Source: an uncultured Cellvibrionales bacterium (lineage in GTDB: Bacteria; Pseudomonadota; Gammaproteobacteria; Pseudomonadales; Porticoccaceae). Taken from it: a stretch of 64,000 bases of DNA. Shown piece by piece: positions 1-64,000 of the stretch. Where the stretch lies: assembly GCA_913031145.1 (NCBI GenBank), contig CAJWCO010000002.1:1-64000 (forward strand), read 5' to 3'. A program made the translations under genes and the position numbers. Position 1 is the stretch's first letter. Each line of letters begins with the position of its first letter. Under the pieces are notes generated by a model. That model was not told the origin of the DNA, made no database searches, and saw nothing but the letters and a program-made list of their open reading frames with translations.

Positions 1-386
1 ACCGCGCCCGAGACAATTGACATGGCGGTAGCAACAAACACTACCTGAAAGAAAAAGTCTGACGCACCTGAGTAATAGGTATCTCCACCGCTAGCGTAAA
101 CGGCGTCCGCTGTCTCATTCGCAATGCTGTTGCCGAACCACGCATCAGGCAAATACAAGCCTGAAGTCCCTCCGTACATAATGGAATAACCCATTACCAT
201 GTACATGCAACAAGCAATTGAATACAACGCCACATTTTTTGTTAATATTTCAGTAGTGTTTTTGGCTCTCACAAAGCCAGCTTCAAGCATCGTAAAGCCT
301 GCGGCCATCCACATTACGAGCACACCCGACATCAAAAAGTAAAAGGTGTCGAGTGCGTATTTCAATCCTACAATATCGTTTTCCAT
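1..386 (-). CDS. amtB: Ammonium transporter AmtB, N-terminal part, cut by window start
   Basis: Inner membrane ammonium channel of the Amt/Rh family. About 128 residues are visible. They begin MENDIVGLKYALDTFYFLMSG and contain the family hallmark AGFTMLEAGFVRAKN after the first membrane helix, followed by further hydrophobic segments. The start ATG (codon 386-384) lies 56 bp after the glnK stop, the usual glnK-amtB order in which GlnK plugs the channel when nitrogen is plentiful. Unlike E. coli AmtB, no separate cleavable signal peptide precedes the first helix. Probably cotranscribed with glnK and the porin gene upstream. The rest of the gene is outside the window. Confidence 0.95.
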   Translation of the reverse strand, partial: MENDIVGLKYALDTFYFLMSGVLVMWMAAGFTMLEAGFVRAKNTTEILTKNVALYSIACCMYMVMGYSIMYGGTSGLYLPDAWFGNSIANETADAVYASGGDTYYSGASDFFFQVVFVATAMSIVSGA

Positions 387-442
387 TCTGCGTCTCCAGG
401 TCTAGGTGTTTTTGAAATATGCGCTAAGATCCATCACACACA

Positions 443-811
<369 letters not shown>

Positions 812-911
812 TCATTGATAATTGCTTCGGTTTTAAAGTTCTTCCTTCCCCCACAAAATACTGTCTGTTGCGCTTGCAGAGTTCTATGTTGCAGACTGGC
901 TGCGAATGTCA

Positions 912-939
912 TCCTCCGACCAGCCAGCCAGTCGGAGGA
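912..939 (-). terminator. Perfect 9-bp inverted repeat between porin gene and glnK
   Basis: TCCTCCGAC (912-920) and GTCGGAGGA (931-939) form a perfect 9-bp hairpin with a 10-base loop, 29 bp after the porin stop. On the minus strand no T-run follows the stem, so it is not a canonical intrinsic terminator. It may act as a weak terminator, an RNA processing site or a 3'-end stabiliser that sets the porin to glnK-amtB ratio. The structure is seen; the function is inferred. Confidence 0.45.
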
Positions 940-968
940 ATGATTTTCTAACGAGCTTAATCGTCACA

Positions 969-1637
969 CTAAAATGCGAAGGAATAAGACGCAACTAATA
1001 CTGGTTCGTCATCCGTAATATCGTCTTCAAGAGGGAAGGTGTAGGTGAACGAAATACTATCATTGAACGCATAACTGATGTCAAAGTGATCGCTGAAGGC
1101 GCTTTCATGATCACCGTATAAAAAGCTGAACGCACCAGCTTCAACTGCCACGGTGGTGTAGTAGTAATCCGGATTAGGAATGTAGCCGCCCCCTTCCGCT
1201 ATATTTTCATAGTGAGTCAGACTCACAGGTCCCATCCCAAGACTTATATATGCTTCCATCGCATCACCTATATTACCTTCGGTTGCACGGGCATCAGTTT
1301 GGATACCTCCTGTGGGATACACATACGATATGATTCCGACGTCATAAGAAAGTGATCCAGCCTCACCCGCGAACCCCGCGTAAAGGTCGTATTCGGTCCC
1401 CGCAGATGTATCGCCAGACGATACCCACATCCCAGCGTAAAAACCCCCTTCGGCAAAATCCAAACTTGCTGAAACCGCGGGGGCACCATCCCCCAAATCA
1501 ACACCACGCCACAAGTATGAGGTGGCAACCCCAGCAGAAGCGCTCAGCTCGCCCGCAGACACTGCGGGGGCCAACGCGGTCAACGATAAAGCAGAAGCTA
1601 CGGCTACAGACATCACAGATTTGTTAAAATTCTTCAT
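969..1637 (-). CDS. TorF-family putative outer membrane porin
   Basis: A 222-residue outer membrane protein. The start at 1637 is chosen over an upstream in-frame ATG because it begins a clear signal peptide (MKNFNKSVMSVAVASALSLT...) with likely cleavage after APAVSA (residue 28). The mature protein starts GELSASAGVATSYLWRGVDL, typical of the TIGR02001/TorF-like family, where a SYLWRG-type motif follows the signal peptide. Alternating beta-strand residues and a C-terminal phenylalanine (SYSFAF) fit a beta-barrel inserted by BAM. It lies upstream of glnK-amtB in the same direction, and a sigma-54 promoter precedes it, suggesting a role under nitrogen limitation. The substrate is unknown. Confidence 0.85.
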   Translation of the reverse strand: MKNFNKSVMSVAVASALSLTALAPAVSAGELSASAGVATSYLWRGVDLGDGAPAVSASLDFAEGGFYAGMWVSSGDTSAGTEYDLYAGFAGEAGSLSYDVGIISYVYPTGGIQTDARATEGNIGDAMEAYISLGMGPVSLTHYENIAEGGGYIPNPDYYYTTVAVEAGAFSFLYGDHESAFSDHFDISYAFNDSISFTYTFPLEDDITDDEPVLVASYSFAF

Positions 1638-1713
1638 GAACAACTCTCCCAAGTGAACTTTTGTGTTTCGATTAAATTTGGCGTGGCCTTTCAAACAACC
1701 ACGCTCATGTCTT

Positions 1714-1731
1714 TGCATGATCCGTGCCAAT
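1714..1731 (-). promoter_or_regulatory. Sigma-54 (RpoN) promoter for the porin-glnK-amtB unit
   Basis: On the minus strand the sequence TTGGCACGGATCATGCA matches the sigma-54 consensus TGGCACG-N4-TTGC at all but one core base. The invariant GG and GC are exactly 10 nt apart. Expected transcription start is near 1703, giving a 5' leader of about 65 nt before the porin ATG at 1637. An NtrC-like dyad lies about 135 bp upstream, the normal enhancer distance. Confidence 0.75.
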
Positions 1732-1829
1732 TCTTATATCGTAATAAAATCGCGTAAAGCGGTAAAAAAACGGTACTTAGCAAAACCATCGCACCAGCAA
1801 GAGTCAAAAATGGCATCGCCCGGCAAAAA

Positions 1830-1848
1830 GCGCACCAAAAAAGTGCGC
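1830..1848. promoter_or_regulatory. NtrC-like enhancer site
   Basis: GCGCACCAAAAAAGTGCGC contains the dyad GCAC-N7-GTGC, the exact spacing of the NtrC consensus (TGCACCA-N3-TGGTGCA). Its centre is about 135 bp upstream of the predicted sigma-54 start. A lone half-site GCACCA lies near 1791. The same hairpin could in principle fold in RNA, but no gene ends here. NtrC binding is inferred from pattern and context. Confidence 0.6.
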
Positions 1849-1949
1849 ATCATTCGCGTATTTGCCTAGCACAACTCACAACCCGCAACACTCTTTCTGC
1901 TAACATAAAGCCCAAGGTTATTCGCAACAAAAAAGGAGAAAAGTAGCGC

Positions 1950-2201
1950 ATGCACAAAGAATTATTTGAAACATTTGAGCGACAATTCAAAATGCTTCTG
2001 CCATATGCTGAAAATGATCTTAGTCATGAGGTAAAAAAGCATATTAAGTCTGCGATGATGAGCACGTTTGAGCGACTTGACCTCGTCACTCGAGAAGAAT
2101 TTGACGCCCAAAAGGCCGTGTTGACCCGCTCTCGCTCCAAAATTGATGAGCTAGAAAAGAAATTGTCTGCGATCTCGGCGCAATTGGCATTAGACGAATG
2201 A
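1950..2201 (+). CDS. ubiK: Ubiquinone biosynthesis accessory factor UbiK
   Basis: An 83-residue BMFP-domain (YqiC) protein. It begins MHKELFETFERQFKMLLP and contains the family core TREEFDAQKAVLTRSRSKIDELEKK, which forms a C-terminal coiled coil. UbiK helps the soluble Ubi complex and binds membrane lipid; it is needed for efficient aerobic ubiquinone synthesis. A strong ribosome binding site (AAAAAAGGAG) lies 12 bp before the ATG. Divergent from the porin gene; a comM remnant follows, an arrangement also known in Pseudomonas and relatives. Confidence 0.9.
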   Translation: MHKELFETFERQFKMLLPYAENDLSHEVKKHIKSAMMSTFERLDLVTREEFDAQKAVLTRSRSKIDELEKKLSAISAQLALDE

Positions 2202-2250
2202 AAAAAACCTGAAATTAAAACCGCCATCATCGCCGTTGGGAGGGACCCCT

Positions 2251-3668
2251 ATCGAACTGGCCGAAATATTTACGCGCGCCACCAGAGGCATCGATTCGCC
2301 CTCCGTCGCAGTGCAAGTCCATCTATCCAATGGACTACCCGCTTTTAACAGCGTCGGGCTTCCTGAAACTACGGTTAGATAAAGCAAAGAACGCGTGCGC
2401 CGCGCACTGCTAAATTCACACTTCGAATTTCCAGCGCGCCGTATTACCGTGAATTTAGCACCCGCCGAGCTGCCCAAAGACGGCGGTGGCTATGATCTCG
2501 CCATTGCCATGGGAATTCTTGCAGCATCGCAGCAAATACCGACAGACGCACTCCACCACTACGAATTTGTTGGGGAGCTTGCGCTATCAGGCGCCCTTCG
2601 CGGTATCGCCGCTATACTGCCGGCGGCCGTTGCCTGTGCAGCGCGGGGAAAAGCGTTAATCGTCGCCACAGAAAATGCTGACAGCGCCAGATTTGACAAA
2701 GGCGTGCGACTTTTCGCTGCCGATCATCCGCTGGCGATTTCCGCACATCTCTTCGGGCAAAAATCGCTGTCTCTCTGTTCACAAAAAGACCATCCCACAG
2801 AAACCAGCGAGCCTGATAACGCAAACCAAGGCGAATCCTCTTTAAATGATGTAATCGGTCAAGACCATGCCAAACGGGCCCTAAAAATCATCGCATGCGG
2901 TGGACACCATACGCTTTTTTTATGATCCGCACGGGGCGGGTAAAACCACGTTCGCGAGCCGTTTTCCCAGCATCTCACCGAGTCTAGCCAACAACGATGC
3001 ACGCGAAGTGGCCGTCGTATATTCGGTGGCAGGGCGAAATCTCACTTGCACATCTGGGTGTTCTTTTTCTGGATGAACTACCTGAATTTTCGCGCGCCGT
3101 ACTCGAAGTTTTGCGCCAGCCTCTGGAATCGGGAGAGATTTTGATTTCTCGAGTAGCCGCTCAACTGGTCTACCCCGCTCGCTTCCAGCAGCTCGCAGCC
3201 ATGAATCCCTGCCCTTGTGGTTATCTGGGTTATCCGCAATGTCAGTGCAAAACCGAGCAAATAAAACGCTACCGCGCGAAGGTATCAGGCCCGCTGATGG
3301 ATAGAATCGACTTGCAAGTCCAAGTATTGCCGATTGCTAGGCACGCTTTAACCGACCCTCATCAGACCGGCACGCAGGGCGATATGGCCGCTCTCCGAGC
3401 AACCATTGTTAAATCGCGCCGGCGCCAATTCGCCCGCCAAGGATTTCTCAACAGTCAACTCGACAGTCGCGCCTTACTCAAATACTGTCCATTGGACAAG
3501 GCACAAAAGGCGTTAATGCACCACGCCATTGATCACTACAATCTGTCTACTCGCAGTTACTACCGAGTGCTACGCGTCGCGAGCAGCATTGCCGACCCCG
3601 AGGATATTGCTAAACCGAAACTGCAACATTACCAAGAGGCTCTGAGTTTTCGACAACCCTCTGCGTGA
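2251..3668 (+). pseudogene. comM: Decayed comM/yifB (Mg-chelatase-like AAA+ ATPase)
   Basis: Remnant of the roughly 500-residue ComM/YifB ATPase, a hexameric helicase that aids branch migration during natural transformation. Four lesions are seen. (1) The expected start codon reads ATC (2251-2253) although a GGGAGG ribosome site stands 7 bp upstream. (2) A TAA at 2380-2382 interrupts VGLPETTVR/SKERVR. (3) A run of seven Ts (2915-2921) shifts the frame just before Walker A (DPHGAGKT, normally GPPGxGKT). (4) At about 3033 VYSVAG is joined to GEISLAHLG with loss of roughly 40 codons, including the expected PFRAPHH region, and a second frame change. The rest (FLDELPEFSRAVLEVLRQPLESG, NPCPCGY, SGPLMDRIDL) is well conserved, so decay looks fairly recent. 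Confidence 0.93.
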
Positions 3669-3779
3669 GGCTATTTTAATATTACGCGCGTAGACCTATT
3701 GGCGGCGGTCAGCGCACCCAAACTGTGCTTTAATAAGATGCTAGTCGGTAACTGACTCACCCGTGAGGAATAGCGAGCT

Positions 3780-4106
3780 ATGAACAACTCAAAATTGGTT
3801 TATTCGACGGATATGGGTCGAATCCAATCCGCTATAGAAAAAACACCACAAAATGCAGAAATAAACGACGGAACTATTCGCGTTAGCCGACAAACGCAAG
3901 GCCGTAAAGGCAAGGGCGTCATTCTGCTGACTGGTTTTATTCTGGAACCGAACGCACTCAAACAACTCGCCAAACGACTCAAACAAGCTTGCTCATCGGG
4001 CGGAACCGTGAAAGGCAATAGCATCGAGATCCAAGGCGACCAGATACTCCGTGTCATCGACTTACTCAACGCGCAAGGATTTAAGACCTTGCGAGTCGGA
4101 GGCTAA
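3780..4106 (+). CDS. yciH: SUI1/eIF1-family translation factor YciH
   Basis: A 108-residue SUI1-domain protein, the bacterial relative of eIF1. It starts MNNSKLVYSTDMGRI, and the SUI1 core is visible as TQGRKGKGVILLTGF, LKQLAKRLKQACSSGGTVK, IEIQGDQ and LLNAQGFKTLRVGG. YciH can influence initiation fidelity on the small ribosomal subunit. The downstream peptidase gene begins 2 bp after its stop, so the two are likely cotranscribed. Confidence 0.92.
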   Translation: MNNSKLVYSTDMGRIQSAIEKTPQNAEINDGTIRVSRQTQGRKGKGVILLTGFILEPNALKQLAKRLKQACSSGGTVKGNSIEIQGDQILRVIDLLNAQGFKTLRVGG

Positions 4107-4108
4107 CC

Positions 4109-6082
4109 ATGTCGTCCGTATCGCTCCCAGCGTTGTTCCCTTGCGGTCGATGGCCATCGCCGATCACCGCGGGTCTGGTGGCACAGACAGCACCCGCAGT
4201 CAATTTTCTTAGTGTCGAAAACGATTGTTTGTACTGGGTCGAAAGCCGCCCATGGGATGCGGGACGAAATGTAATTATGTGTCGGAATGCAAACGGTGAA
4301 GTCATGGATTTACTGCCGCCGCCCTTCAGCCACCACAGTCGTGTTCACGAATACGGAGGCCGCGCATATGTGGTGAACCGCGGCGTACTGTACTTTATTC
4401 ATGCCCTCGACCAACGTCTTTATGCGCTTTGTCTATCCGCTGATGCAACACCGCGTGCCTTGACGCCTTCCAGCAACTGGCGTTTTGCCGACCTAATTGT
4501 CGACGACCATCGTCACCGTATCATCGCGGTCGGAGAGTGCCACCCAGAAAATGGCGAGCCAGAAAATATGTTGGTGAGCCTGCAAATGGACCCAATACAT
4601 GATGCCGAAAATACCCCACAGCCGATAACCCATCAGGCAGATTTTTACGCGTACCCTCGATTGAGTCCCGATGGAAAAACGCTCTGCTGGATACAATGGT
4701 GCCATCCTCAAATGCCTTGGGATGGCACCGAATTGTGGCTTGGAACAATGGCACCAGACGGCACGCTCATGCACTCACATCAAGTTGCCGGAGATCACCA
4801 AGAAGCCATTATGCAGCCAATCTTCTCGCCAGACGGCGACTTATACTTTGTGTCTGACCATTCAAATTGGTGGAACCTTTATTGTATCACGTCGCCTAAC
4901 TCAAGCAACTCAGCTGCTGCCGCGCCAATACTCAAACGCTCTGCAGAATTTGCGGCGCCCCTGTGGCAACTCGGGGTCACTTACTTCGATTTTATCGATG
5001 CCCAAACCGTCGGCTGTTTATTCAGCGCGGAGGGTATCTGGAGCGCTGCTACTTTTGATATCGAGTCCGAGACGCTAAACATCGCCAAAACACCCTATAG
5101 CCACTTTCACAGTGCTTGCTGCTTTCATGGGAATTTAGTCTGCGTGGCTGCAAATGCGCAAGAAGCCCAATGTATTATTCGGTTCGATAAAACCGATGAC
5201 TCTGGACACCTAAATCAGTATACATCACTCTACACGCCAGAGAATGCCTCAGATACTCGCACGGTATCGCCCCCCAGTATTACAAAGGAGGACTTATCAT
5301 TTCCCGAGAGTGTGATATTCCCAAGCGCCGACGGTACATTCGCACAGGGCTTTTTCTACCCGCCTACAAACGCCGATTATCATGTGCGAGAGAACGAACT
5401 GCCCCCATTGCTTGTTATGTGTCACGGGGGCCCTACGAGCAGTACAAGCTCTCAACTCAGCCTGAAAATTCAGTATTGGACAAGTCGCGGCTTTGCGGTT
5501 TTTGACCTAAACTATCGCGGCAGCAGTGGGTTTGGACGCGGTTTTCGGCAAGCACTCAATCACAACTGGGGTATGGCCGATGTCGAGGACACGCGGTACG
5601 CGGTAAATCACTTGGTGGCAGAAGGATGGGTCGACCCACAACGATGCGCTATACGCGGGGGTAGTGCGGGGGGTTATACGGTGCTCGCAACACTCACTTT
5701 TACCCAAACTTTTAAAGCTGGAGCCAGCCTATATGGCATCGGTGATTTAGAAACTTTGGCGAGGGATACACATAAATTCGAATCGCGCTATCTCGATGGA
5801 TTAATCGGCCCGTATCCGCAGTGCCGAGAACGCTATGTACAACGGTCGCCTGTTCATCACGCCGACCAATTAGAGTGTCCGGTCATTTTCTTTCAAGGCT
5901 TAAAAGATCGTGTTGTGCCACCAAATCAAGCACAGATGATGGTCCACGCCCTACGCCAGAAAGGTATTCGCGCAGAGCACATTACGTATCCTGAGGAGGG
6001 GCATGGTTTTAAAGACGCTTCCGTCATTGTGCATGCTCTTGAGACCGAGCTCGCTTTTTACCAAGATGTCTTTAAACTCTAG
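4109..6082 (+). CDS. S9-family prolyl oligopeptidase
   Basis: A 657-residue serine peptidase of the prolyl oligopeptidase/acylaminoacyl-peptidase family. An N-terminal beta-propeller (about residues 20-390; repeats such as YAYPRLSPDGKTLCWIQW and MQPIFSPDGDLYFVSDH) is followed by an alpha/beta hydrolase domain. The catalytic triad is readable as Ser519 (RGGSAGGY), Asp600 (GLKDRVVPP) and His632 (EEGHGF). No signal peptide, so probably cytoplasmic peptide turnover. Its ATG is 2 bp after yciH and greB follows 11 bp later, suggesting a yciH-S9-greB unit. The exact substrate cannot be read from sequence. Confidence 0.9.
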   Translation: MSSVSLPALFPCGRWPSPITAGLVAQTAPAVNFLSVENDCLYWVESRPWDAGRNVIMCRNANGEVMDLLPPPFSHHSRVHEYGGRAYVVNRGVLYFIHALDQRLYALCLSADATPRALTPSSNWRFADLIVDDHRHRIIAVGECHPENGEPENMLVSLQMDPIHDAENTPQPITHQADFYAYPRLSPDGKTLCWIQWCHPQMPWDGTELWLGTMAPDGTLMHSHQVAGDHQEAIMQPIFSPDGDLYFVSDHSNWWNLYCITSPNSSNSAAAAPILKRSAEFAAPLWQLGVTYFDFIDAQTVGCLFSAEGIWSAATFDIESETLNIAKTPYSHFHSACCFHGNLVCVAANAQEAQCIIRFDKTDDSGHLNQYTSLYTPENASDTRTVSPPSITKEDLSFPESVIFPSADGTFAQGFFYPPTNADYHVRENELPPLLVMCHGGPTSSTSSQLSLKIQYWTSRGFAVFDLNYRGSSGFGRGFRQALNHNWGMADVEDTRYAVNHLVAEGWVDPQRCAIRGGSAGGYTVLATLTFTQTFKAGASLYGIGDLETLARDTHKFESRYLDGLIGPYPQCRERYVQRSPVHHADQLECPVIFFQGLKDRVVPPNQAQMMVHALRQKGIRAEHITYPEEGHGFKDASVIVHALETELAFYQDVFKL

Positions 6083-6093
6083 CTCGCTTAACT

Positions 6094-6594
6094 ATGTCAC
6101 GATACCGCCCTCCTCAACCCAAAAGCTCTCCATACATGACCGCAGACGGGGCGAGAGCGTTGCGGGCCGAACTTTATGCGCTTTGGAAAGTCGAGCGTCC
6201 ACAGATTACCCAAGTAGTCCATGAAGCTGCAAAAAACGGCGATCGCTCAGAAAATGGCGACTACATTTATGGCAAACGTCGGTTACGCGAAATAGATCGG
6301 CGCGTGCGCTATTTAACACGCCGAATCGACGACGCGGTAATCGTCGAAGACCCGCCGCTGGATCGCAGTCGAGTTTTTTTCGCCGCTTGGGTAACCGTAG
6401 AGGATCAAACCGCCAAAGTGCACCAATATCGATTGGTGGGCGCCGATGAGATCGATGCAGAAAAAAATCATATCAGTATCGACTCACCCATTGCGAGAGC
6501 ACTCGTTGGCAAAGGTCTTGACGACGTTGTAGAGATCACCACACCCTCTGGCAACCGATCCTTAACGATTTTAGATATCCATTACTCGCGTTAA
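6094..6594 (+). CDS. greB: Transcription elongation factor GreB
   Basis: A 166-residue transcript cleavage factor that rescues backtracked RNA polymerase. It begins MSRYRPPQPKSSPYMTADGA; the N-terminal coiled coil with the acidic tip GDRSENGDYIYGKRRLREID is followed by the C-terminal FKBP-like domain (IDSPIARALVGKGLDDVVEI). The basic N-terminus and the length point to GreB rather than GreA. Last gene of the yciH-S9-greB run; convergent with pdxH. Confidence 0.95.
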   Translation: MSRYRPPQPKSSPYMTADGARALRAELYALWKVERPQITQVVHEAAKNGDRSENGDYIYGKRRLREIDRRVRYLTRRIDDAVIVEDPPLDRSRVFFAAWVTVEDQTAKVHQYRLVGADEIDAEKNHISIDSPIARALVGKGLDDVVEITTPSGNRSLTILDIHYSR

Positions 6595-6620
6595 AGCCTG
6601 CTGTCTCCAAAAAAACCAGA

Positions 6621-7271
6621 TTAAGGCGATAAACGCTCACAATCCCAATGAAGAGTCATGCCGCCTTGCAACTTACGCGAATAGGCGAATCGATCGTGGA
6701 GTCGGTGCTCTCCGCCTTGCCAAAACTCAATGCGCTGTGGTGCAACTCTAAAGCCTCCCCAAAAATCAGGGGTCGGAACATGCCCTTCTGCAAAACGCGC
6801 TGATACGTTTTTATACTGGTCTTCCAAAACACTTCGGGATTCGACAGGCGCGCTCTGTCGAGAGGCCCATGCACCTATCTGACTCGAGAAAGGGCGTTTT
6901 TCGAAGTACGAAAGTACTTCCCCACGTGACAGCGGCTTCGCATGACCTTCAATCATCACTTGGCGCTCCAACGTCAGCCACGAAAAATGTAAACTAGCGA
7001 ATGGATTACCCGCCAACTCTTGCGCTTTTCGACTGCCAAGATTGGTGTAAAATACAAATCCCGACGTGTCGCACCCTTTTAGCAATACCATGCGCTGAGA
7101 AGGACGTCCCTCAGAGGAAACCGTCGCGAGCGTCATCGAAGTAGGGTCAGGTAGATCCGCCGTTATAGCTTGATCAAGCCATGCATTGAATAGAGCAACA
7201 GGATCATCTAGAAGCGATTTACGGCGCAGAGTCGCATACTGGTACTCGCGACGGTTATCTCTAATACTCAT
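6621..7271 (-). CDS. pdxH: Pyridoxamine/pyridoxine 5'-phosphate oxidase PdxH
   Basis: A 216-residue FMN enzyme making pyridoxal 5'-phosphate, the usual length. Visible blocks are DPTSMTLATVSSEGRPSQRMVLLK (FMN and substrate binding), FYTNLGSRKAQELAGNPFASLHF, QVMIEGHAKPLS, the PdxH motif FSSQIGAWASRQSAPVESR and C-terminal FWQGGEHRLHDRFAYSR. It stands between two convergent or unrelated genes, probably as a single transcription unit. Confidence 0.97.
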   Translation of the reverse strand: MSIRDNRREYQYATLRRKSLLDDPVALFNAWLDQAITADLPDPTSMTLATVSSEGRPSQRMVLLKGCDTSGFVFYTNLGSRKAQELAGNPFASLHFSWLTLERQVMIEGHAKPLSRGEVLSYFEKRPFSSQIGAWASRQSAPVESRSVLEDQYKNVSARFAEGHVPTPDFWGGFRVAPQRIEFWQGGEHRLHDRFAYSRKLQGGMTLHWDCERLSP

Positions 7272-7357
7272 ATTTTAAATGGCTCCTCGCCCAATGCACT
7301 CGCCCAAAACGGCAGAATATGCCTGCCTGACCCGCCCTAGAGCCTGCCAAATATCGA

Positions 7358-8050
7358 TCAACCAAAGGTCACATATTCCATTAAATCCGGCGTCTCTAAA
7401 TGTGGCACAGCGTTAAATCCCGTTAAACTAATCGTCTTTTTATTGAAGAAATACCGATTAATGCCTGTGTTCTTTGATTGCAAATTGAGATTAAAAACGG
7501 TTTCCGCTGGCACACCCAAGACCTGCCCCATAAAGGCGCTATTAGAACCACCAGAACCAATCGCTAGCACCCGCCCCCCCTTCACCGACTGCGCTTGAAT
7601 CTGCTCGCGGGCCTTGTGCACGCGAGCATTGAACATATCCCACGTTTCTGACACCTCGGTAATCTCACTGCGCCCCCATGCCGTCAAAACAACCCTCAAC
7701 AACCGGAAGTGTTTCTGCTTATTAGTGCGGTCTGCTTGCAAGTCGAGTAACAGCGGGTGGTCTGGAGATTGCTTTGAAAAGGCCTGAACCAATTCGCCAA
7801 AATCATACTCATTCAACCCAGGCAGAACTTGGTAGGATTTTCCCTCACACTGCATACCCTCACAAATCGCATCACATGTTTGTCTGTGGCGCGCCATATC
7901 GCCCACAATCAATTGCTCGAATTGAATGCCTAACCGCAAAAAATAAGCGCCTAACCAACGTGACTGGCGACCGCCCAAGTCGGATAGCTGATCGTAATTG
8001 GTGGCGCCAAACGAGGCCTGAGCATGACGTATCAAAAATAGCTCACTCAT
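7358..8050 (-). CDS. Histidine phosphatase (phosphoglycerate mutase-like) family protein
   Basis: About 230 residues from the ATG at 8050, chosen because it places the phosphohistidine motif LIRHAQASFG at residues 5-14; an upstream in-frame start would add 32 unlike residues. Further family features are the GARWLG-like segment GGRQSRWLGAYFLRLG and RHRQTCDAI. Where most members have a second catalytic histidine in an HGG motif, this protein reads AIGSGGSNSAF, so that His is absent. Substrate unknown; it may be a small-molecule phosphatase or a catalytically altered member. Divergent from the helicase gene. Confidence 0.8.
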   Translation of the reverse strand: MSELFLIRHAQASFGATNYDQLSDLGGRQSRWLGAYFLRLGIQFEQLIVGDMARHRQTCDAICEGMQCEGKSYQVLPGLNEYDFGELVQAFSKQSPDHPLLLDLQADRTNKQKHFRLLRVVLTAWGRSEITEVSETWDMFNARVHKAREQIQAQSVKGGRVLAIGSGGSNSAFMGQVLGVPAETVFNLNLQSKNTGINRYFFNKKTISLTGFNAVPHLETPDLMEYVTFG

Positions 8051-8272
8051 CGCTGATTGGTATCTCCTTGTGAGTCTGTAGCAAAAAATGCAGCTAGCTA
8101 TGAGGGGCTTTAGCTGTCTGTCACCCACCCCATTGCCGCAACGCACACATTCATTTCGATAATAGTAGCACTACAGACTACCTCACGGCGAGGGAGTGCT
8201 TTCATAGCGCCACGGATCACCGTATACTCCTGATCCTTGCTATTACGCTCGCGCACCCCGCCACAGGATCCT

Positions 8273-10162
8273 ATGTCAGCTCCAGATTTTTCTACCCTGG
8301 GTATTTCAGCACCCGTACTCAAAGCCGTGCAACACCTTGGCTACGAAGTGCCGTCACCCATTCAAATGCAAAGCATTCCCATTTTACTGGCGGGTCAAAA
8401 TCTGCTGGGTACCGCACAGACAGGAACTGGCAAGACCGCAGCATTTGCTTTACCCATGTTGAGTCAACTTGATATCAAGCAGCGAACACCTCAAATTATT
8501 GTGCTGACACCCACCCGCGAGTTAGCCATTCAGGTGGCCGAGGCTTTCAGTAGCTATGCACGCTTTATTTCCGGGTTTCACGTGCTTCCTATTTACGGTG
8601 GTGCCGACATAAAAGGTCAATTACGCGGACTACAGCGCGGCGCTCAGGTCATCGTTGGAACGCCCGGGCGAGTGCTGGATCATTTGCGGCGCCGGAGTTT
8701 GGATTTAAGCAAAATCCGCGGACTCGTGCTCGATGAGGCGGATGAAATGTTACGTATGGGATTCATAGACGACGTGGAAAGTATCCTCGCTCAAACACCT
8801 AAAGATTGTTTGCGTGCGCTGTTTTCCGCCACTATGCCAGCTCCCATTAGGCGTGTGGCCGAAACGTACCTAGGTGATGCACAACGCGTCAGTATCGAAA
8901 GCAGGACGAAAACCGTAGAGCGTATCGATCAAAAGTATTTGATGCTAAAAGGGCACCAAAAATTGGATGCGCTGACGCGAATTTTAGAAGCAGAAGTGTT
9001 CGATGGCATACTCGTGTTCGTGCGCACGAAGTCATCAACAGTAGAAATTTCGGAAAAACTTGAATCACGGGGATATGTGTCGGCGGCACTCAACGGTGAT
9101 CTAAGTCAAACACTTCGCGAGCGGACCATCGCGCGTCTAAAAAAAGGACAAATTGACATTGTTGTTGCAACTGACGTAGCAGCACGAGGTTTAGATGTAG
9201 AACGTATTAGTCATGTGATCAACTATGATGTCCCATACGACAATGAATCCTATGTGCATCGTATTGGGCGCACAGGGCGAGCGGGGCGCAACGGAATTGC
9301 CATTTTATTTGTAACGCCAAAAGAGAACCGTCTTCTTCGTTCGATCGAAAAGTCGACCCGACAAACCATTAAACCTCTAGTGTTGCCTAGCAATGCCGAG
9401 GTGAGTGATTTGCGGGTCCAGCAATTTAGCGAGAAACTTCTTCAAGCGATCGCGCTACCACAGTTAGGGAAGTTCAAAGCGTTGGTCGAGTCCATGAGCC
9501 TGCAGCATGGACTAGATGTTGCCGATATAGCGGCGGCGCTGCTCTATGAGAAACAGAAGGAACGTCCGTTATTTCCCACGCAAGACACACTCAAGACCCA
9601 GCCATCTCCGAAGCCTGAACGATCGGATAAAAATAAACGCGAGCAACCTAAATCACCCAGGCAAGCCCGCTTGAAACCCCAGAAAGAGACCGCCAAAGTG
9701 CCGCGCGATCTAAATGAATTACGCCGCACACCAGCAGACGAGGACTTGCGTGTCCACAGCCGTTCAAAGCAAGATGATATTCCCATGGTGACTTATCGTA
9801 TTGAAGTGGGTCTTGCAGACGGTATCACGCCCGCCAATATCGTTGGCGCCATCGCGAATGAAGCCGATATAGAAAGTCGTTACATTGGCCAGATTAAACT
9901 CCACGACACGTTCAGTACGGTCGCCTTACCCGAGGGCATGCCAAAGCAATTATTTACCCACCTACGCAAAGTTAGAATCTGCCAGAAACCCCTCAAGATT
10001 AGCCCTTTAGAAAGTGATAACCGTACAGAAAAAAGCCGCGCAGAAAGCCCGAGTACCAAGACAAAAGCGGCCCTTAAAAAACCGGAGCGACGCCAACCGA
10101 AAAAAAAGTCCCCCACAGATAGGGACTATGGTGGTAATAAGCCGCCGCGCAAACGGGTTTAA
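8273..10162 (+). CDS. deaD: DEAD-box ATP-dependent RNA helicase, DeaD/CsdA type
   Basis: 629 residues from the ATG at 8273 (preceded by CAGGATCCT). Helicase motifs in order: Q-motif region PSPIQMQSIP, Walker A AQTGTGKT (residues 48-55), PTRELAIQV, VGTPGRVLDHL, VLDEADEML, FSATM, ATDVAARGLDVERI and HRIGRTGRAGRNG. A DbpA/CsdA-type RNA-binding domain lies near residues 505-575 (TYRIEVGLADGITPANIVGAIANEA) and a very basic tail (KKPERRQPKKKS...) follows. Members assist ribosome assembly and mRNA unwinding in the cold. Its stop codon overlaps that of the convergent yqcC-like gene. Confidence 0.94.
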   Translation: MSAPDFSTLGISAPVLKAVQHLGYEVPSPIQMQSIPILLAGQNLLGTAQTGTGKTAAFALPMLSQLDIKQRTPQIIVLTPTRELAIQVAEAFSSYARFISGFHVLPIYGGADIKGQLRGLQRGAQVIVGTPGRVLDHLRRRSLDLSKIRGLVLDEADEMLRMGFIDDVESILAQTPKDCLRALFSATMPAPIRRVAETYLGDAQRVSIESRTKTVERIDQKYLMLKGHQKLDALTRILEAEVFDGILVFVRTKSSTVEISEKLESRGYVSAALNGDLSQTLRERTIARLKKGQIDIVVATDVAARGLDVERISHVINYDVPYDNESYVHRIGRTGRAGRNGIAILFVTPKENRLLRSIEKSTRQTIKPLVLPSNAEVSDLRVQQFSEKLLQAIALPQLGKFKALVESMSLQHGLDVADIAAALLYEKQKERPLFPTQDTLKTQPSPKPERSDKNKREQPKSPRQARLKPQKETAKVPRDLNELRRTPADEDLRVHSRSKQDDIPMVTYRIEVGLADGITPANIVGAIANEADIESRYIGQIKLHDTFSTVALPEGMPKQLFTHLRKVRICQKPLKISPLESDNRTEKSRAESPSTKTKAALKKPERRQPKKKSPTDRDYGGNKPPRKRV

Positions 10163-10542
10163 TCCTGAGTGCTACCAGTCGGGTTTTCTAGCGTCAGCGC
10201 CCGATCGATCAGTGTAAGACAAGCAACTAAGTCATTGCGCTCATATCCTCTTTCCTGACAAAAGCTCTCGGCCATCGGTGTAATAGAACACGCCCTAGGC
10301 AATTCACTGCCCGTGTTTAGCATCTTTCTCAAGCGCGGAATTAGAATAAACTGTAACCACTGCGGGAAGCTCAGCTGATCAAAGGAAAAGGGCTGATCAC
10401 TCTCAAGCGCGTGGACATCTGGCGCTTCTGGTGACCACAGGTGCAGGCTTCTAAGAATGTCCTCTAATTGCTCTAATGCAGTCACTAGAACCGCGAGCTT
10501 TGACCCGCGTACTGCCGCTTCGCCGTGAAGATTAGCGGGCAT
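10159..10542 (-). CDS. yqcC: YqcC-family (DUF446) protein
   Basis: A 127-residue small soluble protein. It matches the E. coli YqcC pattern in the blocks LEDILRSLHLW, SDQPFSFDQLSFPQWLQFILIPRLRKML and LPRACSITPMAE. The molecular function is not established; in E. coli yqcC sits next to the tRNA pseudouridine synthase gene truC, which is not present here. It overlaps dinG by 11 bp and is probably translated from the same transcript. Its stop codon and that of deaD share the bases TTAA (10159-10162). Confidence 0.85.
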   Translation of the reverse strand: MPANLHGEAAVRGSKLAVLVTALEQLEDILRSLHLWSPEAPDVHALESDQPFSFDQLSFPQWLQFILIPRLRKMLNTGSELPRACSITPMAESFCQERGYERNDLVACLTLIDRALTLENPTGSTQD

Positions 10543-12637
10543 TTAAATCGCGCGCAAACGGCGGTAACGCGTCCAACAATTGCTCACCATAGCGTTTGGT
10601 TACAACGCGCCGATCGAGAATCGTTACCGTACCTGTATCAGTTTCAGACCGCAGTAAGCGACCACAAGCTTGGGTTAAACGCAGGGATGCGGTGGGCAAT
10701 GAAATATCCCAAAATGCATTACCGCCGGCAGCTTCAACCCACTCACAGAGAGCTTCTTGAAGAGGGTCATTTGGGACCGCAAATGGGAGTTTAGCGATCA
10801 CGACATGTCGACAATAATTTCCCGGCAAATCAACGCCTTCTGCAAAACTTGCCAATCCAAACAGCAGACTAGAATCGCCGCGATCGACTCGTTCTCGGTG
10901 GAGCCGGAGCATCTCTTTAGTGGAAAATTGGCCTTGCATCAATACCATACTTTGTAATTTTTGAGAGATGTCAGCGTAAACATCTTGCATTTGCCGGCGC
11001 GATGAAAATAACACGAGCGTACCCGCATTACGCTCAATCATCGACTCCAAATTTCGAACTAAATAGCGGCTATGTGCAACGACGTCATTTCCCTCAATGG
11101 CGTCTTTAGGCACGCATAAAACTGCCGCTTTCGCATAATCAAAGGCACCTGGGACAGCAATATACTGGGCATCGGAAGGAAGACCCGTGTCACGCTGTAT
11201 ACTATTAAAGCTACCGAGCGAACGCAGCGTTGCCGAAGTGAGTATTGCTGCATAGGCTCGGCCCCAGAGTCGCTCTTGCAAAACCTCTGCCGCGCGAATG
11301 GGGCTTGCATTAACAACAATATCCTGCCCTCCAGATACCGTATCAAAACGTAGCCAGCACGCCATAGGCGTCGTGTTCGGAGAAACGTCTTGGCACAAAC
11401 GATCCCAAAGTGCCGCGAGTTTCTCTGCCCGAGATTGCCACTGCCCGGCCTGCTGGTAAAAAACTTCTATGTCGGGCGTAGCCACCGGATACTGCCGATT
11501 ACTCAGTGCATCATTAAGCGCGTCGACAAGTTTTTGCAGCCGATTTAACCAAAGTGCTAGCACTTCAGTAATCTGTATTGCCACGTCACGGATAGCCGTT
11601 CCAATATCCCCGTGCGGAAAGCGGTAGCGCTCGTCCCCGTCGTGTAATTGATCCAGATAATGCTGGCACAGAGGAAACGCGGTCAGTAACAGATTGGACA
11701 AGTGCGCAGCGTCCTCTTGGATACGTGGCAGTTGATCAACCAATAAGAGATCGTCAGCAAATATTGACCCTTGTCCCGCGCATTGCTTGGGCAACTTATC
11801 TAGCCAGTTGAGACTCGCATTGATGCGACACTCAGCACCAAAATGCCTGACTGCGGTATCTGCCACGCGATGGCCTTCGTCGAAAATAAAAATACATTCG
11901 TCCAACGGTGGTAAAATAACCCCACCGCCCAACGCTAAATCGGCCATCACAATATCATGGTTCGCCACTAAACAGTCGCTCTCCTCAATATCGCTGCGAG
12001 CCTTGAAGAATGAACACTGATTGATATAACGGCACCGCCGGCCCGTGCATTGCCTTCGGTCAACGGTGAGGGTCTGCCAATCTTGGTCATCAATTCGAGT
12101 ACTCCAGGTATCTCTGTCTCCATCCCATTCGCCCTCCTCAAGACCCAACGATAATTCGCGGTAGAGTTTTTCAGTATTCTTATCGGGTTTGAAAAGCTGT
12201 TCGTCCTCAAATAAATAAATGCCCGATTCTTTGGCGTCAATTGCGTCGATACACTGCTGCATACGTAATTGGCACACATAGCGTCCGCGACCTTTGACTA
12301 AGGCGCAACGATAATCCCATTCACAAGCCTTGAGTAAATCGGGCAGGTCTTTATTGATCAACTGCTCTTGCAATGCCACTGTTCCAGTCGCAACGACGAC
12401 TGTTTTATTCAGGGCCCTTGCCAAGGGAAGCGCCGCCAACAAATAGGCCACCGTCTTACCCGTACCCGTCGCGGCCTCAACAGCAGCAACGCGACGTTGT
12501 GCGTCATCATCACTGATCGCATTGGCTACCGCTGCAATCATTTCCTTCTGGCCCTGCCTTGGACTGAGTTTACCCGCAGCCAAAAACTGCCTATAGCCTT
12601 GTTGAATCGTCGCTTTACTGTCTGTGCCAAGCGTCAT
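10532..12637 (-). CDS. dinG: ATP-dependent DNA helicase DinG
   Basis: A 701-residue XPD-like superfamily 2 helicase with an iron-sulfur cluster. Walker A ATGTGKT at residues 56-62, motif Ia TGTVALQEQL, and a DEAH-type box FIFDEGHRV. Cluster cysteines are Cys122 (GRGRYVC) and the group CTGRRCRYINQC; C-terminal motifs are FASFAEGVDLPG and QACGRLLRSETDTG. DinG unwinds R-loops and resolves replication-transcription conflicts; YoaA is the alternative name for a close paralogue. The start overlaps the upstream acyltransferase by 4 bp (ATGA) and yqcC overlaps its end, indicating a three-gene operon. No LexA box is visible directly upstream. Confidence 0.93.
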   Translation of the reverse strand: MTLGTDSKATIQQGYRQFLAAGKLSPRQGQKEMIAAVANAISDDDAQRRVAAVEAATGTGKTVAYLLAALPLARALNKTVVVATGTVALQEQLINKDLPDLLKACEWDYRCALVKGRGRYVCQLRMQQCIDAIDAKESGIYLFEDEQLFKPDKNTEKLYRELSLGLEEGEWDGDRDTWSTRIDDQDWQTLTVDRRQCTGRRCRYINQCSFFKARSDIEESDCLVANHDIVMADLALGGGVILPPLDECIFIFDEGHRVADTAVRHFGAECRINASLNWLDKLPKQCAGQGSIFADDLLLVDQLPRIQEDAAHLSNLLLTAFPLCQHYLDQLHDGDERYRFPHGDIGTAIRDVAIQITEVLALWLNRLQKLVDALNDALSNRQYPVATPDIEVFYQQAGQWQSRAEKLAALWDRLCQDVSPNTTPMACWLRFDTVSGGQDIVVNASPIRAAEVLQERLWGRAYAAILTSATLRSLGSFNSIQRDTGLPSDAQYIAVPGAFDYAKAAVLCVPKDAIEGNDVVAHSRYLVRNLESMIERNAGTLVLFSSRRQMQDVYADISQKLQSMVLMQGQFSTKEMLRLHRERVDRGDSSLLFGLASFAEGVDLPGNYCRHVVIAKLPFAVPNDPLQEALCEWVEAAGGNAFWDISLPTASLRLTQACGRLLRSETDTGTVTILDRRVVTKRYGEQLLDALPPFARDLNAR

Positions 12638-13797
12638 ATTGCCCCTTGCGGCCGCTGAGCGAACGCCAGTTGGTCAATCACAGGGGCCGCATAACCGGCC
12701 AGCACAATATCTCGGTGCTCTTCAGGCAACTGATCCAATCGCCGCTGAAGATTTGCGTGCGCCCTAATCCAATCTTCGTCCGGCCACAGCGCGTGCAACG
12801 CACTGGCATCATCGTCAGGGTTCAACCACTGCCAAGCTACAATATGCGATGGAAAAAGGCGATAACCAGAAACGATGTGCCTGTCAATGGCACTCGCCAA
12901 GTGGTCTGCCGTTTCAAACTCTGTCACCAAAGGTTCACCAAAATTAACATGAACGCGTCCCTTAAAACCCACAAAGCCCTTTTTGATCGTCGCTAAATCC
13001 TCGTAAGCGGTTTTACGATAAATGTCACCCTGCTGGCCGACAAACAGCTCGGCCGCTTTATCACCATCGCATGGATCGTACTCATAGGCTATCGACACAG
13101 GCACAATATTGAGTGTGCGCATCGCCTCACCAAATGACTGCTCACCACAACGACTGAGCGCTAGCATTTTTAATAAAGCCGTCTCTGTTCGATCACGACC
13201 GTCTTTGGCTCGGCCCTCAGCCTGAGCAATCCATATTGAGACTGCGTCCGTGCTAATAGAGTGGCGAATGTAACGAGACAATAACTTTAAAGCTGCGAAC
13301 TTCTCTCTTCGTCCTGACAAAGAGCGTTTGACAATAAAACTGCGATTGATTCTCATCAAATCTGACGCGAAAGGTTTGGTCAATAAATTGTCGCCAATCG
13401 CAATGCGCAATGAGTCTCTGCCAGACTCAACCAGCCCAAGAATCACCAATGCTGGATCCAAAGCGATATCGCGATGATTACTCATAAACACGTAGGCTTG
13501 ATCCCGCTGGAGGTTTTCAATTCCGCTAAAACCGTAGCTGGTAGTGGTCTCGTCCAAAATGGCTTTTAAACGGCTTGACAGGTGTGCCTGAAAATCACGG
13601 ACTGTTTCGAGATCATGACTAAGCCTTTTCAAGTGCCATTTTAGCACGGGACGTATGAGTGGCAGAAAATACGCGGGCAACCAAGAGAATTGGCGCTCCA
13701 AAATGAGGTCAAGAAACTCTTTGTCTCCAATAATGCGTGCTAAAACATCAGCCAGTTCAGCGTCTCTGTATGGACGAATTTCGTCAAAATCATGCAT
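12634..13797 (-). CDS. 1-acyl-glycerol-3-phosphate acyltransferase family protein
   Basis: About 387 residues from the ATG at 13797; a GTG at 13806 would add three residues. The PlsC-type catalytic motif H-x4-D is seen in MSNHRDIALDPALVILGL, followed by the substrate motif region NRSFIVKRSLSGRREKFAALK and the third block WIAQAEGRAKDGRDRTETALLKM. Longer than simple PlsC (about 240 residues), so an accessory phospholipid or lipid acyltransferase is more likely than the essential PlsC. First gene of a probable operon with dinG and yqcC. Confidence 0.85.
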   Translation of the reverse strand: MHDFDEIRPYRDAELADVLARIIGDKEFLDLILERQFSWLPAYFLPLIRPVLKWHLKRLSHDLETVRDFQAHLSSRLKAILDETTTSYGFSGIENLQRDQAYVFMSNHRDIALDPALVILGLVESGRDSLRIAIGDNLLTKPFASDLMRINRSFIVKRSLSGRREKFAALKLLSRYIRHSISTDAVSIWIAQAEGRAKDGRDRTETALLKMLALSRCGEQSFGEAMRTLNIVPVSIAYEYDPCDGDKAAELFVGQQGDIYRKTAYEDLATIKKGFVGFKGRVHVNFGEPLVTEFETADHLASAIDRHIVSGYRLFPSHIVAWQWLNPDDDASALHALWPDEDWIRAHANLQRRLDQLPEEHRDIVLAGYAAPVIDQLAFAQRPQGAI

Positions 13798-13818
13798 CGC
13801 GATCACCGCGCTTGCAGA

Positions 13819-14832
13819 TTAATTCTGACGCGCATTGAACCAGCGGACATCATGAGAGTGAGCGTCTACGCTGTCCACGACGTCCAGCACCATCGCAAAC
13901 AAAGCCATACGCACAAGAACGCCATTATCGGCTTGACGAAAGATCGCCAAATTAGGGTTATTATCCAAGTCGCAGTCGAGTTCGTTTGCATCACTTCTCG
14001 AATCACGCGGCATCGGATGCATGATGACCGTATTAGGCTGACAAAACTCGGTGTATATAGCTTGATTTAAGCGGAACTTTCCACGGTACAAATCAGCCTC
14101 GCGCTTATTGGGAAATCGTTCTTCCTGAATCCGTGTCGAATAAACAATGTCAACGTCGACGATGCCCTCCAGCAAGTCGTCATAGTGCGTTACTTTGATA
14201 CTCGAGTTTCGCATTAATTCTACAATGCCCTCGGGCAGAGACAGTTTTTCGGGCGAGATGAGCACGACCTCAACATCTGTATATAAGCACAAGAGTTTTC
14301 CGAGCGAATGCACCGTGCGGCCATGCCGCAGATCACCAATCATGGCGATCTTTAGCCCTGTAATACTTCGACCGCGGTCCGCCATTTCTTTGCGGATCGT
14401 GTAGAGGTCCAACAATGCCTGAGTAGGATGCTCATTGGCGCCATCGCCACCACTCACAACGGGTACGCGACTCGCCAGTGCAAAATCAGCTACCGAGCCA
14501 GCAACGGGATGGCGCATACAAATCACATCACTAAATCCGGATAGCACGCGCGCTGTATCTTGCAAGGATTCTCCTTTAACTAGAGCCGAATTATCAAAGC
14601 CCGCAGTCTCGCGAACTTCACCACCCAACAAATTAAAAGCAGAACCAAAACTTATGCGCGTGCGCGTGCTCGCTTCGAAAAACATATTGCCCAGAATTGC
14701 ACCTTCCAACACACGCGTAACGCGCTTGCGTAGCGCATAAGGTTGCATGCGGTCCGCTACCGCAAATATCGCTTCGACATCAGGTCTTTCGAACTGATCG
14801 ATAGAAACAATATGCGCACCTGTGAAATTCAC
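13819..14832 (-). CDS. pyrB: Aspartate carbamoyltransferase catalytic chain PyrB
   Basis: A 337-residue enzyme that condenses carbamoyl phosphate and aspartate in pyrimidine synthesis. It has the carbamoyl phosphate motif FEASTRTRISFG, HPTQALLDLYTI in the middle, IGDLRHGRTVHSLGKLL in the aspartate domain and MHPMPRDSRSDANELDCDLD near the end. Somewhat longer than the common 310 residues. No pyrI regulatory chain or pyrC-like gene is adjacent, so regulation seems different from the E. coli pyrBI operon. No leader attenuator is obvious in the 69 bp upstream. Confidence 0.96.
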   Translation of the reverse strand: MNFTGAHIVSIDQFERPDVEAIFAVADRMQPYALRKRVTRVLEGAILGNMFFEASTRTRISFGSAFNLLGGEVRETAGFDNSALVKGESLQDTARVLSGFSDVICMRHPVAGSVADFALASRVPVVSGGDGANEHPTQALLDLYTIRKEMADRGRSITGLKIAMIGDLRHGRTVHSLGKLLCLYTDVEVVLISPEKLSLPEGIVELMRNSSIKVTHYDDLLEGIVDVDIVYSTRIQEERFPNKREADLYRGKFRLNQAIYTEFCQPNTVIMHPMPRDSRSDANELDCDLDNNPNLAIFRQADNGVLVRMALFAMVLDVVDSVDAHSHDVRWFNARQN

Positions 14833-14901
14833 TACGTACCCTCAACCGCTCTGAGAAGTCAGCAGTTTAGCCTGTTTAGACGCCGTACTCTAGCAAAGTC
14901 A

Positions 14902-16350
14902 TCACGTCGCATCTGTGGTCAATGCAAATTTGTTAGCCACTCGTACCGCCCACTCTCGCAACGCCTTGACGACGTCAGGACGGAAAGGATCGTTTGTCGG
15001 TTCGGCCTCTATTTCAGCAAGCTCCGCATTAAACTGCTCTAAAGTACAATAACCTGACTGGGTGTCCGTTAGTCGCCACAGACAGTCTTCGTGCCATTGG
15101 TTCTGCTCGACGTCCGTTAATGTACTTGGGAAATAGCGCGCGCGGTAACTCAATAACAAATCCGTATAACGGGGGTCCGAAAACGTCATTGAACTCTGGG
15201 TCAGGAGAGCCTCTGTGCCGGCCCTAACTGTTGCCATCAACGGCCGATCAACGTCCTGTATAAAGCCATCGTAGAGTCGCTGTTCTGCTTCGGTTTTGAC
15301 CGCGAATACCTGCCTCGAATATACCCGTTGCAGCTTCTCACGTATGTCCATAGAACGCAGTTTTTGCCAATTTTTATGGCACTCATCCAAATCTATATTA
15401 ATTCGTCTCGCCACTTTACTATCCACTAACTTGGGTGTTCCAACCACTGGACATTTGTTGACGTGTACTAGCTTCAAAGCAGGGCGTTGAGTGCCTCTGG
15501 GCAACGTGTCGGCTGCGCTGAATAGGCGATCTTTTAGCGCGTCCGCGTCGAGCTTCAACTCATCAGGATCTGCAGAAATATCAACACAGATCACCGCATT
15601 AGGATTGCTGGGGTGCTGAGCCAACGGTAGCATGATCGCGGCGTACTGATTCTCGCGAGCGAGCATTCCTGACACATGCAAGAACGGCCGCGGATTAGTT
15701 ACATCAAGAAATTCCGCGACCGCGCGTTTTCTTCTCTTAGAATATATGTGGTCAAACAACTGTGGCTGCAGATTTTTGACCCGCTTTGCAACATTGATAG
15801 TAGCCAGTACATCGCCAAGCGCATCATGCGCCTGACCATGCGCAATGCCATTGGCTGCGGTAATGTCTTCTAATCTGAAGCTGGGCGCTCCTGATGGATG
15901 ATCGGGCCACTCAACCCCGTCGGGACGCAGTGCTCGCATAAGGCGAAGCATGTCGATAATGTCCCACCGAGAATTTCCGTGTTGCCATTCTCGTTGATAA
16001 GGATCATAAAAATTACGGTAAAGCGCGTAACGGGTAATTTCGTCATCAAATCGTATGCTGTTATACCCGACACCACAGGTCTCTGGCGCACTCATCTCGG
16101 TATGGATCTGACGGATAAACGCGGGTTCGGGCAAACCCTTTTCTAGTGCATGCTGCGGAGTGATCCCAGTTACCATACAGGCTCTCGGGTAGGGCAGAAT
16201 ATCATCCTCTGGACGACAGTAAAGCACCAATGGTTCGTCAATTAGTTGGAGATTTTCGTCCGTGCGTTGGCCGGCAAATTGACAAGGCCTCGCTGTTGCT
16301 GGGTTAACACCGGTTGTCTCGTAATCATGCCAATAAAACGTCGCGGCCAT
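14902..16350 (-). CDS. sbcB: Exodeoxyribonuclease I
   Basis: A 482-residue 3'-5' single-strand DNA exonuclease of the DEDDh type. The active site is visible as FYWHDYETTGVNP (Asp and Glu), GYNSIRFDDEITRYALYRNFYDPY and AHDALGDVLAT (His and Asp). The ExoI-specific SH3-like and helical C-terminal domains follow (GCPVVGTP-like block NKCPVVGTPKL; LLSYRARYFP). It acts with RecJ-type nucleases in mismatch repair and recombination. It stands alone between pyrB and the ompA remnant. Confidence 0.97.
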   Translation of the reverse strand: MAATFYWHDYETTGVNPATARPCQFAGQRTDENLQLIDEPLVLYCRPEDDILPYPRACMVTGITPQHALEKGLPEPAFIRQIHTEMSAPETCGVGYNSIRFDDEITRYALYRNFYDPYQREWQHGNSRWDIIDMLRLMRALRPDGVEWPDHPSGAPSFRLEDITAANGIAHGQAHDALGDVLATINVAKRVKNLQPQLFDHIYSKRRKRAVAEFLDVTNPRPFLHVSGMLARENQYAAIMLPLAQHPSNPNAVICVDISADPDELKLDADALKDRLFSAADTLPRGTQRPALKLVHVNKCPVVGTPKLVDSKVARRINIDLDECHKNWQKLRSMDIREKLQRVYSRQVFAVKTEAEQRLYDGFIQDVDRPLMATVRAGTEALLTQSSMTFSDPRYTDLLLSYRARYFPSTLTDVEQNQWHEDCLWRLTDTQSGYCTLEQFNAELAEIEAEPTNDPFRPDVVKALREWAVRVANKFALTTDAT

Positions 16351-16450
16351 TGACTTACCCCTATAATGAAGCTTCTAAGGGCGAACAGACCCTCTGGTAG
16401 CACTCGAACACGACGTATACAGTGCCACCAAAAGGCCAATAGGTCTACTG

Positions 16451-17427
16451 TCATTCCACTAGGATTTCGGTGTAGGTCAGTTCACCAATCACCCGACGAT
16501 TTTCCGCACACCCTTGAGACGTTTCATTAGTATCGATGGGATAAGACGCGCCAAAACCCTTCGCACTGATCCGTTCCGAGGCGATGCCATAATCTTGGGT
16601 GAGTTTTTCTTTGACTGCCTCAGCTCGTCGCAGCGACAGATCGAGGTTATATTCTGCCTTACCCATACTGTCGGTATGACCCTCAAGGATGAGTGTTACT
16701 GCCGGATGCGCTCGCATCGATGTCGCTATGATCTCCAACTCATCATCACGAACTTTGATAACCTCTGCTTTGTCGAATTGAAACTCGACATTGAGTCGCA
16801 CCGTAACAGTGCGTTCACGGGGCTCTTTAGCCAAAATTTCAATCGGCTCAGGAATCACCTCAGGTTTCTCCGGGACCTGCACAGTCCGAGGGGCAACGCC
16901 GCCAAACACGCGATTAACCGATAACTGAAAACCTAAGTCTTCACCCGACTCGCTATGGCCGCCTAACAAACGCATATCTGCACGCACATCGTAATGCTGA
17001 GGATCCGTTTACCAACGCCAAGCCCAAAAAGCACCTGAATCGATTTGTCACTGTGCGACGGAGCAAGATTACTTGAATCTTTAAAGTCGTATTGATTCAA
17101 AACCAACAGGGCAAAAGGCGCCCAACCATCAGCGATATCGCCCATCCAAAAGTGGCCATTTAATGTCAAAACATCAAAATCATCGTGGCCGACATGTTTC
17201 GCGTATCCGAGTTCGAGATCCACAATTTTGGGCAACACGACGCCCAATTTGCAAGCCCCCTAGCACGCTATTTTGGTCATCACTGACGCTGCGTTCAGCA
17301 TCGAGGTCATAGTGGCTGATCATGGGGCCGATGTGCCAAGTATCTTGTGCGTGTGCGTGCGCAGTTGATTACCAGACACGTAATGAATAAAGTAAATAAC
17401 AGTCTGATGTGCAAGAAGCTTTGTCAT
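16451..17427 (-). pseudogene. Decayed OmpA-family outer membrane protein gene
   Basis: A two-domain OmpA-like gene broken by several frameshifts. Reading the minus strand from the ATG at 17427 (preceded by AAGGAT), pieces of one protein appear in changing frames: a hydrophobic signal core (RLLFTLFITCLVINCA), then AHAQDTWHIGPMISHYDLDAE, then barrel segments LPKIVDLELGYAKHVGHDDFD...LFGLGVGKR (17247 down to about 17005), then DPQHYDVRADMRLLGG and the peptidoglycan-binding OmpA C-terminus (LILEGHTDSMGKAEYNLDLSLRRAE, residues that bind diaminopimelate). At least three shifts are needed (near 17380-17350, 17235 and 17005). The open C-terminal frame (16451-16987) is intact and could give a truncated product without a signal peptide. 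Confidence 0.88.
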
Positions 17428-17587
17428 GATTTTCATCCTTGAAATTAATTATGAGCATTTTCTAGGTTTTAACGGCGGTAAAAGGTCCTCTCACCCGATG
17501 ATGTTGACGACCTACACCAAGGATACAACTTTATGTTGATTTCTTTAGCACAGTTTAGACTATAACCATCGCCAAGAAATTATTAAT

Positions 17588-18352
17588 TCACTCTGCAGAC
17601 GGATTTGGCATCGACGGGGCCGATGCTTGCTCCAGCTTGAAGATCTTCTGATTCACTTGGCGTCTGAATCCGTCAACCGATTCAATGGCTTCTGAATGGC
17701 TTTCTAACTGACGCTGAATTCGCGTGATGCTTTCACTCGCTTGCTTTTGCGCCTGATTTCCTGCGCGTAACTGACCATACAAGTCTGCCAAATCAGCGCT
17801 CATTTCAAGATAATTTTCACTGATCGTACCAATCCGCTTTTTTTCCGCATCAACGCGTTTATCGAGAGAGGCCAAAGCACTTCCTTGACTAACACGCTTT
17901 TGCGCTAAAAAAGTAATGTCGGTTTGATTCTTGGTTATCTTTCCTTTGTTGATATCGTTTGATACCCCCCATAGCTTCCTAATTTCGGACCAGTGTTTGC
18001 GCAATTCATCCTGCTGCCGGCTTAACTTGACCTGAAGCGCAGCTCCGGATTGCATTACGGACTCGTCGGTACTACTGAGCCTTGAATCTAGCTCATCAAA
18101 ACGTTGTTGCAACGCTGTATGATTAGCTTGTAAAACTGAGAACTGTTGCCAACCAAAGGCCCCGGCACATCCTATGGCAATCATGAAAAAGCTCACAAAA
18201 AACTTCCAGCCTTTTCCCATCGATGCCGTCGCACTCGACTTAGGCGCTAAATTTGCCGACTTAGTCGTTGCTTTTGCACTACTGGAACTCCCGATCATAC
18301 CTTCTCGTTCAGGCACTATGGGATTAATGCGCCTGCCATCGTAGTCAGCCAT
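17588..18352 (-). CDS. Uncharacterised single-pass membrane coiled-coil protein
   Basis: About 254 residues from the ATG at 18352, chosen because the upstream extension has no ribosome site and unlike composition. Residues 1-48 are a Ser/Ala/Lys-rich cytoplasmic stretch; a single membrane helix lies near 50-68 (FFVSFFMIAIGCAGAFGW). The rest, about 70-245, is heptad-rich, Gln/Ser/Lys/Glu-rich coiled coil (HTALQQRFDELDSRLSS, SITRIQRQLESHSEAIESV). No catalytic motif is recognised. It lies downstream of groEL but behind a strong terminator, so it probably has its own promoter. Function unknown; an envelope scaffold is a guess from shape only. Confidence 0.75.
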   Translation of the reverse strand: MADYDGRRINPIVPEREGMIGSSSSAKATTKSANLAPKSSATASMGKGWKFFVSFFMIAIGCAGAFGWQQFSVLQANHTALQQRFDELDSRLSSTDESVMQSGAALQVKLSRQQDELRKHWSEIRKLWGVSNDINKGKITKNQTDITFLAQKRVSQGSALASLDKRVDAEKKRIGTISENYLEMSADLADLYGQLRAGNQAQKQASESITRIQRQLESHSEAIESVDGFRRQVNQKIFKLEQASAPSMPNPSAE

Positions 18353-18485
18353 GTTACCGAAAACCTCTAATCTCAAGAATGACGTCAGGGCGAAAGTATA
18401 ACGACTTAGGCGATCGACCACACCCCATCGACGGGGATTTATAGACCAAAGATACCACTAAAAAAATAACGTATTATTTCAAAAT

Positions 18486-18519
18486 AAAAAACCCCACCGT
18501 TTTCGGCAGGGTTTTTTTA
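18486..18519 (-). terminator. Rho-independent terminator of groESL
   Basis: On the minus strand ACCCTGCCG-AAAA-CGGTGGGGT forms a 9-bp stem with two G-T pairs, capped by four As and followed by a run of Ts. It lies about 25 bp after the groEL stop. The A-run on the other flank means it could also act on the opposite strand. Confidence 0.88.
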
Positions 18520-18541
18520 GTGCTAACCGAGTAAACAGACG

Positions 18542-20209
<1,668 letters not shown>

Positions 20210-20264
20210 TCAAAAAACGGTTACGACAAAAATTCTTTACCTAATTGAGCGACGAATTGCGCTC

Positions 20265-20558
20265 CTATGCGTCCATGACGGCCTTGATGTCAGACTCACT
20301 AAGAATGACCAGCTCCTCTCCGTCAATGTCTATTGTGTCGCTACCGGCGTATTTTCCAAATACTACGGTGTCGCCAATCTTGACATCCACTGCACGCGTT
20401 TCACCGTTGTCCAACACTCGGCCTGAACCGACGGCTATGACTTCGCCCTGATTGGGCTTTTCTTGCGCTGAACCGGGCAATACAATACCACCCGCGGTTG
20501 TTTGTTCCTCTTCCTGCCGACGAACGATCACACGATCGTGTAATGGGCGAATTTTCAT
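20265..20558 (-). CDS. groES: Co-chaperonin GroES (Hsp10)
   Basis: A 97-residue lid protein of the GroEL chamber. It starts [20 protein letters not shown], with the mobile loop [20 protein letters not shown] and the core [16 protein letters not shown]. First gene of the groESL operon, transcribed from the sigma-32-like promoter at 20651-20685. Confidence 0.99.
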
Positions 20559-20650
20559 GCTTCTGCTCTCCAGTTAATCTATCTGCAATAAGTAGATGAT
20601 TGCCCCCGCTTGAAAACCGTGGTTAACGGGCACACCTCCGCAATCACCTA

Positions 20651-20685
20651 ATAGATGGAGGCTACTCAAATGCTTTTCAAGGGTG
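20651..20685 (-). promoter_or_regulatory. Sigma-32 (RpoH) heat-shock promoter of groESL
   Basis: On the minus strand CACCCTTGAA (20685-20676) is followed after 15 bases by CTCCATCTAT (20660-20651). This fits the RpoH consensus CCCTTGAA / CCCCATNTA very closely. It lies about 93 bp before the groES ATG. No CIRCE (HrcA) element was found, so heat control should be by RpoH. Confidence 0.85.
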
Positions 20686-20747
20686 GGCCAAACTTTTTTT
20701 TGTGAAAGCCGCAAATCCTTTAAAAACTGCCGAAAAAGGTACACCAT

Positions 20748-21215
20748 TTATAGTCTGGGATCTCGGTACTCGCTACACTCACCGTCAATGACGCGAGCAC
20801 CGCTGTCTGTTGTAGCTGCCGACGGCTCGTTTGCGTCCACCTGATTTGAAAAGAGAGTGGTGCGCGCAAAAATCTTACGCATTAAAGTCACCGCTAATAC
20901 CTCCCGAATACTGGGTATCAAGACGGCAAACCCAAAGGCATCAGTCACAAAACCCGGCGTGACTAAAAAAGCGCCCGACACCGCCAAAATCACTCCAGAA
21001 AACATCTCGCGTGCTGGGAGTTGTCCGTGAAGCATTTTTTGTTTGGCCTGCCACAGCGTCTGGAGCCCTTGCTGGCGCAATAATGCGACACCGAAGACCG
21101 CCGTCAACACCACCAATAAGATCGTTACAAACGCGCCAATTTGGGCGCCGACACTAATCAACACCCACATCTCAACGATCGGCATAATCAGCAACAAAAG
21201 CCATACACTTCGCAT
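20748..21215 (-). CDS. fxsA: FxsA-family membrane protein
   Basis: A 155-residue inner membrane protein. It begins MRSVWLLLLIMPIVEMWVLI and shows the FxsA core VGAQIGAFVTILLVVLTAVFGVALLRQQGL, a second hydrophobic stretch with VSGAFLVTPGFVTDAFGFAVLI, and a hydrophilic tail. FxsA overproduction relieves F-plasmid exclusion of phage T7 in E. coli; the normal role is unclear. Position directly upstream of groES is the common gammaproteobacterial arrangement. Confidence 0.93.
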   Translation of the reverse strand: MRSVWLLLLIMPIVEMWVLISVGAQIGAFVTILLVVLTAVFGVALLRQQGLQTLWQAKQKMLHGQLPAREMFSGVILAVSGAFLVTPGFVTDAFGFAVLIPSIREVLAVTLMRKIFARTTLFSNQVDANEPSAATTDSGARVIDGECSEYRDPRL

Positions 21216-21401
21216 TCGACGCCACCCTTAAAATTTTTCAAATCAGCGCTTTTCGCGCCCTCGAGTTTAAAAGGCACCAAGAATAGCGTAGTCTTGCTAG
21301 GAAATGGAAGTAAGCTCTTTGCGCGCTCGGCTGCGCAGCAGTCGACCTTTAACACGCTAACTCTCCGACACAACGCATAACTCTAGCTTGAAGGAACCGT
21401 G

Positions 21402-22658
21402 ATGTCAGATATCTGGCAATCGTTATTAAACCGCCGCATGTTGATCTGTATTTTTACGGGCTTTGCTTCAGGGATGCCGTTATACCTGCTGATTACGTTA
21501 GTACCGGCGTGGTTACGTAGTGAAGGTGTAGGACTTGAACAAATAGGTTTATTTGCACTGATTGGCCTCCCTTACACATGGAAGTTTATCTGGGCGCCAT
21601 TGCTAGATCGATATTCACTGCCTGTCGCGGGGCGCAATTTCGGTATTCGGCGCAGCTGGATGCTATCCACACAAGTACTGCTGTTTGTCGCCATTACCGG
21701 TCTGGGATGGATGAACCCGCAACTGCAACTGTGGCCCATTGCCTATCTATGCGCACTGATCGCCTTCTTGAGCGCGACTCAGGATATTGCTCTAGATGCC
21801 TATCGGCGACAAATACTGCCCGACCATGAATTGGGGTTGGGTAGTTCGATTCATGTTAATGCCTACCGTATTGCGGGTTTGGTACCGGGTTCTCTAGCGC
21901 TAATATTATCAGACGTTCTTCCTTGGTCCTCCGTCTTTTTGATTACTGCAACATTTATGTTTTTGGGTGTGGGTTTGACGGTGTGCGTTTCTGAGCCCGC
22001 TGTGCCCTCAGGTCAGCCTGTGAATTTAAAAAGTGCGATTAAAGAGCCCTTCATAGAATTTTTCAACCGCCAGACCCCCCGTCATGCGTTGCTCGTCCTT
22101 GCCTTTATGTTGTTTTACAAACTCGGTGATAGCATGGCCACTGCGTTAGCAACGCCTTTTTATATTGATCTAGGGTTTAGCAATACACAGATTGGACTGG
22201 TGGCAAAACAAGCGGCGCTGTGGCCGATGATCATAGGCGGTATTACAGGCGGCGTGATCATGCTAAAAATTGGTATAAATCGCGCCTTGTGGGTATTTGG
22301 ATTCATTCAGATTATATCGATTTTGGGTTTTGCCGTATTAGCGCGGGTTGGCGAGGGCTTGTTACTTCTTGGTGTTATCATTGCGTTTGAATATCTGGGC
22401 GTCGGGCTAGGCACCGCCGCTTTTGTGGCATTTATCGCGCGTACGACACATCCCGCTTTTGCCGCCACACAACTTGCGCTGTTTACGGCCCTCACGGCCT
22501 TGCCACGAACCGTCTTCAATTCTACCGCAGGTATATTAGTTGAGAACTTGGGTTGGGAGTCATTTTTTTACCTCTGCACGCTCTTAGCAATCCCTGGCAT
22601 GTTACTCTTATTCATCGTCGCACCTTGGCATGAAAAAGAAGATGAGGTGGTACGATAA
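21402..22658 (+). CDS. ampG: AmpG-like muropeptide permease (MFS)
   Basis: A 418-residue major facilitator with about 12 membrane helices. The ATG at 21402 follows AAGGAACC; a GTG just before it would add one residue. AmpG signatures: GFASGMPLYLLITLVPAWLRSEG, IGLPYTWKFIWAPLLDRY, ATQDIALDAYRRQIL and LFYKLGDSMATALATPFY. It imports anhydro-muropeptides from the periplasm for recycling. It converges on ampD, whose product cleaves these molecules; the two stops are 4 bp apart. Confidence 0.92.
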   Translation: MSDIWQSLLNRRMLICIFTGFASGMPLYLLITLVPAWLRSEGVGLEQIGLFALIGLPYTWKFIWAPLLDRYSLPVAGRNFGIRRSWMLSTQVLLFVAITGLGWMNPQLQLWPIAYLCALIAFLSATQDIALDAYRRQILPDHELGLGSSIHVNAYRIAGLVPGSLALILSDVLPWSSVFLITATFMFLGVGLTVCVSEPAVPSGQPVNLKSAIKEPFIEFFNRQTPRHALLVLAFMLFYKLGDSMATALATPFYIDLGFSNTQIGLVAKQAALWPMIIGGITGGVIMLKIGINRALWVFGFIQIISILGFAVLARVGEGLLLLGVIIAFEYLGVGLGTAAFVAFIARTTHPAFAATQLALFTALTALPRTVFNSTAGILVENLGWESFFYLCTLLAIPGMLLLFIVAPWHEKEDEVVR

Positions 22659-22662
22659 AGAA

Positions 22663-23214
22663 TTACCCGCCGCGAAGCGCCGCGCGATATCTCGACCAAT
22701 CGAATGCATCACCGGGGTCTGTTTTTCGACCGGGAGCAATGTCGGAGTGGCCGACAATTCTGTCTTCGGTGATTGTCGGATAAATGTGCCGTATGGCCCG
22801 GGTAATCCGCGCTAATTGCTCATATTGGACATCGGTGTACGGAACGTGATCTGCCCCTTGTAACTCAATACCTATCGAAAAGTCATTGCAGGCTTCAACA
22901 CCGCGAAAATTCGACACCCCCGCATGCCATGCGCGACGATGCAACGGAACATATTGAGTCACAGAGCCTACACGCGCAATATACAAATGCGCCGAGACTC
23001 TCAAATGCGCAATTTGTGCGAAATACGGATGCAATGAAGACTGCAAACAATTAGTGAACAAGTCATCGACATAATTGCCCTCAAACACATTAGGCGGCAA
23101 GCTAATATTGTGAATCACCAGCAGGTCGATTCTCACGCCGTTAGGACGGTCATCTGCATTGGGCGATGTTACATAATGATCAACGTCTAACCATTGTGAT
23201 TGACCCGTATTCAT
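22663..23214 (-). CDS. ampD: 1,6-anhydro-N-acetylmuramyl-L-alanine amidase AmpD
   Basis: A 183-residue cytoplasmic zinc amidase that removes the peptide from imported anhydro-muropeptides. Zinc ligands fit His35 (LLVIHNISLPP), His156 and Asp166 (VGHSDIAPGRKTDPGDAFDW). Another hallmark is VPLHRRAWHAGVSNFRGVEACNDFSIGIELQG. The length and the lack of a signal peptide separate it from AmiD-type lipoproteins. Located opposite ampG and divergent from nadC. Confidence 0.96.
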   Translation of the reverse strand: MNTGQSQWLDVDHYVTSPNADDRPNGVRIDLLVIHNISLPPNVFEGNYVDDLFTNCLQSSLHPYFAQIAHLRVSAHLYIARVGSVTQYVPLHRRAWHAGVSNFRGVEACNDFSIGIELQGADHVPYTDVQYEQLARITRAIRHIYPTITEDRIVGHSDIAPGRKTDPGDAFDWSRYRAALRGG

Positions 23215-23485
23215 GACTTTCGTGCGCTCCCAACTCTCACAGCATTTACGCGCTTTGTGCGCGGCGCGGCACGACTAGTATATCGGCGAACCGACCAACT
23301 TTAAAAGGCAACTAAGAAGAAACTATTAGCGTCCAAAAACGCCACGCGGTCGGATCCAGCGTGTCTATTAAAATAGCAGGATTGCGAGTAAAATTCGACC
23401 TCGAACGCGGCGACCCAAAAACATCTCGACCGATCAATCTCACGATGCGCCGAGCCCCATCAATCTGTGACCGGAAATACCGTCC

Positions 23486-24370
23486 ATGCAGACTCCGAAC
23501 ATACCCCCCCAAACCGCTCGCGACATCCCCGCATGTGTAGCACGCGCGCTCGATGAAGATGTGGGTGCCGGCGACATTACCGCGATGCTCCTACCAATGA
23601 CCCAGCAAGCGCAGGCGCAGATCATAACGCGACAGGCTGCAGTGATCTGTGGTCAAGCATGGGTCGAAGAGGTATTCAAACAGTTGTCGGCAAATATCAC
23701 CATCCACTGGCGTGTGAAGGAGGGCGAACAGGTTGTGCCTGACCAGTTACTCGCGAGCCTTTCCGGAAACGCGCGCGCGTTACTGACCGGGGAGCGCACC
23801 GCGCTTAACTTCCTGCAAACACTGTCTGGAACGGCAACGTGCGCTAAGCGATTTGCAGATAAAGTACAAGGTCGCGACCTGCGTATTCTCGACACCCGTA
23901 AAACGATTCCTGGATTGCGCTTAGCACAAAAGTATGCGGTCACCGTAGGCGGTTGTAAAAATCACCGCATGGGTCTGCATGATGCGTTCTTAATTAAAGA
24001 AAATCATATACAAGCCTGCGGCGGGATCGCCGCCGCCATTACTCAAGCTCGTCACTTGAGGGCCGATACGCCGGTGCAAATAGAGGTTGAAACGCTAGAT
24101 GAGCTTCTGCAAGCGCTAACCGCAGGCGCAGACGCCGTTATGCTGGACAATTTCTCGTCCGACGCGCTTCAAGCGGTGAACGAATTACCGATCGGTACAA
24201 CTCGAGTGGAGATCTCTGGCAACCTTACTGAAGATGATATCCACCGCTTAAAAGACTGCGGCGTCCACTACTTGTCATCGGGAGGTTTAACGAAGCATGT
24301 CGAGGCTATCGATCTATCAATGCGTATTTTGGATCTTTCGCTCAAAGAGAGGCCGCTGAGCGGCGAATAG
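23486..24370 (+). CDS. nadC: Nicotinate-nucleotide pyrophosphorylase NadC
   Basis: A 294-residue quinolinate phosphoribosyltransferase of NAD synthesis. Blocks seen: DEDVGAGDITAMLLP, GERTALNFLQTLSGTAT, LDTRKTIPGLRLAQKYAVTV, GGCKNHRMGLHDAFLIKENH, EVETLDELLQAL and MLDNFSSDALQ. In many gammaproteobacteria it is followed by pilABCD; here only a pilC remnant and pilD are left. Confidence 0.97.
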   Translation: MQTPNIPPQTARDIPACVARALDEDVGAGDITAMLLPMTQQAQAQIITRQAAVICGQAWVEEVFKQLSANITIHWRVKEGEQVVPDQLLASLSGNARALLTGERTALNFLQTLSGTATCAKRFADKVQGRDLRILDTRKTIPGLRLAQKYAVTVGGCKNHRMGLHDAFLIKENHIQACGGIAAAITQARHLRADTPVQIEVETLDELLQALTAGADAVMLDNFSSDALQAVNELPIGTTRVEISGNLTEDDIHRLKDCGVHYLSSGGLTKHVEAIDLSMRILDLSLKERPLSGE

Positions 24371-24531
24371 TAATCGCTGCGATCGCCAATAAGCTGAATT
24401 GAGCCGTGGTCGTCAACGGCATCGGTGTGGCCCTGATAACCTCACGGTTTGCAAACAATCTTTGGGGGCTCAGTGGACCGAACTGGCAAATCACACAGCT
24501 TCATAGGAGCGCTTTGCGCCCCCAAGGCGCC

Positions 24532-25728
24532 ATGACTTCTTTTTGCTATAAGGGAAAGACACTCGAGGGGGACTGTCGCACGGGCCAAATAGAGGCTTTT
24601 AGTGCCTACGAGGCAAGAGTTCAGTTGCGTCGCAAATCCGTCATCGCTCTGTCGCTGACCCCTCTATTGTCCCTGGGCATAAGCTGGTCAAAGCCGACAA
24701 ACCGGCAAGACATGAACAGCTTCGTGGCACAACTCGCAACACTCATTAACAGCGGCGTGCCATTACTGAATTGCCTAGATATCACTTAAAGTAGTACAAA
24801 CAACGCCAGCGTTGCTACCCTGTTAAGAACGATTCGCGATGACTTAACCGCAGGAAGCGACCTCGCCACCGCGCTGTCTCGTCACCCACAACAGTTTGAT
24901 CCGTTCTTTTGCCAGCTCGTAAAAAACGCGGAATTATCTGCAATGCTGGGTCCCACACTCAACCGGTTAGTTAACGACAGGGCGAAACACGAAGAACGCG
25001 TATCCGCTATCAAAAAGGCACTTGTTTATCCGTCGGCAGTCCTCGGTCTCACCTTGGTCGTTACGCTGTTACTCCTCATCGAAGTGGTACCAATATTTGC
25101 AACTAGTTTTGCCGACTTCAATGCAGATTTGCCAAAGAGTACGTTGACATTACTGGCGGTATCGCAGTTTTTGCAAGACCACAGCGGGCTTTTAACCGCG
25201 AGTACGCTTTTTATAGTCCTTGTTACTCGATGGTCTTTAGGGCACAGTCGGGGCTTACCCATAGCACTTGACCGACGTCTCTATAAGATGCCGATGGTCG
25301 GCCGCATGCGTCAAGAGGCAGCTGCCGCGAGTTTTTGCCGAACACTCTCAACCAGTATCGCTGCGGGCGTTCCCCTTGTCGGTGCTCTTGACACCGTCGC
25401 CGAGTGCTCACGCAGCAAAGTTTATGCGAATGCGGTCCAACAGCTTAAAGCAAAACTTGTTGCCGGAGACACTATGAGCACAGCTTTGCTGTCGGTGGCA
25501 CTTTTTCCAAGCATATTGCAGCAATTTGTTGCAATTGGGGAGCAGTGTGCAGCGCTTGAAAAAATGCTGTATACCGCTGCGCTTCAGTTTGAAAACACCT
25601 TAGACACGACGATACAGACGCTACTACATTTGCTTGAACCCGCCATGATGATTGTGCTTGCTCGCTTAGTCGGTGCAATTATACTTGCACTATATTTACC
25701 TATCTTTGAGCTGGGCTCAGTCATGTAA
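24532..25728 (+). pseudogene. pilC: Type IV pilus platform protein gene pilC, interrupted
   Basis: Reading from the ATG at 24532 gives a PilC/GspF inner membrane platform protein of about 398 codons, the family length, interrupted by an in-frame TAA at 24787-24789 (NCLDIT/SSTNNASV) with no frameshift. Both GspF repeats are visible: QLATLINSGVPLLNCLDI...LIEVVPIFATSF and CRTLSTSIAAGVPLVGALDT...ALYLPIFELGSVM. Conserved positions have drifted (NAELSAML where GEQSGALE is usual). The expected pilA and pilB between nadC and pilC are absent; the roughly 160 bp left there hold no recognisable gene. Confidence 0.9.
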
Positions 25729-25751
25729 TAACGTGTATATAGGAGCGTTTA

Positions 25752-26600
25752 ATGATGGAAGTAGTCGCTGCTTTGCCAGCCAACCCTCTTCTAATAATAC
25801 TTTTCGCGGTATATGGGCTCATAATCGGCAGCTTTCTCAACGTCGTCATCGTGCGGCTGCCCATACAATTGGAAGCACAATGGCAGCGCGAGTCACATGA
25901 TCACCTCCAACTCGACACACATCATCTCGACAACCAGACGCCCCTGACCATTGTAAGCCCCAGATCGCACTGTCCACAGTGTCAAACGACCCTGACATTC
26001 GGGCAAAATATCCCTATCGTCAGTTTTATTTTACTGCGGGGTCGTTGCGGCCATTGTGAAGCCCCTATTTCTCTTCAGTATCCGAGCATTGAACTTTTAA
26101 CAGCATCGGTGACGGTGATAGCGCTCCTTCAGTTCGGGATGAGCCTGACCCTGGTGTATGCGCTTTTGTTCTCCTATGCGCTCATTCTCCTTCTGGCCAT
26201 CGACTACCGTCATCAATTATTGCCCGACTACATTACAATACCGCTGTTGTGGATGGGTCTTTTGGTCAATTTGCAAGGACATTTCTCACCCCTTGAAAGC
26301 GCTGTGCTCGGGGCGGCAACTGGATATGCGAGCCTTTGGGCCGTGTTCTGGCTGTTTAAATTGGTAACTGGGAGAGAAGGCATGGGCTACGGCGACTTCA
26401 AATTTCTCGCCGCCCTGGGGGCATGGCTCGGCTGGCAAATGCTGCCGCTGGTTGTGGTAGTAGCGTCCGTATCAGCGCTCTTTGTTTCTATCATCGCCAT
26501 CCTGCTGGGGCTCACCACGCGATCTCAGCCGATCGCCTTCGGTCCCTTTCTCGCAGGCGCGGGGTACGCAATATTTTACTGGAGTACGTCCCAGATATAG
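25752..26600 (+). CDS. pilD: Prepilin leader peptidase/N-methyltransferase PilD
   Basis: A 282-residue polytopic aspartic peptidase that cleaves and methylates type IV prepilins and type II secretion pseudopilins. Visible: IGSFLNVVIVRLP, the two zinc-type pairs HCPQCQ and CGHCEAP, the catalytic aspartates in LAIDYRHQLLPDYITIP and GMGYGDFKFLAALGAWLGW. The gene is intact, with ribosome site TAGGAG 8 bp upstream, although its neighbour pilC is broken. It may be kept for a type II secretion system elsewhere. Followed by coaE and yacG, the standard order. Confidence 0.95.
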   Translation: MMEVVAALPANPLLIILFAVYGLIIGSFLNVVIVRLPIQLEAQWQRESHDHLQLDTHHLDNQTPLTIVSPRSHCPQCQTTLTFGQNIPIVSFILLRGRCGHCEAPISLQYPSIELLTASVTVIALLQFGMSLTLVYALLFSYALILLLAIDYRHQLLPDYITIPLLWMGLLVNLQGHFSPLESAVLGAATGYASLWAVFWLFKLVTGREGMGYGDFKFLAALGAWLGWQMLPLVVVVASVSALFVSIIAILLGLTTRSQPIAFGPFLAGAGYAIFYWSTSQI

Positions 26601-26682
26601 TGGCTCACAACGTTCTGGCATAAAGTCCAATCAGGGTTATAATGCCGACAAGGGTGTCTACAGTTAACGGAGTACTTTTCGG

Positions 26683-27306
26683 GTGTCATATGACCCTTAC
26701 ATTATCGGTTTAACTGGCGGCATTGGCTCAGGGAAAAGCACCGTTGCCAACGCGTTTCGTAATCTTGATGTTGAGGTAGTGGACGCCGACCAAGCTTCTC
26801 GGCGCGTCGTTGAACCCGGCATGCCAGCGCTAAACTTTATTGCGGACCGTTTTGGATCAGAGATGATTCAGAGTGATGGGCAGATGAATAGAGCCGCGAT
26901 GCGAGGACTGATATTTTCCCAACCCGCGGAGAAAGCATGGCTTGAAAACCTCCTGCACCCGCTGATAGCAGAGTGGATTGTGAACCAATTACAGTTGGCG
27001 GAGGGAGCCTATGTCATGCTCGAATCGCCTCTGTTACTAGAAACAGACCAACATAAACTCGTTGATATGTTGCTACTGATCGATTTACCTGAGGAGTTGC
27101 AAATTCAAAGGGCAGCAAAGCGCGACAGTAATTCACCCCAACAGGTAAAAGCTATTATCGATAGTCAGATGGCGAGGGATGAAAAGCGGCGGCGCGCTGA
27201 TTACGTTTTTGACAATAGTCGGCCATTAGACACGCTTGCCGAAAGGGTAGCAGTATTGCACCAACGTTTTACCCAACTTGCAGAAGATCACTCGCGTGAA
27301 CGATGA
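26683..27306 (+). CDS. coaE: Dephospho-CoA kinase CoaE
   Basis: A 207-residue kinase for the last step of coenzyme A synthesis. The start is a GTG, preceded by CGGAG; it places the P-loop GGIGSGKST at residues 12-20. Other blocks: VDADQASRRVVEPG, LENLLHPLIAEW, LESPLLLE and RAAKRDSNSPQQV. The end overlaps yacG by 11 bp, showing translational coupling. Confidence 0.96.
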   Translation: MSYDPYIIGLTGGIGSGKSTVANAFRNLDVEVVDADQASRRVVEPGMPALNFIADRFGSEMIQSDGQMNRAAMRGLIFSQPAEKAWLENLLHPLIAEWIVNQLQLAEGAYVMLESPLLLETDQHKLVDMLLLIDLPEELQIQRAAKRDSNSPQQVKAIIDSQMARDEKRRRADYVFDNSRPLDTLAERVAVLHQRFTQLAEDHSRER

Positions 27307-27496
27307 CACCTGTGCTGACGACACTCGTGCCTTGACGGTACGTTGTCCTAGTTGCCAAAAGCCCGTAGTCTGGAACACCGAATCGGCGCACAGACCTTTC
27401 TGCTGTCAACGATGTCAGCAACTCGATTGGGGTGAGTGGGCAACAGAAACTTACTCAATCCCCGTGACTGCCAACGAAGACTTGGATGCCAACTGA
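27296..27496 (+). CDS. yacG: Zinc-binding DNA gyrase inhibitor YacG
   Basis: About 66 residues from the GTG at 27296. The four zinc ligands are Cys17 and Cys20 (CPSC), Cys36 and Cys40 (CCQRC), the YacG C-x2-C/C-x3-C pattern, followed by LDWGEWATETYSIPV. YacG binds GyrB and can inhibit DNA gyrase. The start is chosen because the longer frame would begin with TTG inside coaE without extra conservation. Confidence 0.93.
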   Translation: MNDDTCADDTRALTVRCPSCQKPVVWNTESAHRPFCCQRCQQLDWGEWATETYSIPVTANEDLDAN

Positions 27497-27664
27497 GTGT
27501 ACAGCGTGTGCGTTAAGGAACGCAGACCCTGTCCGTTACGCAACTTTGCACACCCAATAAAATAAAATATATAGTGTTGTGACCGTCTACGGGGTCTGTG
27601 TTATAGGTGGTCGAAGAGAACCAACAGCGCACTCGCCACTAACCCAAGCTCCAGTCGAAACCGT

Positions 27665-28078
27665 TCATGGTGGCCACGCCAGCGCTGCCAATTTAACAAG
27701 AATAGCCTGGTTGGCTTCTGGAAATAGAAATTCCGTGGATTCGGCGCACAACTCACCGATCTCTACCCACTGCCCTTGCTGACCCTCAGCGCCCCGCGGA
27801 ACGCCCTCGTAATCAGTGACCATGAACACCTCCATGGCAATACTCATAGCACTGTAATCATGCTGAATTTGCATCCACAAATCAGCCTTTTTTACGACAA
27901 TCGCAAGTTCTTCTTGTAGTTCCCTATGTAATGCCTGAAATGAGGTCTCACCCTCTTCGACCTTACCCCCCGGAAACTCCCAGAAACCGCTTAAGTGCCG
28001 GCCTTTGGCACGCCGCGTGATGAAGATACGCGCGCCCTCGCCAATAACGACACCTGCAACTACGGGCAATCTGCGCAT
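27665..28078 (-). CDS. mutT: Nudix hydrolase MutT (8-oxo-dGTP diphosphatase)
   Basis: A 137-residue Nudix enzyme. The Nudix box lies at residues 38-58 (G38, E44, then RELQEE). It starts MRRLPVVAGVVIGEGARIF and has RRAKGRHLSGFWEFPGGK, characteristic of MutT proper, which removes oxidised guanine nucleotides. In Pseudomonas MutT carries an extra thiamine-phosphate-synthase-like domain; here it is the short form. It follows argJ by 21 bp in the same direction, the usual secA-argJ-mutT order. Confidence 0.93.
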   Translation of the reverse strand: MRRLPVVAGVVIGEGARIFITRRAKGRHLSGFWEFPGGKVEEGETSFQALHRELQEELAIVVKKADLWMQIQHDYSAMSIAMEVFMVTDYEGVPRGAEGQQGQWVEIGELCAESTEFLFPEANQAILVKLAALAWPP

Positions 28079-28099
28079 CGCTAAAAAGTACCCATAGCC

Positions 28100-29356
28100 T
28101 TACGTACGGTACTCAGCGTTAATGCGCACGTACTCATGCCCAAGGTCTGTTGTCCACACTGTTTCAGAACTCTCGCCACGCCCAAGGTCAATCACAATAT
28201 GAATATCTGTTGGTTGCATCGCAGCCTGCCCGGCCTGTTCGGTGTACCCCAAAGCCCTCGCACCTCCCTCAACAATCGCCGTACCATTCAAAGACACAGA
28301 CACCTTCGAAATATCGAGATTAGGAATAGGTGCGCGACCCACAGCCGCCAAAATGCGGCCCCAGTTGGGATCCGACGCTCCCAGCGCAGTTTTTACAAGC
28401 GGTGATTCGGCCACCGTGTACGCGGTCGCTTTGGCCTCTAATTGACTGGCCGCACCGGTAGTAACAATGCTAACAAATTTAGTCGCTCCCTCCCCATCGC
28501 GCACACAAGCCTGTGCTAACTCTGTGCACAACGCTTCGAGATGTGTGGCGAACAACTCGAAATTTCCCTCGTCGATAATGACATCACCGCAACCAGTTGC
28601 CGCAAATACCAGTGCATCATTAGTCGATGTATCGCCATCGACAGTGATACGGTTAAAACTTTTTTCTGCGGCCAGACGCAGTGCTCGGTGCAAAAGCTCC
28701 GCATCAACAGTGGCATCTGTAGCGATAAAACTCAGCATCGTGGCCATATCTGGCTTTATCATACCCGAGCCTTTGGCAATCCCCGTCAGCGTCAAGGTGC
28801 CATTAACAGCGCGTGTAGGACCATCGATATCATCCGTTTTGGTGCTGGTGGGAATCGTCAACTTGACGCTCGCTCCTTTGGGGCGAGTGTCCGTGGTCAT
28901 AATACCGTTCGCCGCTTCACTCCAACCATCCTCATCCAAGTGCGAGAGCGCGCCTGGAATCGCCTTTAATAACCGGTCGATGGGCAGATACTCGCCTATC
29001 ACACCCGTTGAAAAGGGCATCACATCGCTGACGTCAACGCCCGTCAGTTTTGCAATTTCCTGACATGTTAACTCCGCATGTTGGACGCCACGTTCGCCCG
29101 TGCCCGCATTAGCGTTCCCTGTATTAACCACTAAATAGCGCGAACAGCCTCTCTGTAAAGCGCGCTTAGCGACCAAAACGGGAGCCGCACAAAAGGCATT
29201 TTGGGTAAATAATGCCGCAACCTTCGACCCTTTAGCCAACTTCATAATGACGAGATCTCGGCGCCCCGGCGTTTTTATCGCCGCGCAGGTTGTTCCCAAG
29301 GAAAAACCCGCGATTGGATGCAGCAAATTCAATCCACAATTATCGCTTATCATCAT
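28100..29356 (-). CDS. argJ: Arginine biosynthesis bifunctional protein ArgJ
   Basis: About 418 residues from the ATG at 29356 (a TTG precedes it and another ATG follows at 29353). ArgJ moves the acetyl group of N-acetylornithine to glutamate. Signatures: NTGNANAGTGERG, FSTGVIGEYLP, ANGIMTTDTRPKGA, the autocleavage site GSGMIKPDMATMLSFIATDA (cleavage before Thr), TVDGDTSTNDALVF, DGEGATKF and the C-terminus HEYVRINAEYRT. Whether it is mono- or bifunctional (with acetyl-CoA) cannot be told from sequence alone. Confidence 0.97.
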   Translation of the reverse strand: MMISDNCGLNLLHPIAGFSLGTTCAAIKTPGRRDLVIMKLAKGSKVAALFTQNAFCAAPVLVAKRALQRGCSRYLVVNTGNANAGTGERGVQHAELTCQEIAKLTGVDVSDVMPFSTGVIGEYLPIDRLLKAIPGALSHLDEDGWSEAANGIMTTDTRPKGASVKLTIPTSTKTDDIDGPTRAVNGTLTLTGIAKGSGMIKPDMATMLSFIATDATVDAELLHRALRLAAEKSFNRITVDGDTSTNDALVFAATGCGDVIIDEGNFELFATHLEALCTELAQACVRDGEGATKFVSIVTTGAASQLEAKATAYTVAESPLVKTALGASDPNWGRILAAVGRAPIPNLDISKVSVSLNGTAIVEGGARALGYTEQAGQAAMQPTDIHIVIDLGRGESSETVWTTDLGHEYVRINAEYRT

Positions 29357-29400
29357 CAAAGTCTTCGTCTTCTAGTGACTGAGCCAAACTTTTATCCCAC

Positions 29401-32157
29401 CTAAATTTTTCCGCAACACTGCTTATACTTCTTACCAGAGCCACAGGGACATGCTTGATTTCGCCCGACCTTGGCCTCGAGGCGCTGTATGGGCCGAGGT
29501 GTTTTTGCGCTCGTCCGCGATTCGTTAGTGGCCAATTCATTATCGGTGTCCAACTTGCCATGCGTATATTCACGTCGCGCCTGCTGATTACGGCGCTGCT
29601 CCTCGAGCCTCGTCATATCCTCTTGGGACGCCACTTGAACATGACTAAGAAAACGAATCGTATCCGATTTGATACGGTTGAGCAGCTCTTCAAATAACGC
29701 AAAGGACTCCCGTTTGTATTCCTGCTTCGGATTTTTCTGAGCATAAGCGCGCAATCCGATGCTCTGTCGCAACTGATCCATCGTTGACAAATGGTCTTTC
29801 CAAAGATTATCCAATACCTGCAACATGATTTGGCGCTCAACTTCACGCATATAGTCGCCAACATGAACCTGGCGCGCCAAATAAGACGCGCGAACTGCTT
29901 CAACAACGCGTTGTCTAACGCCTTCTTCGTCTAACCGATTATCTTCACGCAACCACGCTTGCACACTTTCTTTGAGAGCGAATTCGGTTTCAAGGGCCCG
30001 TTCTAAACCCGAAATGTCCCACTGCTCGTCTAAACTCCCTGGGGTGATATAGTCGTCAATCGTTCCATTGACGACATCCTCTCGGATGTTCTCGATGATC
30101 TCCGAGATATCCTCATCCTCAAGTAAATCGTTGCGTTGTTGATAAATGACTTGGCGCTGATCATTTGCCACATCATCGTATTCTAAAAGGTGCTTGCGAA
30201 TATCGAAATTGCGTCCCTCAACCTTCCGCTGCGCCTTGACGATGGAATTGGTCACCATGCGGTGTTCAATGGCTTCGCCCTGTTCCATTCCCATAGACCG
30301 CATCATGTTTTTAACGCGATCTGACGCAAAAAGACGCATCAAATTATCTTCAAGAGACAGGTAAAAGCGCGATACTCCAGGATCACCTTGACGTCCAGCA
30401 CGCCCTCGTAACTGATTATCGATGCGACGAGATTCGTGTCGCTCGGTACCAATAATATGTAACCCACCCGCTTCTAAAACTGTCTTGTGGCGCTTTTCCC
30501 ACGCCTGCTTGCGTGCCGCTATCGCCTCTTCATCTTCGCCAGCGACAGCTTTCAGCTCTGCATCGATGTTTCCTCCTAATACGATATCAGTGCCACGTCC
30601 TGCCATATTAGTGGCGATGGTTACAGAACCTGGTCGACCCGCATTGGCAATAATACTGGCCTCGCGTTCATGCTGTTTGGCGTTTAAAACACTGTGTGCT
30701 ATCTCGCGCGCATTGAGCATAGAGGCCAATAATTCCGACGTTTCAACCGATGCAGTGCCAACGAGAACCGGTGCTCCCTTTGCAATGATGTCGCGAACGT
30801 CATCAATCACCGCGTTAAATTTTTCCTCTCGCGTTAAGTAAATAAGATCATTAAGGTCGGTTCTTTCTACCTCTACGTTGGTGGGAATCACCATCACGTC
30901 CAAACCGTAGATCTGCTGAAATTCAAAGGCCTCAGTATCGGCAGTACCCGTCATACCCGCGAGCTTGGCGTACAAACGAAAATAATTTTGAAACGTGGTC
31001 GACGCCAACGTCTGGCTCTCTTGCTGAATAGGCAGATTCTCTTTCGCCTCAATGGCTTGATGAAGCCCTTCAGATAAGCGTCGTCCAGGCATCGTACGTC
31101 CGGTGTGTTCGTCGATTAAAACAACTTGATTATCTTGGATAATATACTCGACATCCACGTGAAATAAGTGCCGTGCGCGCAACGCAGAGGACACGTGGTG
31201 CAGAAGCCCTAGATTTGACGCCTGGTAGAGACTTTCAGTATCACCCAATAATCCGTTTACAATGAGTTTTTCCTCAACGTTGAGGTGTCCCTCTTCCGTT
31301 AACTCGACTTGCCGAGTTTTTTCATCCACTGTGAAATCACCCCCCGAACCGTCTTGCTCAGGTGATAATTTAGACGTCAGGGTGTTAATAGCCCGATAGA
31401 GCTTCGAACTGTCTTCGGCGGCACCGGAAATAATTAACGGTGTACGAGCTTCATCGATAAGGATTGAATCCACCTCATCTACAATTGCATAGTGAAGACC
31501 CCGTTGAGATTTCTCCTCAAGGCGTAACGCCATATTATCGCGCAGATAGTCAAAACCAAATTCGTTATTGGTCCCATAGGTAAGGTCTGCAGCATAAGCC
31601 TGCTGGCGACTACAACTTTCAATCGACTGGCCAAGACCCGCGGGAAAATAAAATGAATTTGCGGTTTCTGGGCCTCGATAAGACTGCACGACTCCCACCG
31701 ACAAACCGAGAGACGTATAGAGTGGCGCCATCCACTGGGCATCACGCTTCGCCAAATAATCGTTCACCGTGACAATGTGAACGCCCGCTTCTGGCAACGC
31801 GTTCAGGTAAGCCGCTAATGTCGCCACTAACGTTTTGCCCTCACCCGTGCGCATTTCCGCAATGCGTCCCTCATGGAGGGTCATACCCCCAATTAACTGA
31901 ACATCAAAATGTCGCATTGCAAGCACACGATGCGCCGCTTCTCTCACCGTCGCAAAAACCTCCGGGAGCAGTTCGTCTAGCGACTCACCCGCTTTTAAGC
32001 GCAACCGAAACTCGCCTGTTTTAGCGGCTAATTGCGTATCTGATAGTGCTTGGATCGCGTTTTCAAACGCATTGATCTTAGCAACCGTTTTGTTAAATCT
32101 ACGCAAATCACGCGCATTTTTACTGCCTAGAAATTTCTTAAGAATAGAGTCCAGCAT
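29401..32157 (-). CDS. secA: Preprotein translocase ATPase SecA
   Basis: A 918-residue motor that drives unfolded proteins through SecYEG. The start at 32157 ([18 protein letters not shown]) is typical; a longer frame adds 12 unlike residues. Walker A MRTGEGKT, Walker [26 protein letters not shown]-domain [36 protein letters not shown] and the C-terminal zinc motif [15 protein letters not shown] are all present. The adjacent upstream gene is an M23 peptidase; no secM-like gene is seen. Confidence 0.99.
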
Positions 32158-32230
32158 CCAAACCTCTCCAGAGACCGCGATTAATCTCGCCAACTAATGG
32201 CGTTAAAGGCCTAAATTAGATTGAGCGCTA

Positions 32231-33172
32231 CTAGCGGACAGTGCGGCGGATGTACGTGGAGGGGTCGACGGTACGACCATTTTTGTAGACTTCGAAATGT
32301 ACATGAGGACCCGTCGAGCGCCCAGTGCTCCCCATTTTAGCAATTACTTCACCGCGTTTCACAATGGTACCCAAACTCGCGATGTTCTCTTTGTTATGAG
32401 CATAGCGCGTGACGTAACCATCACTGTGGTTTATCTCTACCATTTTGCCATAGCCGCTACGCGTTCCCGACCATGTGACAACACCCGAAGCCACAGCAAT
32501 AATTGATGAGCCCTCTCGCCCGGCAAAGTCTACCCCACTATGCCAACGTTTGTCTCCGTGAAAAGGGTCAGTGCGCATTCCGTATGCTGACGACAACCAG
32601 CCTTTGATAATCGGGCGTCCCGCCACGGTCGCCTCATTTTTAAGTCGATGATCAGACATCATGGACTGCAACACGTTCAATTGGGCTTCGCGATCACTCA
32701 GACTGTTGTCGAGCGCAGCAAACATCAACTTAAGCTCGTCCTGCGCTGACATGGAACGGGTCACCTCAGAATCAAGACGCTCGTCGGGCCCACCCAATCC
32801 TGCCGACTGAGAAAAATCGAATTCCCCATCTTGCAAGCTAGCAATTTGCGTCAACTGCTCCCCCAGTGCATCCAATCTAACAAGTCTTGAGCGCATCTGG
32901 GCAAGTTTCGCCGTCATGGCTGACAAGGTCTCGTCAACCTGCTCTCGGCCTTGATCAACGGCACCTCGCTGCACGACCAATTGCTCGCGCATTTCTCCTA
33001 CGGTATTCTCGAACAACAATTCCCATCGACCGTCGGCTATCTTCATCCCTAGCCATGTGCCAGCGGCCACAGGAATACCTAACAAGCATACCGACAGTAA
33101 ACCTCTCGCCCAACCATTAAGAGTCAGTAGGCGAGTCTTTTCAGCGCGGTCATTTATAAAAATTATTTTCAC
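32231..33172 (-). CDS. M23 (LytM-domain) peptidase, membrane anchored
   Basis: About 313 residues from a GTG at 33172 that overlaps the lpxC stop by 4 bp (GTGA) and has AGGATG just upstream. An N-terminal membrane helix (about residues 27-45, [19 protein letters not shown]), a coiled-coil region, then a C-terminal M23 domain with zinc ligands HSGVDFAG and HVHFEV. Members cut peptide cross-links in peptidoglycan or activate amidases like EnvC. The site between lpxC and secA matches the Pseudomonas layout, except that the DUF721 gene often found there is absent. Confidence 0.92.
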
Positions 33173-34098
33173 TGATACATCCTGTCTATCGAAGAGCTTG
33201 GAGCACAATAGGCAATAGGCACATCGTCTGGATTATCTTCAAAGGTAACAAATTCCCAGGCATCCTCTGTCGCTATCAGCGCTCGCAAAGACGCATTGTT
33301 AAGACCATGTCCTGATTTATGCGCGTCGAACTCACAAATTAAACTGTTTCCCAGTAAATACAGATCTCCGATTGCATCAAGGATCTTGTGCTTGACGAAC
33401 TCGTCGTGATAACGCAAGCCACCCTCGTTCAAAATATCGTGCTCATCGACCACAATGGCATTCTCTAAACTCCCGCCACGAACCAATCCGAGCGCCTTCA
33501 TCTGTTCATATTCATGCATAAAACCAAAAGTGCGAGCACGGCTTACGTCTTTAACGAATACTGAACTCGAAAAATCAACACTCGCGGTCAGGCTTTGATA
33601 CTGGAACACTGGATGATCGAAATCAATAGCAAAATTCAACTTAAACCCCTCGAAAGGTTTAAAACTCACAGTCTTGCCGTCTTGTTCAACACTGACGGTC
33701 TTCTTAACACGTACAAACTTTTTAGGCGCGTCTTGCTCCACAATGCCTGCGGACTGCAACAAAAATACAAAGGGTGCCGCACTTCCGTCCATGATAGGTA
33801 TTTCAGGCGCCGACACCTCAACACACACATTGTCGACTCCCAATCCTGCCAAAGCCGACAACAAATGCTCCACAGTGGACACCCGCGCCCCTGCATCAGT
33901 CAACGTAGTCGACAGCATGGTGTCGCTCACGTTGTCGGCCCGCGCTTGAATTTCGACCACAGGATTCAGGTCTGTCCGCCGAAAAACAATACCGGTATCG
34001 GGATCGGAAGGTCGCAAAACAAGGAACACTTGCTCACCCGAGTGCAGTCCAACGCCAGACGCATGTATCGAGCTTTTCAATGTCCTTTGCCTGATCAT
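33169..34098 (-). CDS. lpxC: UDP-3-O-acyl-N-acetylglucosamine deacetylase LpxC
   Basis: A 309-residue zinc enzyme, the first committed step of lipid A synthesis. It begins [24 protein letters not shown]; zinc and catalytic blocks are [43 protein letters not shown] and [15 protein letters not shown]. Separated by 91 bp from ftsZ and overlapping the next gene, it closes the classic dcw cluster. Confidence 0.98.
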
Positions 34099-34189
34099 AC
34101 TCTTCTGCCGTCAAGATTAACTTTGAGTCTAGCAGACATAGCCTCAAGCGCCAAGACGTTTAACCCCACGCTAAATTCTCAAAGCATCC

Positions 34190-35365
34190 TTAATCGGCCT
34201 GCTTTCTCAAAAAAGCTGGGACGTCCAAAAAATCTAATTCAGGGTCTACTTTAACATCCAGCTGTCGCGCGGCTGATCCCATACTCACCGCCGTTGGCTG
34301 TCGAGTTATCGTCGGCTTGTCTAGATCACCGTAGTCAATGGTGCCGTCAGATTTACGCCGCGGGGTCTTTAAGCGTGACGGCACAACAACTTGGGGGCCC
34401 TTCTGTTCAGGTGCCTTGAGCCCCGTAGCCACGACAGTCACACGCAATTGGTCTGCCAATTCTGGGTCAAAAACACTGCCCACAATAATCGTTGCGTTAT
34501 CATCTGAGAACTCACGAATGGTGCTACCCACTTCTTCGAACTCTCCCAGAGTCAAGTCGTAACCACTCGTGATATTGACCAAGATTCCCTTCGCCCCCTG
34601 CAAGTTGATGTCCTCCAAAAGTGGACAACGAATGGCGCCCTCTGCGGCAACGATGGCACGATCGTTTCCGCTGGCTTCGCCAGTCCCCATCATGGCCATC
34701 CCCATTTCAGCCATAATTGTGCGCACGTCGGCGAAATCTACATTAATTAATCCATCCCGCAAAATGAGATCAGTGATTCCTTGCACCGCACCAAACAAAA
34801 CATCATTAGCCTGTTTAAAGGCATTGAGTACAGTCATATCCTTACCCAGGACCTGCATCAATTTTTCATTTGGCACAATAATTAACGAGTCGACACGCTC
34901 TTTTAACTGAGCAATACCCTCATCCGCTACACCCATACGTTTTTTACCTTCAAACGAAAATGGGCGTGTAACCACACCAACTGTCAAAATACCCAATTGC
35001 TTGGCAACCTCGGCAATCACGGGCGCGCCACCAGTACCTGTGCCGCCGCCCATGCCAGCGGTAATAAAGACCATATCAGAGCCTTCAAGCGCTTGCGCAA
35101 TGCGATCTTTATCTTCTAGCGCTGCCTGCCGTCCTACCTCTGGGTTAGCCCCGGCACCCAATCCTTTTGTCAACGTCTGCCCGAGCTGCAAAATGGTGGC
35201 ATTTTCCAGCCCACTCAAAGACTGTGCGTCGGTATTGGCGCAGATAAAATCTACCCCATCAATATTACTTTGCATCATATGGCGGACCGCATTACCACCG
35301 CCGCCGCCCACACCGATCACTTTTATGTCCGCATTCTTCGGAATGCTATCAACCAATTCAAACAT
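34190..35365 (-). CDS. ftsZ: Cell division GTPase FtsZ
   Basis: A 391-residue tubulin-like protein forming the division ring. It has IKVIGVGGGGGNAVRHM, the GTP-binding signature GGGTGTGGAPVIAEVA, NVDFADVRTIM and the conserved C-terminal peptide LDVPAFLRKQAD, which binds FtsA and ZipA. A Pro/Lys-rich linker (RLKTPRRKSDGTIDYGDLDKP) precedes it. Confidence 0.99.
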   Translation of the reverse strand: MFELVDSIPKNADIKVIGVGGGGGNAVRHMMQSNIDGVDFICANTDAQSLSGLENATILQLGQTLTKGLGAGANPEVGRQAALEDKDRIAQALEGSDMVFITAGMGGGTGTGGAPVIAEVAKQLGILTVGVVTRPFSFEGKKRMGVADEGIAQLKERVDSLIIVPNEKLMQVLGKDMTVLNAFKQANDVLFGAVQGITDLILRDGLINVDFADVRTIMAEMGMAMMGTGEASGNDRAIVAAEGAIRCPLLEDINLQGAKGILVNITSGYDLTLGEFEEVGSTIREFSDDNATIIVGSVFDPELADQLRVTVVATGLKAPEQKGPQVVVPSRLKTPRRKSDGTIDYGDLDKPTITRQPTAVSMGSAARQLDVKVDPELDFLDVPAFLRKQAD

Positions 35366-35415
35366 GATATTCCCCTTTTTAACGCCTAAAAATTAAATAA
35401 CTGTATGACTCACGC

Positions 35416-36651
35416 TCACATATCTCCGCCAAACCAACCCTTTATACCTTGCCACAGACTACTCTTTTCATTGACGCCTCGGTCTGCCTCCAGGCGTTTT
35501 TGCTGCTCTTGCATGCCAAAATGTAACAACCCCACGCCCGTTGAATAAATCGGATTATTGACAATATCTGCCAAACCTTTTACTCGGACAGGCGCGCCGA
35601 CACGCACCGGCATATGAAATATTTCCTCTGCTAACTCTATGACGCCCTCCATTTTGGAAGTGCCCCCTGTAAGGACAATCCCAGCGGCTAAGAGCTCCTC
35701 AAATCCACTGCGTTGTAATTCCTCTTGGACCAGCGTAAACAATTCCTCATACCGTGGTTCCACAACCTCAGCAAGGAGTTGACGAGACATATCCCGTGGC
35801 TCACGATCGCCGACACTTGGCACCTTGATGGTCTCCTCTGGGCGCGCCAGTTTGGCTAAGGCACAGGCATACTTCACTTTTAACTCCTCCGCATGGGCGG
35901 TCGGTGTCCTCAGTGCCATAGCAATATCATTGGTCACCTGGTCTCCTGCGATCGGAATCACGCCGGTATGACGAATGGCCCCTTCACTAAAAATCACAAT
36001 ATCTGAGGTCCCCCCACCGATATCCACGAGCGCCACTCCAAGGTGTTTCTCATCCTCCGTGAGGACTGCATAACTCGAGGCGAGCTGCTCCAGAACGATC
36101 TTGTCCACATCTAGACCGCAACGCCCTATACACTTTTTAATGTTGTGCCCAGCATTTACCGCACATGTCACCAAATGAACCTTGGCCTCGAGCCGAACAC
36201 CTGACATCCCTTTTGGCTGTTGCACACCCTCTTGCTCATCGATGATGAATTCTTGCGGGACGACATGAAGAATCTCTTGATCCGCAGGTATTGCCACCGC
36301 TCGAGCCGCATCGATCACGCGTTCAATGTCCAAATGCTGGACCTCGCGATCGCGTATAGCGACAATCCCGTGAGAGTTAAGGCTTCGAATATGACTGCCC
36401 GCAATGCCAACATACACAGAATGAATAGAGCAACCGGCCATTAACTCTGCTTCTTCGATCGCACGCTGAATCGAGTGAACTGTGGACTCGATGTTGACAA
36501 CGACACCCTTTTTTAAGCCGGCAGATGCGCACATGCCCGTACCCACGATTTCTAGATCACCATTGCTGCCAATCGCTCCCACGATCGCAACCACCTTAGA
36601 GGTGCCAATATCTAAGCCGACAATCATATTTTCTTCATTTGCCCTTGTCAT
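35416..36651 (-). CDS. ftsA: Cell division protein FtsA
   Basis: A 411-residue actin-like membrane anchor of FtsZ. It has MIVGLDIGTSKVVAIVG (phosphate 1), the 1C subdomain with SVYVGIAGSHI, VALVDIGGGTSDIVIFSEG (phosphate 2), GIVLTGGTSKMEG (adenosine) and a C-terminal amphipathic stretch WQGIKGWFGG that binds the membrane. The first ATG at 36651 is taken; a second ATG eight codons on is also possible. Confidence 0.98.
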   Translation of the reverse strand: MTRANEENMIVGLDIGTSKVVAIVGAIGSNGDLEIVGTGMCASAGLKKGVVVNIESTVHSIQRAIEEAELMAGCSIHSVYVGIAGSHIRSLNSHGIVAIRDREVQHLDIERVIDAARAVAIPADQEILHVVPQEFIIDEQEGVQQPKGMSGVRLEAKVHLVTCAVNAGHNIKKCIGRCGLDVDKIVLEQLASSYAVLTEDEKHLGVALVDIGGGTSDIVIFSEGAIRHTGVIPIAGDQVTNDIAMALRTPTAHAEELKVKYACALAKLARPEETIKVPSVGDREPRDMSRQLLAEVVEPRYEELFTLVQEELQRSGFEELLAAGIVLTGGTSKMEGVIELAEEIFHMPVRVGAPVRVKGLADIVNNPIYSTGVGLLHFGMQEQQKRLEADRGVNEKSSLWQGIKGWFGGDM

Positions 36652-36674
36652 ACCCTGTCCTCTTAAACTCGCGA

Positions 36675-37484
36675 TTAGCCGCGGGTACCGCCATACATTA
36701 ATGTTTCAGGCAAGACCTGACCCCCCGACAATGTCAGCCCTTTCCATCCCACGGCAAGACCATTGGGATAACGCAGATCAACACGTTCGATAGACGCTGA
36801 ATGCTCTCTGAGCCCAGAGTCCCAGACCGTCACAAAACGACGGAGCTTCTGCAAAACCTGATCGCGTCCCAAAATAAGCTGAATCGCCGCCGATGTATCA
36901 ACGCGCCACGCACCTGACGCGTCATTATCGAGTCGTTCAATGCGCAAACCAGCCGGCAGTAACTGCTGACTAAATGCCTGATATTGGCGCATCATCTGCT
37001 CGGAAGACGCCAAGGGTGAGAACAGCAAAGGCAATTTTCCCGTATGCATTCGGCTGGAAACTTCCAACTGCTTGCCGCGATAGTTAAGAAATCCCATCTC
37101 GCCCCAACGCGCAATCGGAATCTCTTCAGCAACCTCAATTTCTAATATCGAGGGCCAACGCCGCCTTACTACAGCCTGATCTACCCACGGATGATTCTCA
37201 ATGACTTGGCGCACATGGTTCAGATCTACCGATAAGAACCCGCCTTTTATTTCGTCACTAAGCATCTCAACGACTTGATTCTGGTTCAGGTATTTGAAGT
37301 CTCCGCCAATCATGACACGCGTCAAAGGTCGGTTCAGCTGATCGAACATCAATACGCTTCCTGCGACCGTCCCGCACGCCAAAGACATGATCGCGAACGT
37401 GCGCAGACTCCGAACAAATACAGTGGCCGCTGGACGTTGTGAGCGACTCTTCACTCTGGCACGTGGCGACGAGATATGCTTCAT
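36675..37484 (-). CDS. ftsQ: Cell division protein FtsQ
   Basis: A 269-residue bitopic protein. A basic cytoplasmic start (RARVKSRSQRPAA), one membrane helix near residues 30-48, then a POTRA domain (MIGGDFKYLNQNQVVEML...GGFLSVDLNHVRQVIENHPWV) and the beta domain (RVDLRYPNGLAVGWKG). It links early and late division proteins through FtsB-FtsL. The start overlaps the ddl stop by 4 bp. Confidence 0.96.
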   Translation of the reverse strand: MKHISSPRARVKSRSQRPAATVFVRSLRTFAIMSLACGTVAGSVLMFDQLNRPLTRVMIGGDFKYLNQNQVVEMLSDEIKGGFLSVDLNHVRQVIENHPWVDQAVVRRRWPSILEIEVAEEIPIARWGEMGFLNYRGKQLEVSSRMHTGKLPLLFSPLASSEQMMRQYQAFSQQLLPAGLRIERLDNDASGAWRVDTSAAIQLILGRDQVLQKLRRFVTVWDSGLREHSASIERVDLRYPNGLAVGWKGLTLSGGQVLPETLMYGGTRG

Positions 37485-38401
37485 GTGCCAGATGCCTCCA
37501 GTATTCGGTAAACCAGTTGATCAAAGCTTATTCCGGCCGCTGCCGCCGCTTTTGGCACCAAACTATGCTTTGTCATACCGGGCACAGTATTCACCTCGAG
37601 AAGATAGAAGTTTTGATCCTCATCCATCATTACATCGACACGCCCCCAACCACGACAATCTAAGCTTTGGAATGCCTTGACACAAAGTGACATCAGCTCG
37701 GCTTCGCTCTCCTCCGACAGTCCGCTCGGACAAAAATACTGCGTGGTATTAGAGTGATATTTTGCCTTAAAGTCATAGAAATCGATCGCCGCTTGGATCC
37801 GTATGGACGGTAATGGCTGGCCCGCGACAATCGCGACTGTATACTCTTCGCCACGCAATCGACTCTCTGCAAAGACCTGACCCTGATAGCGCACTGCGGA
37901 CTGCCAAGCGCGCGCCAGTTCATCGGAGCTATCGGCACGACTCATACCAATACTCGACCCTTCTCGACTGGGCTTGACCATCGCGCTACCACCCAACATA
38001 TCGAGTGTCGCCGCCCAATTTGAATCATCACTCAGCTCCATAAAATCTGCCGTAGGCAAGCCTAACCCTCGCCATAATTGCTTGCAGCGCAACTTATCCA
38101 TAGACAAAGCCGATGCCAACACACCGCTCCCCGAGTAGGGAATTGCGAGCGTTTCTAATACCGCCTGCACTGTGCCGTCCTCACCCCCAGCGCCATGTAA
38201 AGCAATAAAAGCGCGATCGAGATGCACTGCTCGAAGCTGATCAATTAAATCAGCTCCAACGTCAATTAAATGCGTATCAATCCCTGATCGTGCTAGCGAT
38301 TCAGCCACCGCCGCACCGCTTTGCAGCGAGATTTCGCGTTCTGACGAAATGCCTCCATAAAGTAAACCGACGACACCCATAGACTGATCTGACACAGTCA
38401 T
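37481..38401 (-). CDS. ddlB: D-alanine-D-alanine ligase
   Basis: A 306-residue ATP-grasp enzyme. Blocks: [62 protein letters not shown], and metal-binding [16 protein letters not shown]. It joins two D-alanines for the pentapeptide stem. Overlaps murC and ftsQ by 4 bp on either side. In E. coli this cluster copy is called ddlB. Confidence 0.97.
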
Positions 38402-39825
38402 TCGGAGCCTCCTTGATATCTTTGCAACATCGCCACCAACTGACTCACGCTTCCCGCACCTTGAGTCAGAACCATATCGTTATCGCGAACGAGATCATTT
38501 AATAAAATCGGAACTATTTCTATGTGTTCAACATACGTTGGGCTAATAGCACCGCGCTTGTGTATGCTGGCGGCGAGGTTCTCGCTGGTGATACTTGCAA
38601 TTTCTGCTTCCCCCGCCGGGTAGACATCCAACAATAACAGTTCATCAACCTGCGACAGCACCTGTACAAACTCATCGTAAAAATCGCGTGTTCGACTGTA
38701 TCGATGAGGCTGAAAGACCATCACCAAGCGCTTATCGGGCCAGCCATCACGAGCAGCCTGAATGGTCGCACGGACTTCGGTGGGATGATGCCCATAATCA
38801 TCGACCAAGACCGCGGTTCCAGATTTGACCACATAGTCGCCAAGAATTTCAAAGCGCCGTCCAACGCCGGTAAAATTCGCTAATCCATTGATAATCGCGT
38901 CATCAGCAATACCCTCATCGCTTGCTACTGCAATAGCCGCCGCCGCATTAAGCGCGTTGTGACGCCCTGGCATATTGAGGGTGATCGGCAGTGTCGACTG
39001 ACCATCGGGACGGTCCAACACAAAACTGCATTGCGAGCACGTCGTCGTTATTTCGCGAATTCGGTAAGCGGCGTCAGTATTAAATCCATAGGTCAGCATA
39101 GGTCTGGACACCTGCGTTAACATTCCGCGGATAACGACATCGTCCAAGCATAAAACCGCCAGTCCATAAAAAGGTAGGTTATGCAAGAATTCAACATAGG
39201 TCTTTTTCAACCGCTCAAAGTCATACGCATAAGTTTCCATGTGGTCGGCTTCAATATTGGTAACCACCGCCACCATCGGCTGCAGGTGTAAGAAGGAGGC
39301 ATCGCTTTCGTCCGCTTCGGCAATGAGATACTTGCTACCACCCAGCTTGGCGTTCGTACCCGCGCTATTGACTTTTCCTCCCACTACAAACGTGGGGTCG
39401 CGCCCGTCCTCGGCAAATATTGCAGTAATTAGACTGGTTGTTGTCGTCTTACCATGGGTTCCCCCCACCGCAATTCCATGACGATAACGCATTAATTCAG
39501 CAAGCATTTCAGCCCGCCGAACAACGGGAACACCCTGCGCATGAGCGCGCTTGATTTCGATATTGCTGTCATCGATCGCAGACGACTTAACCACAACATC
39601 AGCACCCTCAATATTTGTAGCGAGGTGACCATAGAAAATTTCTACGTCAAAAGATGCCAAGCGCGCAATATTGCTGTTATGACCGATGTCTGAGCCGGAA
39701 ATGGTATATCCCTGATTAAGAAGCACTTCGGCAATTCCGCACATACCACTGCCGCCAATACCCACAAAATGGATACGCTTAATACGCCGCATATCAGGTT
39801 GCTGGGGGAAGTTATGATCCGACAT
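38398..39825 (-). CDS. murC: UDP-N-acetylmuramate-L-alanine ligase MurC
   Basis: A 475-residue Mur ligase that adds L-alanine to UDP-MurNAc. N-terminal [16 protein letters not shown] (UDP binding), ATP motif [37 protein letters not shown] and [14 protein letters not shown]. Its start region overlaps the end of murG by 14 bp. Confidence 0.98.
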
Positions 39826-40900
39826 TCAGATACTCCATACATACACTAGACACGGTCGCCGCAGCATCGCTTTTCGCCCCATCGCGCGCGGCAATTGCCA
39901 TTCTGAGTCGCTTCTCAGGATGGCTGGCTATATCGAGGATCACATCGCTCAGCGCCTGTGCCGTCACAGTCGATTGCTGCCGCAATAGCGCCCCACCGCG
40001 ATCAACTAGCCACTGTCCGTTAGCTGTTTGATGATCGTCTATCGCATAGGGAAACGGAATGAACAGCGCCCCAACGCCTGCGGCAGCCACTTCAGCGACC
40101 GTCAATGCACCCGCGCGACAGATAACAAAATCGGCCCACGCATACGCGTCTGCCATATCGTCAATGAACGGCACCACTCGCGCATCAACTGCCAGCGTCG
40201 CGTAAACTGCCTTGGTCATAGCCGCATGTGAGCCACCTGCCTGATGTAAAATATTGGGCCGCAATGATGGATCGATTAGCGCGACCGCCGCCGGAATGAG
40301 CTGGTTAACCGCCTTGGCGCCTCGACTGCCTCCGAGAACTAAAAGCCTCGCCTGACCCCGCCGATCTTTGAGCCTCTGCTGCGGTTCTTGAAGCGCCAAA
40401 ATTTCTGGGCGCAGCGGGTTCCCACACCATTGCGCCCTCGGTAGCGCATCTGGAAATCCCGATAACACGCGCGTCGCAAAACGACTGACGATGCGATTGG
40501 TGGTCCCCGCAATGGCATTTTGCTCATGAACAATAATCGGAATGCCTTTCAGACGAGCAGCAACACCGCCTGGTGCCGACGCAAACCCACCCATTCCCAA
40601 AACGACATCTGGTTGGAATTGTCGCATTACGCGCAAAGCCTGCGAAATAGAGCGCCACAGTAACAAAGGTGCGCGCATTAGCGCCTTTGGACCGCGACCG
40701 CGAACGCCCTCAACCTCTAAGGTATTTAATGGGATATGCTTTGCGGGAACGAGTTCCGCCTCAATGCCGCGCTGTGTGCCCAGCCATGCGACATCCACGT
40801 GCGCCTCTTGCAAACAGTGAGCAACGGCCAAGCCCGGAAAAACATGCCCCCCCGTGCCACCCGCCATGATTAGAACACGGGCCGATCGTTTGTCATGCAT
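39812..40900 (-). CDS. murG: UDP-GlcNAc:lipid I transferase MurG
   Basis: About 362 residues. The ATG at 40900 is preferred over one at 40933 because it has AGAGGTG upstream and overlaps ftsW by only 8 bp. MurG makes lipid II on the inner face of the membrane. Motifs: [62 protein letters not shown], and the UDP-GlcNAc site [20 protein letters not shown]. Confidence 0.97.
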
Positions 40901-42068
40901 GGCGCCACCTCTCTGCATGCTGAGATCTGTCATGAAGATCGTGACTCAAGCGCATCGCCAAACCCATTGCCATGCAACAGGCAAGCAAACTCGAACCCCC
41001 ATAACTCACAAAAGGGAGTGTCAGACCTTTGGTGGGTAGGAGGCCCGCATTGACGCCCATATTAATAAAAGCCTGCCCGCTGATCAGCACACCGAAACCT
41101 GCCAGCAAATAGGCGGCATACCATTGCTGCTGCGCCATCGCTCGACGACTCAGCTGAAAAATACGCGCAATTAAACCAATAAAAGTCAGCACCGCGAGCA
41201 CCACACCGACAAAACCAAATTCTTCTGCAAAAATTGCGAAGAGAAAGTCAGTGTGCGCCTCTGGCAAATAGTGCATTTTTTGCACGGATTGCCCCAACCC
41301 GAGCCCCCACCATTCGCCGCGTCCAAAGGCAATGAGCGACTGCGTCAATTGATATCCAGCACCATATGGATCCGCCCAGGGGTCGAGAAAACTGATCAGT
41401 CTTGCCAGACGATATTGGGCGGCCTCAGCCAAAAACCACAGGCCTGTCGTTGCAGCGACCACTAAAGACGTATAAAGCCCCAGACTCGCTCCACCGATAA
41501 AGAACAGTGTCATAAAAATACCGCCTATCACCACCACAGACCCATAGTCTGGCTCGACAAGCAATAGCGCAAACAACACCAACATCGCCAACATTATTCC
41601 GGAGACTTTGCGCCAGTCATCTGCCAAAACGTTCCGATTCTTTGCAAAGAATCGCGCCAAATAAATCGTGACGGCCACCTTGACTAATTCAGACACCTGC
41701 AGCGTCATACCGCCCACTGCGAGCCAGCGACGGCTCCCATTGACCTCGCGCCCTACACCAGGAAGAAGGACAAGCACCAGCAACACAAAGGACATAAAAA
41801 TCCAAAGATTGCTGTATTTAGCCCACCAATTGGCAGAGACAAAAAAGACCGACGCCATTGCTGTGCAACCCAGTAAGACATAAAACATATGGCGCTTGAC
41901 CAAAAAAAATGCGTTACCAAAGCGATAGTCCGCAAAGCTGAATGATGCCGAGGCGACCATCACCAAGCCGAGCGACAAAAGTGCCATGGTCGGCACCAGC
42001 AAATAAGGGTCGACATACCAACGCCGTAAGGCGACGTCAATATCGAACCGCGCCGCGGTGATATTCAT
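40893..42068 (-). CDS. ftsW: Peptidoglycan glycosyltransferase FtsW
   Basis: About 391 residues from the ATG at 42068, which overlaps the murD stop (ATGA). A SEDS-family protein with about ten membrane helices; it polymerises lipid II at the septum with FtsI. Signatures: GSRRWLAVGGMTLQVSELVKVA, LLVEPDYGSVVV, SLIAFGRGEWWGLGLGQS, LPEAHTDFLFAIFAEEFGFVG and PFVSYGGSSLLACC. Confidence 0.97.
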   Translation of the reverse strand: MNITAARFDIDVALRRWYVDPYLLVPTMALLSLGLVMVASASFSFADYRFGNAFFLVKRHMFYVLLGCTAMASVFFVSANWWAKYSNLWIFMSFVLLVLVLLPGVGREVNGSRRWLAVGGMTLQVSELVKVAVTIYLARFFAKNRNVLADDWRKVSGIMLAMLVLFALLLVEPDYGSVVVIGGIFMTLFFIGGASLGLYTSLVVAATTGLWFLAEAAQYRLARLISFLDPWADPYGAGYQLTQSLIAFGRGEWWGLGLGQSVQKMHYLPEAHTDFLFAIFAEEFGFVGVVLAVLTFIGLIARIFQLSRRAMAQQQWYAAYLLAGFGVLISGQAFINMGVNAGLLPTKGLTLPFVSYGGSSLLACCMAMGLAMRLSHDLHDRSQHAERWRHA

Positions 42069-43459
42069 AGATGCTCCGAGCACGAGGCGGCCGGATAAAG
42101 GCGATGCACTGCAGCTTGAAAACAACGACCTCGGTGGGCGAAGTCATCAAACATATCAAAGCTAGTGCATGCGGGCGAAAGTAATACAACGTCCCCTTTT
42201 TCCGCCAGATCACGTGCAGCCTTTACACAATCCTCAAGAGTCGGTAAGCAAGTGGATGGCGTAGTCGGGTGCAAAATATCTCGCAAATGAGGGGCCATTT
42301 CACCGATCAGAAAAGAATGTTTGACGGCCGGCGCTACTGCATTCGCCAGCATCGCAAAATCTTCACCTTTGGCGCGTCCACCCGCAATTAAAACGATATT
42401 TTTCTTATCCCCATCGGCAAAGCCCTCGACGGCAGCACAAACAGCACCCACATTAGTTGCCTTGGAATCGTCGATATACATAACGCCCTCGATACAGGCT
42501 ACTTTTTGACAGCGATGGGGTAATCCAGAAAAATCTTTTAGTGTTGCCAACATGGCCGGTGTTGGTAATCCAATGCACGTCCCAAGTGCCAGCGCGGCCA
42601 ATGCATTGTCAATATTGTGACGTCCCTCAAGCGCAATTTCAGCCGCTGGCATTAAGCCTTGGCGCGCTTGCATAAGCCACGTTTGACCGTCCACCATACC
42701 GACACCGAAATGACCGTCACATGGCATGTCTGCACCAAAACTCACCCGTTTTACAGCGCTGGCTTCTTCGGGGTAAGTGAACGCATCGCGACGATTGACC
42801 ACCGCATATTCGGCACCTGTGAAGATACGCTGTTTGGCCGTTAGGTAAGTCTGGAAGTCGCCATAGCGATCAAGGTGGTCGGGACTTACATTTAAAATTG
42901 TACACACCTGATTAAAGGCTCCGGGAAACAACTCTAGTTGAAAACTCGAGAGTTCCAAAACATAGAGTTCACAATCACTCGCTAAAAGATCTAGTGCGGG
43001 GGTACCGAGATTCCCCCCAACGCGGACCCTGATATCCGAATTGCGGGCCATTTCCCCAAGCAGAGTAGTCACCGTGCTTTTTCCATTGGAACCCGTAATC
43101 GCGACGACCGGCGCATCGGCCTGCTGGTAAAAAAGCTCGAGATCGCCGATCAGGCGAATACCCCGCGACTTGGCCGCCGCCAAGACGGGATCGTCTAGGG
43201 CAATCCCAGGACTTACAACGATCGTTTCAACTCCCTCGAACAGCAGGTCATGACACGTGCCAAGACGGATAGGATGGTTCGGATACAGGGACTTGACCTC
43301 GGCTAAAGCGGGCGGGGGCTGACGGGTATCAGCCCACGTAAAGTCAATGTCCCGAGCACTAAAAAAGCGGGCAACAGAAAGCCCGGTGGCGCCCATACCG
43401 AGAATTGCGGTGGAACTATCGCAACCTCTTTGACCCTGTATATCCGTCGATTTAATCAT
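42065..43459 (-). CDS. murD: UDP-N-acetylmuramoylalanine-D-glutamate ligase MurD
   Basis: About 464 residues from the ATG at 43459, 2 bp after the mraY stop; an in-frame start further upstream would run deep into mraY. Blocks: ILGMGATGLSVARFF, SPGIALDDPVL, ATP motif ITGSNGKSTVTTLLG, NVSPDHLDRYGDF, EGRHNIDNALAALAL, DDSKATNVGA and LLSPACTSFDMF. It adds D-glutamate to the stem peptide. Confidence 0.97.
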   Translation of the reverse strand: MIKSTDIQGQRGCDSSTAILGMGATGLSVARFFSARDIDFTWADTRQPPPALAEVKSLYPNHPIRLGTCHDLLFEGVETIVVSPGIALDDPVLAAAKSRGIRLIGDLELFYQQADAPVVAITGSNGKSTVTTLLGEMARNSDIRVRVGGNLGTPALDLLASDCELYVLELSSFQLELFPGAFNQVCTILNVSPDHLDRYGDFQTYLTAKQRIFTGAEYAVVNRRDAFTYPEEASAVKRVSFGADMPCDGHFGVGMVDGQTWLMQARQGLMPAAEIALEGRHNIDNALAALALGTCIGLPTPAMLATLKDFSGLPHRCQKVACIEGVMYIDDSKATNVGAVCAAVEGFADGDKKNIVLIAGGRAKGEDFAMLANAVAPAVKHSFLIGEMAPHLRDILHPTTPSTCLPTLEDCVKAARDLAEKGDVVLLSPACTSFDMFDDFAHRGRCFQAAVHRLYPAASCSEHL

Positions 43460-43461
43460 GA

Positions 43462-44544
43462 TTAACGCAACTTCAACGTGGCTAGGCCAATTAAAACCAG
43501 CACTAACGTGATAATCCAAAAACGTACGATCACCCGAGGCTCTGGCCACCCTTTTAATTCGAAGTGATGATGCAGCGGTGCCATTCTAAAAATCCGCTTA
43601 CCCGTCAATTTAAATGACACCACTTGAATGATCACGGAAACAGTTTCCATAACGAAAACTCCGCCCATGATAAAAAGTACGATTTCCTGCCTGACAATCA
43701 CAGCAATCACGCCCAACGCGGCACCCAACGCCAGCGCGCCGACGTCACCCATAAAAATCATCGCTGGGTACGTGTTAAACCACAAAAACCCCAAGCCTGC
43801 CCCACACAGAGCCGCAGTGAATATCAGCAACTCTCCCGCGCCGCTGATAAAGGGTATATTGAGATAATTGGCAAACTGATAATTTCCGCTTAAATAAGCA
43901 AAGATGCCCAGCGCACCGCCGACGAGGACCGAGGGCATAATCGCTAAACCATCTAATCCGTCGGTTAAATTTACGGCGTTACTTGTGCCCACAATGACAA
44001 AATAAGTCAGCACGACAAAAAATGGACCCATGTTCACGGCAACGGTTTTGAAAAATGGCAAAATCAAAGCAGTTTCGGCAGGAGTTTGTGCAGTGCTGTA
44101 AAGGACTAGCGCAGCACCCAATCCAAAAATTGACTGCCAAAAGTATTTCCAACGCGCGGGTAATCCTCGCGAATCCTTTTCTACCACCTTACGATAATCA
44201 TCGACCCATCCCACCCAGCCGAAGGCAAAAGTCACGCCTAACACGATCCACACGTGTCGATTTCCCAAGTCTGCCCAGAGAAGCGTGCTCGCAAATATAG
44301 CGATGAGAATCAGTACCCCGCCCATAGTCGGTGTGCCGGCTTTGGCGAGGTGCGTTTGCGGTCCATCGTTACGAATCGTTTGACCAATCTGCAAATAATT
44401 TAATCGCCGAATCACCATTGGGCCAAAAATCCAGCAGATACTGAGGGCTGTCAGCACTGACATAATCCCGCGGAGCGTGAGGTACTGGAATACAGACAAT
44501 GGACTGTAATATTGACTGAGATACTCGCTCAACCAAACTAGCAT
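43462..44544 (-). CDS. mraY: Phospho-MurNAc-pentapeptide transferase MraY
   Basis: A 360-residue membrane enzyme making lipid I, about ten helices. Motifs: [81 protein letters not shown] and [25 protein letters not shown]. Overlaps murF by 7 bp. Confidence 0.99.
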
Positions 44545-45911
44545 GACGGCATGACTCCTTGCTCAAGAACTTTTACCACCCGTTCCATCGCGGAACTGCG
44601 TGATCCTTTAACTAAAAAAGTGGCTACAGAACCGCCCTCCAAGTCACGTAAATGTCGACTTAAATCATCCAGCGTATCGAAATGTTTCCCGCCAAATATA
44701 CCGCTTGCATAGGCGCTCATGGTGCCCAACGTTAGTAGCTCATCGACGCCTGCCAAACGTGCGTAATCGCCCACGCTACAATGCATTTTTTGTGCGTCAG
44801 CACCCAATTCAGCCATATCACCGAGCACCAGAACACGACGCCCTTTGCGTGCCACCAACACATCAACCGCGGCTTTCACAGACTCCGGGCTCGCATTATA
44901 GGTATCGTCTATCAACCAACTTCCAGAGACGAGCGGTCGGCCCTGCAATCGCCCGGCCAACGGCTTTAAGGCGCCAAGACCCGTAACCACATGCCAAATT
45001 TGGGCTCCTGCCGCCATAGCGCAAGCGGCAGCCGCTAGGGCATTGGCAACGGTATGTCTTCCAGGTATTGTCAGTATCACAGGCCAGCGACCTGCATTCT
45101 CCAGACGACTTCCAACGCGCAACACAAAGCAATAGCAGCCGTGGTCATCGACCTCCAACGCATCAGCGAATAAATCTGCGTCGTCGTGGACCATCGAAAA
45201 CGTTAAGAAATGTCGTTTGCCGATTTGCTCCCGCCATGCCTCAAAATAGGGCAAATCACGATTGAGTACGGCTGTACCCTCATCTGGTAGATTTTGATAA
45301 ATCTCCGATTTCGCGGATGCCGTCCCCTGCAAACTACCAAAACTGGCTATGTGCGCGCTTTGAATATTATTGACTAAAGTGATATCGGGACGCGCTATTG
45401 TGCACAAGTGGTCAATGTCGCCTGACGCCCGAGCACCCATTTCAAGAACCAAATAGTCCGCGTCATCCGGACATGACAAAACTGTTAAAGGTAACCCTAT
45501 TTGATTGTTATAATTGCCTTGCGTTGCATGCGTCCGGCCACCCAGATTCAGAATGGCGGCAATGAATTCCTTCACTGACGTTTTTCCGCTGCTACCCGTA
45601 ATGGCAATAACGGGGCCAAAAAAAACTGTGCGGCGCAATTGGGCTAGCCATCCCAACGCCTGAGTGGTGTCGGGCACAACCCACTGTGTAATGGGTCTGT
45701 GTTTATCTGGATGGGACACTACTGCTGCAGCAATTTTGTCGGCAACCAGAGGAATAAAATCGTGTGCATCATGGTTTTCACCCTGAAGCGCGACGAATAA
45801 GTCACCGTCTTGAGCCTGACGGCTGTCAATGCACACACGCCGAAAATGCGCGCCGGGATTCACGAGCGTCCCACCAAACGTGTCCGCAGCATGAGTCAAT
45901 AACGGCATCAT
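44538..45911 (-). CDS. murF: UDP-MurNAc-tripeptide-D-alanyl-D-alanine ligase MurF
   Basis: A 457-residue Mur ligase that adds the D-Ala-D-Ala dipeptide. Blocks: [80 protein letters not shown] and [14 protein letters not shown]. The start overlaps the murE stop (ATGA), with AGGTGG as ribosome site. Confidence 0.97.
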
Positions 45912-47434
45912 AGGGGGGCCACCTGTCTGTCTCGCAGTGCCAAACGCGCCTGCACCTGGTCACTGAACGACAAGCGACGATCTGCTAGCTGCTGATAACC
46001 CTCGTGCCCCTTACCCGCAATCAACACCATATCTTCAGAACTCGCAGAGAATATAGCGCGCCGAATCGCGGCACGGCGGTCTATCTCTACGCTGGCACGG
46101 CCCATAATTCCGCGCTCGATATGCGCTATAATGGCATGCTCCGACTCAGTTCGCGGATTGTCACTGGTCAGTACAACGCGGTCTGCATAGCGTTCTGCTA
46201 TCGAACCCATTTTTGCGCGTTTACCAATATCGCGCTCACCACCACAGCCAAATACCACCCAGATCTTGGCCCTACAATGCGCTCGCAGTGTAATGAGTAC
46301 CTTTTCTAAAGCATCTGGCGTGTGCGCGAAATCGACTACAACACTTGGCCCATGCGCCGTATCCACCAGCTCCATTCGACCAGCTGCGGGCCGGAGGGAT
46401 GGAATATGCCGGAGAATTGAGCCGAAAGGATAATGCGCGCCCGTGGCTGCTAACACCGCCAATACATTGGCCAAATTGAATTGTCCGACCAACTGCGAGC
46501 ACAGCTCGCCCGAACCCCATGGGGTCGTAACGCTCGCCTTGATTCCTTGCGCGTTGAGATCAACCGATGTGCAAAAGACGTCGGCCTTGGGATTGTCGAG
46601 ACTGTACGTATAAGTCGCTACCGACGACGACATTCGGGTGACCAACTTGCGCCCAAAACTATCGTCATAATTGATGACTGCTTGCCGAAGACCAGGCATC
46701 TGGAAGAGGCGCGCCTTAGCCTCACCATAGGAATCCATGTCCTGATGGTAATCGAGGTGGTCGCGACTTAAATTGGTAAATATCGCGGTATCAACACCCA
46801 CTGCCTCAATCCGACCCTGCAAGAGACCATGTGATGATGCCTCTAAAGCAACACATCGAGCACCTGAATCGCGCAATTCTGCTAATATTCGTTGTGTTGT
46901 AATCGCATCTGGCGTGGTATATCCAGTCTCTTGAAATGCTACGTCGGGTAGCTCGTTCTCGCCTCTGCGAGCCAACCCATAGCCGAGCGTACCCAAATAC
47001 GCGGAGGGGTCCCCCAAAAACTCCAGCAAATGCGACAACATCCAGCAACATGACGTCTTACCATTGGTACCCGTAACCGCAATCGTGCGAAGGTCTTTGG
47101 ACGGCATCTGATAAAATTTTGCCGCTAAACCTGATAGTGACATCGCCAAATTAGAAATAGGAATCATGGGCAAGCGAGGATCGAGGGTCGTGAGCGTGTC
47201 TTGGTCATCTGCATCAATCGCAACAGCAACGGCCCCGCGCTCTGACGCTTCGGCTATGTACTCCGTACCGGAGGTGTTTGCGCCTGATAATGCAAAAAAT
47301 AAATTACCAGGCTGCACTTTTCGACTATCTTGACATAGCGCTGAAATCGGCGTTTTGAAAAGCCCCCGAGGACACACCATATCACCAAGTAGCTCGCCAA
47401 GTGTCACGCTTATGGGTGCAGATCGACTCATCAT
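45908..47434 (-). CDS. murE: UDP-MurNAc-tripeptide synthetase MurE (meso-DAP adding)
   Basis: A 508-residue Mur ligase. Blocks: CQDSRKVQPGNLFFALSG, TGTNGKTSCCWML, EASSHGLLQGRI, FTNLSRDHLDYHQDM and FGCGGERDIGKR. The motif TSDNPRTESEH contains DNPR, typical of enzymes that add meso-diaminopimelate rather than lysine, as expected for a Gram-negative wall. Overlaps ftsI by 4 bp. Confidence 0.97.
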   Translation of the reverse strand: MMSRSAPISVTLGELLGDMVCPRGLFKTPISALCQDSRKVQPGNLFFALSGANTSGTEYIAEASERGAVAVAIDADDQDTLTTLDPRLPMIPISNLAMSLSGLAAKFYQMPSKDLRTIAVTGTNGKTSCCWMLSHLLEFLGDPSAYLGTLGYGLARRGENELPDVAFQETGYTTPDAITTQRILAELRDSGARCVALEASSHGLLQGRIEAVGVDTAIFTNLSRDHLDYHQDMDSYGEAKARLFQMPGLRQAVINYDDSFGRKLVTRMSSSVATYTYSLDNPKADVFCTSVDLNAQGIKASVTTPWGSGELCSQLVGQFNLANVLAVLAATGAHYPFGSILRHIPSLRPAAGRMELVDTAHGPSVVVDFAHTPDALEKVLITLRAHCRAKIWVVFGCGGERDIGKRAKMGSIAERYADRVVLTSDNPRTESEHAIIAHIERGIMGRASVEIDRRAAIRRAIFSASSEDMVLIAGKGHEGYQQLADRRLSFSDQVQARLALRDRQVAPL

Positions 47435-49185
47435 GACTCGCTCTTCTTTTCGACGGCCATTAAGCGGCTTAATAGCGCCGACTGCGTGCCATCAGAGTCA
47501 GGAGGCACTTGTAATAACCGCAGCGCATTACTGGTAACTTCCGAAAATACCGGCGCTGCCACCAAACCCCCAAAATAGTTACCATGCGCGGGCTCATCAA
47601 TCACAACGACGGTGACAAGCCTTGGGTGGGTTGCCGGTGCTAAACCTGCAAACGTCGCAGTGTAGCGGTCTTTAGCGTAGCCACCGCCAGCTTTGACTTT
47701 GTGTAAAGTTCCCGTCTTCCCCGCTACCGTATATCCCTCAATCATCGCCTTACTGCCCGTCCCTTGGCTGCTTGTGGCGATTTGCAACATGCCGCGAACC
47801 GTTTCCACCAGTCGGGGATCGAACAAGTGCGCACCCGTAAATCGTTCGTCATTGGCGATAAGAGACACTTCCCGACGCACACCATTATTGGCCAGCACAG
47901 CGTATGCACGCGCTAATTGAAGTGACGTCACGTTAAACCCATAGCCAAACGCGAAAGTCGCCTGAGTGACGGCATCCCATGTCGTATGTGCCGGCAAATT
48001 ACCCACCGCCTCAGCGGGGAAACCGCTACCGGTACTTTCTCCTAAACCGATTTTTTCAAACAGCTGTCGGGTTTTTTCTGGATCTAATTGCAGCGCAATC
48101 TTAGTGGTACCCACCTGACTGGACTTCGCCAAAATCTGTGTAAGATTAAGGCGCCCATAGTCATCTGCATCGACGAAAGTCTTATAATCGACCTTTAAAT
48201 AACCGGGGCTGGTGTCGACCTCAGAGTCGAGATCAAACAGTCCAGATTGAAGGGCAGCAAGAATCGTGAACGGCTTGACGGTCGACCCAGGTTCAATTAA
48301 ATCGAGCATTGCGCGGTTACGAATAGCACCTGGCTTAAATGCTGACCGATCGTTGGGGTTAAATGATGGCTGATTGGCCATCGCCAAAACCTCGCCGGAG
48401 GCGACATCTAGCACCACGACGGAGCCTGATTTCGCGCCATGTTTTTGTACCGCCCCTTTCAGGGCACGGTAGGCTGCGTACTGTACCCGCAGGTCAATAC
48501 TCAAACGCAGTTCCCGGCCCGGCTTAGCCGCTTTGATGAGCGACAAATCCTTGATGACACGACCGGTTTCATCTTGCAATATTTTTCGATTACCCAACTC
48601 ACCGCTCAGCCATGCATCGTAAGCAAGCTCGATCCCTTCCTGACCCGCATCATCTTTGTCGGTGATGCCGACTAACTGCGCCGTCACCTCACCCGCAGGA
48701 TAAAAACGTTTGTAATCTTTGCGCGAACTGACGCCAGGAATTCGAAGCGCAAGAACGGCTTCTGCCTCCTCAACAGGAAGCTGTTTAGACAACACCATAA
48801 AAGACTTTTTGCGGTAGCGCGCCAATTTGTCATGCAACGCCGTCACCGAAATATCTAAGGCGCTCGCAAGCACTTCTAGTTGCTCCTGACTCGCGGCCGA
48901 CTGCAGTCTTTTTGGGTCTGCTATGAGTGTTGTAACTGGAATGCTGAGTGCGAGCGGCTCGCCATTACGGTCTGCGATGACCCCGCGATAGGCCGGTATA
49001 ACTTGCTGCCGAATCGCCCTTGAGTCGCCCTGATCACGCAAGAACGCACCGCCCTTCGCGGCGTCTGGGAATACTTGCAACTGGGCGATCTTTGCGATCA
49101 ACATGAGCGGTAGAGTGATCAAGACCAAAGCAACAAGCCAGAAACGCCCGCTTGGAATCGGTTTTTCGATGAGCTTACGAACCAT
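47431..49185 (-). CDS. ftsI: Septal transpeptidase FtsI (PBP3)
   Basis: A 584-residue class B penicillin-binding protein. Short cytoplasmic start, one membrane helix near residues 15-35, dimerisation domain (YRGVIADRNGEPLALS), then transpeptidase. Active site Ser301 in STVK (301-304); third motif KTGT from 490. The second motif reads SSQ (355-357, AKSSQVGTTK) where SSN is usual in E. coli and Pseudomonas. It cross-links septal peptidoglycan with FtsW. Only 2 bp separate it from ftsL. Confidence 0.97.
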   Translation of the reverse strand: MVRKLIEKPIPSGRFWLVALVLITLPLMLIAKIAQLQVFPDAAKGGAFLRDQGDSRAIRQQVIPAYRGVIADRNGEPLALSIPVTTLIADPKRLQSAASQEQLEVLASALDISVTALHDKLARYRKKSFMVLSKQLPVEEAEAVLALRIPGVSSRKDYKRFYPAGEVTAQLVGITDKDDAGQEGIELAYDAWLSGELGNRKILQDETGRVIKDLSLIKAAKPGRELRLSIDLRVQYAAYRALKGAVQKHGAKSGSVVVLDVASGEVLAMANQPSFNPNDRSAFKPGAIRNRAMLDLIEPGSTVKPFTILAALQSGLFDLDSEVDTSPGYLKVDYKTFVDADDYGRLNLTQILAKSSQVGTTKIALQLDPEKTRQLFEKIGLGESTGSGFPAEAVGNLPAHTTWDAVTQATFAFGYGFNVTSLQLARAYAVLANNGVRREVSLIANDERFTGAHLFDPRLVETVRGMLQIATSSQGTGSKAMIEGYTVAGKTGTLHKVKAGGGYAKDRYTATFAGLAPATHPRLVTVVVIDEPAHGNYFGGLVAAPVFSEVTSNALRLLQVPPDSDGTQSALLSRLMAVEKKSES

Positions 49186-49187
49186 CC

Positions 49188-49502
49188 CTATAGCCCCCCT
49201 GAGCGCATCTGATCAACCAATACAATCTCACTTGCCACTGGGCTGAGCATGCCCAGTTCATCTTCCGCAAGACGCTCTACGCGCTGTAGAGAACCCCAAG
49301 CACTCTGCTCCAAGACATATCGACCATAATCCGCTTGTAATTGGTGACCCAACCTTTCTGCCGCGGCGAGTTGTGCGTAGTTTTCTCGACACAGATGACT
49401 CGAATAAGCAACGGATAACGCAGTAACTATCACCATCATCCACAGCACCAAAAGTTTTAAAAGGGCGATAAAGAGAGGATTTTCTGCAACGTATGCTCTC
49501 AT
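49188..49502 (-). CDS. ftsL: Cell division protein FtsL
   Basis: A 104-residue bitopic protein. A membrane helix at about residues 12-34 (LLKLLVLWMMVIVTALSVAY) is followed by a leucine-zipper-like coiled coil (YAQLAAAERLGHQLQADYGRYVLEQSAWG) and the conserved VERLAEDELGM segment. It recruits FtsB and FtsQ and activates FtsWI. Overlaps rsmH by 4 bp. Confidence 0.94.
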   Translation of the reverse strand: MRAYVAENPLFIALLKLLVLWMMVIVTALSVAYSSHLCRENYAQLAAAERLGHQLQADYGRYVLEQSAWGSLQRVERLAEDELGMLSPVASEIVLVDQMRSGGL

Positions 49503-50425
49503 GCGACCCGCTCCGCAACCCGCATAACAGCGCTGCGCGAGCGAATGTTAGCGGCGACCTCATCATCTGAAGGCTTTGTGGCAGAGCCTACTCCTACCAA
49601 CCGAATACCCTTATCATGGTCCGCTATGGGAAGATATTTAGGGATCGCAATTCCGCGTTGCTGGGTACGAATAAACCGCTTCACACGGCGATCTTCCAGC
49701 GAATGAAAACTAATAATAACCAAGCGCCCACCAATCTTGAGAACATCGATCACCTGATTAAGAAAGCTATCTAAGTCCTCTAACTCTTGATTAATGTGGA
49801 TTCTAATTGCTTGAAAAGATTTTGTTGCCGGATGGCGGCCGCGTTCCCACGATGGATGTGCAGCCGCCACAATACCCGCCAAGCGAGTCGTGCTCTCGAT
49901 CGATGCGATAGCGCGCTCGCGCACGATTGCAGCTGCGATTCGTCGCCCATAGCGCTCTTCGCCATACCGTTTGATTACCGTCGCAATCTCACTTTCTTGA
50001 GCGGTTCTTAGCCACTCAGATGCCGATGGCCCTCGGGTGCTATCCATACGCATATCTAGAGGACCATCGCGCATAAAACTAAATCCTCGTCCGGCGTTTT
50101 CTAATTGCGGAGAGGAAACACCTAGATCTAACAAAATGCCTGAAACGCCACCCGACTGAACACCCATGTCTGAACGACCCACGTTTGCAAATGAATCATG
50201 CGTAAAGGTAATTCTTCTGTCATCGACGAAACGGTCACGTCCCGCTGCAATTGCATCTGGATCTTTATCGATAGCTAGCAACGCGCCGCGGCCCGACAAC
50301 TTCTGCAAAATAGCCGCCGAATGCCCACCACGCCCGAATGTCCCATCGATATAAGCACCGTCCGCATCGAGCACAAGGGCGTCGATGGCCTCTCGAAGTA
50401 ACACTGTGGTATGGTCATTCGTCAT
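49499..50425 (-). CDS. rsmH: 16S rRNA m4C1402 methyltransferase RsmH
   Basis: About 308 residues; the ATG at 50425 (MTNDHTTVLLREAIDAL) is chosen over an upstream in-frame start because it matches the family N-terminus. SAM-binding DGTFGRGGHSAAIL, DLGVSSPQLENAGRGFSFMRDGPLDMRMD and the C-terminal FHSLEDRRVKRFI are present. It methylates C1402 in the ribosomal P site. Start codon 8 bp after mraZ. Confidence 0.97.
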   Translation of the reverse strand: MTNDHTTVLLREAIDALVLDADGAYIDGTFGRGGHSAAILQKLSGRGALLAIDKDPDAIAAGRDRFVDDRRITFTHDSFANVGRSDMGVQSGGVSGILLDLGVSSPQLENAGRGFSFMRDGPLDMRMDSTRGPSASEWLRTAQESEIATVIKRYGEERYGRRIAAAIVRERAIASIESTTRLAGIVAAAHPSWERGRHPATKSFQAIRIHINQELEDLDSFLNQVIDVLKIGGRLVIISFHSLEDRRVKRFIRTQQRGIAIPKYLPIADHDKGIRLVGVGSATKPSDDEVAANIRSRSAVMRVAERVA

Positions 50426-50433
50426 CACACACC

Positions 50434-50901
50434 CTACCAAGATAGATTTTTTAGGGCATCGGACATCGTGTCTCGAGCACCCAGCATACTTCGATAATCA
50501 GCCTGCGATTTTTCTCGTTCTGCATTCCAATTATCTTCGGACCAAAGCTCTAATCGCTGCGTGCGACCCACAAGCACAAGCTTTTTATCTAATTGAGCAT
50601 AATCTCTTAACTCTAAAGGAATCAGCACTCGGCCACTGGCATCCACCTGCAAATCTTTCGCTTGGCCTACTACGAAACGGCTCAACATTTCACCGAGATC
50701 ATCGAGCGCAGGCAAAGCTGCGACCTTATCCTCAAACCGCTTCCACTCTGGCAACGGGGACAACGTCAAACAGGTCGACTTCATATCGACGGTAACAACC
50801 AATTCGCCACGACAAATGGTGTCAAGTACAGACCGGTATCGGGTCGGAATAGCCATTCGACCCTTGGCATCCATATTGATTGGATCACTGCCTCTGAACA
50901 C
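50434..50901 (-). CDS. mraZ: Transcriptional regulator MraZ
   Basis: A 155-residue AbrB-like protein with two MraZ repeats. It starts at a GTG (MFRGSDPINMDAKGRMAIPTRYR) and repeats the DxKGR-type motif as QVDASGRVLIPLELRDYA. MraZ represses its own dcw operon through TGGG repeats upstream; three such repeats are seen at 50938-50961. First gene of the cluster. Confidence 0.97.
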   Translation of the reverse strand: MFRGSDPINMDAKGRMAIPTRYRSVLDTICRGELVVTVDMKSTCLTLSPLPEWKRFEDKVAALPALDDLGEMLSRFVVGQAKDLQVDASGRVLIPLELRDYAQLDKKLVLVGRTQRLELWSEDNWNAEREKSQADYRSMLGARDTMSDALKNLSW

Positions 50902-50937
50902 TTAAACCCCTAAATCGCCTATTTAACGCCTAAATTA

Positions 50938-50961
50938 CCCACAATTACCCACTTTTCCCCA
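50938..50961 (-). promoter_or_regulatory. MraZ operator: three TGGG repeats with 10-bp period
   Basis: On the minus strand TGGG occurs at 50961-50958, 50951-50948 and 50941-50938, exactly 10 bp apart (TGGGGAAAAG, TGGGTAATTG, TGGGTAATTT). This is the MraZ box arrangement known from E. coli. Weaker copies (AGGC, AGGC, AGGG) continue towards the start codon with 9-11 bp spacing. Confidence 0.85.
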
Positions 50962-50968
50962 TATATGA

Positions 50969-50997
50969 ACACTATTCATACTAAGATTCAAAGTCAA
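50969..50997 (-). promoter_or_regulatory. Sigma-70 promoter of the dcw cluster
   Basis: Minus strand -35 TTGACT (50997-50992), 17-bp spacer and -10 TAGTGT (50974-50969). The predicted start falls near 50962, at the first MraZ repeat, so bound MraZ would block initiation. The -10 box is imperfect, so this is a prediction. Confidence 0.55.
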
Positions 50998-51036
50998 GCA
51001 CTGCGGTGAGGCAAAAAAGGCAATAAAATCAGCGTG

Positions 51037-51062
51037 TTCAGACATTACTGTCTGAATTTTTT
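51037..51062 (+). terminator. Intrinsic-terminator-like hairpin in the mraZ-rnpB gap
   Basis: TTCAGACA (51037-51044), loop TTAC, TGTCTGAA (51049-51056), then six Ts. The T-run makes it directional for plus-strand RNA, yet no plus-strand gene is recognised upstream of it. The 371 bp between mraZ (50901) and rnpB (51273) hold this hairpin, a second at 51142-51160 and AT-rich sequence, but no recognised gene. Confidence 0.5.
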
Positions 51063-51141
51063 AGGTATGCTCTGGGGCGGTAAAGAATTAACGGTGGAAA
51101 ACATGCAACTGCGGAAACTACTTAATGTTAATTATAGGTGC

Positions 51142-51164
51142 AAGCCTCGCTTAGAGGCTTTTGC
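51142..51164 (+). terminator. Second hairpin with short T-run in the mraZ-rnpB gap
   Basis: AAGCCTC (51142-51148) and GAGGCTT (51154-51160) form a perfect 7-bp stem with a 5-base loop, followed by TTGC. The T-run is short (four Ts counting the end of the stem). It could end a small plus-strand RNA starting after the first hairpin, or be unrelated structure. Confidence 0.35.
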
Positions 51165-51272
51165 TATAAAAAATATTTTTTTATTATTAACCAGCTGATT
51201 GCACTCAGAACGCAGCGCAACTATTTGCTAAAAAAAAGCACAACATCCAGAACCGTCAGAGACGCGTCCTTC

Positions 51273-51665
<393 letters not shown>

Positions 51666-51723
51666 TAAAGAGTAACACAAACGTGACGTCAGTAGTGATC
51701 ATTACGCTTGTAAAAACGACGCA

Positions 51724-51984
51724 TCAGTTTTTAAGCGGGTGTGTGTCAGGAAGCTGTTTATGCACCCACAATGCCAATTTATGGCGCATATTTGGGTCAC
51801 TAATTTGGTCTTTCGCGAGCGGCTGAATCAGTTTGTCCTCCACCAGAACACGATATAGAAATTCAACTTTAAGTTTAGCGCTATCATGGCTTTCGAGTTC
51901 TCCATAACCGCGTTTGCTAGCATAAACAGCCCCGATTTGTAGGGCTTTTTTCATCAGTTGAGCTTCATTCAGCAATTTAACCAT
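51724..51984 (-). CDS. DUF5062-family small protein
   Basis: About 86 residues from the ATG at 51984 (MVKLLNEAQLMKKALQIGAVYASKRGYGELESHD). The longer frame would overlap purL and lacks a better ribosome site. I recognise the pattern DKLIQPLAKDQISDPNMRHKLALWVHKQLP as that of the DUF5062 family of gammaproteobacteria from memory. Soluble, mixed-charge, no catalytic motif. It follows purL by 26 bp and may be cotranscribed with it. Function unknown. Confidence 0.75.
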   Translation of the reverse strand: MVKLLNEAQLMKKALQIGAVYASKRGYGELESHDSAKLKVEFLYRVLVEDKLIQPLAKDQISDPNMRHKLALWVHKQLPDTHPLKN

Positions 51985-52010
51985 CGTTAGGCTTTCCTCA
52001 TTTCTAGCGC

Positions 52011-55000
52011 TTAAGAAACAAAATTGCGCGCATTCCTGAACACTCGCATCCACGCACTATCCTCTCCCCAGCCTTCGGGGTGCCAAGAGTTTGTGACCGT
52101 TCTAAAAACCCGCTCTGGATGCGGCATCATCAGTGTTACGCGCCCGTCCCGACTACAAATACCCGTGATTCCGTCGGGCGAGCCATTAGGGTTCGCAGGA
52201 TAGTCGATCGCGGTACGTAAGTGATTATCGATAAAACGCATACCCACCAAACCCGCAGCTTCTAATTGAGTTTGCACTTGCATGCTAGCAAATTCTACGC
52301 GCCCTTCACCATGAGAGACTGCTATGGGCATGTGGGAACCATGCATATCGCGTAATAATACTGACGGACTCGATTCGATGCGAACCAACGAAAATCGTGC
52401 TTCAAACTGCTCAGAGAAATTACGGACAAAGTAGGGCCAGAGCTCCGCACCGGGGATTAAATCACGCAAATATGAAAGCATTTGACAGCCGTTGCACACC
52501 CCCAACGAAAAGGTTTCAGGTCGCTCGAAAAACTGCGCAAATTGGTCCCGTGCGCGCGAATTAAATAATATCGTTTTCGCCCAACCTTGCCCGGCACCGA
52601 GAACATCTCCATAAGAAAAACCGCCGCATGCGGCCAACCCGACAAAATCTGTTAACTGCATTCGACCCGAAAGTAAGTCGCTCATGTGCACATCAACCGC
52701 AGAGAATTGTGCTCGATCAAACGCCGCCGCCATTTCTACCTGACTGTTCACGCCTTGTTCGCGCATAATCGCAATTCTCGGCTTAGCCCCCGTAAGAATC
52801 GCTGGAGCCGACACTTTGGCACTTAGCTCATAGGTAAGATGGACCGACAGACCCGGATCATCAGCGCGCAACGCGGCAAATTCAAGTGCCGCACAATCAC
52901 TGTTATCACGCAAAGCAGCCATTCGATAAGACGTCTCACTCCATAATTGGTGCAGCTCACCCAGCCGTCGGGAAAATAGTTCAACGCCCGCTTGCTGGAT
53001 CCGGATCACCGGTTCTGCTGCCAGACGCCCAATAACACAAGCGTGAACTCCAACACCCGCAAATCGCTCTACAATGGTATCAGTGCGATCGGCCCGCACC
53101 TGAATGACAGCCCCTAATTCTTCATTAAACAAAGCCGCGATGACATCGCGACCCAATGGATCAACATCAATGTTCAATCCGGTATGACCCGCAAACGCCA
53201 TCTCTACCAACGTGGCCGCTAAACCCCCATCGGAGCGATCGTGATAGGCGAGAATCTCATGGTCCTCGCTCAGCGCCTGAAGCGTATCGAAAAATCCCAC
53301 AACAGACGCAGGGTCGTCAACATCGGGGGTCTCATCACCCATTTGCAAGTTGACTTGAGCAAGAATCGACCCCCCCAGTCGATTGGCTCCTGCACCTAAA
53401 TCGAGAAGCACCAAGCATGTTTCGCCAAGGTCGGTCCGCAACTGCGGCGTCAGCGTTTTACGTACGTCGAGTACCGGGCTAAATGCGCTAACGACCAGCG
53501 ACAAAGGCGCTGTCACGGTTTTTTCGTCATCACCATCTCGCCATGACGTGCGCATGGACATAGAGTCCTTGCCGACCGGCACACTAATGCCCAGCGCCGG
53601 GCACAATTGCATACCGACCGCCTCAACTGTGCGGTATAATTTTGCTTCTTCCCCTGTATCACCCGCAGCACACATCCAATTCGCCGACAAACGGACATCA
53701 CCTAATCGGCCAATCCGAGCGGCGGCTATATTGGTGATTGCCTCGCCAATCGCCATACGTCCCGAGGCCGGAGCATTTAGCAGGGCCAATGGCGTGCGTT
53801 CACCCATCGACATCGCCTCTCCAACATAACTATCGTAAGTTACCGTCGTCACCGCACAGTCTGCCGTCGGCACCTGCCAAGGCCCGACCATTTGATCGCG
53901 CGCCACCATACCGCCCACGGAACGGTCGCCAATAGTAATCAAAAACTTTTTGCTGGCCACGGTTGGATGACGGAGAACACTGCCGAGACATCTTTCCAAG
54001 TTGCGATCAACCAACTCAAGCGGCACTGCGGTACCGACCGTTGTCTTGGCCGTGCGGTGCATTTTAGGAGGCTTACCAAAAAGAACCGACATTGGGAGAT
54101 TCACGGGGCTATCGCCAAAATGATCGTCGTCCAACTGAATACGCTTCTCGTTTGTCGCGCTCCCCACAACCGCAAACGGACATCGCTCACGCTCGCAAAT
54201 GGCTTCGAAAACGTGCAAATCACAAGGGGCGATCGCCAGTACATAACGTTCCTGCGCCTCATTACACCAAATCTCAAGCGGCGACATGCCAGGCTCATCG
54301 TTAGGCACGCGTCGCAATTCAAATTGTCCACCCGTACCACCGTCTTTCACCAATTCTGGAAGCGCATTCGATAGCCCTCCCGCTCCAACATCATGGATAA
54401 ACGCGATAGGGTTGCCAGAGCCCCGTTGCCAGCATTGATCGATGACCTCCTGACAACGTCGTTCTATTTCCGGATTCTGCCGTTGCACCGACGCAAAGTC
54501 TAAATCTTCCAGACTACTTCCCGAGGTCATAGACGACGCAGCACCACCACCCAGGCCGATCAGCATCGCCGGACCTCCGAGCACCACTAGGTGCGCCCCA
54601 GGTTGGAAAGACGGCTTATCAATATGCTCCTCCCGAATATTGCCATACCCGCCTGCAATCATTATCGGTTTATGGTAACCCCGGCGCTGACCCTCAAAAT
54701 CCATTTCAAAAACTCTGAAATACCCACAGAGATTAGGTCTACCAAACTCATTATTAAATGCGGCACCGCCAATCGGCCCCTCAAGCATGATGTCCAGCGC
54801 AGACACTATTCGCTCCGGCTTGCCGTAGTCACGCTCCCACACTTGCGAGTGCTTGGGAATATGCAAATTTGACACGCTAAAACCAACTAAACCGACTTTT
54901 GGCTTGGAACCGCGACCGACCGCACCCTCGTCACGTATTTCACCACCCGAACCGGTACCCGCCCCAGCATATGGCGCAATGGCGGTCGGGTGGTTGTGGG

Positions 55001-55883
55001 TCTCCACTTTCATGAGCAAATGCACCGGTTCCTCGGTATAGCCGTATTCCTTGGTTTCGGGGTCGGGGAAAAAACGCCCTCCTCGCGAGCCGCAAATGAC
55101 GGCCGCGTTGTCAGAATACGCGGACAGTACGCCTTCACCATGTTCGCGATACGTATTGCGGATCATGTCAAAAAGGCTATGCTCCTGTGCCGCGCCATCG
55201 AGGGTCCAACTCGCATTAAATATTTTGTGCCTGCAATGCTCTGAATTAGCCTGCGCGAACATCATCAATTCGGCATCAGTCGGATTTCTGTGCAATTGAA
55301 TGAACGCGGCCAGTAAATAGTCCACCTCATCATCAGCCAATGCCAAGCCTAGCTCAATATTGGCGTTCTCGAGCGCCTGTCTTCCCAAGCCCAACAGGTC
55401 AACGGAGGCAGACCGAGCGGGTTCGCGGTGAAGGAACAACGTGGCCGCAGACGCCTCATCAAAAATGACCGTCTCAACCATTTTGTCATGCAAAACTGCA
55501 GCAATTTGCACTTGCTGCTGACGACCTATCGCACCCTGAACATCGATGTAGTAAGCGATACCTCGCTCAATACGACGAACCTGATCAAGTCCGCAGTTAT
55601 GTGCGATGTCAGTTGCTTTACTTGACCAAGGCGAGATCGTTCCGAATCGTGGGATCACCAGAAAAAGTTGCCCTTGAGGATCATCCATGCCACCCTGCGG
55701 ACCATAATCTAAGAGGGATTTAAGGACCTCTGTGTGTCCATTCGTCAGTGGCTCCGCAATATCAGCAAAGTGTATGTAACGCGCCTCGACGGAGGCCACT
55801 GTGGGTTGCGTAACCTGGAGTTTCGACAACAACTTCTTCCGCATGAAGGTCGAAAGACACGGTCTGCCTTGGAGGGTAATCAT
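52011..55883 (-). CDS. purL: Phosphoribosylformylglycinamidine synthase PurL
   Basis: A 1290-residue large-type FGAM synthetase of purine synthesis with all domains fused. N-terminal PurS-like domain ([21 protein letters not shown]), linker, two AIRS-like halves ([73 protein letters not shown]) and a C-terminal class I glutaminase. Catalytic cysteine at residue 1130 ([10 protein letters not shown]), with SHGEGRVEF and PHPERVFR blocks. Start matches the family and is divergent from mltF. Confidence 0.98.
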
Positions 55884-56043
55884 TCGCTAGAAACTCTCAA
55901 ACATTGTCAAAGGAGAGACGCAGTTTAGCGGAAAAATGCTGTTGAGACAGATTCAATTTAACCTGATTATAGAGGTCACAAAGAATTAACGATAAGCCCA
56001 CCAAAACAAGGGTTCAGTCACTGCTGGAGAGCCAGAAAAAGTA

Positions 56044-57483
56044 ATGATTAGAACGCTGACATTAAGCGCCCAGTTGCGCCAGCTAGCTTTGGCGTTGCCG
56101 CTTATTGTGCTGACGCTCGGTCTTAGCGGCAGTGATCGCATCAATCAGCTTGAGCGCGTGCTAAAACGAGGAGCGCTCATTATGCTAACCACTGAAAGCC
56201 CGACCACCTACTACCGAGATGGACGCGGTGAAAACGGTTTCGAATATCTGCTTGTAAAAGCGTTTGCTGACCACCTCGGCGTTAAATTACGTATTGCCTC
56301 ACAGCCCAGTCTGCATCAACTGCTATTGTCTGTTGGCAGTGTCAAAGGGGATTTTGCCGCAGCCAACCTGACGCAGACCGCTCTGCGACAGCGCGCCGTC
56401 AAGTTTTCAGTGCCTTACTATCACATGACGCAGCAATTACTGTTTCGCAGTGGTCATCAACGTCCGACTGATTTAAACAACCTTGACGGAACCCTCGTCG
56501 TGACCCGTCACTCCTCGCACAGCGAGCGCCTGGAGCAACTTAAGAACGGCAATCCACGACTACAGTGGCAGGAAATAGACCATGCCAGCATGAGCGATCT
56601 GATCAAAATGGTACATCGAGGAGACATCGACTATACCGTGGTAGACTCGCTTGCCTATAAGGTAAGTCGTCATATTAACCAGCGCGCGCGCCCGGGCATC
56701 GTGATCTCAGAACCACAGCCTGTGGCATGGGCATTTGCAAATTTTGGCGATGACAGCCTGTTAGAGGCTGCAAATGCATTTTTAACCGATTTTACTACCC
56801 GTGGTGAGCTTGAGAAACTTACCGATGAAATGTTCCGACAATCGCATTATTTTTCAGTCGCCAACTCAGCCTTATTAGGTCGCATGGTCAAAACGCGACT
56901 CCCCAAATATCGCCAATTGTTCGAACACGCAGCAAAACTCAACAACTTTGACTGGCACCTCCTTGCCGCAGTAAGTTATCAGGAATCCCACTGGCAACCA
57001 CAAGCTCGGTCGCCTACAGGTGTGCGCGGTTTAATGATGCTGACCCAAGCCACCGCGCGCGAAATGGGCGTTGATGATCGAATCGACCCAAAGCAAAGTA
57101 TCCTTGGCGGCTCAAGATATCTGGCTAAATTAAGAGCGCGTCTGCCCAGTCGAATCGCAGAACCCGATCGAACATGGCTTACACTAGCGGCCTACAACGT
57201 GGGCTATGCCCATGTTGAAGACGCGCGAATCCTTGCAGATCGACAAGGCAAAAACCCTGACGTTTGGCAAAATGTGCGCGAAGAGTTTCCGCGATTGAGT
57301 GAAAAAGCTGTTTATCAAACATTAAAATACGGTTATGCCCGCGGAAACGAAGCCGTGCGTTACGTCGATAATATCCAGTATTATTTAAGTTACCTGCACC
57401 TGTACACGATCTCCCAACCCAAATTGGACGGCAAAGACACAGAGCCCTCTGATCAACCCATGCCCGCACCGGCATCCTTATAG
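56044..57483 (+). CDS. mltF: Membrane-bound lytic transglycosylase F
   Basis: A 479-residue protein with an N-terminal hydrophobic anchor (LRQLALALPLIVLTLGLSG), a periplasmic solute-binding-like domain (about 40-270; GALIMLTTESPTTYYRDGRGENGFEYLLVKAFADHLG) and a C-terminal SLT domain (about 290-450). The catalytic Glu lies in AAVSYQESHWQP, followed by SPTGVRGLMMLTQATA and LAAYNVGYAHVEDAR. It cleaves peptidoglycan glycan strands to anhydro-muropeptides, the molecules imported by AmpG. Divergent from purL, as in Pseudomonas. Confidence 0.95.
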   Translation: MIRTLTLSAQLRQLALALPLIVLTLGLSGSDRINQLERVLKRGALIMLTTESPTTYYRDGRGENGFEYLLVKAFADHLGVKLRIASQPSLHQLLLSVGSVKGDFAAANLTQTALRQRAVKFSVPYYHMTQQLLFRSGHQRPTDLNNLDGTLVVTRHSSHSERLEQLKNGNPRLQWQEIDHASMSDLIKMVHRGDIDYTVVDSLAYKVSRHINQRARPGIVISEPQPVAWAFANFGDDSLLEAANAFLTDFTTRGELEKLTDEMFRQSHYFSVANSALLGRMVKTRLPKYRQLFEHAAKLNNFDWHLLAAVSYQESHWQPQARSPTGVRGLMMLTQATAREMGVDDRIDPKQSILGGSRYLAKLRARLPSRIAEPDRTWLTLAAYNVGYAHVEDARILADRQGKNPDVWQNVREEFPRLSEKAVYQTLKYGYARGNEAVRYVDNIQYYLSYLHLYTISQPKLDGKDTEPSDQPMPAPASL

Positions 57484-57513
57484 GAGACATTCACTAAAGC
57501 GTCCTGGCAACAA

Positions 57514-57993
57514 TTATCCACCCCGCTTTTCTCGAAAAAAACGCTGCATCAATGCTCCACAATCAGCTGCGAGAACACCCCCTCGCCATTCGATCGTATG
57601 ATTGAAATGGCTTTTCTCTAGCAATTTCAAATGGCTCTGAACAGCACCTGCGCGGGGCTCCGCCGCCCCAAAGACCAGTCGTTTTATTCGCGCATGCAAC
57701 AACGCACCAACACACATCACGCACGGCTCAATCGTTACGTATAATTCACAATCCACCAATCGGTAATTATTCAAAAGCTGTCCTGCCTTGCGCAGAGCAA
57801 CCAACTCCGCATGCGCAGTGGGATCACAGGCGCCGAGCGGCTGATTATGTCCGTCGGCAATGATCTCGCCATTTTTCGTCAACACCGCGCCCACGGGCAC
57901 TTCTCCCAAACACATGGCTCGTTCGGCCAAGACGAGCGCATCGCGCATAAACATCTCGTCTAAAGCCTCAGTGGGCGGGTCAATTTTGCGCAT
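57514..57993 (-). CDS. tadA: tRNA-adenosine(34) deaminase TadA
   Basis: A 159-residue zinc deaminase making inosine at the tRNA wobble position. Catalytic and zinc motifs are PTAHAELVALRKAG (His and Glu) and TIEPCVMCVGALLHARIKRLVFG (two Cys). It begins MRKIDPPTEALDEMFMRDAL. Convergent with mltF and divergent from epmB, with about 49 bp between the two starts. Confidence 0.97.
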   Translation of the reverse strand: MRKIDPPTEALDEMFMRDALVLAERAMCLGEVPVGAVLTKNGEIIADGHNQPLGACDPTAHAELVALRKAGQLLNNYRLVDCELYVTIEPCVMCVGALLHARIKRLVFGAAEPRAGAVQSHLKLLEKSHFNHTIEWRGGVLAADCGALMQRFFREKRGG

Positions 57994-58042
57994 ACGATTA
58001 TCTCCAAAAGTTGAAATAAACTATACTGTGTTATCGAATAGT

Positions 58043-59068
58043 ATGGCAGTCGTACAGATGTTGGATCAAACTCAAATTATTGAAGTCCCAACAGATTGGA
58101 AAACCGAACTCCGCGAATCCGTGACCTCAGCCAGCGAATTATTGACGTCTTTACAACTTGACCCGGCGCTTCTGAGTGACGCACAGCAGGCTGCGTTGCA
58201 GTTCCCACTGCAAGTCCCAAAACCCTACGTGTCTCGTATTCAACGCGGTAACCCGAGGGACCCGTTACTCATACAGGTCATGCCAACTGCACAAGAACTT
58301 AACGAAGTCGAGGGATATACCGCCGACCCCCTCAAAGAAGGCGCACAGTCGCCGCAAAATGGCATCATTCATAAGTACCGCAACCGCCTCCTGTTAATTG
58401 TGAGTCCTGCATGTGCGATCAATTGCCGATACTGCTTTCGGCGGAATTTCCCTTACCAGCAACATCGCCAAAATCGCGCGCAATGGCAGTCTGCGCTTAA
58501 TTACATCCGCCAGCACAGTGAACTTAACGAAGTTATCTTCAGTGGCGGAGATCCATTACTTGCAAACGACAAATTTCTTCATTGGCTGTCAACACAGATT
58601 TCTGAAATCGCGCATATTAAAAGACTTAGAATACATACTCGTCTGCCGATCGTGATTCCCTCACGGATTGACCATCACTTGCTTAATTGGATGACTGGAT
58701 CACGCTTAAAACCGGTGATAGTCATGCATATTAATCACGCGAACGAAATTGATTCTGACGTCGAGGCCGGAATAAATCGCCTCTCTGATCAGGGAGTCAA
58801 AATTTTCAATCAATCAGTCTTACTTAAAGGCGTAAACAATTCTGCGAAGGATCTCATCGCTCTGAGTGAACGGCTCTATGATTGTGGAATCAATCCCTAC
58901 TATCTGCACCTGCTGGATCCCGTAGCGGGGGCAAGCCACTTCAATGTCGACAAAAAAGAAGCGACTCTAATCTATATGGAAATGCAGGCGGCTCTACCGG
59001 GATTTTTGTTGCCAAAGCTAGTCAGAGAAATTCCAGGACAACCCGCCAAGACCCTTGTTACTAAGTAA
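58043..59068 (+). CDS. epmB: EF-P beta-lysylation enzyme EpmB (lysine 2,3-aminomutase-like)
   Basis: About 341 residues from the ATG at 58043; upstream in-frame codons run into tadA. A radical SAM enzyme converting alpha-lysine to beta-lysine for EpmA to attach to EF-P. The cluster motif is CAINCRYCFRRNFPY, followed by IFSGGDPLLANDKFLHWL, RIHTRLPIVIPSRI, HINHANEID, NQSVLLKGVN and YYLHLLDPVAGASHF. The short C-terminal tail fits EpmB rather than the larger Clostridium-type aminomutase. efp and epmA are not in this window. Confidence 0.94.
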   Translation: MAVVQMLDQTQIIEVPTDWKTELRESVTSASELLTSLQLDPALLSDAQQAALQFPLQVPKPYVSRIQRGNPRDPLLIQVMPTAQELNEVEGYTADPLKEGAQSPQNGIIHKYRNRLLLIVSPACAINCRYCFRRNFPYQQHRQNRAQWQSALNYIRQHSELNEVIFSGGDPLLANDKFLHWLSTQISEIAHIKRLRIHTRLPIVIPSRIDHHLLNWMTGSRLKPVIVMHINHANEIDSDVEAGINRLSDQGVKIFNQSVLLKGVNNSAKDLIALSERLYDCGINPYYLHLLDPVAGASHFNVDKKEATLIYMEMQAALPGFLLPKLVREIPGQPAKTLVTK

Positions 59069-59120
59069 CCGTGTGCGTGCCGTAAAAACGAAGCCTAAGT
59101 CTGACGGAGGCGCATCGCTA

Positions 59121-59948
59121 TCACCTATCAAAACTGTTCTGCAACTCAATTAATGGCTGAATATTGATGGTCCAAAAACCCGTAAAGGGATTGTCGAGAT
59201 CAGAAATAATGACATACAAAAGGTGCACACAGGCCGTCACTGCCGCAGCCATAAAGCATTGAATCCAAACGACTGCAGTGGCGTTAATGACAAAAGACGC
59301 AACCAAAACCGCCGACATAAAAGCCACCAAATGCTTAAGTTGTGGCGGCAAACTATGATTCACAATACTGATGCGTTGCGTGCGCAATGTGGTAATGCTG
59401 GATAACTCACTGATTAAGAAATGAAGTGCCGAGCGATCACTTTCATTCGCTATGTCTAAGTCATTTACGGCGTGCATGATATCGTAAAGCTCTTTCGACG
59501 TATCCGAGTTCAGTACCGCACGATCATCATTCATGTCATGCCATTCAACAGTCGCGACCGACTGGACATACTCCTGCAACTCGCGGTAGACATTTTTCTT
59601 TTTTTCGACTTGACCATCCATATAAATAAGAAAGTCGCGGACATCGCCAATCGCATTTAACTCAGCCTCTATCACTTCCGCCAATTTATTAAACCGATTA
59701 AGCACTTCTACCAATAAAAACCCAGAAACAATGGCATAAATCATACCAAAAACTGAATAAAATTCTTCCCAAGGTGCATTATCACCAGACACATCTGCCG
59801 TCACGCCCGTTTTGGCAAACCATAGCGTTAACAGCACTGTCCCGCCCGTTGATGCGATTAACGGGAAAAGCGTATTAAAGAGTGGGTAGCGCGACGATGT
59901 CTCAGATGTAAGGGGCATGCCAAATATTGTCGTTTTACCTTCATTCAT
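59121..59948 (-). CDS. DUF4239-like (bestrophin-like) membrane protein
   Basis: A 275-residue protein. Two membrane segments near residues 25-46 and 65-82 (SVFGMIYAIVSGFLLVEVLNRF), a long charged cytoplasmic region with helices (LAEVIEAELNAIGDVRDFL, VEKKKNVYRELQEYVQSV), then two more membrane segments (about 212-255) and the ending SDLDNPFTGFWTINIQPLIEL. This arrangement, with helix pairs at both ends and a DLDxPF-like motif, resembles the DUF4239 family; the assignment is from memory of the pattern. Function unknown. Convergent with epmB. Confidence 0.65.
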   Translation of the reverse strand: MNEGKTTIFGMPLTSETSSRYPLFNTLFPLIASTGGTVLLTLWFAKTGVTADVSGDNAPWEEFYSVFGMIYAIVSGFLLVEVLNRFNKLAEVIEAELNAIGDVRDFLIYMDGQVEKKKNVYRELQEYVQSVATVEWHDMNDDRAVLNSDTSKELYDIMHAVNDLDIANESDRSALHFLISELSSITTLRTQRISIVNHSLPPQLKHLVAFMSAVLVASFVINATAVVWIQCFMAAAVTACVHLLYVIISDLDNPFTGFWTINIQPLIELQNSFDR

Positions 59949-60087
59949 GGAGTATTTCTCTAATCACTGGGGCGGCGTTTCTGCATTAGCTGAACAGTGC
60001 TGACATTCGACTGTCCAATACGCTGAGCCTTTTTATTTCATAAATATGTCAGATGCTAGGCTTCTATTTTAACACAGTAAAACTTCG

Positions 60088-61107
60088 TTAATCCATCAAC
60101 CAATTAATGCCCCCAAGTGCCGGCACACGAAAAAAATTTTCGGTATACCCGGCAGCTTGCCGCGCTAGAGCGAGTTTTTGCGCGGGCTCTAGGACCGGCT
60201 CATCGGTCAACATAAACGTCCCCCAATGCATTGCAAGTGAGCGCTTGGCACCCAAATCACGCGCCACTTGCAATGCCTCAGATGGGTTAATGTGCGCAGC
60301 GCGCATAAACCAGCGCGGCGCATAGGCACCAATGGGAATAAAGGCCGTATTGGGCGCTCCCAAGCGGGCGCGAATAGTTGTAAAATCATGCTGCGAGTAC
60401 CCTGTATCACCGGCATGAAAAAGCGCATAGTCGGGAGCGCGCATGAACCAGCCCCCCCAACGACTTTGATTGCGATCAAAAACGCCTCGTGCAGACCAAT
60501 GGCGCGTTGGCGTAAATGTAAACAACGTGCGTGATACACGCCGTTCCTGCCACCAGTCATACTCTTCAACACGTCGAATACCTGCCTGCTCAAGAAGTAG
60601 ACGATCTCCTAGGGGAACTAAAAATAAGCAGTCAGGGTTAAGGTCTTGTATCACCCGCAAGCTCGGCAAATCGAGGTGGTCGTAATGGTTATGACTGATC
60701 GTGACAACATCGACCGGCGGCAATTCACGGGCGGGTATCGCGGGTTCAACAAGCCTTTGAGGACCGGCCCAAGAAACGGGTGAGGCGCGCGATGAAAATA
60801 TCGGGTCGGTCAATATGGTCACGTCGCCATTGTCGATCAAAAAACTGGCGTGGCCAACCCATACGGCATAATGGGACGTCTCGGGCGTTAGCTGGCGCCA
60901 CGCTTCAGATGAATCAATAACAGACGGTTTCGGACTCCTGCGACCCAAACGCCATTTTAGCAAGTCAGCCAAGGGCTTGTTGATCGCGGTGCCATCGCTA
61001 TTCGTGAATCCCTCGCCACCCAGACACCCAATCAGCAGAAGGTGACAAGGCAATACTAACAGCCACAACCGGAGACGAAACGGTGGACAGATCCTGAATA
61101 AGCGCAT
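60088..61107 (-). CDS. MBL-fold lipoprotein hydrolase (UlaG/NAPE-PLD-like)
   Basis: About 339 residues. The start at 61107 gives a lipoprotein signal (LWLLVLPCHLLLIGC) with lipobox Cys28; the longer frame would bury it. The metallo-beta-lactamase fold is shown by WVGHASFLIDNGDVTILTDPIFS, the metal motif SHNHYDHLDLPSL, FTPTRHWSARGVFDRNQSRWGGW, FHAGDTGYSQHD and AMHWGTFMLTDEP. Similar proteins include N-acyl-phosphatidylethanolamine phospholipase D and UlaG; the substrate is not known. Probably an envelope-attached metal-dependent hydrolase. Divergent from ppnP across 269 bp. Confidence 0.88.
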   Translation of the reverse strand: MRLFRICPPFRLRLWLLVLPCHLLLIGCLGGEGFTNSDGTAINKPLADLLKWRLGRRSPKPSVIDSSEAWRQLTPETSHYAVWVGHASFLIDNGDVTILTDPIFSSRASPVSWAGPQRLVEPAIPARELPPVDVVTISHNHYDHLDLPSLRVIQDLNPDCLFLVPLGDRLLLEQAGIRRVEEYDWWQERRVSRTLFTFTPTRHWSARGVFDRNQSRWGGWFMRAPDYALFHAGDTGYSQHDFTTIRARLGAPNTAFIPIGAYAPRWFMRAAHINPSEALQVARDLGAKRSLAMHWGTFMLTDEPVLEPAQKLALARQAAGYTENFFRVPALGGINWLMD

Positions 61108-61376
61108 AGCGACACTCCATAATTTACAAAATGAACGCAGCCACCGCGCTGCGCAATATACGAACTGACCCAAGTTGCACGGGGAGCCAGTCGTTCAATT
61201 CGGCGCCCCTGTGCCACGTATTGTTTGCAGAGGTGACGTACGCGTGCAATCGGCACTCAGCCGGTGTCTTTTTCGTCCTTAATAATTAGCAATAAATGAT
61301 TCTCTTTAAATTGCATTCAACGGTACAATACGCGGCAAGAAAATTGCGTATTTCAGCCCTCGCGTTAGGAGTTTGT

Positions 61377-61694
61377 ATGTCCCAGCTTAGCAACGTTACC
61401 GTCAACTTGAACGCAAACATTTATTTCGATGGCAAAGTCATCAGCCGCACCATTGTGCTCGCTGACGGTCAAAGGAAAACACTGGGTGTAATGCTTCCGG
61501 GCGAATATGCGTTCACCACCGACGTTGCTGAAATAATGACCTTCTCTAAGGGTTCTGTCGACGTCCTATTACCTAATACTCGCGACTGGTTATCCATATC
61601 TGCTGGCATGTCAATCGATGTGCCAGGCGACAGTGAATTCAAACTCGTAGTCCACAGCGTTAGTGACTACATCGGCTCTTACGCATCGGCGTAA
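61377..61694 (+). CDS. ppnP: Pyrimidine/purine nucleoside phosphorylase PpnP
   Basis: About 105 residues from the ATG at 61377, preceded by TAGGAG. A small cupin enzyme (formerly DUF1255/YaiE). The core NVTVNLNANIYFDGKVISRTI, DGQRKTLGVMLPGEYAFTT, VDVLLPNTRDW and FKLVVHSVSDYIGSY matches the family well. It phosphorylyses several nucleosides in salvage. The frame continues upstream but without conservation. Confidence 0.94.
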   Translation: MSQLSNVTVNLNANIYFDGKVISRTIVLADGQRKTLGVMLPGEYAFTTDVAEIMTFSKGSVDVLLPNTRDWLSISAGMSIDVPGDSEFKLVVHSVSDYIGSYASA

Positions 61695-61785
61695 CATAAG
61701 AAGGCCTGCTGCTACCAATAAACTTCAGCAAACCCCATTCATACAATCGCCGCTCACTTCCCTAGAATCAGGATGCGCAATGCGT

Positions 61786-62676
61786 TTATTGAGATTGAAC
61801 CACGCGCGGCACTCTCTCGGATTTATCATCCGACGACGCAGCCATCATCTGGAACGCTTTGTAGCTGTGATGAATAAAAACACAGATAAACATAATGGTC
61901 ATCAATACAATAATGGTCGGTGCAGGTGCGCTGTCGATAAAGAAACTCAAATACACACCCAAGAAGGACGAGACCAGCGAGATTGCCACAGACAACAGAA
62001 CCATTGACTGGAATTTTTGAGTCACCAAATGCGCTGTCGCCCCGGGGGTGATCAGCATCGCGATCACCAATATCATACCCACCGCTTTTAATGCCGCAAC
62101 GATCGTCAACGACAACATGCAAAGTAAGCCATAGTGCAAGACGGTCACGGGCAAACCAATCGCCTTGGCGTGTTGTATATCAAAAACGAATACAACAAGA
62201 TCCCGTCCTTTAACAACCAAAATGCTCATGATAATCACTGTCATCATAGCAGCTTCCAGAACTTCCTGCCAACTCAGCCCCAACACGTCACCGAACAGGA
62301 TGTGATCCAAATGTAAGCCAGATTCGATCTTACTCATCATCACCAGCCCTAAGGCAAACATACTGGAGAATACGACACCCATGATCGTGTCTTCTTTCAG
62401 GCGACTATTTTCCTTAAGAAAGCCGGTCGCTAGCGCACACACCATCCCTGCAACGAATGCCCCGATCGCAAACGAAAACCCCAAAATATACGCGCCCACA
62501 ACACCGGGCAACACCGAATGGGAAATCGCATCACCCATTAGCGACCAACCCTTCAAGACTAAAAAACAGGACAACGCAGCTGTGGGTAACGCCACCAACG
62601 CCACCATCACAAATGCCTGCTGCATAAATGGGTAGGTGAAGGGTTCGAAGAGAATGCTTGCAAGCGTAGACAGCAT
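61786..62676 (-). CDS. Metal ABC transporter permease (Mn/Zn/Fe type), second
   Basis: About 296 residues from the ATG at 62676; a longer frame runs into the gene upstream. ABC-3 family permease with about eight membrane helices. It has the conserved LKGWSLMGDAISHSVLPGVVGAYILG, FSSMFALGLVM and VGMILVIAMLITPGATAHLV. Starts 4 bp after the first permease. The two permeases are paralogues (compare LKGWSLxGDAxSHSxxPGV) and probably form a heterodimer in the inner membrane. The metal is not certain; no solute-binding protein is visible in the window. Confidence 0.9.
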   Translation of the reverse strand: MLSTLASILFEPFTYPFMQQAFVMVALVALPTAALSCFLVLKGWSLMGDAISHSVLPGVVGAYILGFSFAIGAFVAGMVCALATGFLKENSRLKEDTIMGVVFSSMFALGLVMMSKIESGLHLDHILFGDVLGLSWQEVLEAAMMTVIIMSILVVKGRDLVVFVFDIQHAKAIGLPVTVLHYGLLCMLSLTIVAALKAVGMILVIAMLITPGATAHLVTQKFQSMVLLSVAISLVSSFLGVYLSFFIDSAPAPTIIVLMTIMFICVFIHHSYKAFQMMAASSDDKSERVPRVVQSQ

Positions 62677-62680
62677 CGCG

Positions 62681-63583
62681 TTACTCCACGCCACTTTGGC
62701 GTGCCGATAGAAGCGGGCAAAGATCAAACGCTGGGTCAAGACGCTGTCTATCCCGAACGCGCTGACGCGAAGCAAAAAAGCCGTATTTCGGAGCCATTAA
62801 AAACACAGCGACAAACAGTAACGCCTGAAGAAGGACGATAACGCCCCCGACCGCGCCATCAATAAAAAAGCTCAAATAAGCTCCGACAAGTGACGTTGAT
62901 GCGCCAATCAATATGCTCAGACCAATGATTCGACCAAACCTATCAGACAACAAGTACGCCGTCGCGCCTGGGGTTACCACCATTGCAATCACTAAAAAAG
63001 CACCCACTGTCTGCAGCGCAGCGACGGTTGAGGCGCTCAAAATAGCAAAAAACACGATTTTCAAGACATAAGGATTTAAACCCATACTGCGAGCATGATT
63101 TTCGTCAAAAAAAACCACCAAAAGATCGCGCCATTTACACACCAGAACCAACAAAGACACGAAGCTGATAATCAGCAGTTGCATGGCATCTGCAGGTGTA
63201 ATCGAAAGGATATTGCCAAGAACGATTGTTTGAATATCCACCGACGCGGGTGCTAACGACACCATAAACAGTCCAATTCCGAAAAAAGAACTGAAAATCA
63301 ATCCAATAATGGCATCTTCTTTTAACTTTGAGCGCCGGCTTAAAAACATCATAGCACTGGCCGCTAATCCTCCCGCAAAAAAAGCCCCCAAGGCAAACGG
63401 CAGGCCCAACATATAAGCACCAGCGACGCCCGGGACAATGGAATGAGACAATGCATCTCCAATCAGCGACCAGCCTTTCAGCATTAAATACGCGCTTAGA
63501 AACCCACACACACCCCCAACAAGCGCACTAATAAATATAGCATTGACCATATACTGGTAATCAAAGGGAGCGAGCCAACTCAT
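62681..63583 (-). CDS. Metal ABC transporter permease (Mn/Zn/Fe type), first
   Basis: A 300-residue ABC-3 family permease. It has ALVGGVCGFLSAYLMLKGWSLIGDALSHSIVPGVAGAYMLGL, LIFSSFFGIGLFMVSL and VGAFLVIAMVVTPGATAYLL, with about eight membrane helices. Its start shares one base with the stop of the ATPase gene upstream (TGATG). SitC/MntC-like proteins are the nearest named relatives; I leave out a symbol because the metal cannot be decided. Confidence 0.9.
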   Translation of the reverse strand: MSWLAPFDYQYMVNAIFISALVGGVCGFLSAYLMLKGWSLIGDALSHSIVPGVAGAYMLGLPFALGAFFAGGLAASAMMFLSRRSKLKEDAIIGLIFSSFFGIGLFMVSLAPASVDIQTIVLGNILSITPADAMQLLIISFVSLLVLVCKWRDLLVVFFDENHARSMGLNPYVLKIVFFAILSASTVAALQTVGAFLVIAMVVTPGATAYLLSDRFGRIIGLSILIGASTSLVGAYLSFFIDGAVGGVIVLLQALLFVAVFLMAPKYGFFASRQRVRDRQRLDPAFDLCPLLSARQSGVE

Positions 63584-64000
63584 CAGTTTTCCCTAACTTC
63601 AATCGCATTTTGGTTTTCGCCGTACAACACAACAGGGCGCTCATCATCTGACAATACCGTCACTTGACGCGTATCATCGTCATCATGTAGTTGCTTGCCA
63701 GTTAAAACGAAACTTCTAAGAACACCCCCAAACGCGCGTTGTAAATTAGCTTGCGTAAAGACCTCTCGAGTCTCACCTGCCACCAAAACCGTGCGATCAA
63801 TTAACACAGCACGGTCACAAAATTCTGGGACACTCCCAAGGTTGTGTGTTGACACCAGTATGACTCTACCCGCATCGCGCAAATCCCGCAGCAATGCCAT
63901 AATCTGCTCTTCAGTTTGAACATCTATCCCTGTAAACGGCTCATCTAGCAAAATCACTGGGCTTTCTTGCGCCAGCGCCCGAGCCAGAAAAACGCGCTTT
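63583..64000 (-). CDS. Metal ABC transporter ATP-binding protein, C-terminal part, cut by window end
   Basis: The frame is open to the window end and reads [18 protein letters not shown], then Walker [18 protein letters not shown] and the H-loop [20 protein letters not shown], the signature end of an ABC ATPase for metal import. Walker A and the LSGGQ motif are outside the window. A C-terminal extension of about 60 residues ([24 protein letters not shown]) includes a run of Asp. First visible gene of the import operon. Confidence 0.92.

Follow-up and report, generated by a model that had tools for sequence, protein, structure and literature searches.

The beginning of the window (the whole stretch of DNA that was analysed, 64,000 nucleotides from an uncultured Cellvibrionales bacterium) raises the question of what a putative porin does at the head of genes for ammonium uptake, and when it is made. 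TorF porins are widely annotated without an assigned substrate, and passage across the outer membrane is rarely considered in ammonium or urea uptake by bacteria at very low supply. A tight tie of the porin gene, across the class, to glnK-amtB and to the nitrogen-starvation promoter, with urea and formamidase clusters as further settings, makes "putative porin" a testable claim, namely that TorF serves as a nitrogen channel of the outer membrane and is produced under nitrogen scarcity.

Gene order and upstream sites

The torF porin gene, glnK and the start of amtB lie on one strand of the window in the nlmA-glnK-amtB gene order, with the following features:

1..386, minus strand: start of amtB (ammonium transporter, marine subtype; PF00909 53.8 bits, TIGR03644 157.8 bits, 128 residues present)
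443..781, minus strand: glnK (P-II signalling protein; PF00543 112.4 bits)
913..938, minus strand: hairpin CCTCCGAC/GTCGGAGG just past the torF stop, with no T run
969..1637, minus strand: torF (Gcw_chp, TorF family putative porin; 222 aa, ATG at 1637; PF09694, TIGR02001)
1714..1729, minus strand: predicted sigma-54 promoter TGGCACGGATCATGCA (-24/-12; one mismatch, GG-N10-GC core)
1791..1805, minus strand: degenerate second NtrC-like site GACTCTTGCTGGTGC, 41 bp closer to the promoter than site 1
1832..1846, minus strand: GCAC-N7-GTGC dyad GCACTTTTTTGGTGC, proposed NtrC binding site 1, exact and aligned in all eight genus members read

The amtB gene is incomplete because the contig begins at window base 1. 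On the plus strand, divergent from torF, are ubiK (BMFP; 1950-2201) and yifB (Mg chelatase-like ATPase; 2250-3668). The latter is broken: consecutive sections of TIGR00368 are matched by two ORFs, at 2395-2925 and 2997-3668, which no one reading frame joins, as a result of either decay or an assembly error.

The porin scored 70 bits against PF09694 (cut-off 24) and 68.1 bits against TIGR02001 (cut-off 47.15), with the best-matching stretch ending at residue 144 or 141, respectively, of 222. A signal peptide, recognized by eye, precedes a predicted 12-stranded barrel. The AlphaFold2 model, made from a 26-row alignment (the window protein and 25 rows used out of 30 candidates), had 12 strands, a mean pLDDT of 73 and a pTM of 0.69. 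Its best structural matches were small outer-membrane channels, all known barrels: KdgM (Z 14.7), a COG4313 channel (14.6), VhGalP (14.1) and NanC (13.4). Other barrels were close behind, so that the matches indicate the kind of fold and not the substrate. A search by sequence up to an E value of 1 found no relative with a solved structure.

An earlier note on this DNA had proposed a near-consensus RpoN promoter ahead of a TorF-like porin gene, and this was borne out. The stretch TTGGCACGGATCATGCA (1714-1730, minus strand) contains the 16-mer TGGCACGGATCATGCA, which differs at one position from TGGCACGNNNNTTGCW, which we take to be the sigma-54 promoter consensus. The GG-N10-GC core and the TGGCAC-N5-TTGC context are both present, and the 16-mer ends 76 bp before the torF ATG. 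The dyad described in the same note is also present, 102 bp from the promoter edge to edge; the distance of about 135 bp given for it fits only if measured from the dyad centre to the start site predicted from the promoter (about 1703). In the range of about 80-150 bp upstream, where NtrC dyads are expected, lie the exact dyad at 1832-1846 and the second site at 1791-1805, which the note did not report and of which half is kept. The note had further held that glnK and amtB lack a promoter of this kind, and indeed no sigma-54-like site with up to three mismatches was found on the minus strand between 387 and 1000, so that neither gene has its own one there. A sigma-70-like scan gave nothing near the promoter and nothing in the torF-glnK gap.

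With the shuffled 64-kb window as baseline, one promoter word was found (1.09 expected, up to one mismatch being allowed) and four dyads (1.45 expected). Both counts are at chance level, so that neither the word nor the dyad is significant in the window when taken alone. The 2.2-Mb genome has two places where the two are paired at a spacing of 85-115 bp, and none with the reversed pattern. The second pair (C4:47448-47585; L286, G000) is upstream of a glutamine synthetase gene of 338 residues, named from its sequence by eye; about 1.4 kb separate the end of this gene from the ntrC match that follows at C4:50119. Since the only two pairs are at torF and at glutamine synthetase, the motif-only search recovered promoters that nitrogen control would predict. 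The genome has one match to RpoN (PF04552, 216.3 bits) and encodes NtrC (TIGR01818, 721.9 bits; curated cut-off 558.6). By eye, the 338-residue glutamine synthetase resembles the eukaryote-type GSII, and further GTGC/GCAC half-sites lie between its gene and the upstream pair.

Conservation in the genus and across the class

Conservation in close relatives had been named in the earlier note as a check on both sites, and the check came out in their favour. The porin was searched for in the genomes of 58 relatives and was matched in 35, including 10 of the 14 genus genomes (G000-G013). The 330-bp upstream region was compared in the eight genus members with the locus, the window included. The window's region is only 42-49% identical to those of the other members, yet three elements are aligned and kept in all eight: the promoter motif TTGGCA[CT]-N6-TGCA, the dyad and, within the second site, its GGTGC half. 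The other half of the second site is not kept, and in every member 41-43 bp separate the two NtrC-like sites. From dyad to promoter the distance is 117 bp in the window, compared with 120 or 121 bp in the seven relatives.

Two genus members, L026 and L031, have in the same slot a porin from another, distant branch of the TorF family. In a tree of 176 rows, from which rows with an odd length or a stop had been left out, the path from the window porin is 3.8 to L026, compared with 0.6 to L009. In the set of seven, these two genomes have the GlnK (88-90% identity to the window, compared with 80-86% for the others), AmtB (86% compared with 78-81%) and UbiK (59-61% compared with 53-55%) nearest to those of the window. 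A distant porin among the nearest neighbours suggests that the porin gene was probably exchanged in place, with the promoter elements and the neighbouring genes staying behind. Such a swap argues that the slot, rather than the exact porin, is what is kept.

The wider survey drew 369 genomes over the class, 190 of which contained PF09694. Of 150 places, 130 were read among the matches listed; 6 were second copies inside loci already read, 14 were left out, and weaker matches were unlisted. Among these listed matches, glnK is downstream of torF on the same strand in 83 of the 130 genes, with a gap above 110 bp in 9 of the 83, and it is near torF in another order in 4 more. Many of the glnK-linked torF genes in the class adjoin ubiK and/or yifB, and the chromosomal place itself therefore seems old.

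Motifs were searched up to 450 bp from the start, distances to the ATG being approximate in that torF start codons were chosen by rule. The promoter had GG and GC fixed and up to two mismatches, the dyad was exact, and a pair was 60-160 bp apart. Four of the 130 genes, with under 250 bp upstream, were left out of these counts, which covered 80 linked genes and 42 genes without glnK. The linked genes (among the matches listed) had the promoter in 63 of 80 cases, the dyad in 54 and both in 45, counts that are descriptive because related genomes are not fully independent. The corresponding numbers were 0, 1 and 0 of 80 for the reversed sequence and 1, 1 and 0 at the coding start, and both motifs together were found in none of the 80 in each of three controls. 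A promoter match was missing in 17 of the 80, and an exact dyad in 26. Unlinked genes had the promoter in 15 of 42 cases (reversed, 1 of 42). In the relatives set, the promoter with up to two mismatches preceded 17 of 19 glnK-linked torF genes, and an exact dyad was present at 12 of these 19; of the unlinked torF genes, 6 of 11 had the promoter.

Dyad-promoter distances in the class follow the helical phase, clustering near 80, 90, 101, 110, 121, 132 and 143 bp. The period is near 10.5-10.75 bp (R 0.61, n = 68), and none of 5000 jittered sets scored as high; with one distance per gene, R was 0.65 (n = 53). The window deviates from the preferred phase by 3-4 bp, which is a point against its site working perfectly.

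A strong hairpin is present in the 187-bp torF-glnK gap of the window, and the gaps of the other genus members also contain hairpins, of different sequences. Across the class, a stem of at least eight pairs was found in 40 of the 60 gaps of 40-130 bp, compared with 6.2% of shuffles; 23 of the 83 linked genes fell outside this range and were left out, and the window and its genus were examined apart. At least five T in the next eight bases followed the hairpin in 8 of the 60. The hairpin may stabilize or help to process the message, to the advantage of the porin relative to glnK-amtB. Given the long gap and the strong hairpin, read-through from torF into glnK is not certain.

Other genomic settings of torF

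Away from glnK, several torF genes are found among genes for other small nitrogen compounds. In three unlinked class genes (L161, L172, L176), torF lies between ureG and urtA, with UrtA at 573-608 bits (cut-off 492.75) and UreG of L161 at 352 bits. In L158 torF is behind ureF and ureG, and in L080 an unlinked torF is followed by an ammonium transporter. Among the relatives, L019 has formamidase FmdA (653.8 bits) upstream of torF and UreD downstream, L025 has UreD downstream (placed by eye), and L020 has UrtA on the other side of torF. The porins of L019, L020 and L025 belong to the starred clade, 18 rows in size, that includes the window porin. By starred branches, the urea label requires at least four separate changes on the tree; the link of TorF to urea therefore seems to have arisen repeatedly.

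A tally of the genes directly beside the 58 torF genes that lack glnK downstream (47 from the class, 11 from the relatives), 111 neighbours in all, was made on mechanical ORFs, some of them on the wrong strand, as for UrtA of L161, so that it is a lower bound. PF01774, the UreD family, was present in 2 of the 111, and most unlinked torF genes had no recognizable nitrogen neighbour within the 1.5-2 kb read. Rep-type helicases made up 6 of the 111 and mark a second recurrent location of torF; at two of these places (L077, L160) a sigma-54-like site is kept.

TorF genes also occur in phages. Genes for TorF/Gcw_chp proteins are carried by 22 viral contigs (IMG/VR, L259-L280; for example L265:1962-2639 and L262:2016-2600), and phage gene neighbourhoods were recognized, partly by eye, in 7 of the 9 contigs whose neighbours were read. 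The gene is between those for a DnaB-like helicase and ThyX in five (L259, L264, L265, L267, L276) and between the Gp23 major capsid and tail tube genes in two (L262, L269). None of the four phage-contig TorF proteins tested had a PHROGs family, and the stretches of viral contig read contained no P-II gene. In the Caulobacter phages CcrSC (L282:3007-3696) and CcrBL9 (L283:3013-3702), a TorF-like gene annotated as hypothetical is followed, after 9-10 bp, by genes for PnuC-like nicotinamide mononucleotide transport and for a nicotinamide-nucleotide adenylyltransferase. The TorF-like and PnuC-like proteins might conceivably form a phage-borne pair for import across the outer and the inner membrane. 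Acinetobacter phage AB1I1M-1 (L281:3968-4675) has a gene annotated as a TorF family putative porin a few genes from gp56 dCTPase. The TorF of Acinetobacter "phage MD-2021a" was rejected as a phage gene, as it sits among catabolic genes of a chromosomal kind.

Proposed role and comparison with known systems

We consider the best explanation of the whole, and a probable one, to be a torF-glnK-amtB unit of the nlmA-glnK-amtB kind under NtrC/RpoN control, with the porin as the outer-membrane nitrogen step. When nitrogen is short, phosphorylated NtrC would bind the dyad, and probably the weaker second site too, and would contact RNA polymerase with RpoN at the -24/-12 promoter. The transcript would start with the porin and should continue into glnK and amtB, and the hairpin after the porin would probably let the porin message exceed the rest. 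The small 12-stranded porin would bring scarce small nitrogen compounds into the periplasm, with AmtB as its likely inner-membrane partner. The earlier note's reading, in which the porin is co-induced with ammonium uptake, gains support from the conservation of the sites, the presence of RpoN and NtrC, and analogy with the Herbaspirillum seropedicae operon (PMC3023670).

It is very improbable that the motifs are chance matches beside a porin without a nitrogen role. Each word is expected about once per window, as such a reading would have it, but the genome has just two such pairs, of which the second precedes glutamine synthetase, and the conservation, the phasing and the zero joint matches in three controls speak against chance. 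The promoter might instead serve the porin only, the hairpin ending or cutting the message and glnK-amtB having a promoter of another type. The 187-bp gap with its strong hairpin favours this arrangement, which we nevertheless regard as unlikely: the window hairpin has no T run and few class gaps have one (8 of 60), scans found neither a sigma-54 site in 387-1000 nor a sigma-70-like one between torF and glnK, and in H. seropedicae, with the order nlmA-glnK-amtB, an amtB-lacZ fusion follows nitrogen and NtrC (PMC3023670).

More serious, if still rather less than probable in our estimate, is a porin for other small nitrogen sources (urea, formamide, short amides) and not for ammonium, sharing a promoter with glnK-amtB since all would be wanted when nitrogen is short. 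The torF genes away from glnK in urea and formamide clusters (L161, L172, L176, L158, L019, L025, L020) could be explained in this way, three of them being in the clade of the window porin in the tree. To our knowledge, E. coli takes up ammonium without TorF, which also counts for a urea or amide porin. Against it, most TorF genes read, 83 of 130 among the matches listed, sit with glnK-amtB. As for the wider meaning of the NtrC/RpoN-controlled unit, nitrogen scavenging probably has in TorF porins its outer-membrane component. A broader generalization is offered tentatively, as something short of likely: in many proteobacteria, TorF/Gcw_chp proteins may be dedicated to the passage of small nitrogen nutrients through the outer membrane, paired with the importer at hand (AmtB, Urt, formamidase/urease clusters) and mostly NtrC/RpoN-controlled. 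Two porin lineages would swap the slot within a genus, and phages would have taken the porin up, in CcrSC/CcrBL9 ahead of a PnuC-type importer.

In the open-licence literature we found nothing linking TorF to glnK and amtB, with prior statements elsewhere possible, and no paper naming Gcw_chp or TIGR02001. New here are the class-wide breadth, the replacement of the porin in place, the urea and formamidase contexts, the recurrent hairpin after the porin and the phage copies.

Among characterized systems, torF of Shewanella oneidensis (SO4694) has been called an outer membrane porin (PMC5955497). This protein is the name-giving member of the window porin's family, the name coming from TIGR02001. 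Its gene is reportedly regulated by TorR with trimethylamine oxide (the work, from 2004, is Bordi's). The KdgM, NanC and COG4313 channels resemble the predicted fold of the window TorF, with 7-10% sequence identity and other substrates, and the likeness demonstrates no function. FmdC of Methylophilus methylotrophus is described as an outer-membrane porin in an ammonia-repressed amide and urea uptake cluster (PMC10781810). The fmdA-torF-ureD context in L019 is like that cluster.

The closest known system is the nlmA-glnK-amtB operon (orf1glnKamtB) of H. seropedicae, which is nitrogen-controlled and NtrC-dependent by experiment, an amtB fusion being 21 times higher when nitrogen was limiting (PMC3023670). 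NlmA is described there only as a most probably periplasmic membrane protein of unknown function, and not as a porin (PMC3023670). In the sister species H. huttiense (L241), the order is a Gcw_chp gene (PF09694, 163.6 bits), glnK after 12 bp, and amtB; a sigma-54-like site TGGCACGGCTCCTGCT and a dyad GCACCAGCAGCGTGC lie upstream. This position links the experimentally NtrC-controlled NlmA, by analogy, to the TorF family. The window differs in belonging to another class of bacteria and in its 187-bp porin-glnK gap with a hairpin. Since it shares the gene order, the Gcw_chp first gene of H. huttiense and the upstream promoter and dyad, the window unit appears to be a known kind of operon.
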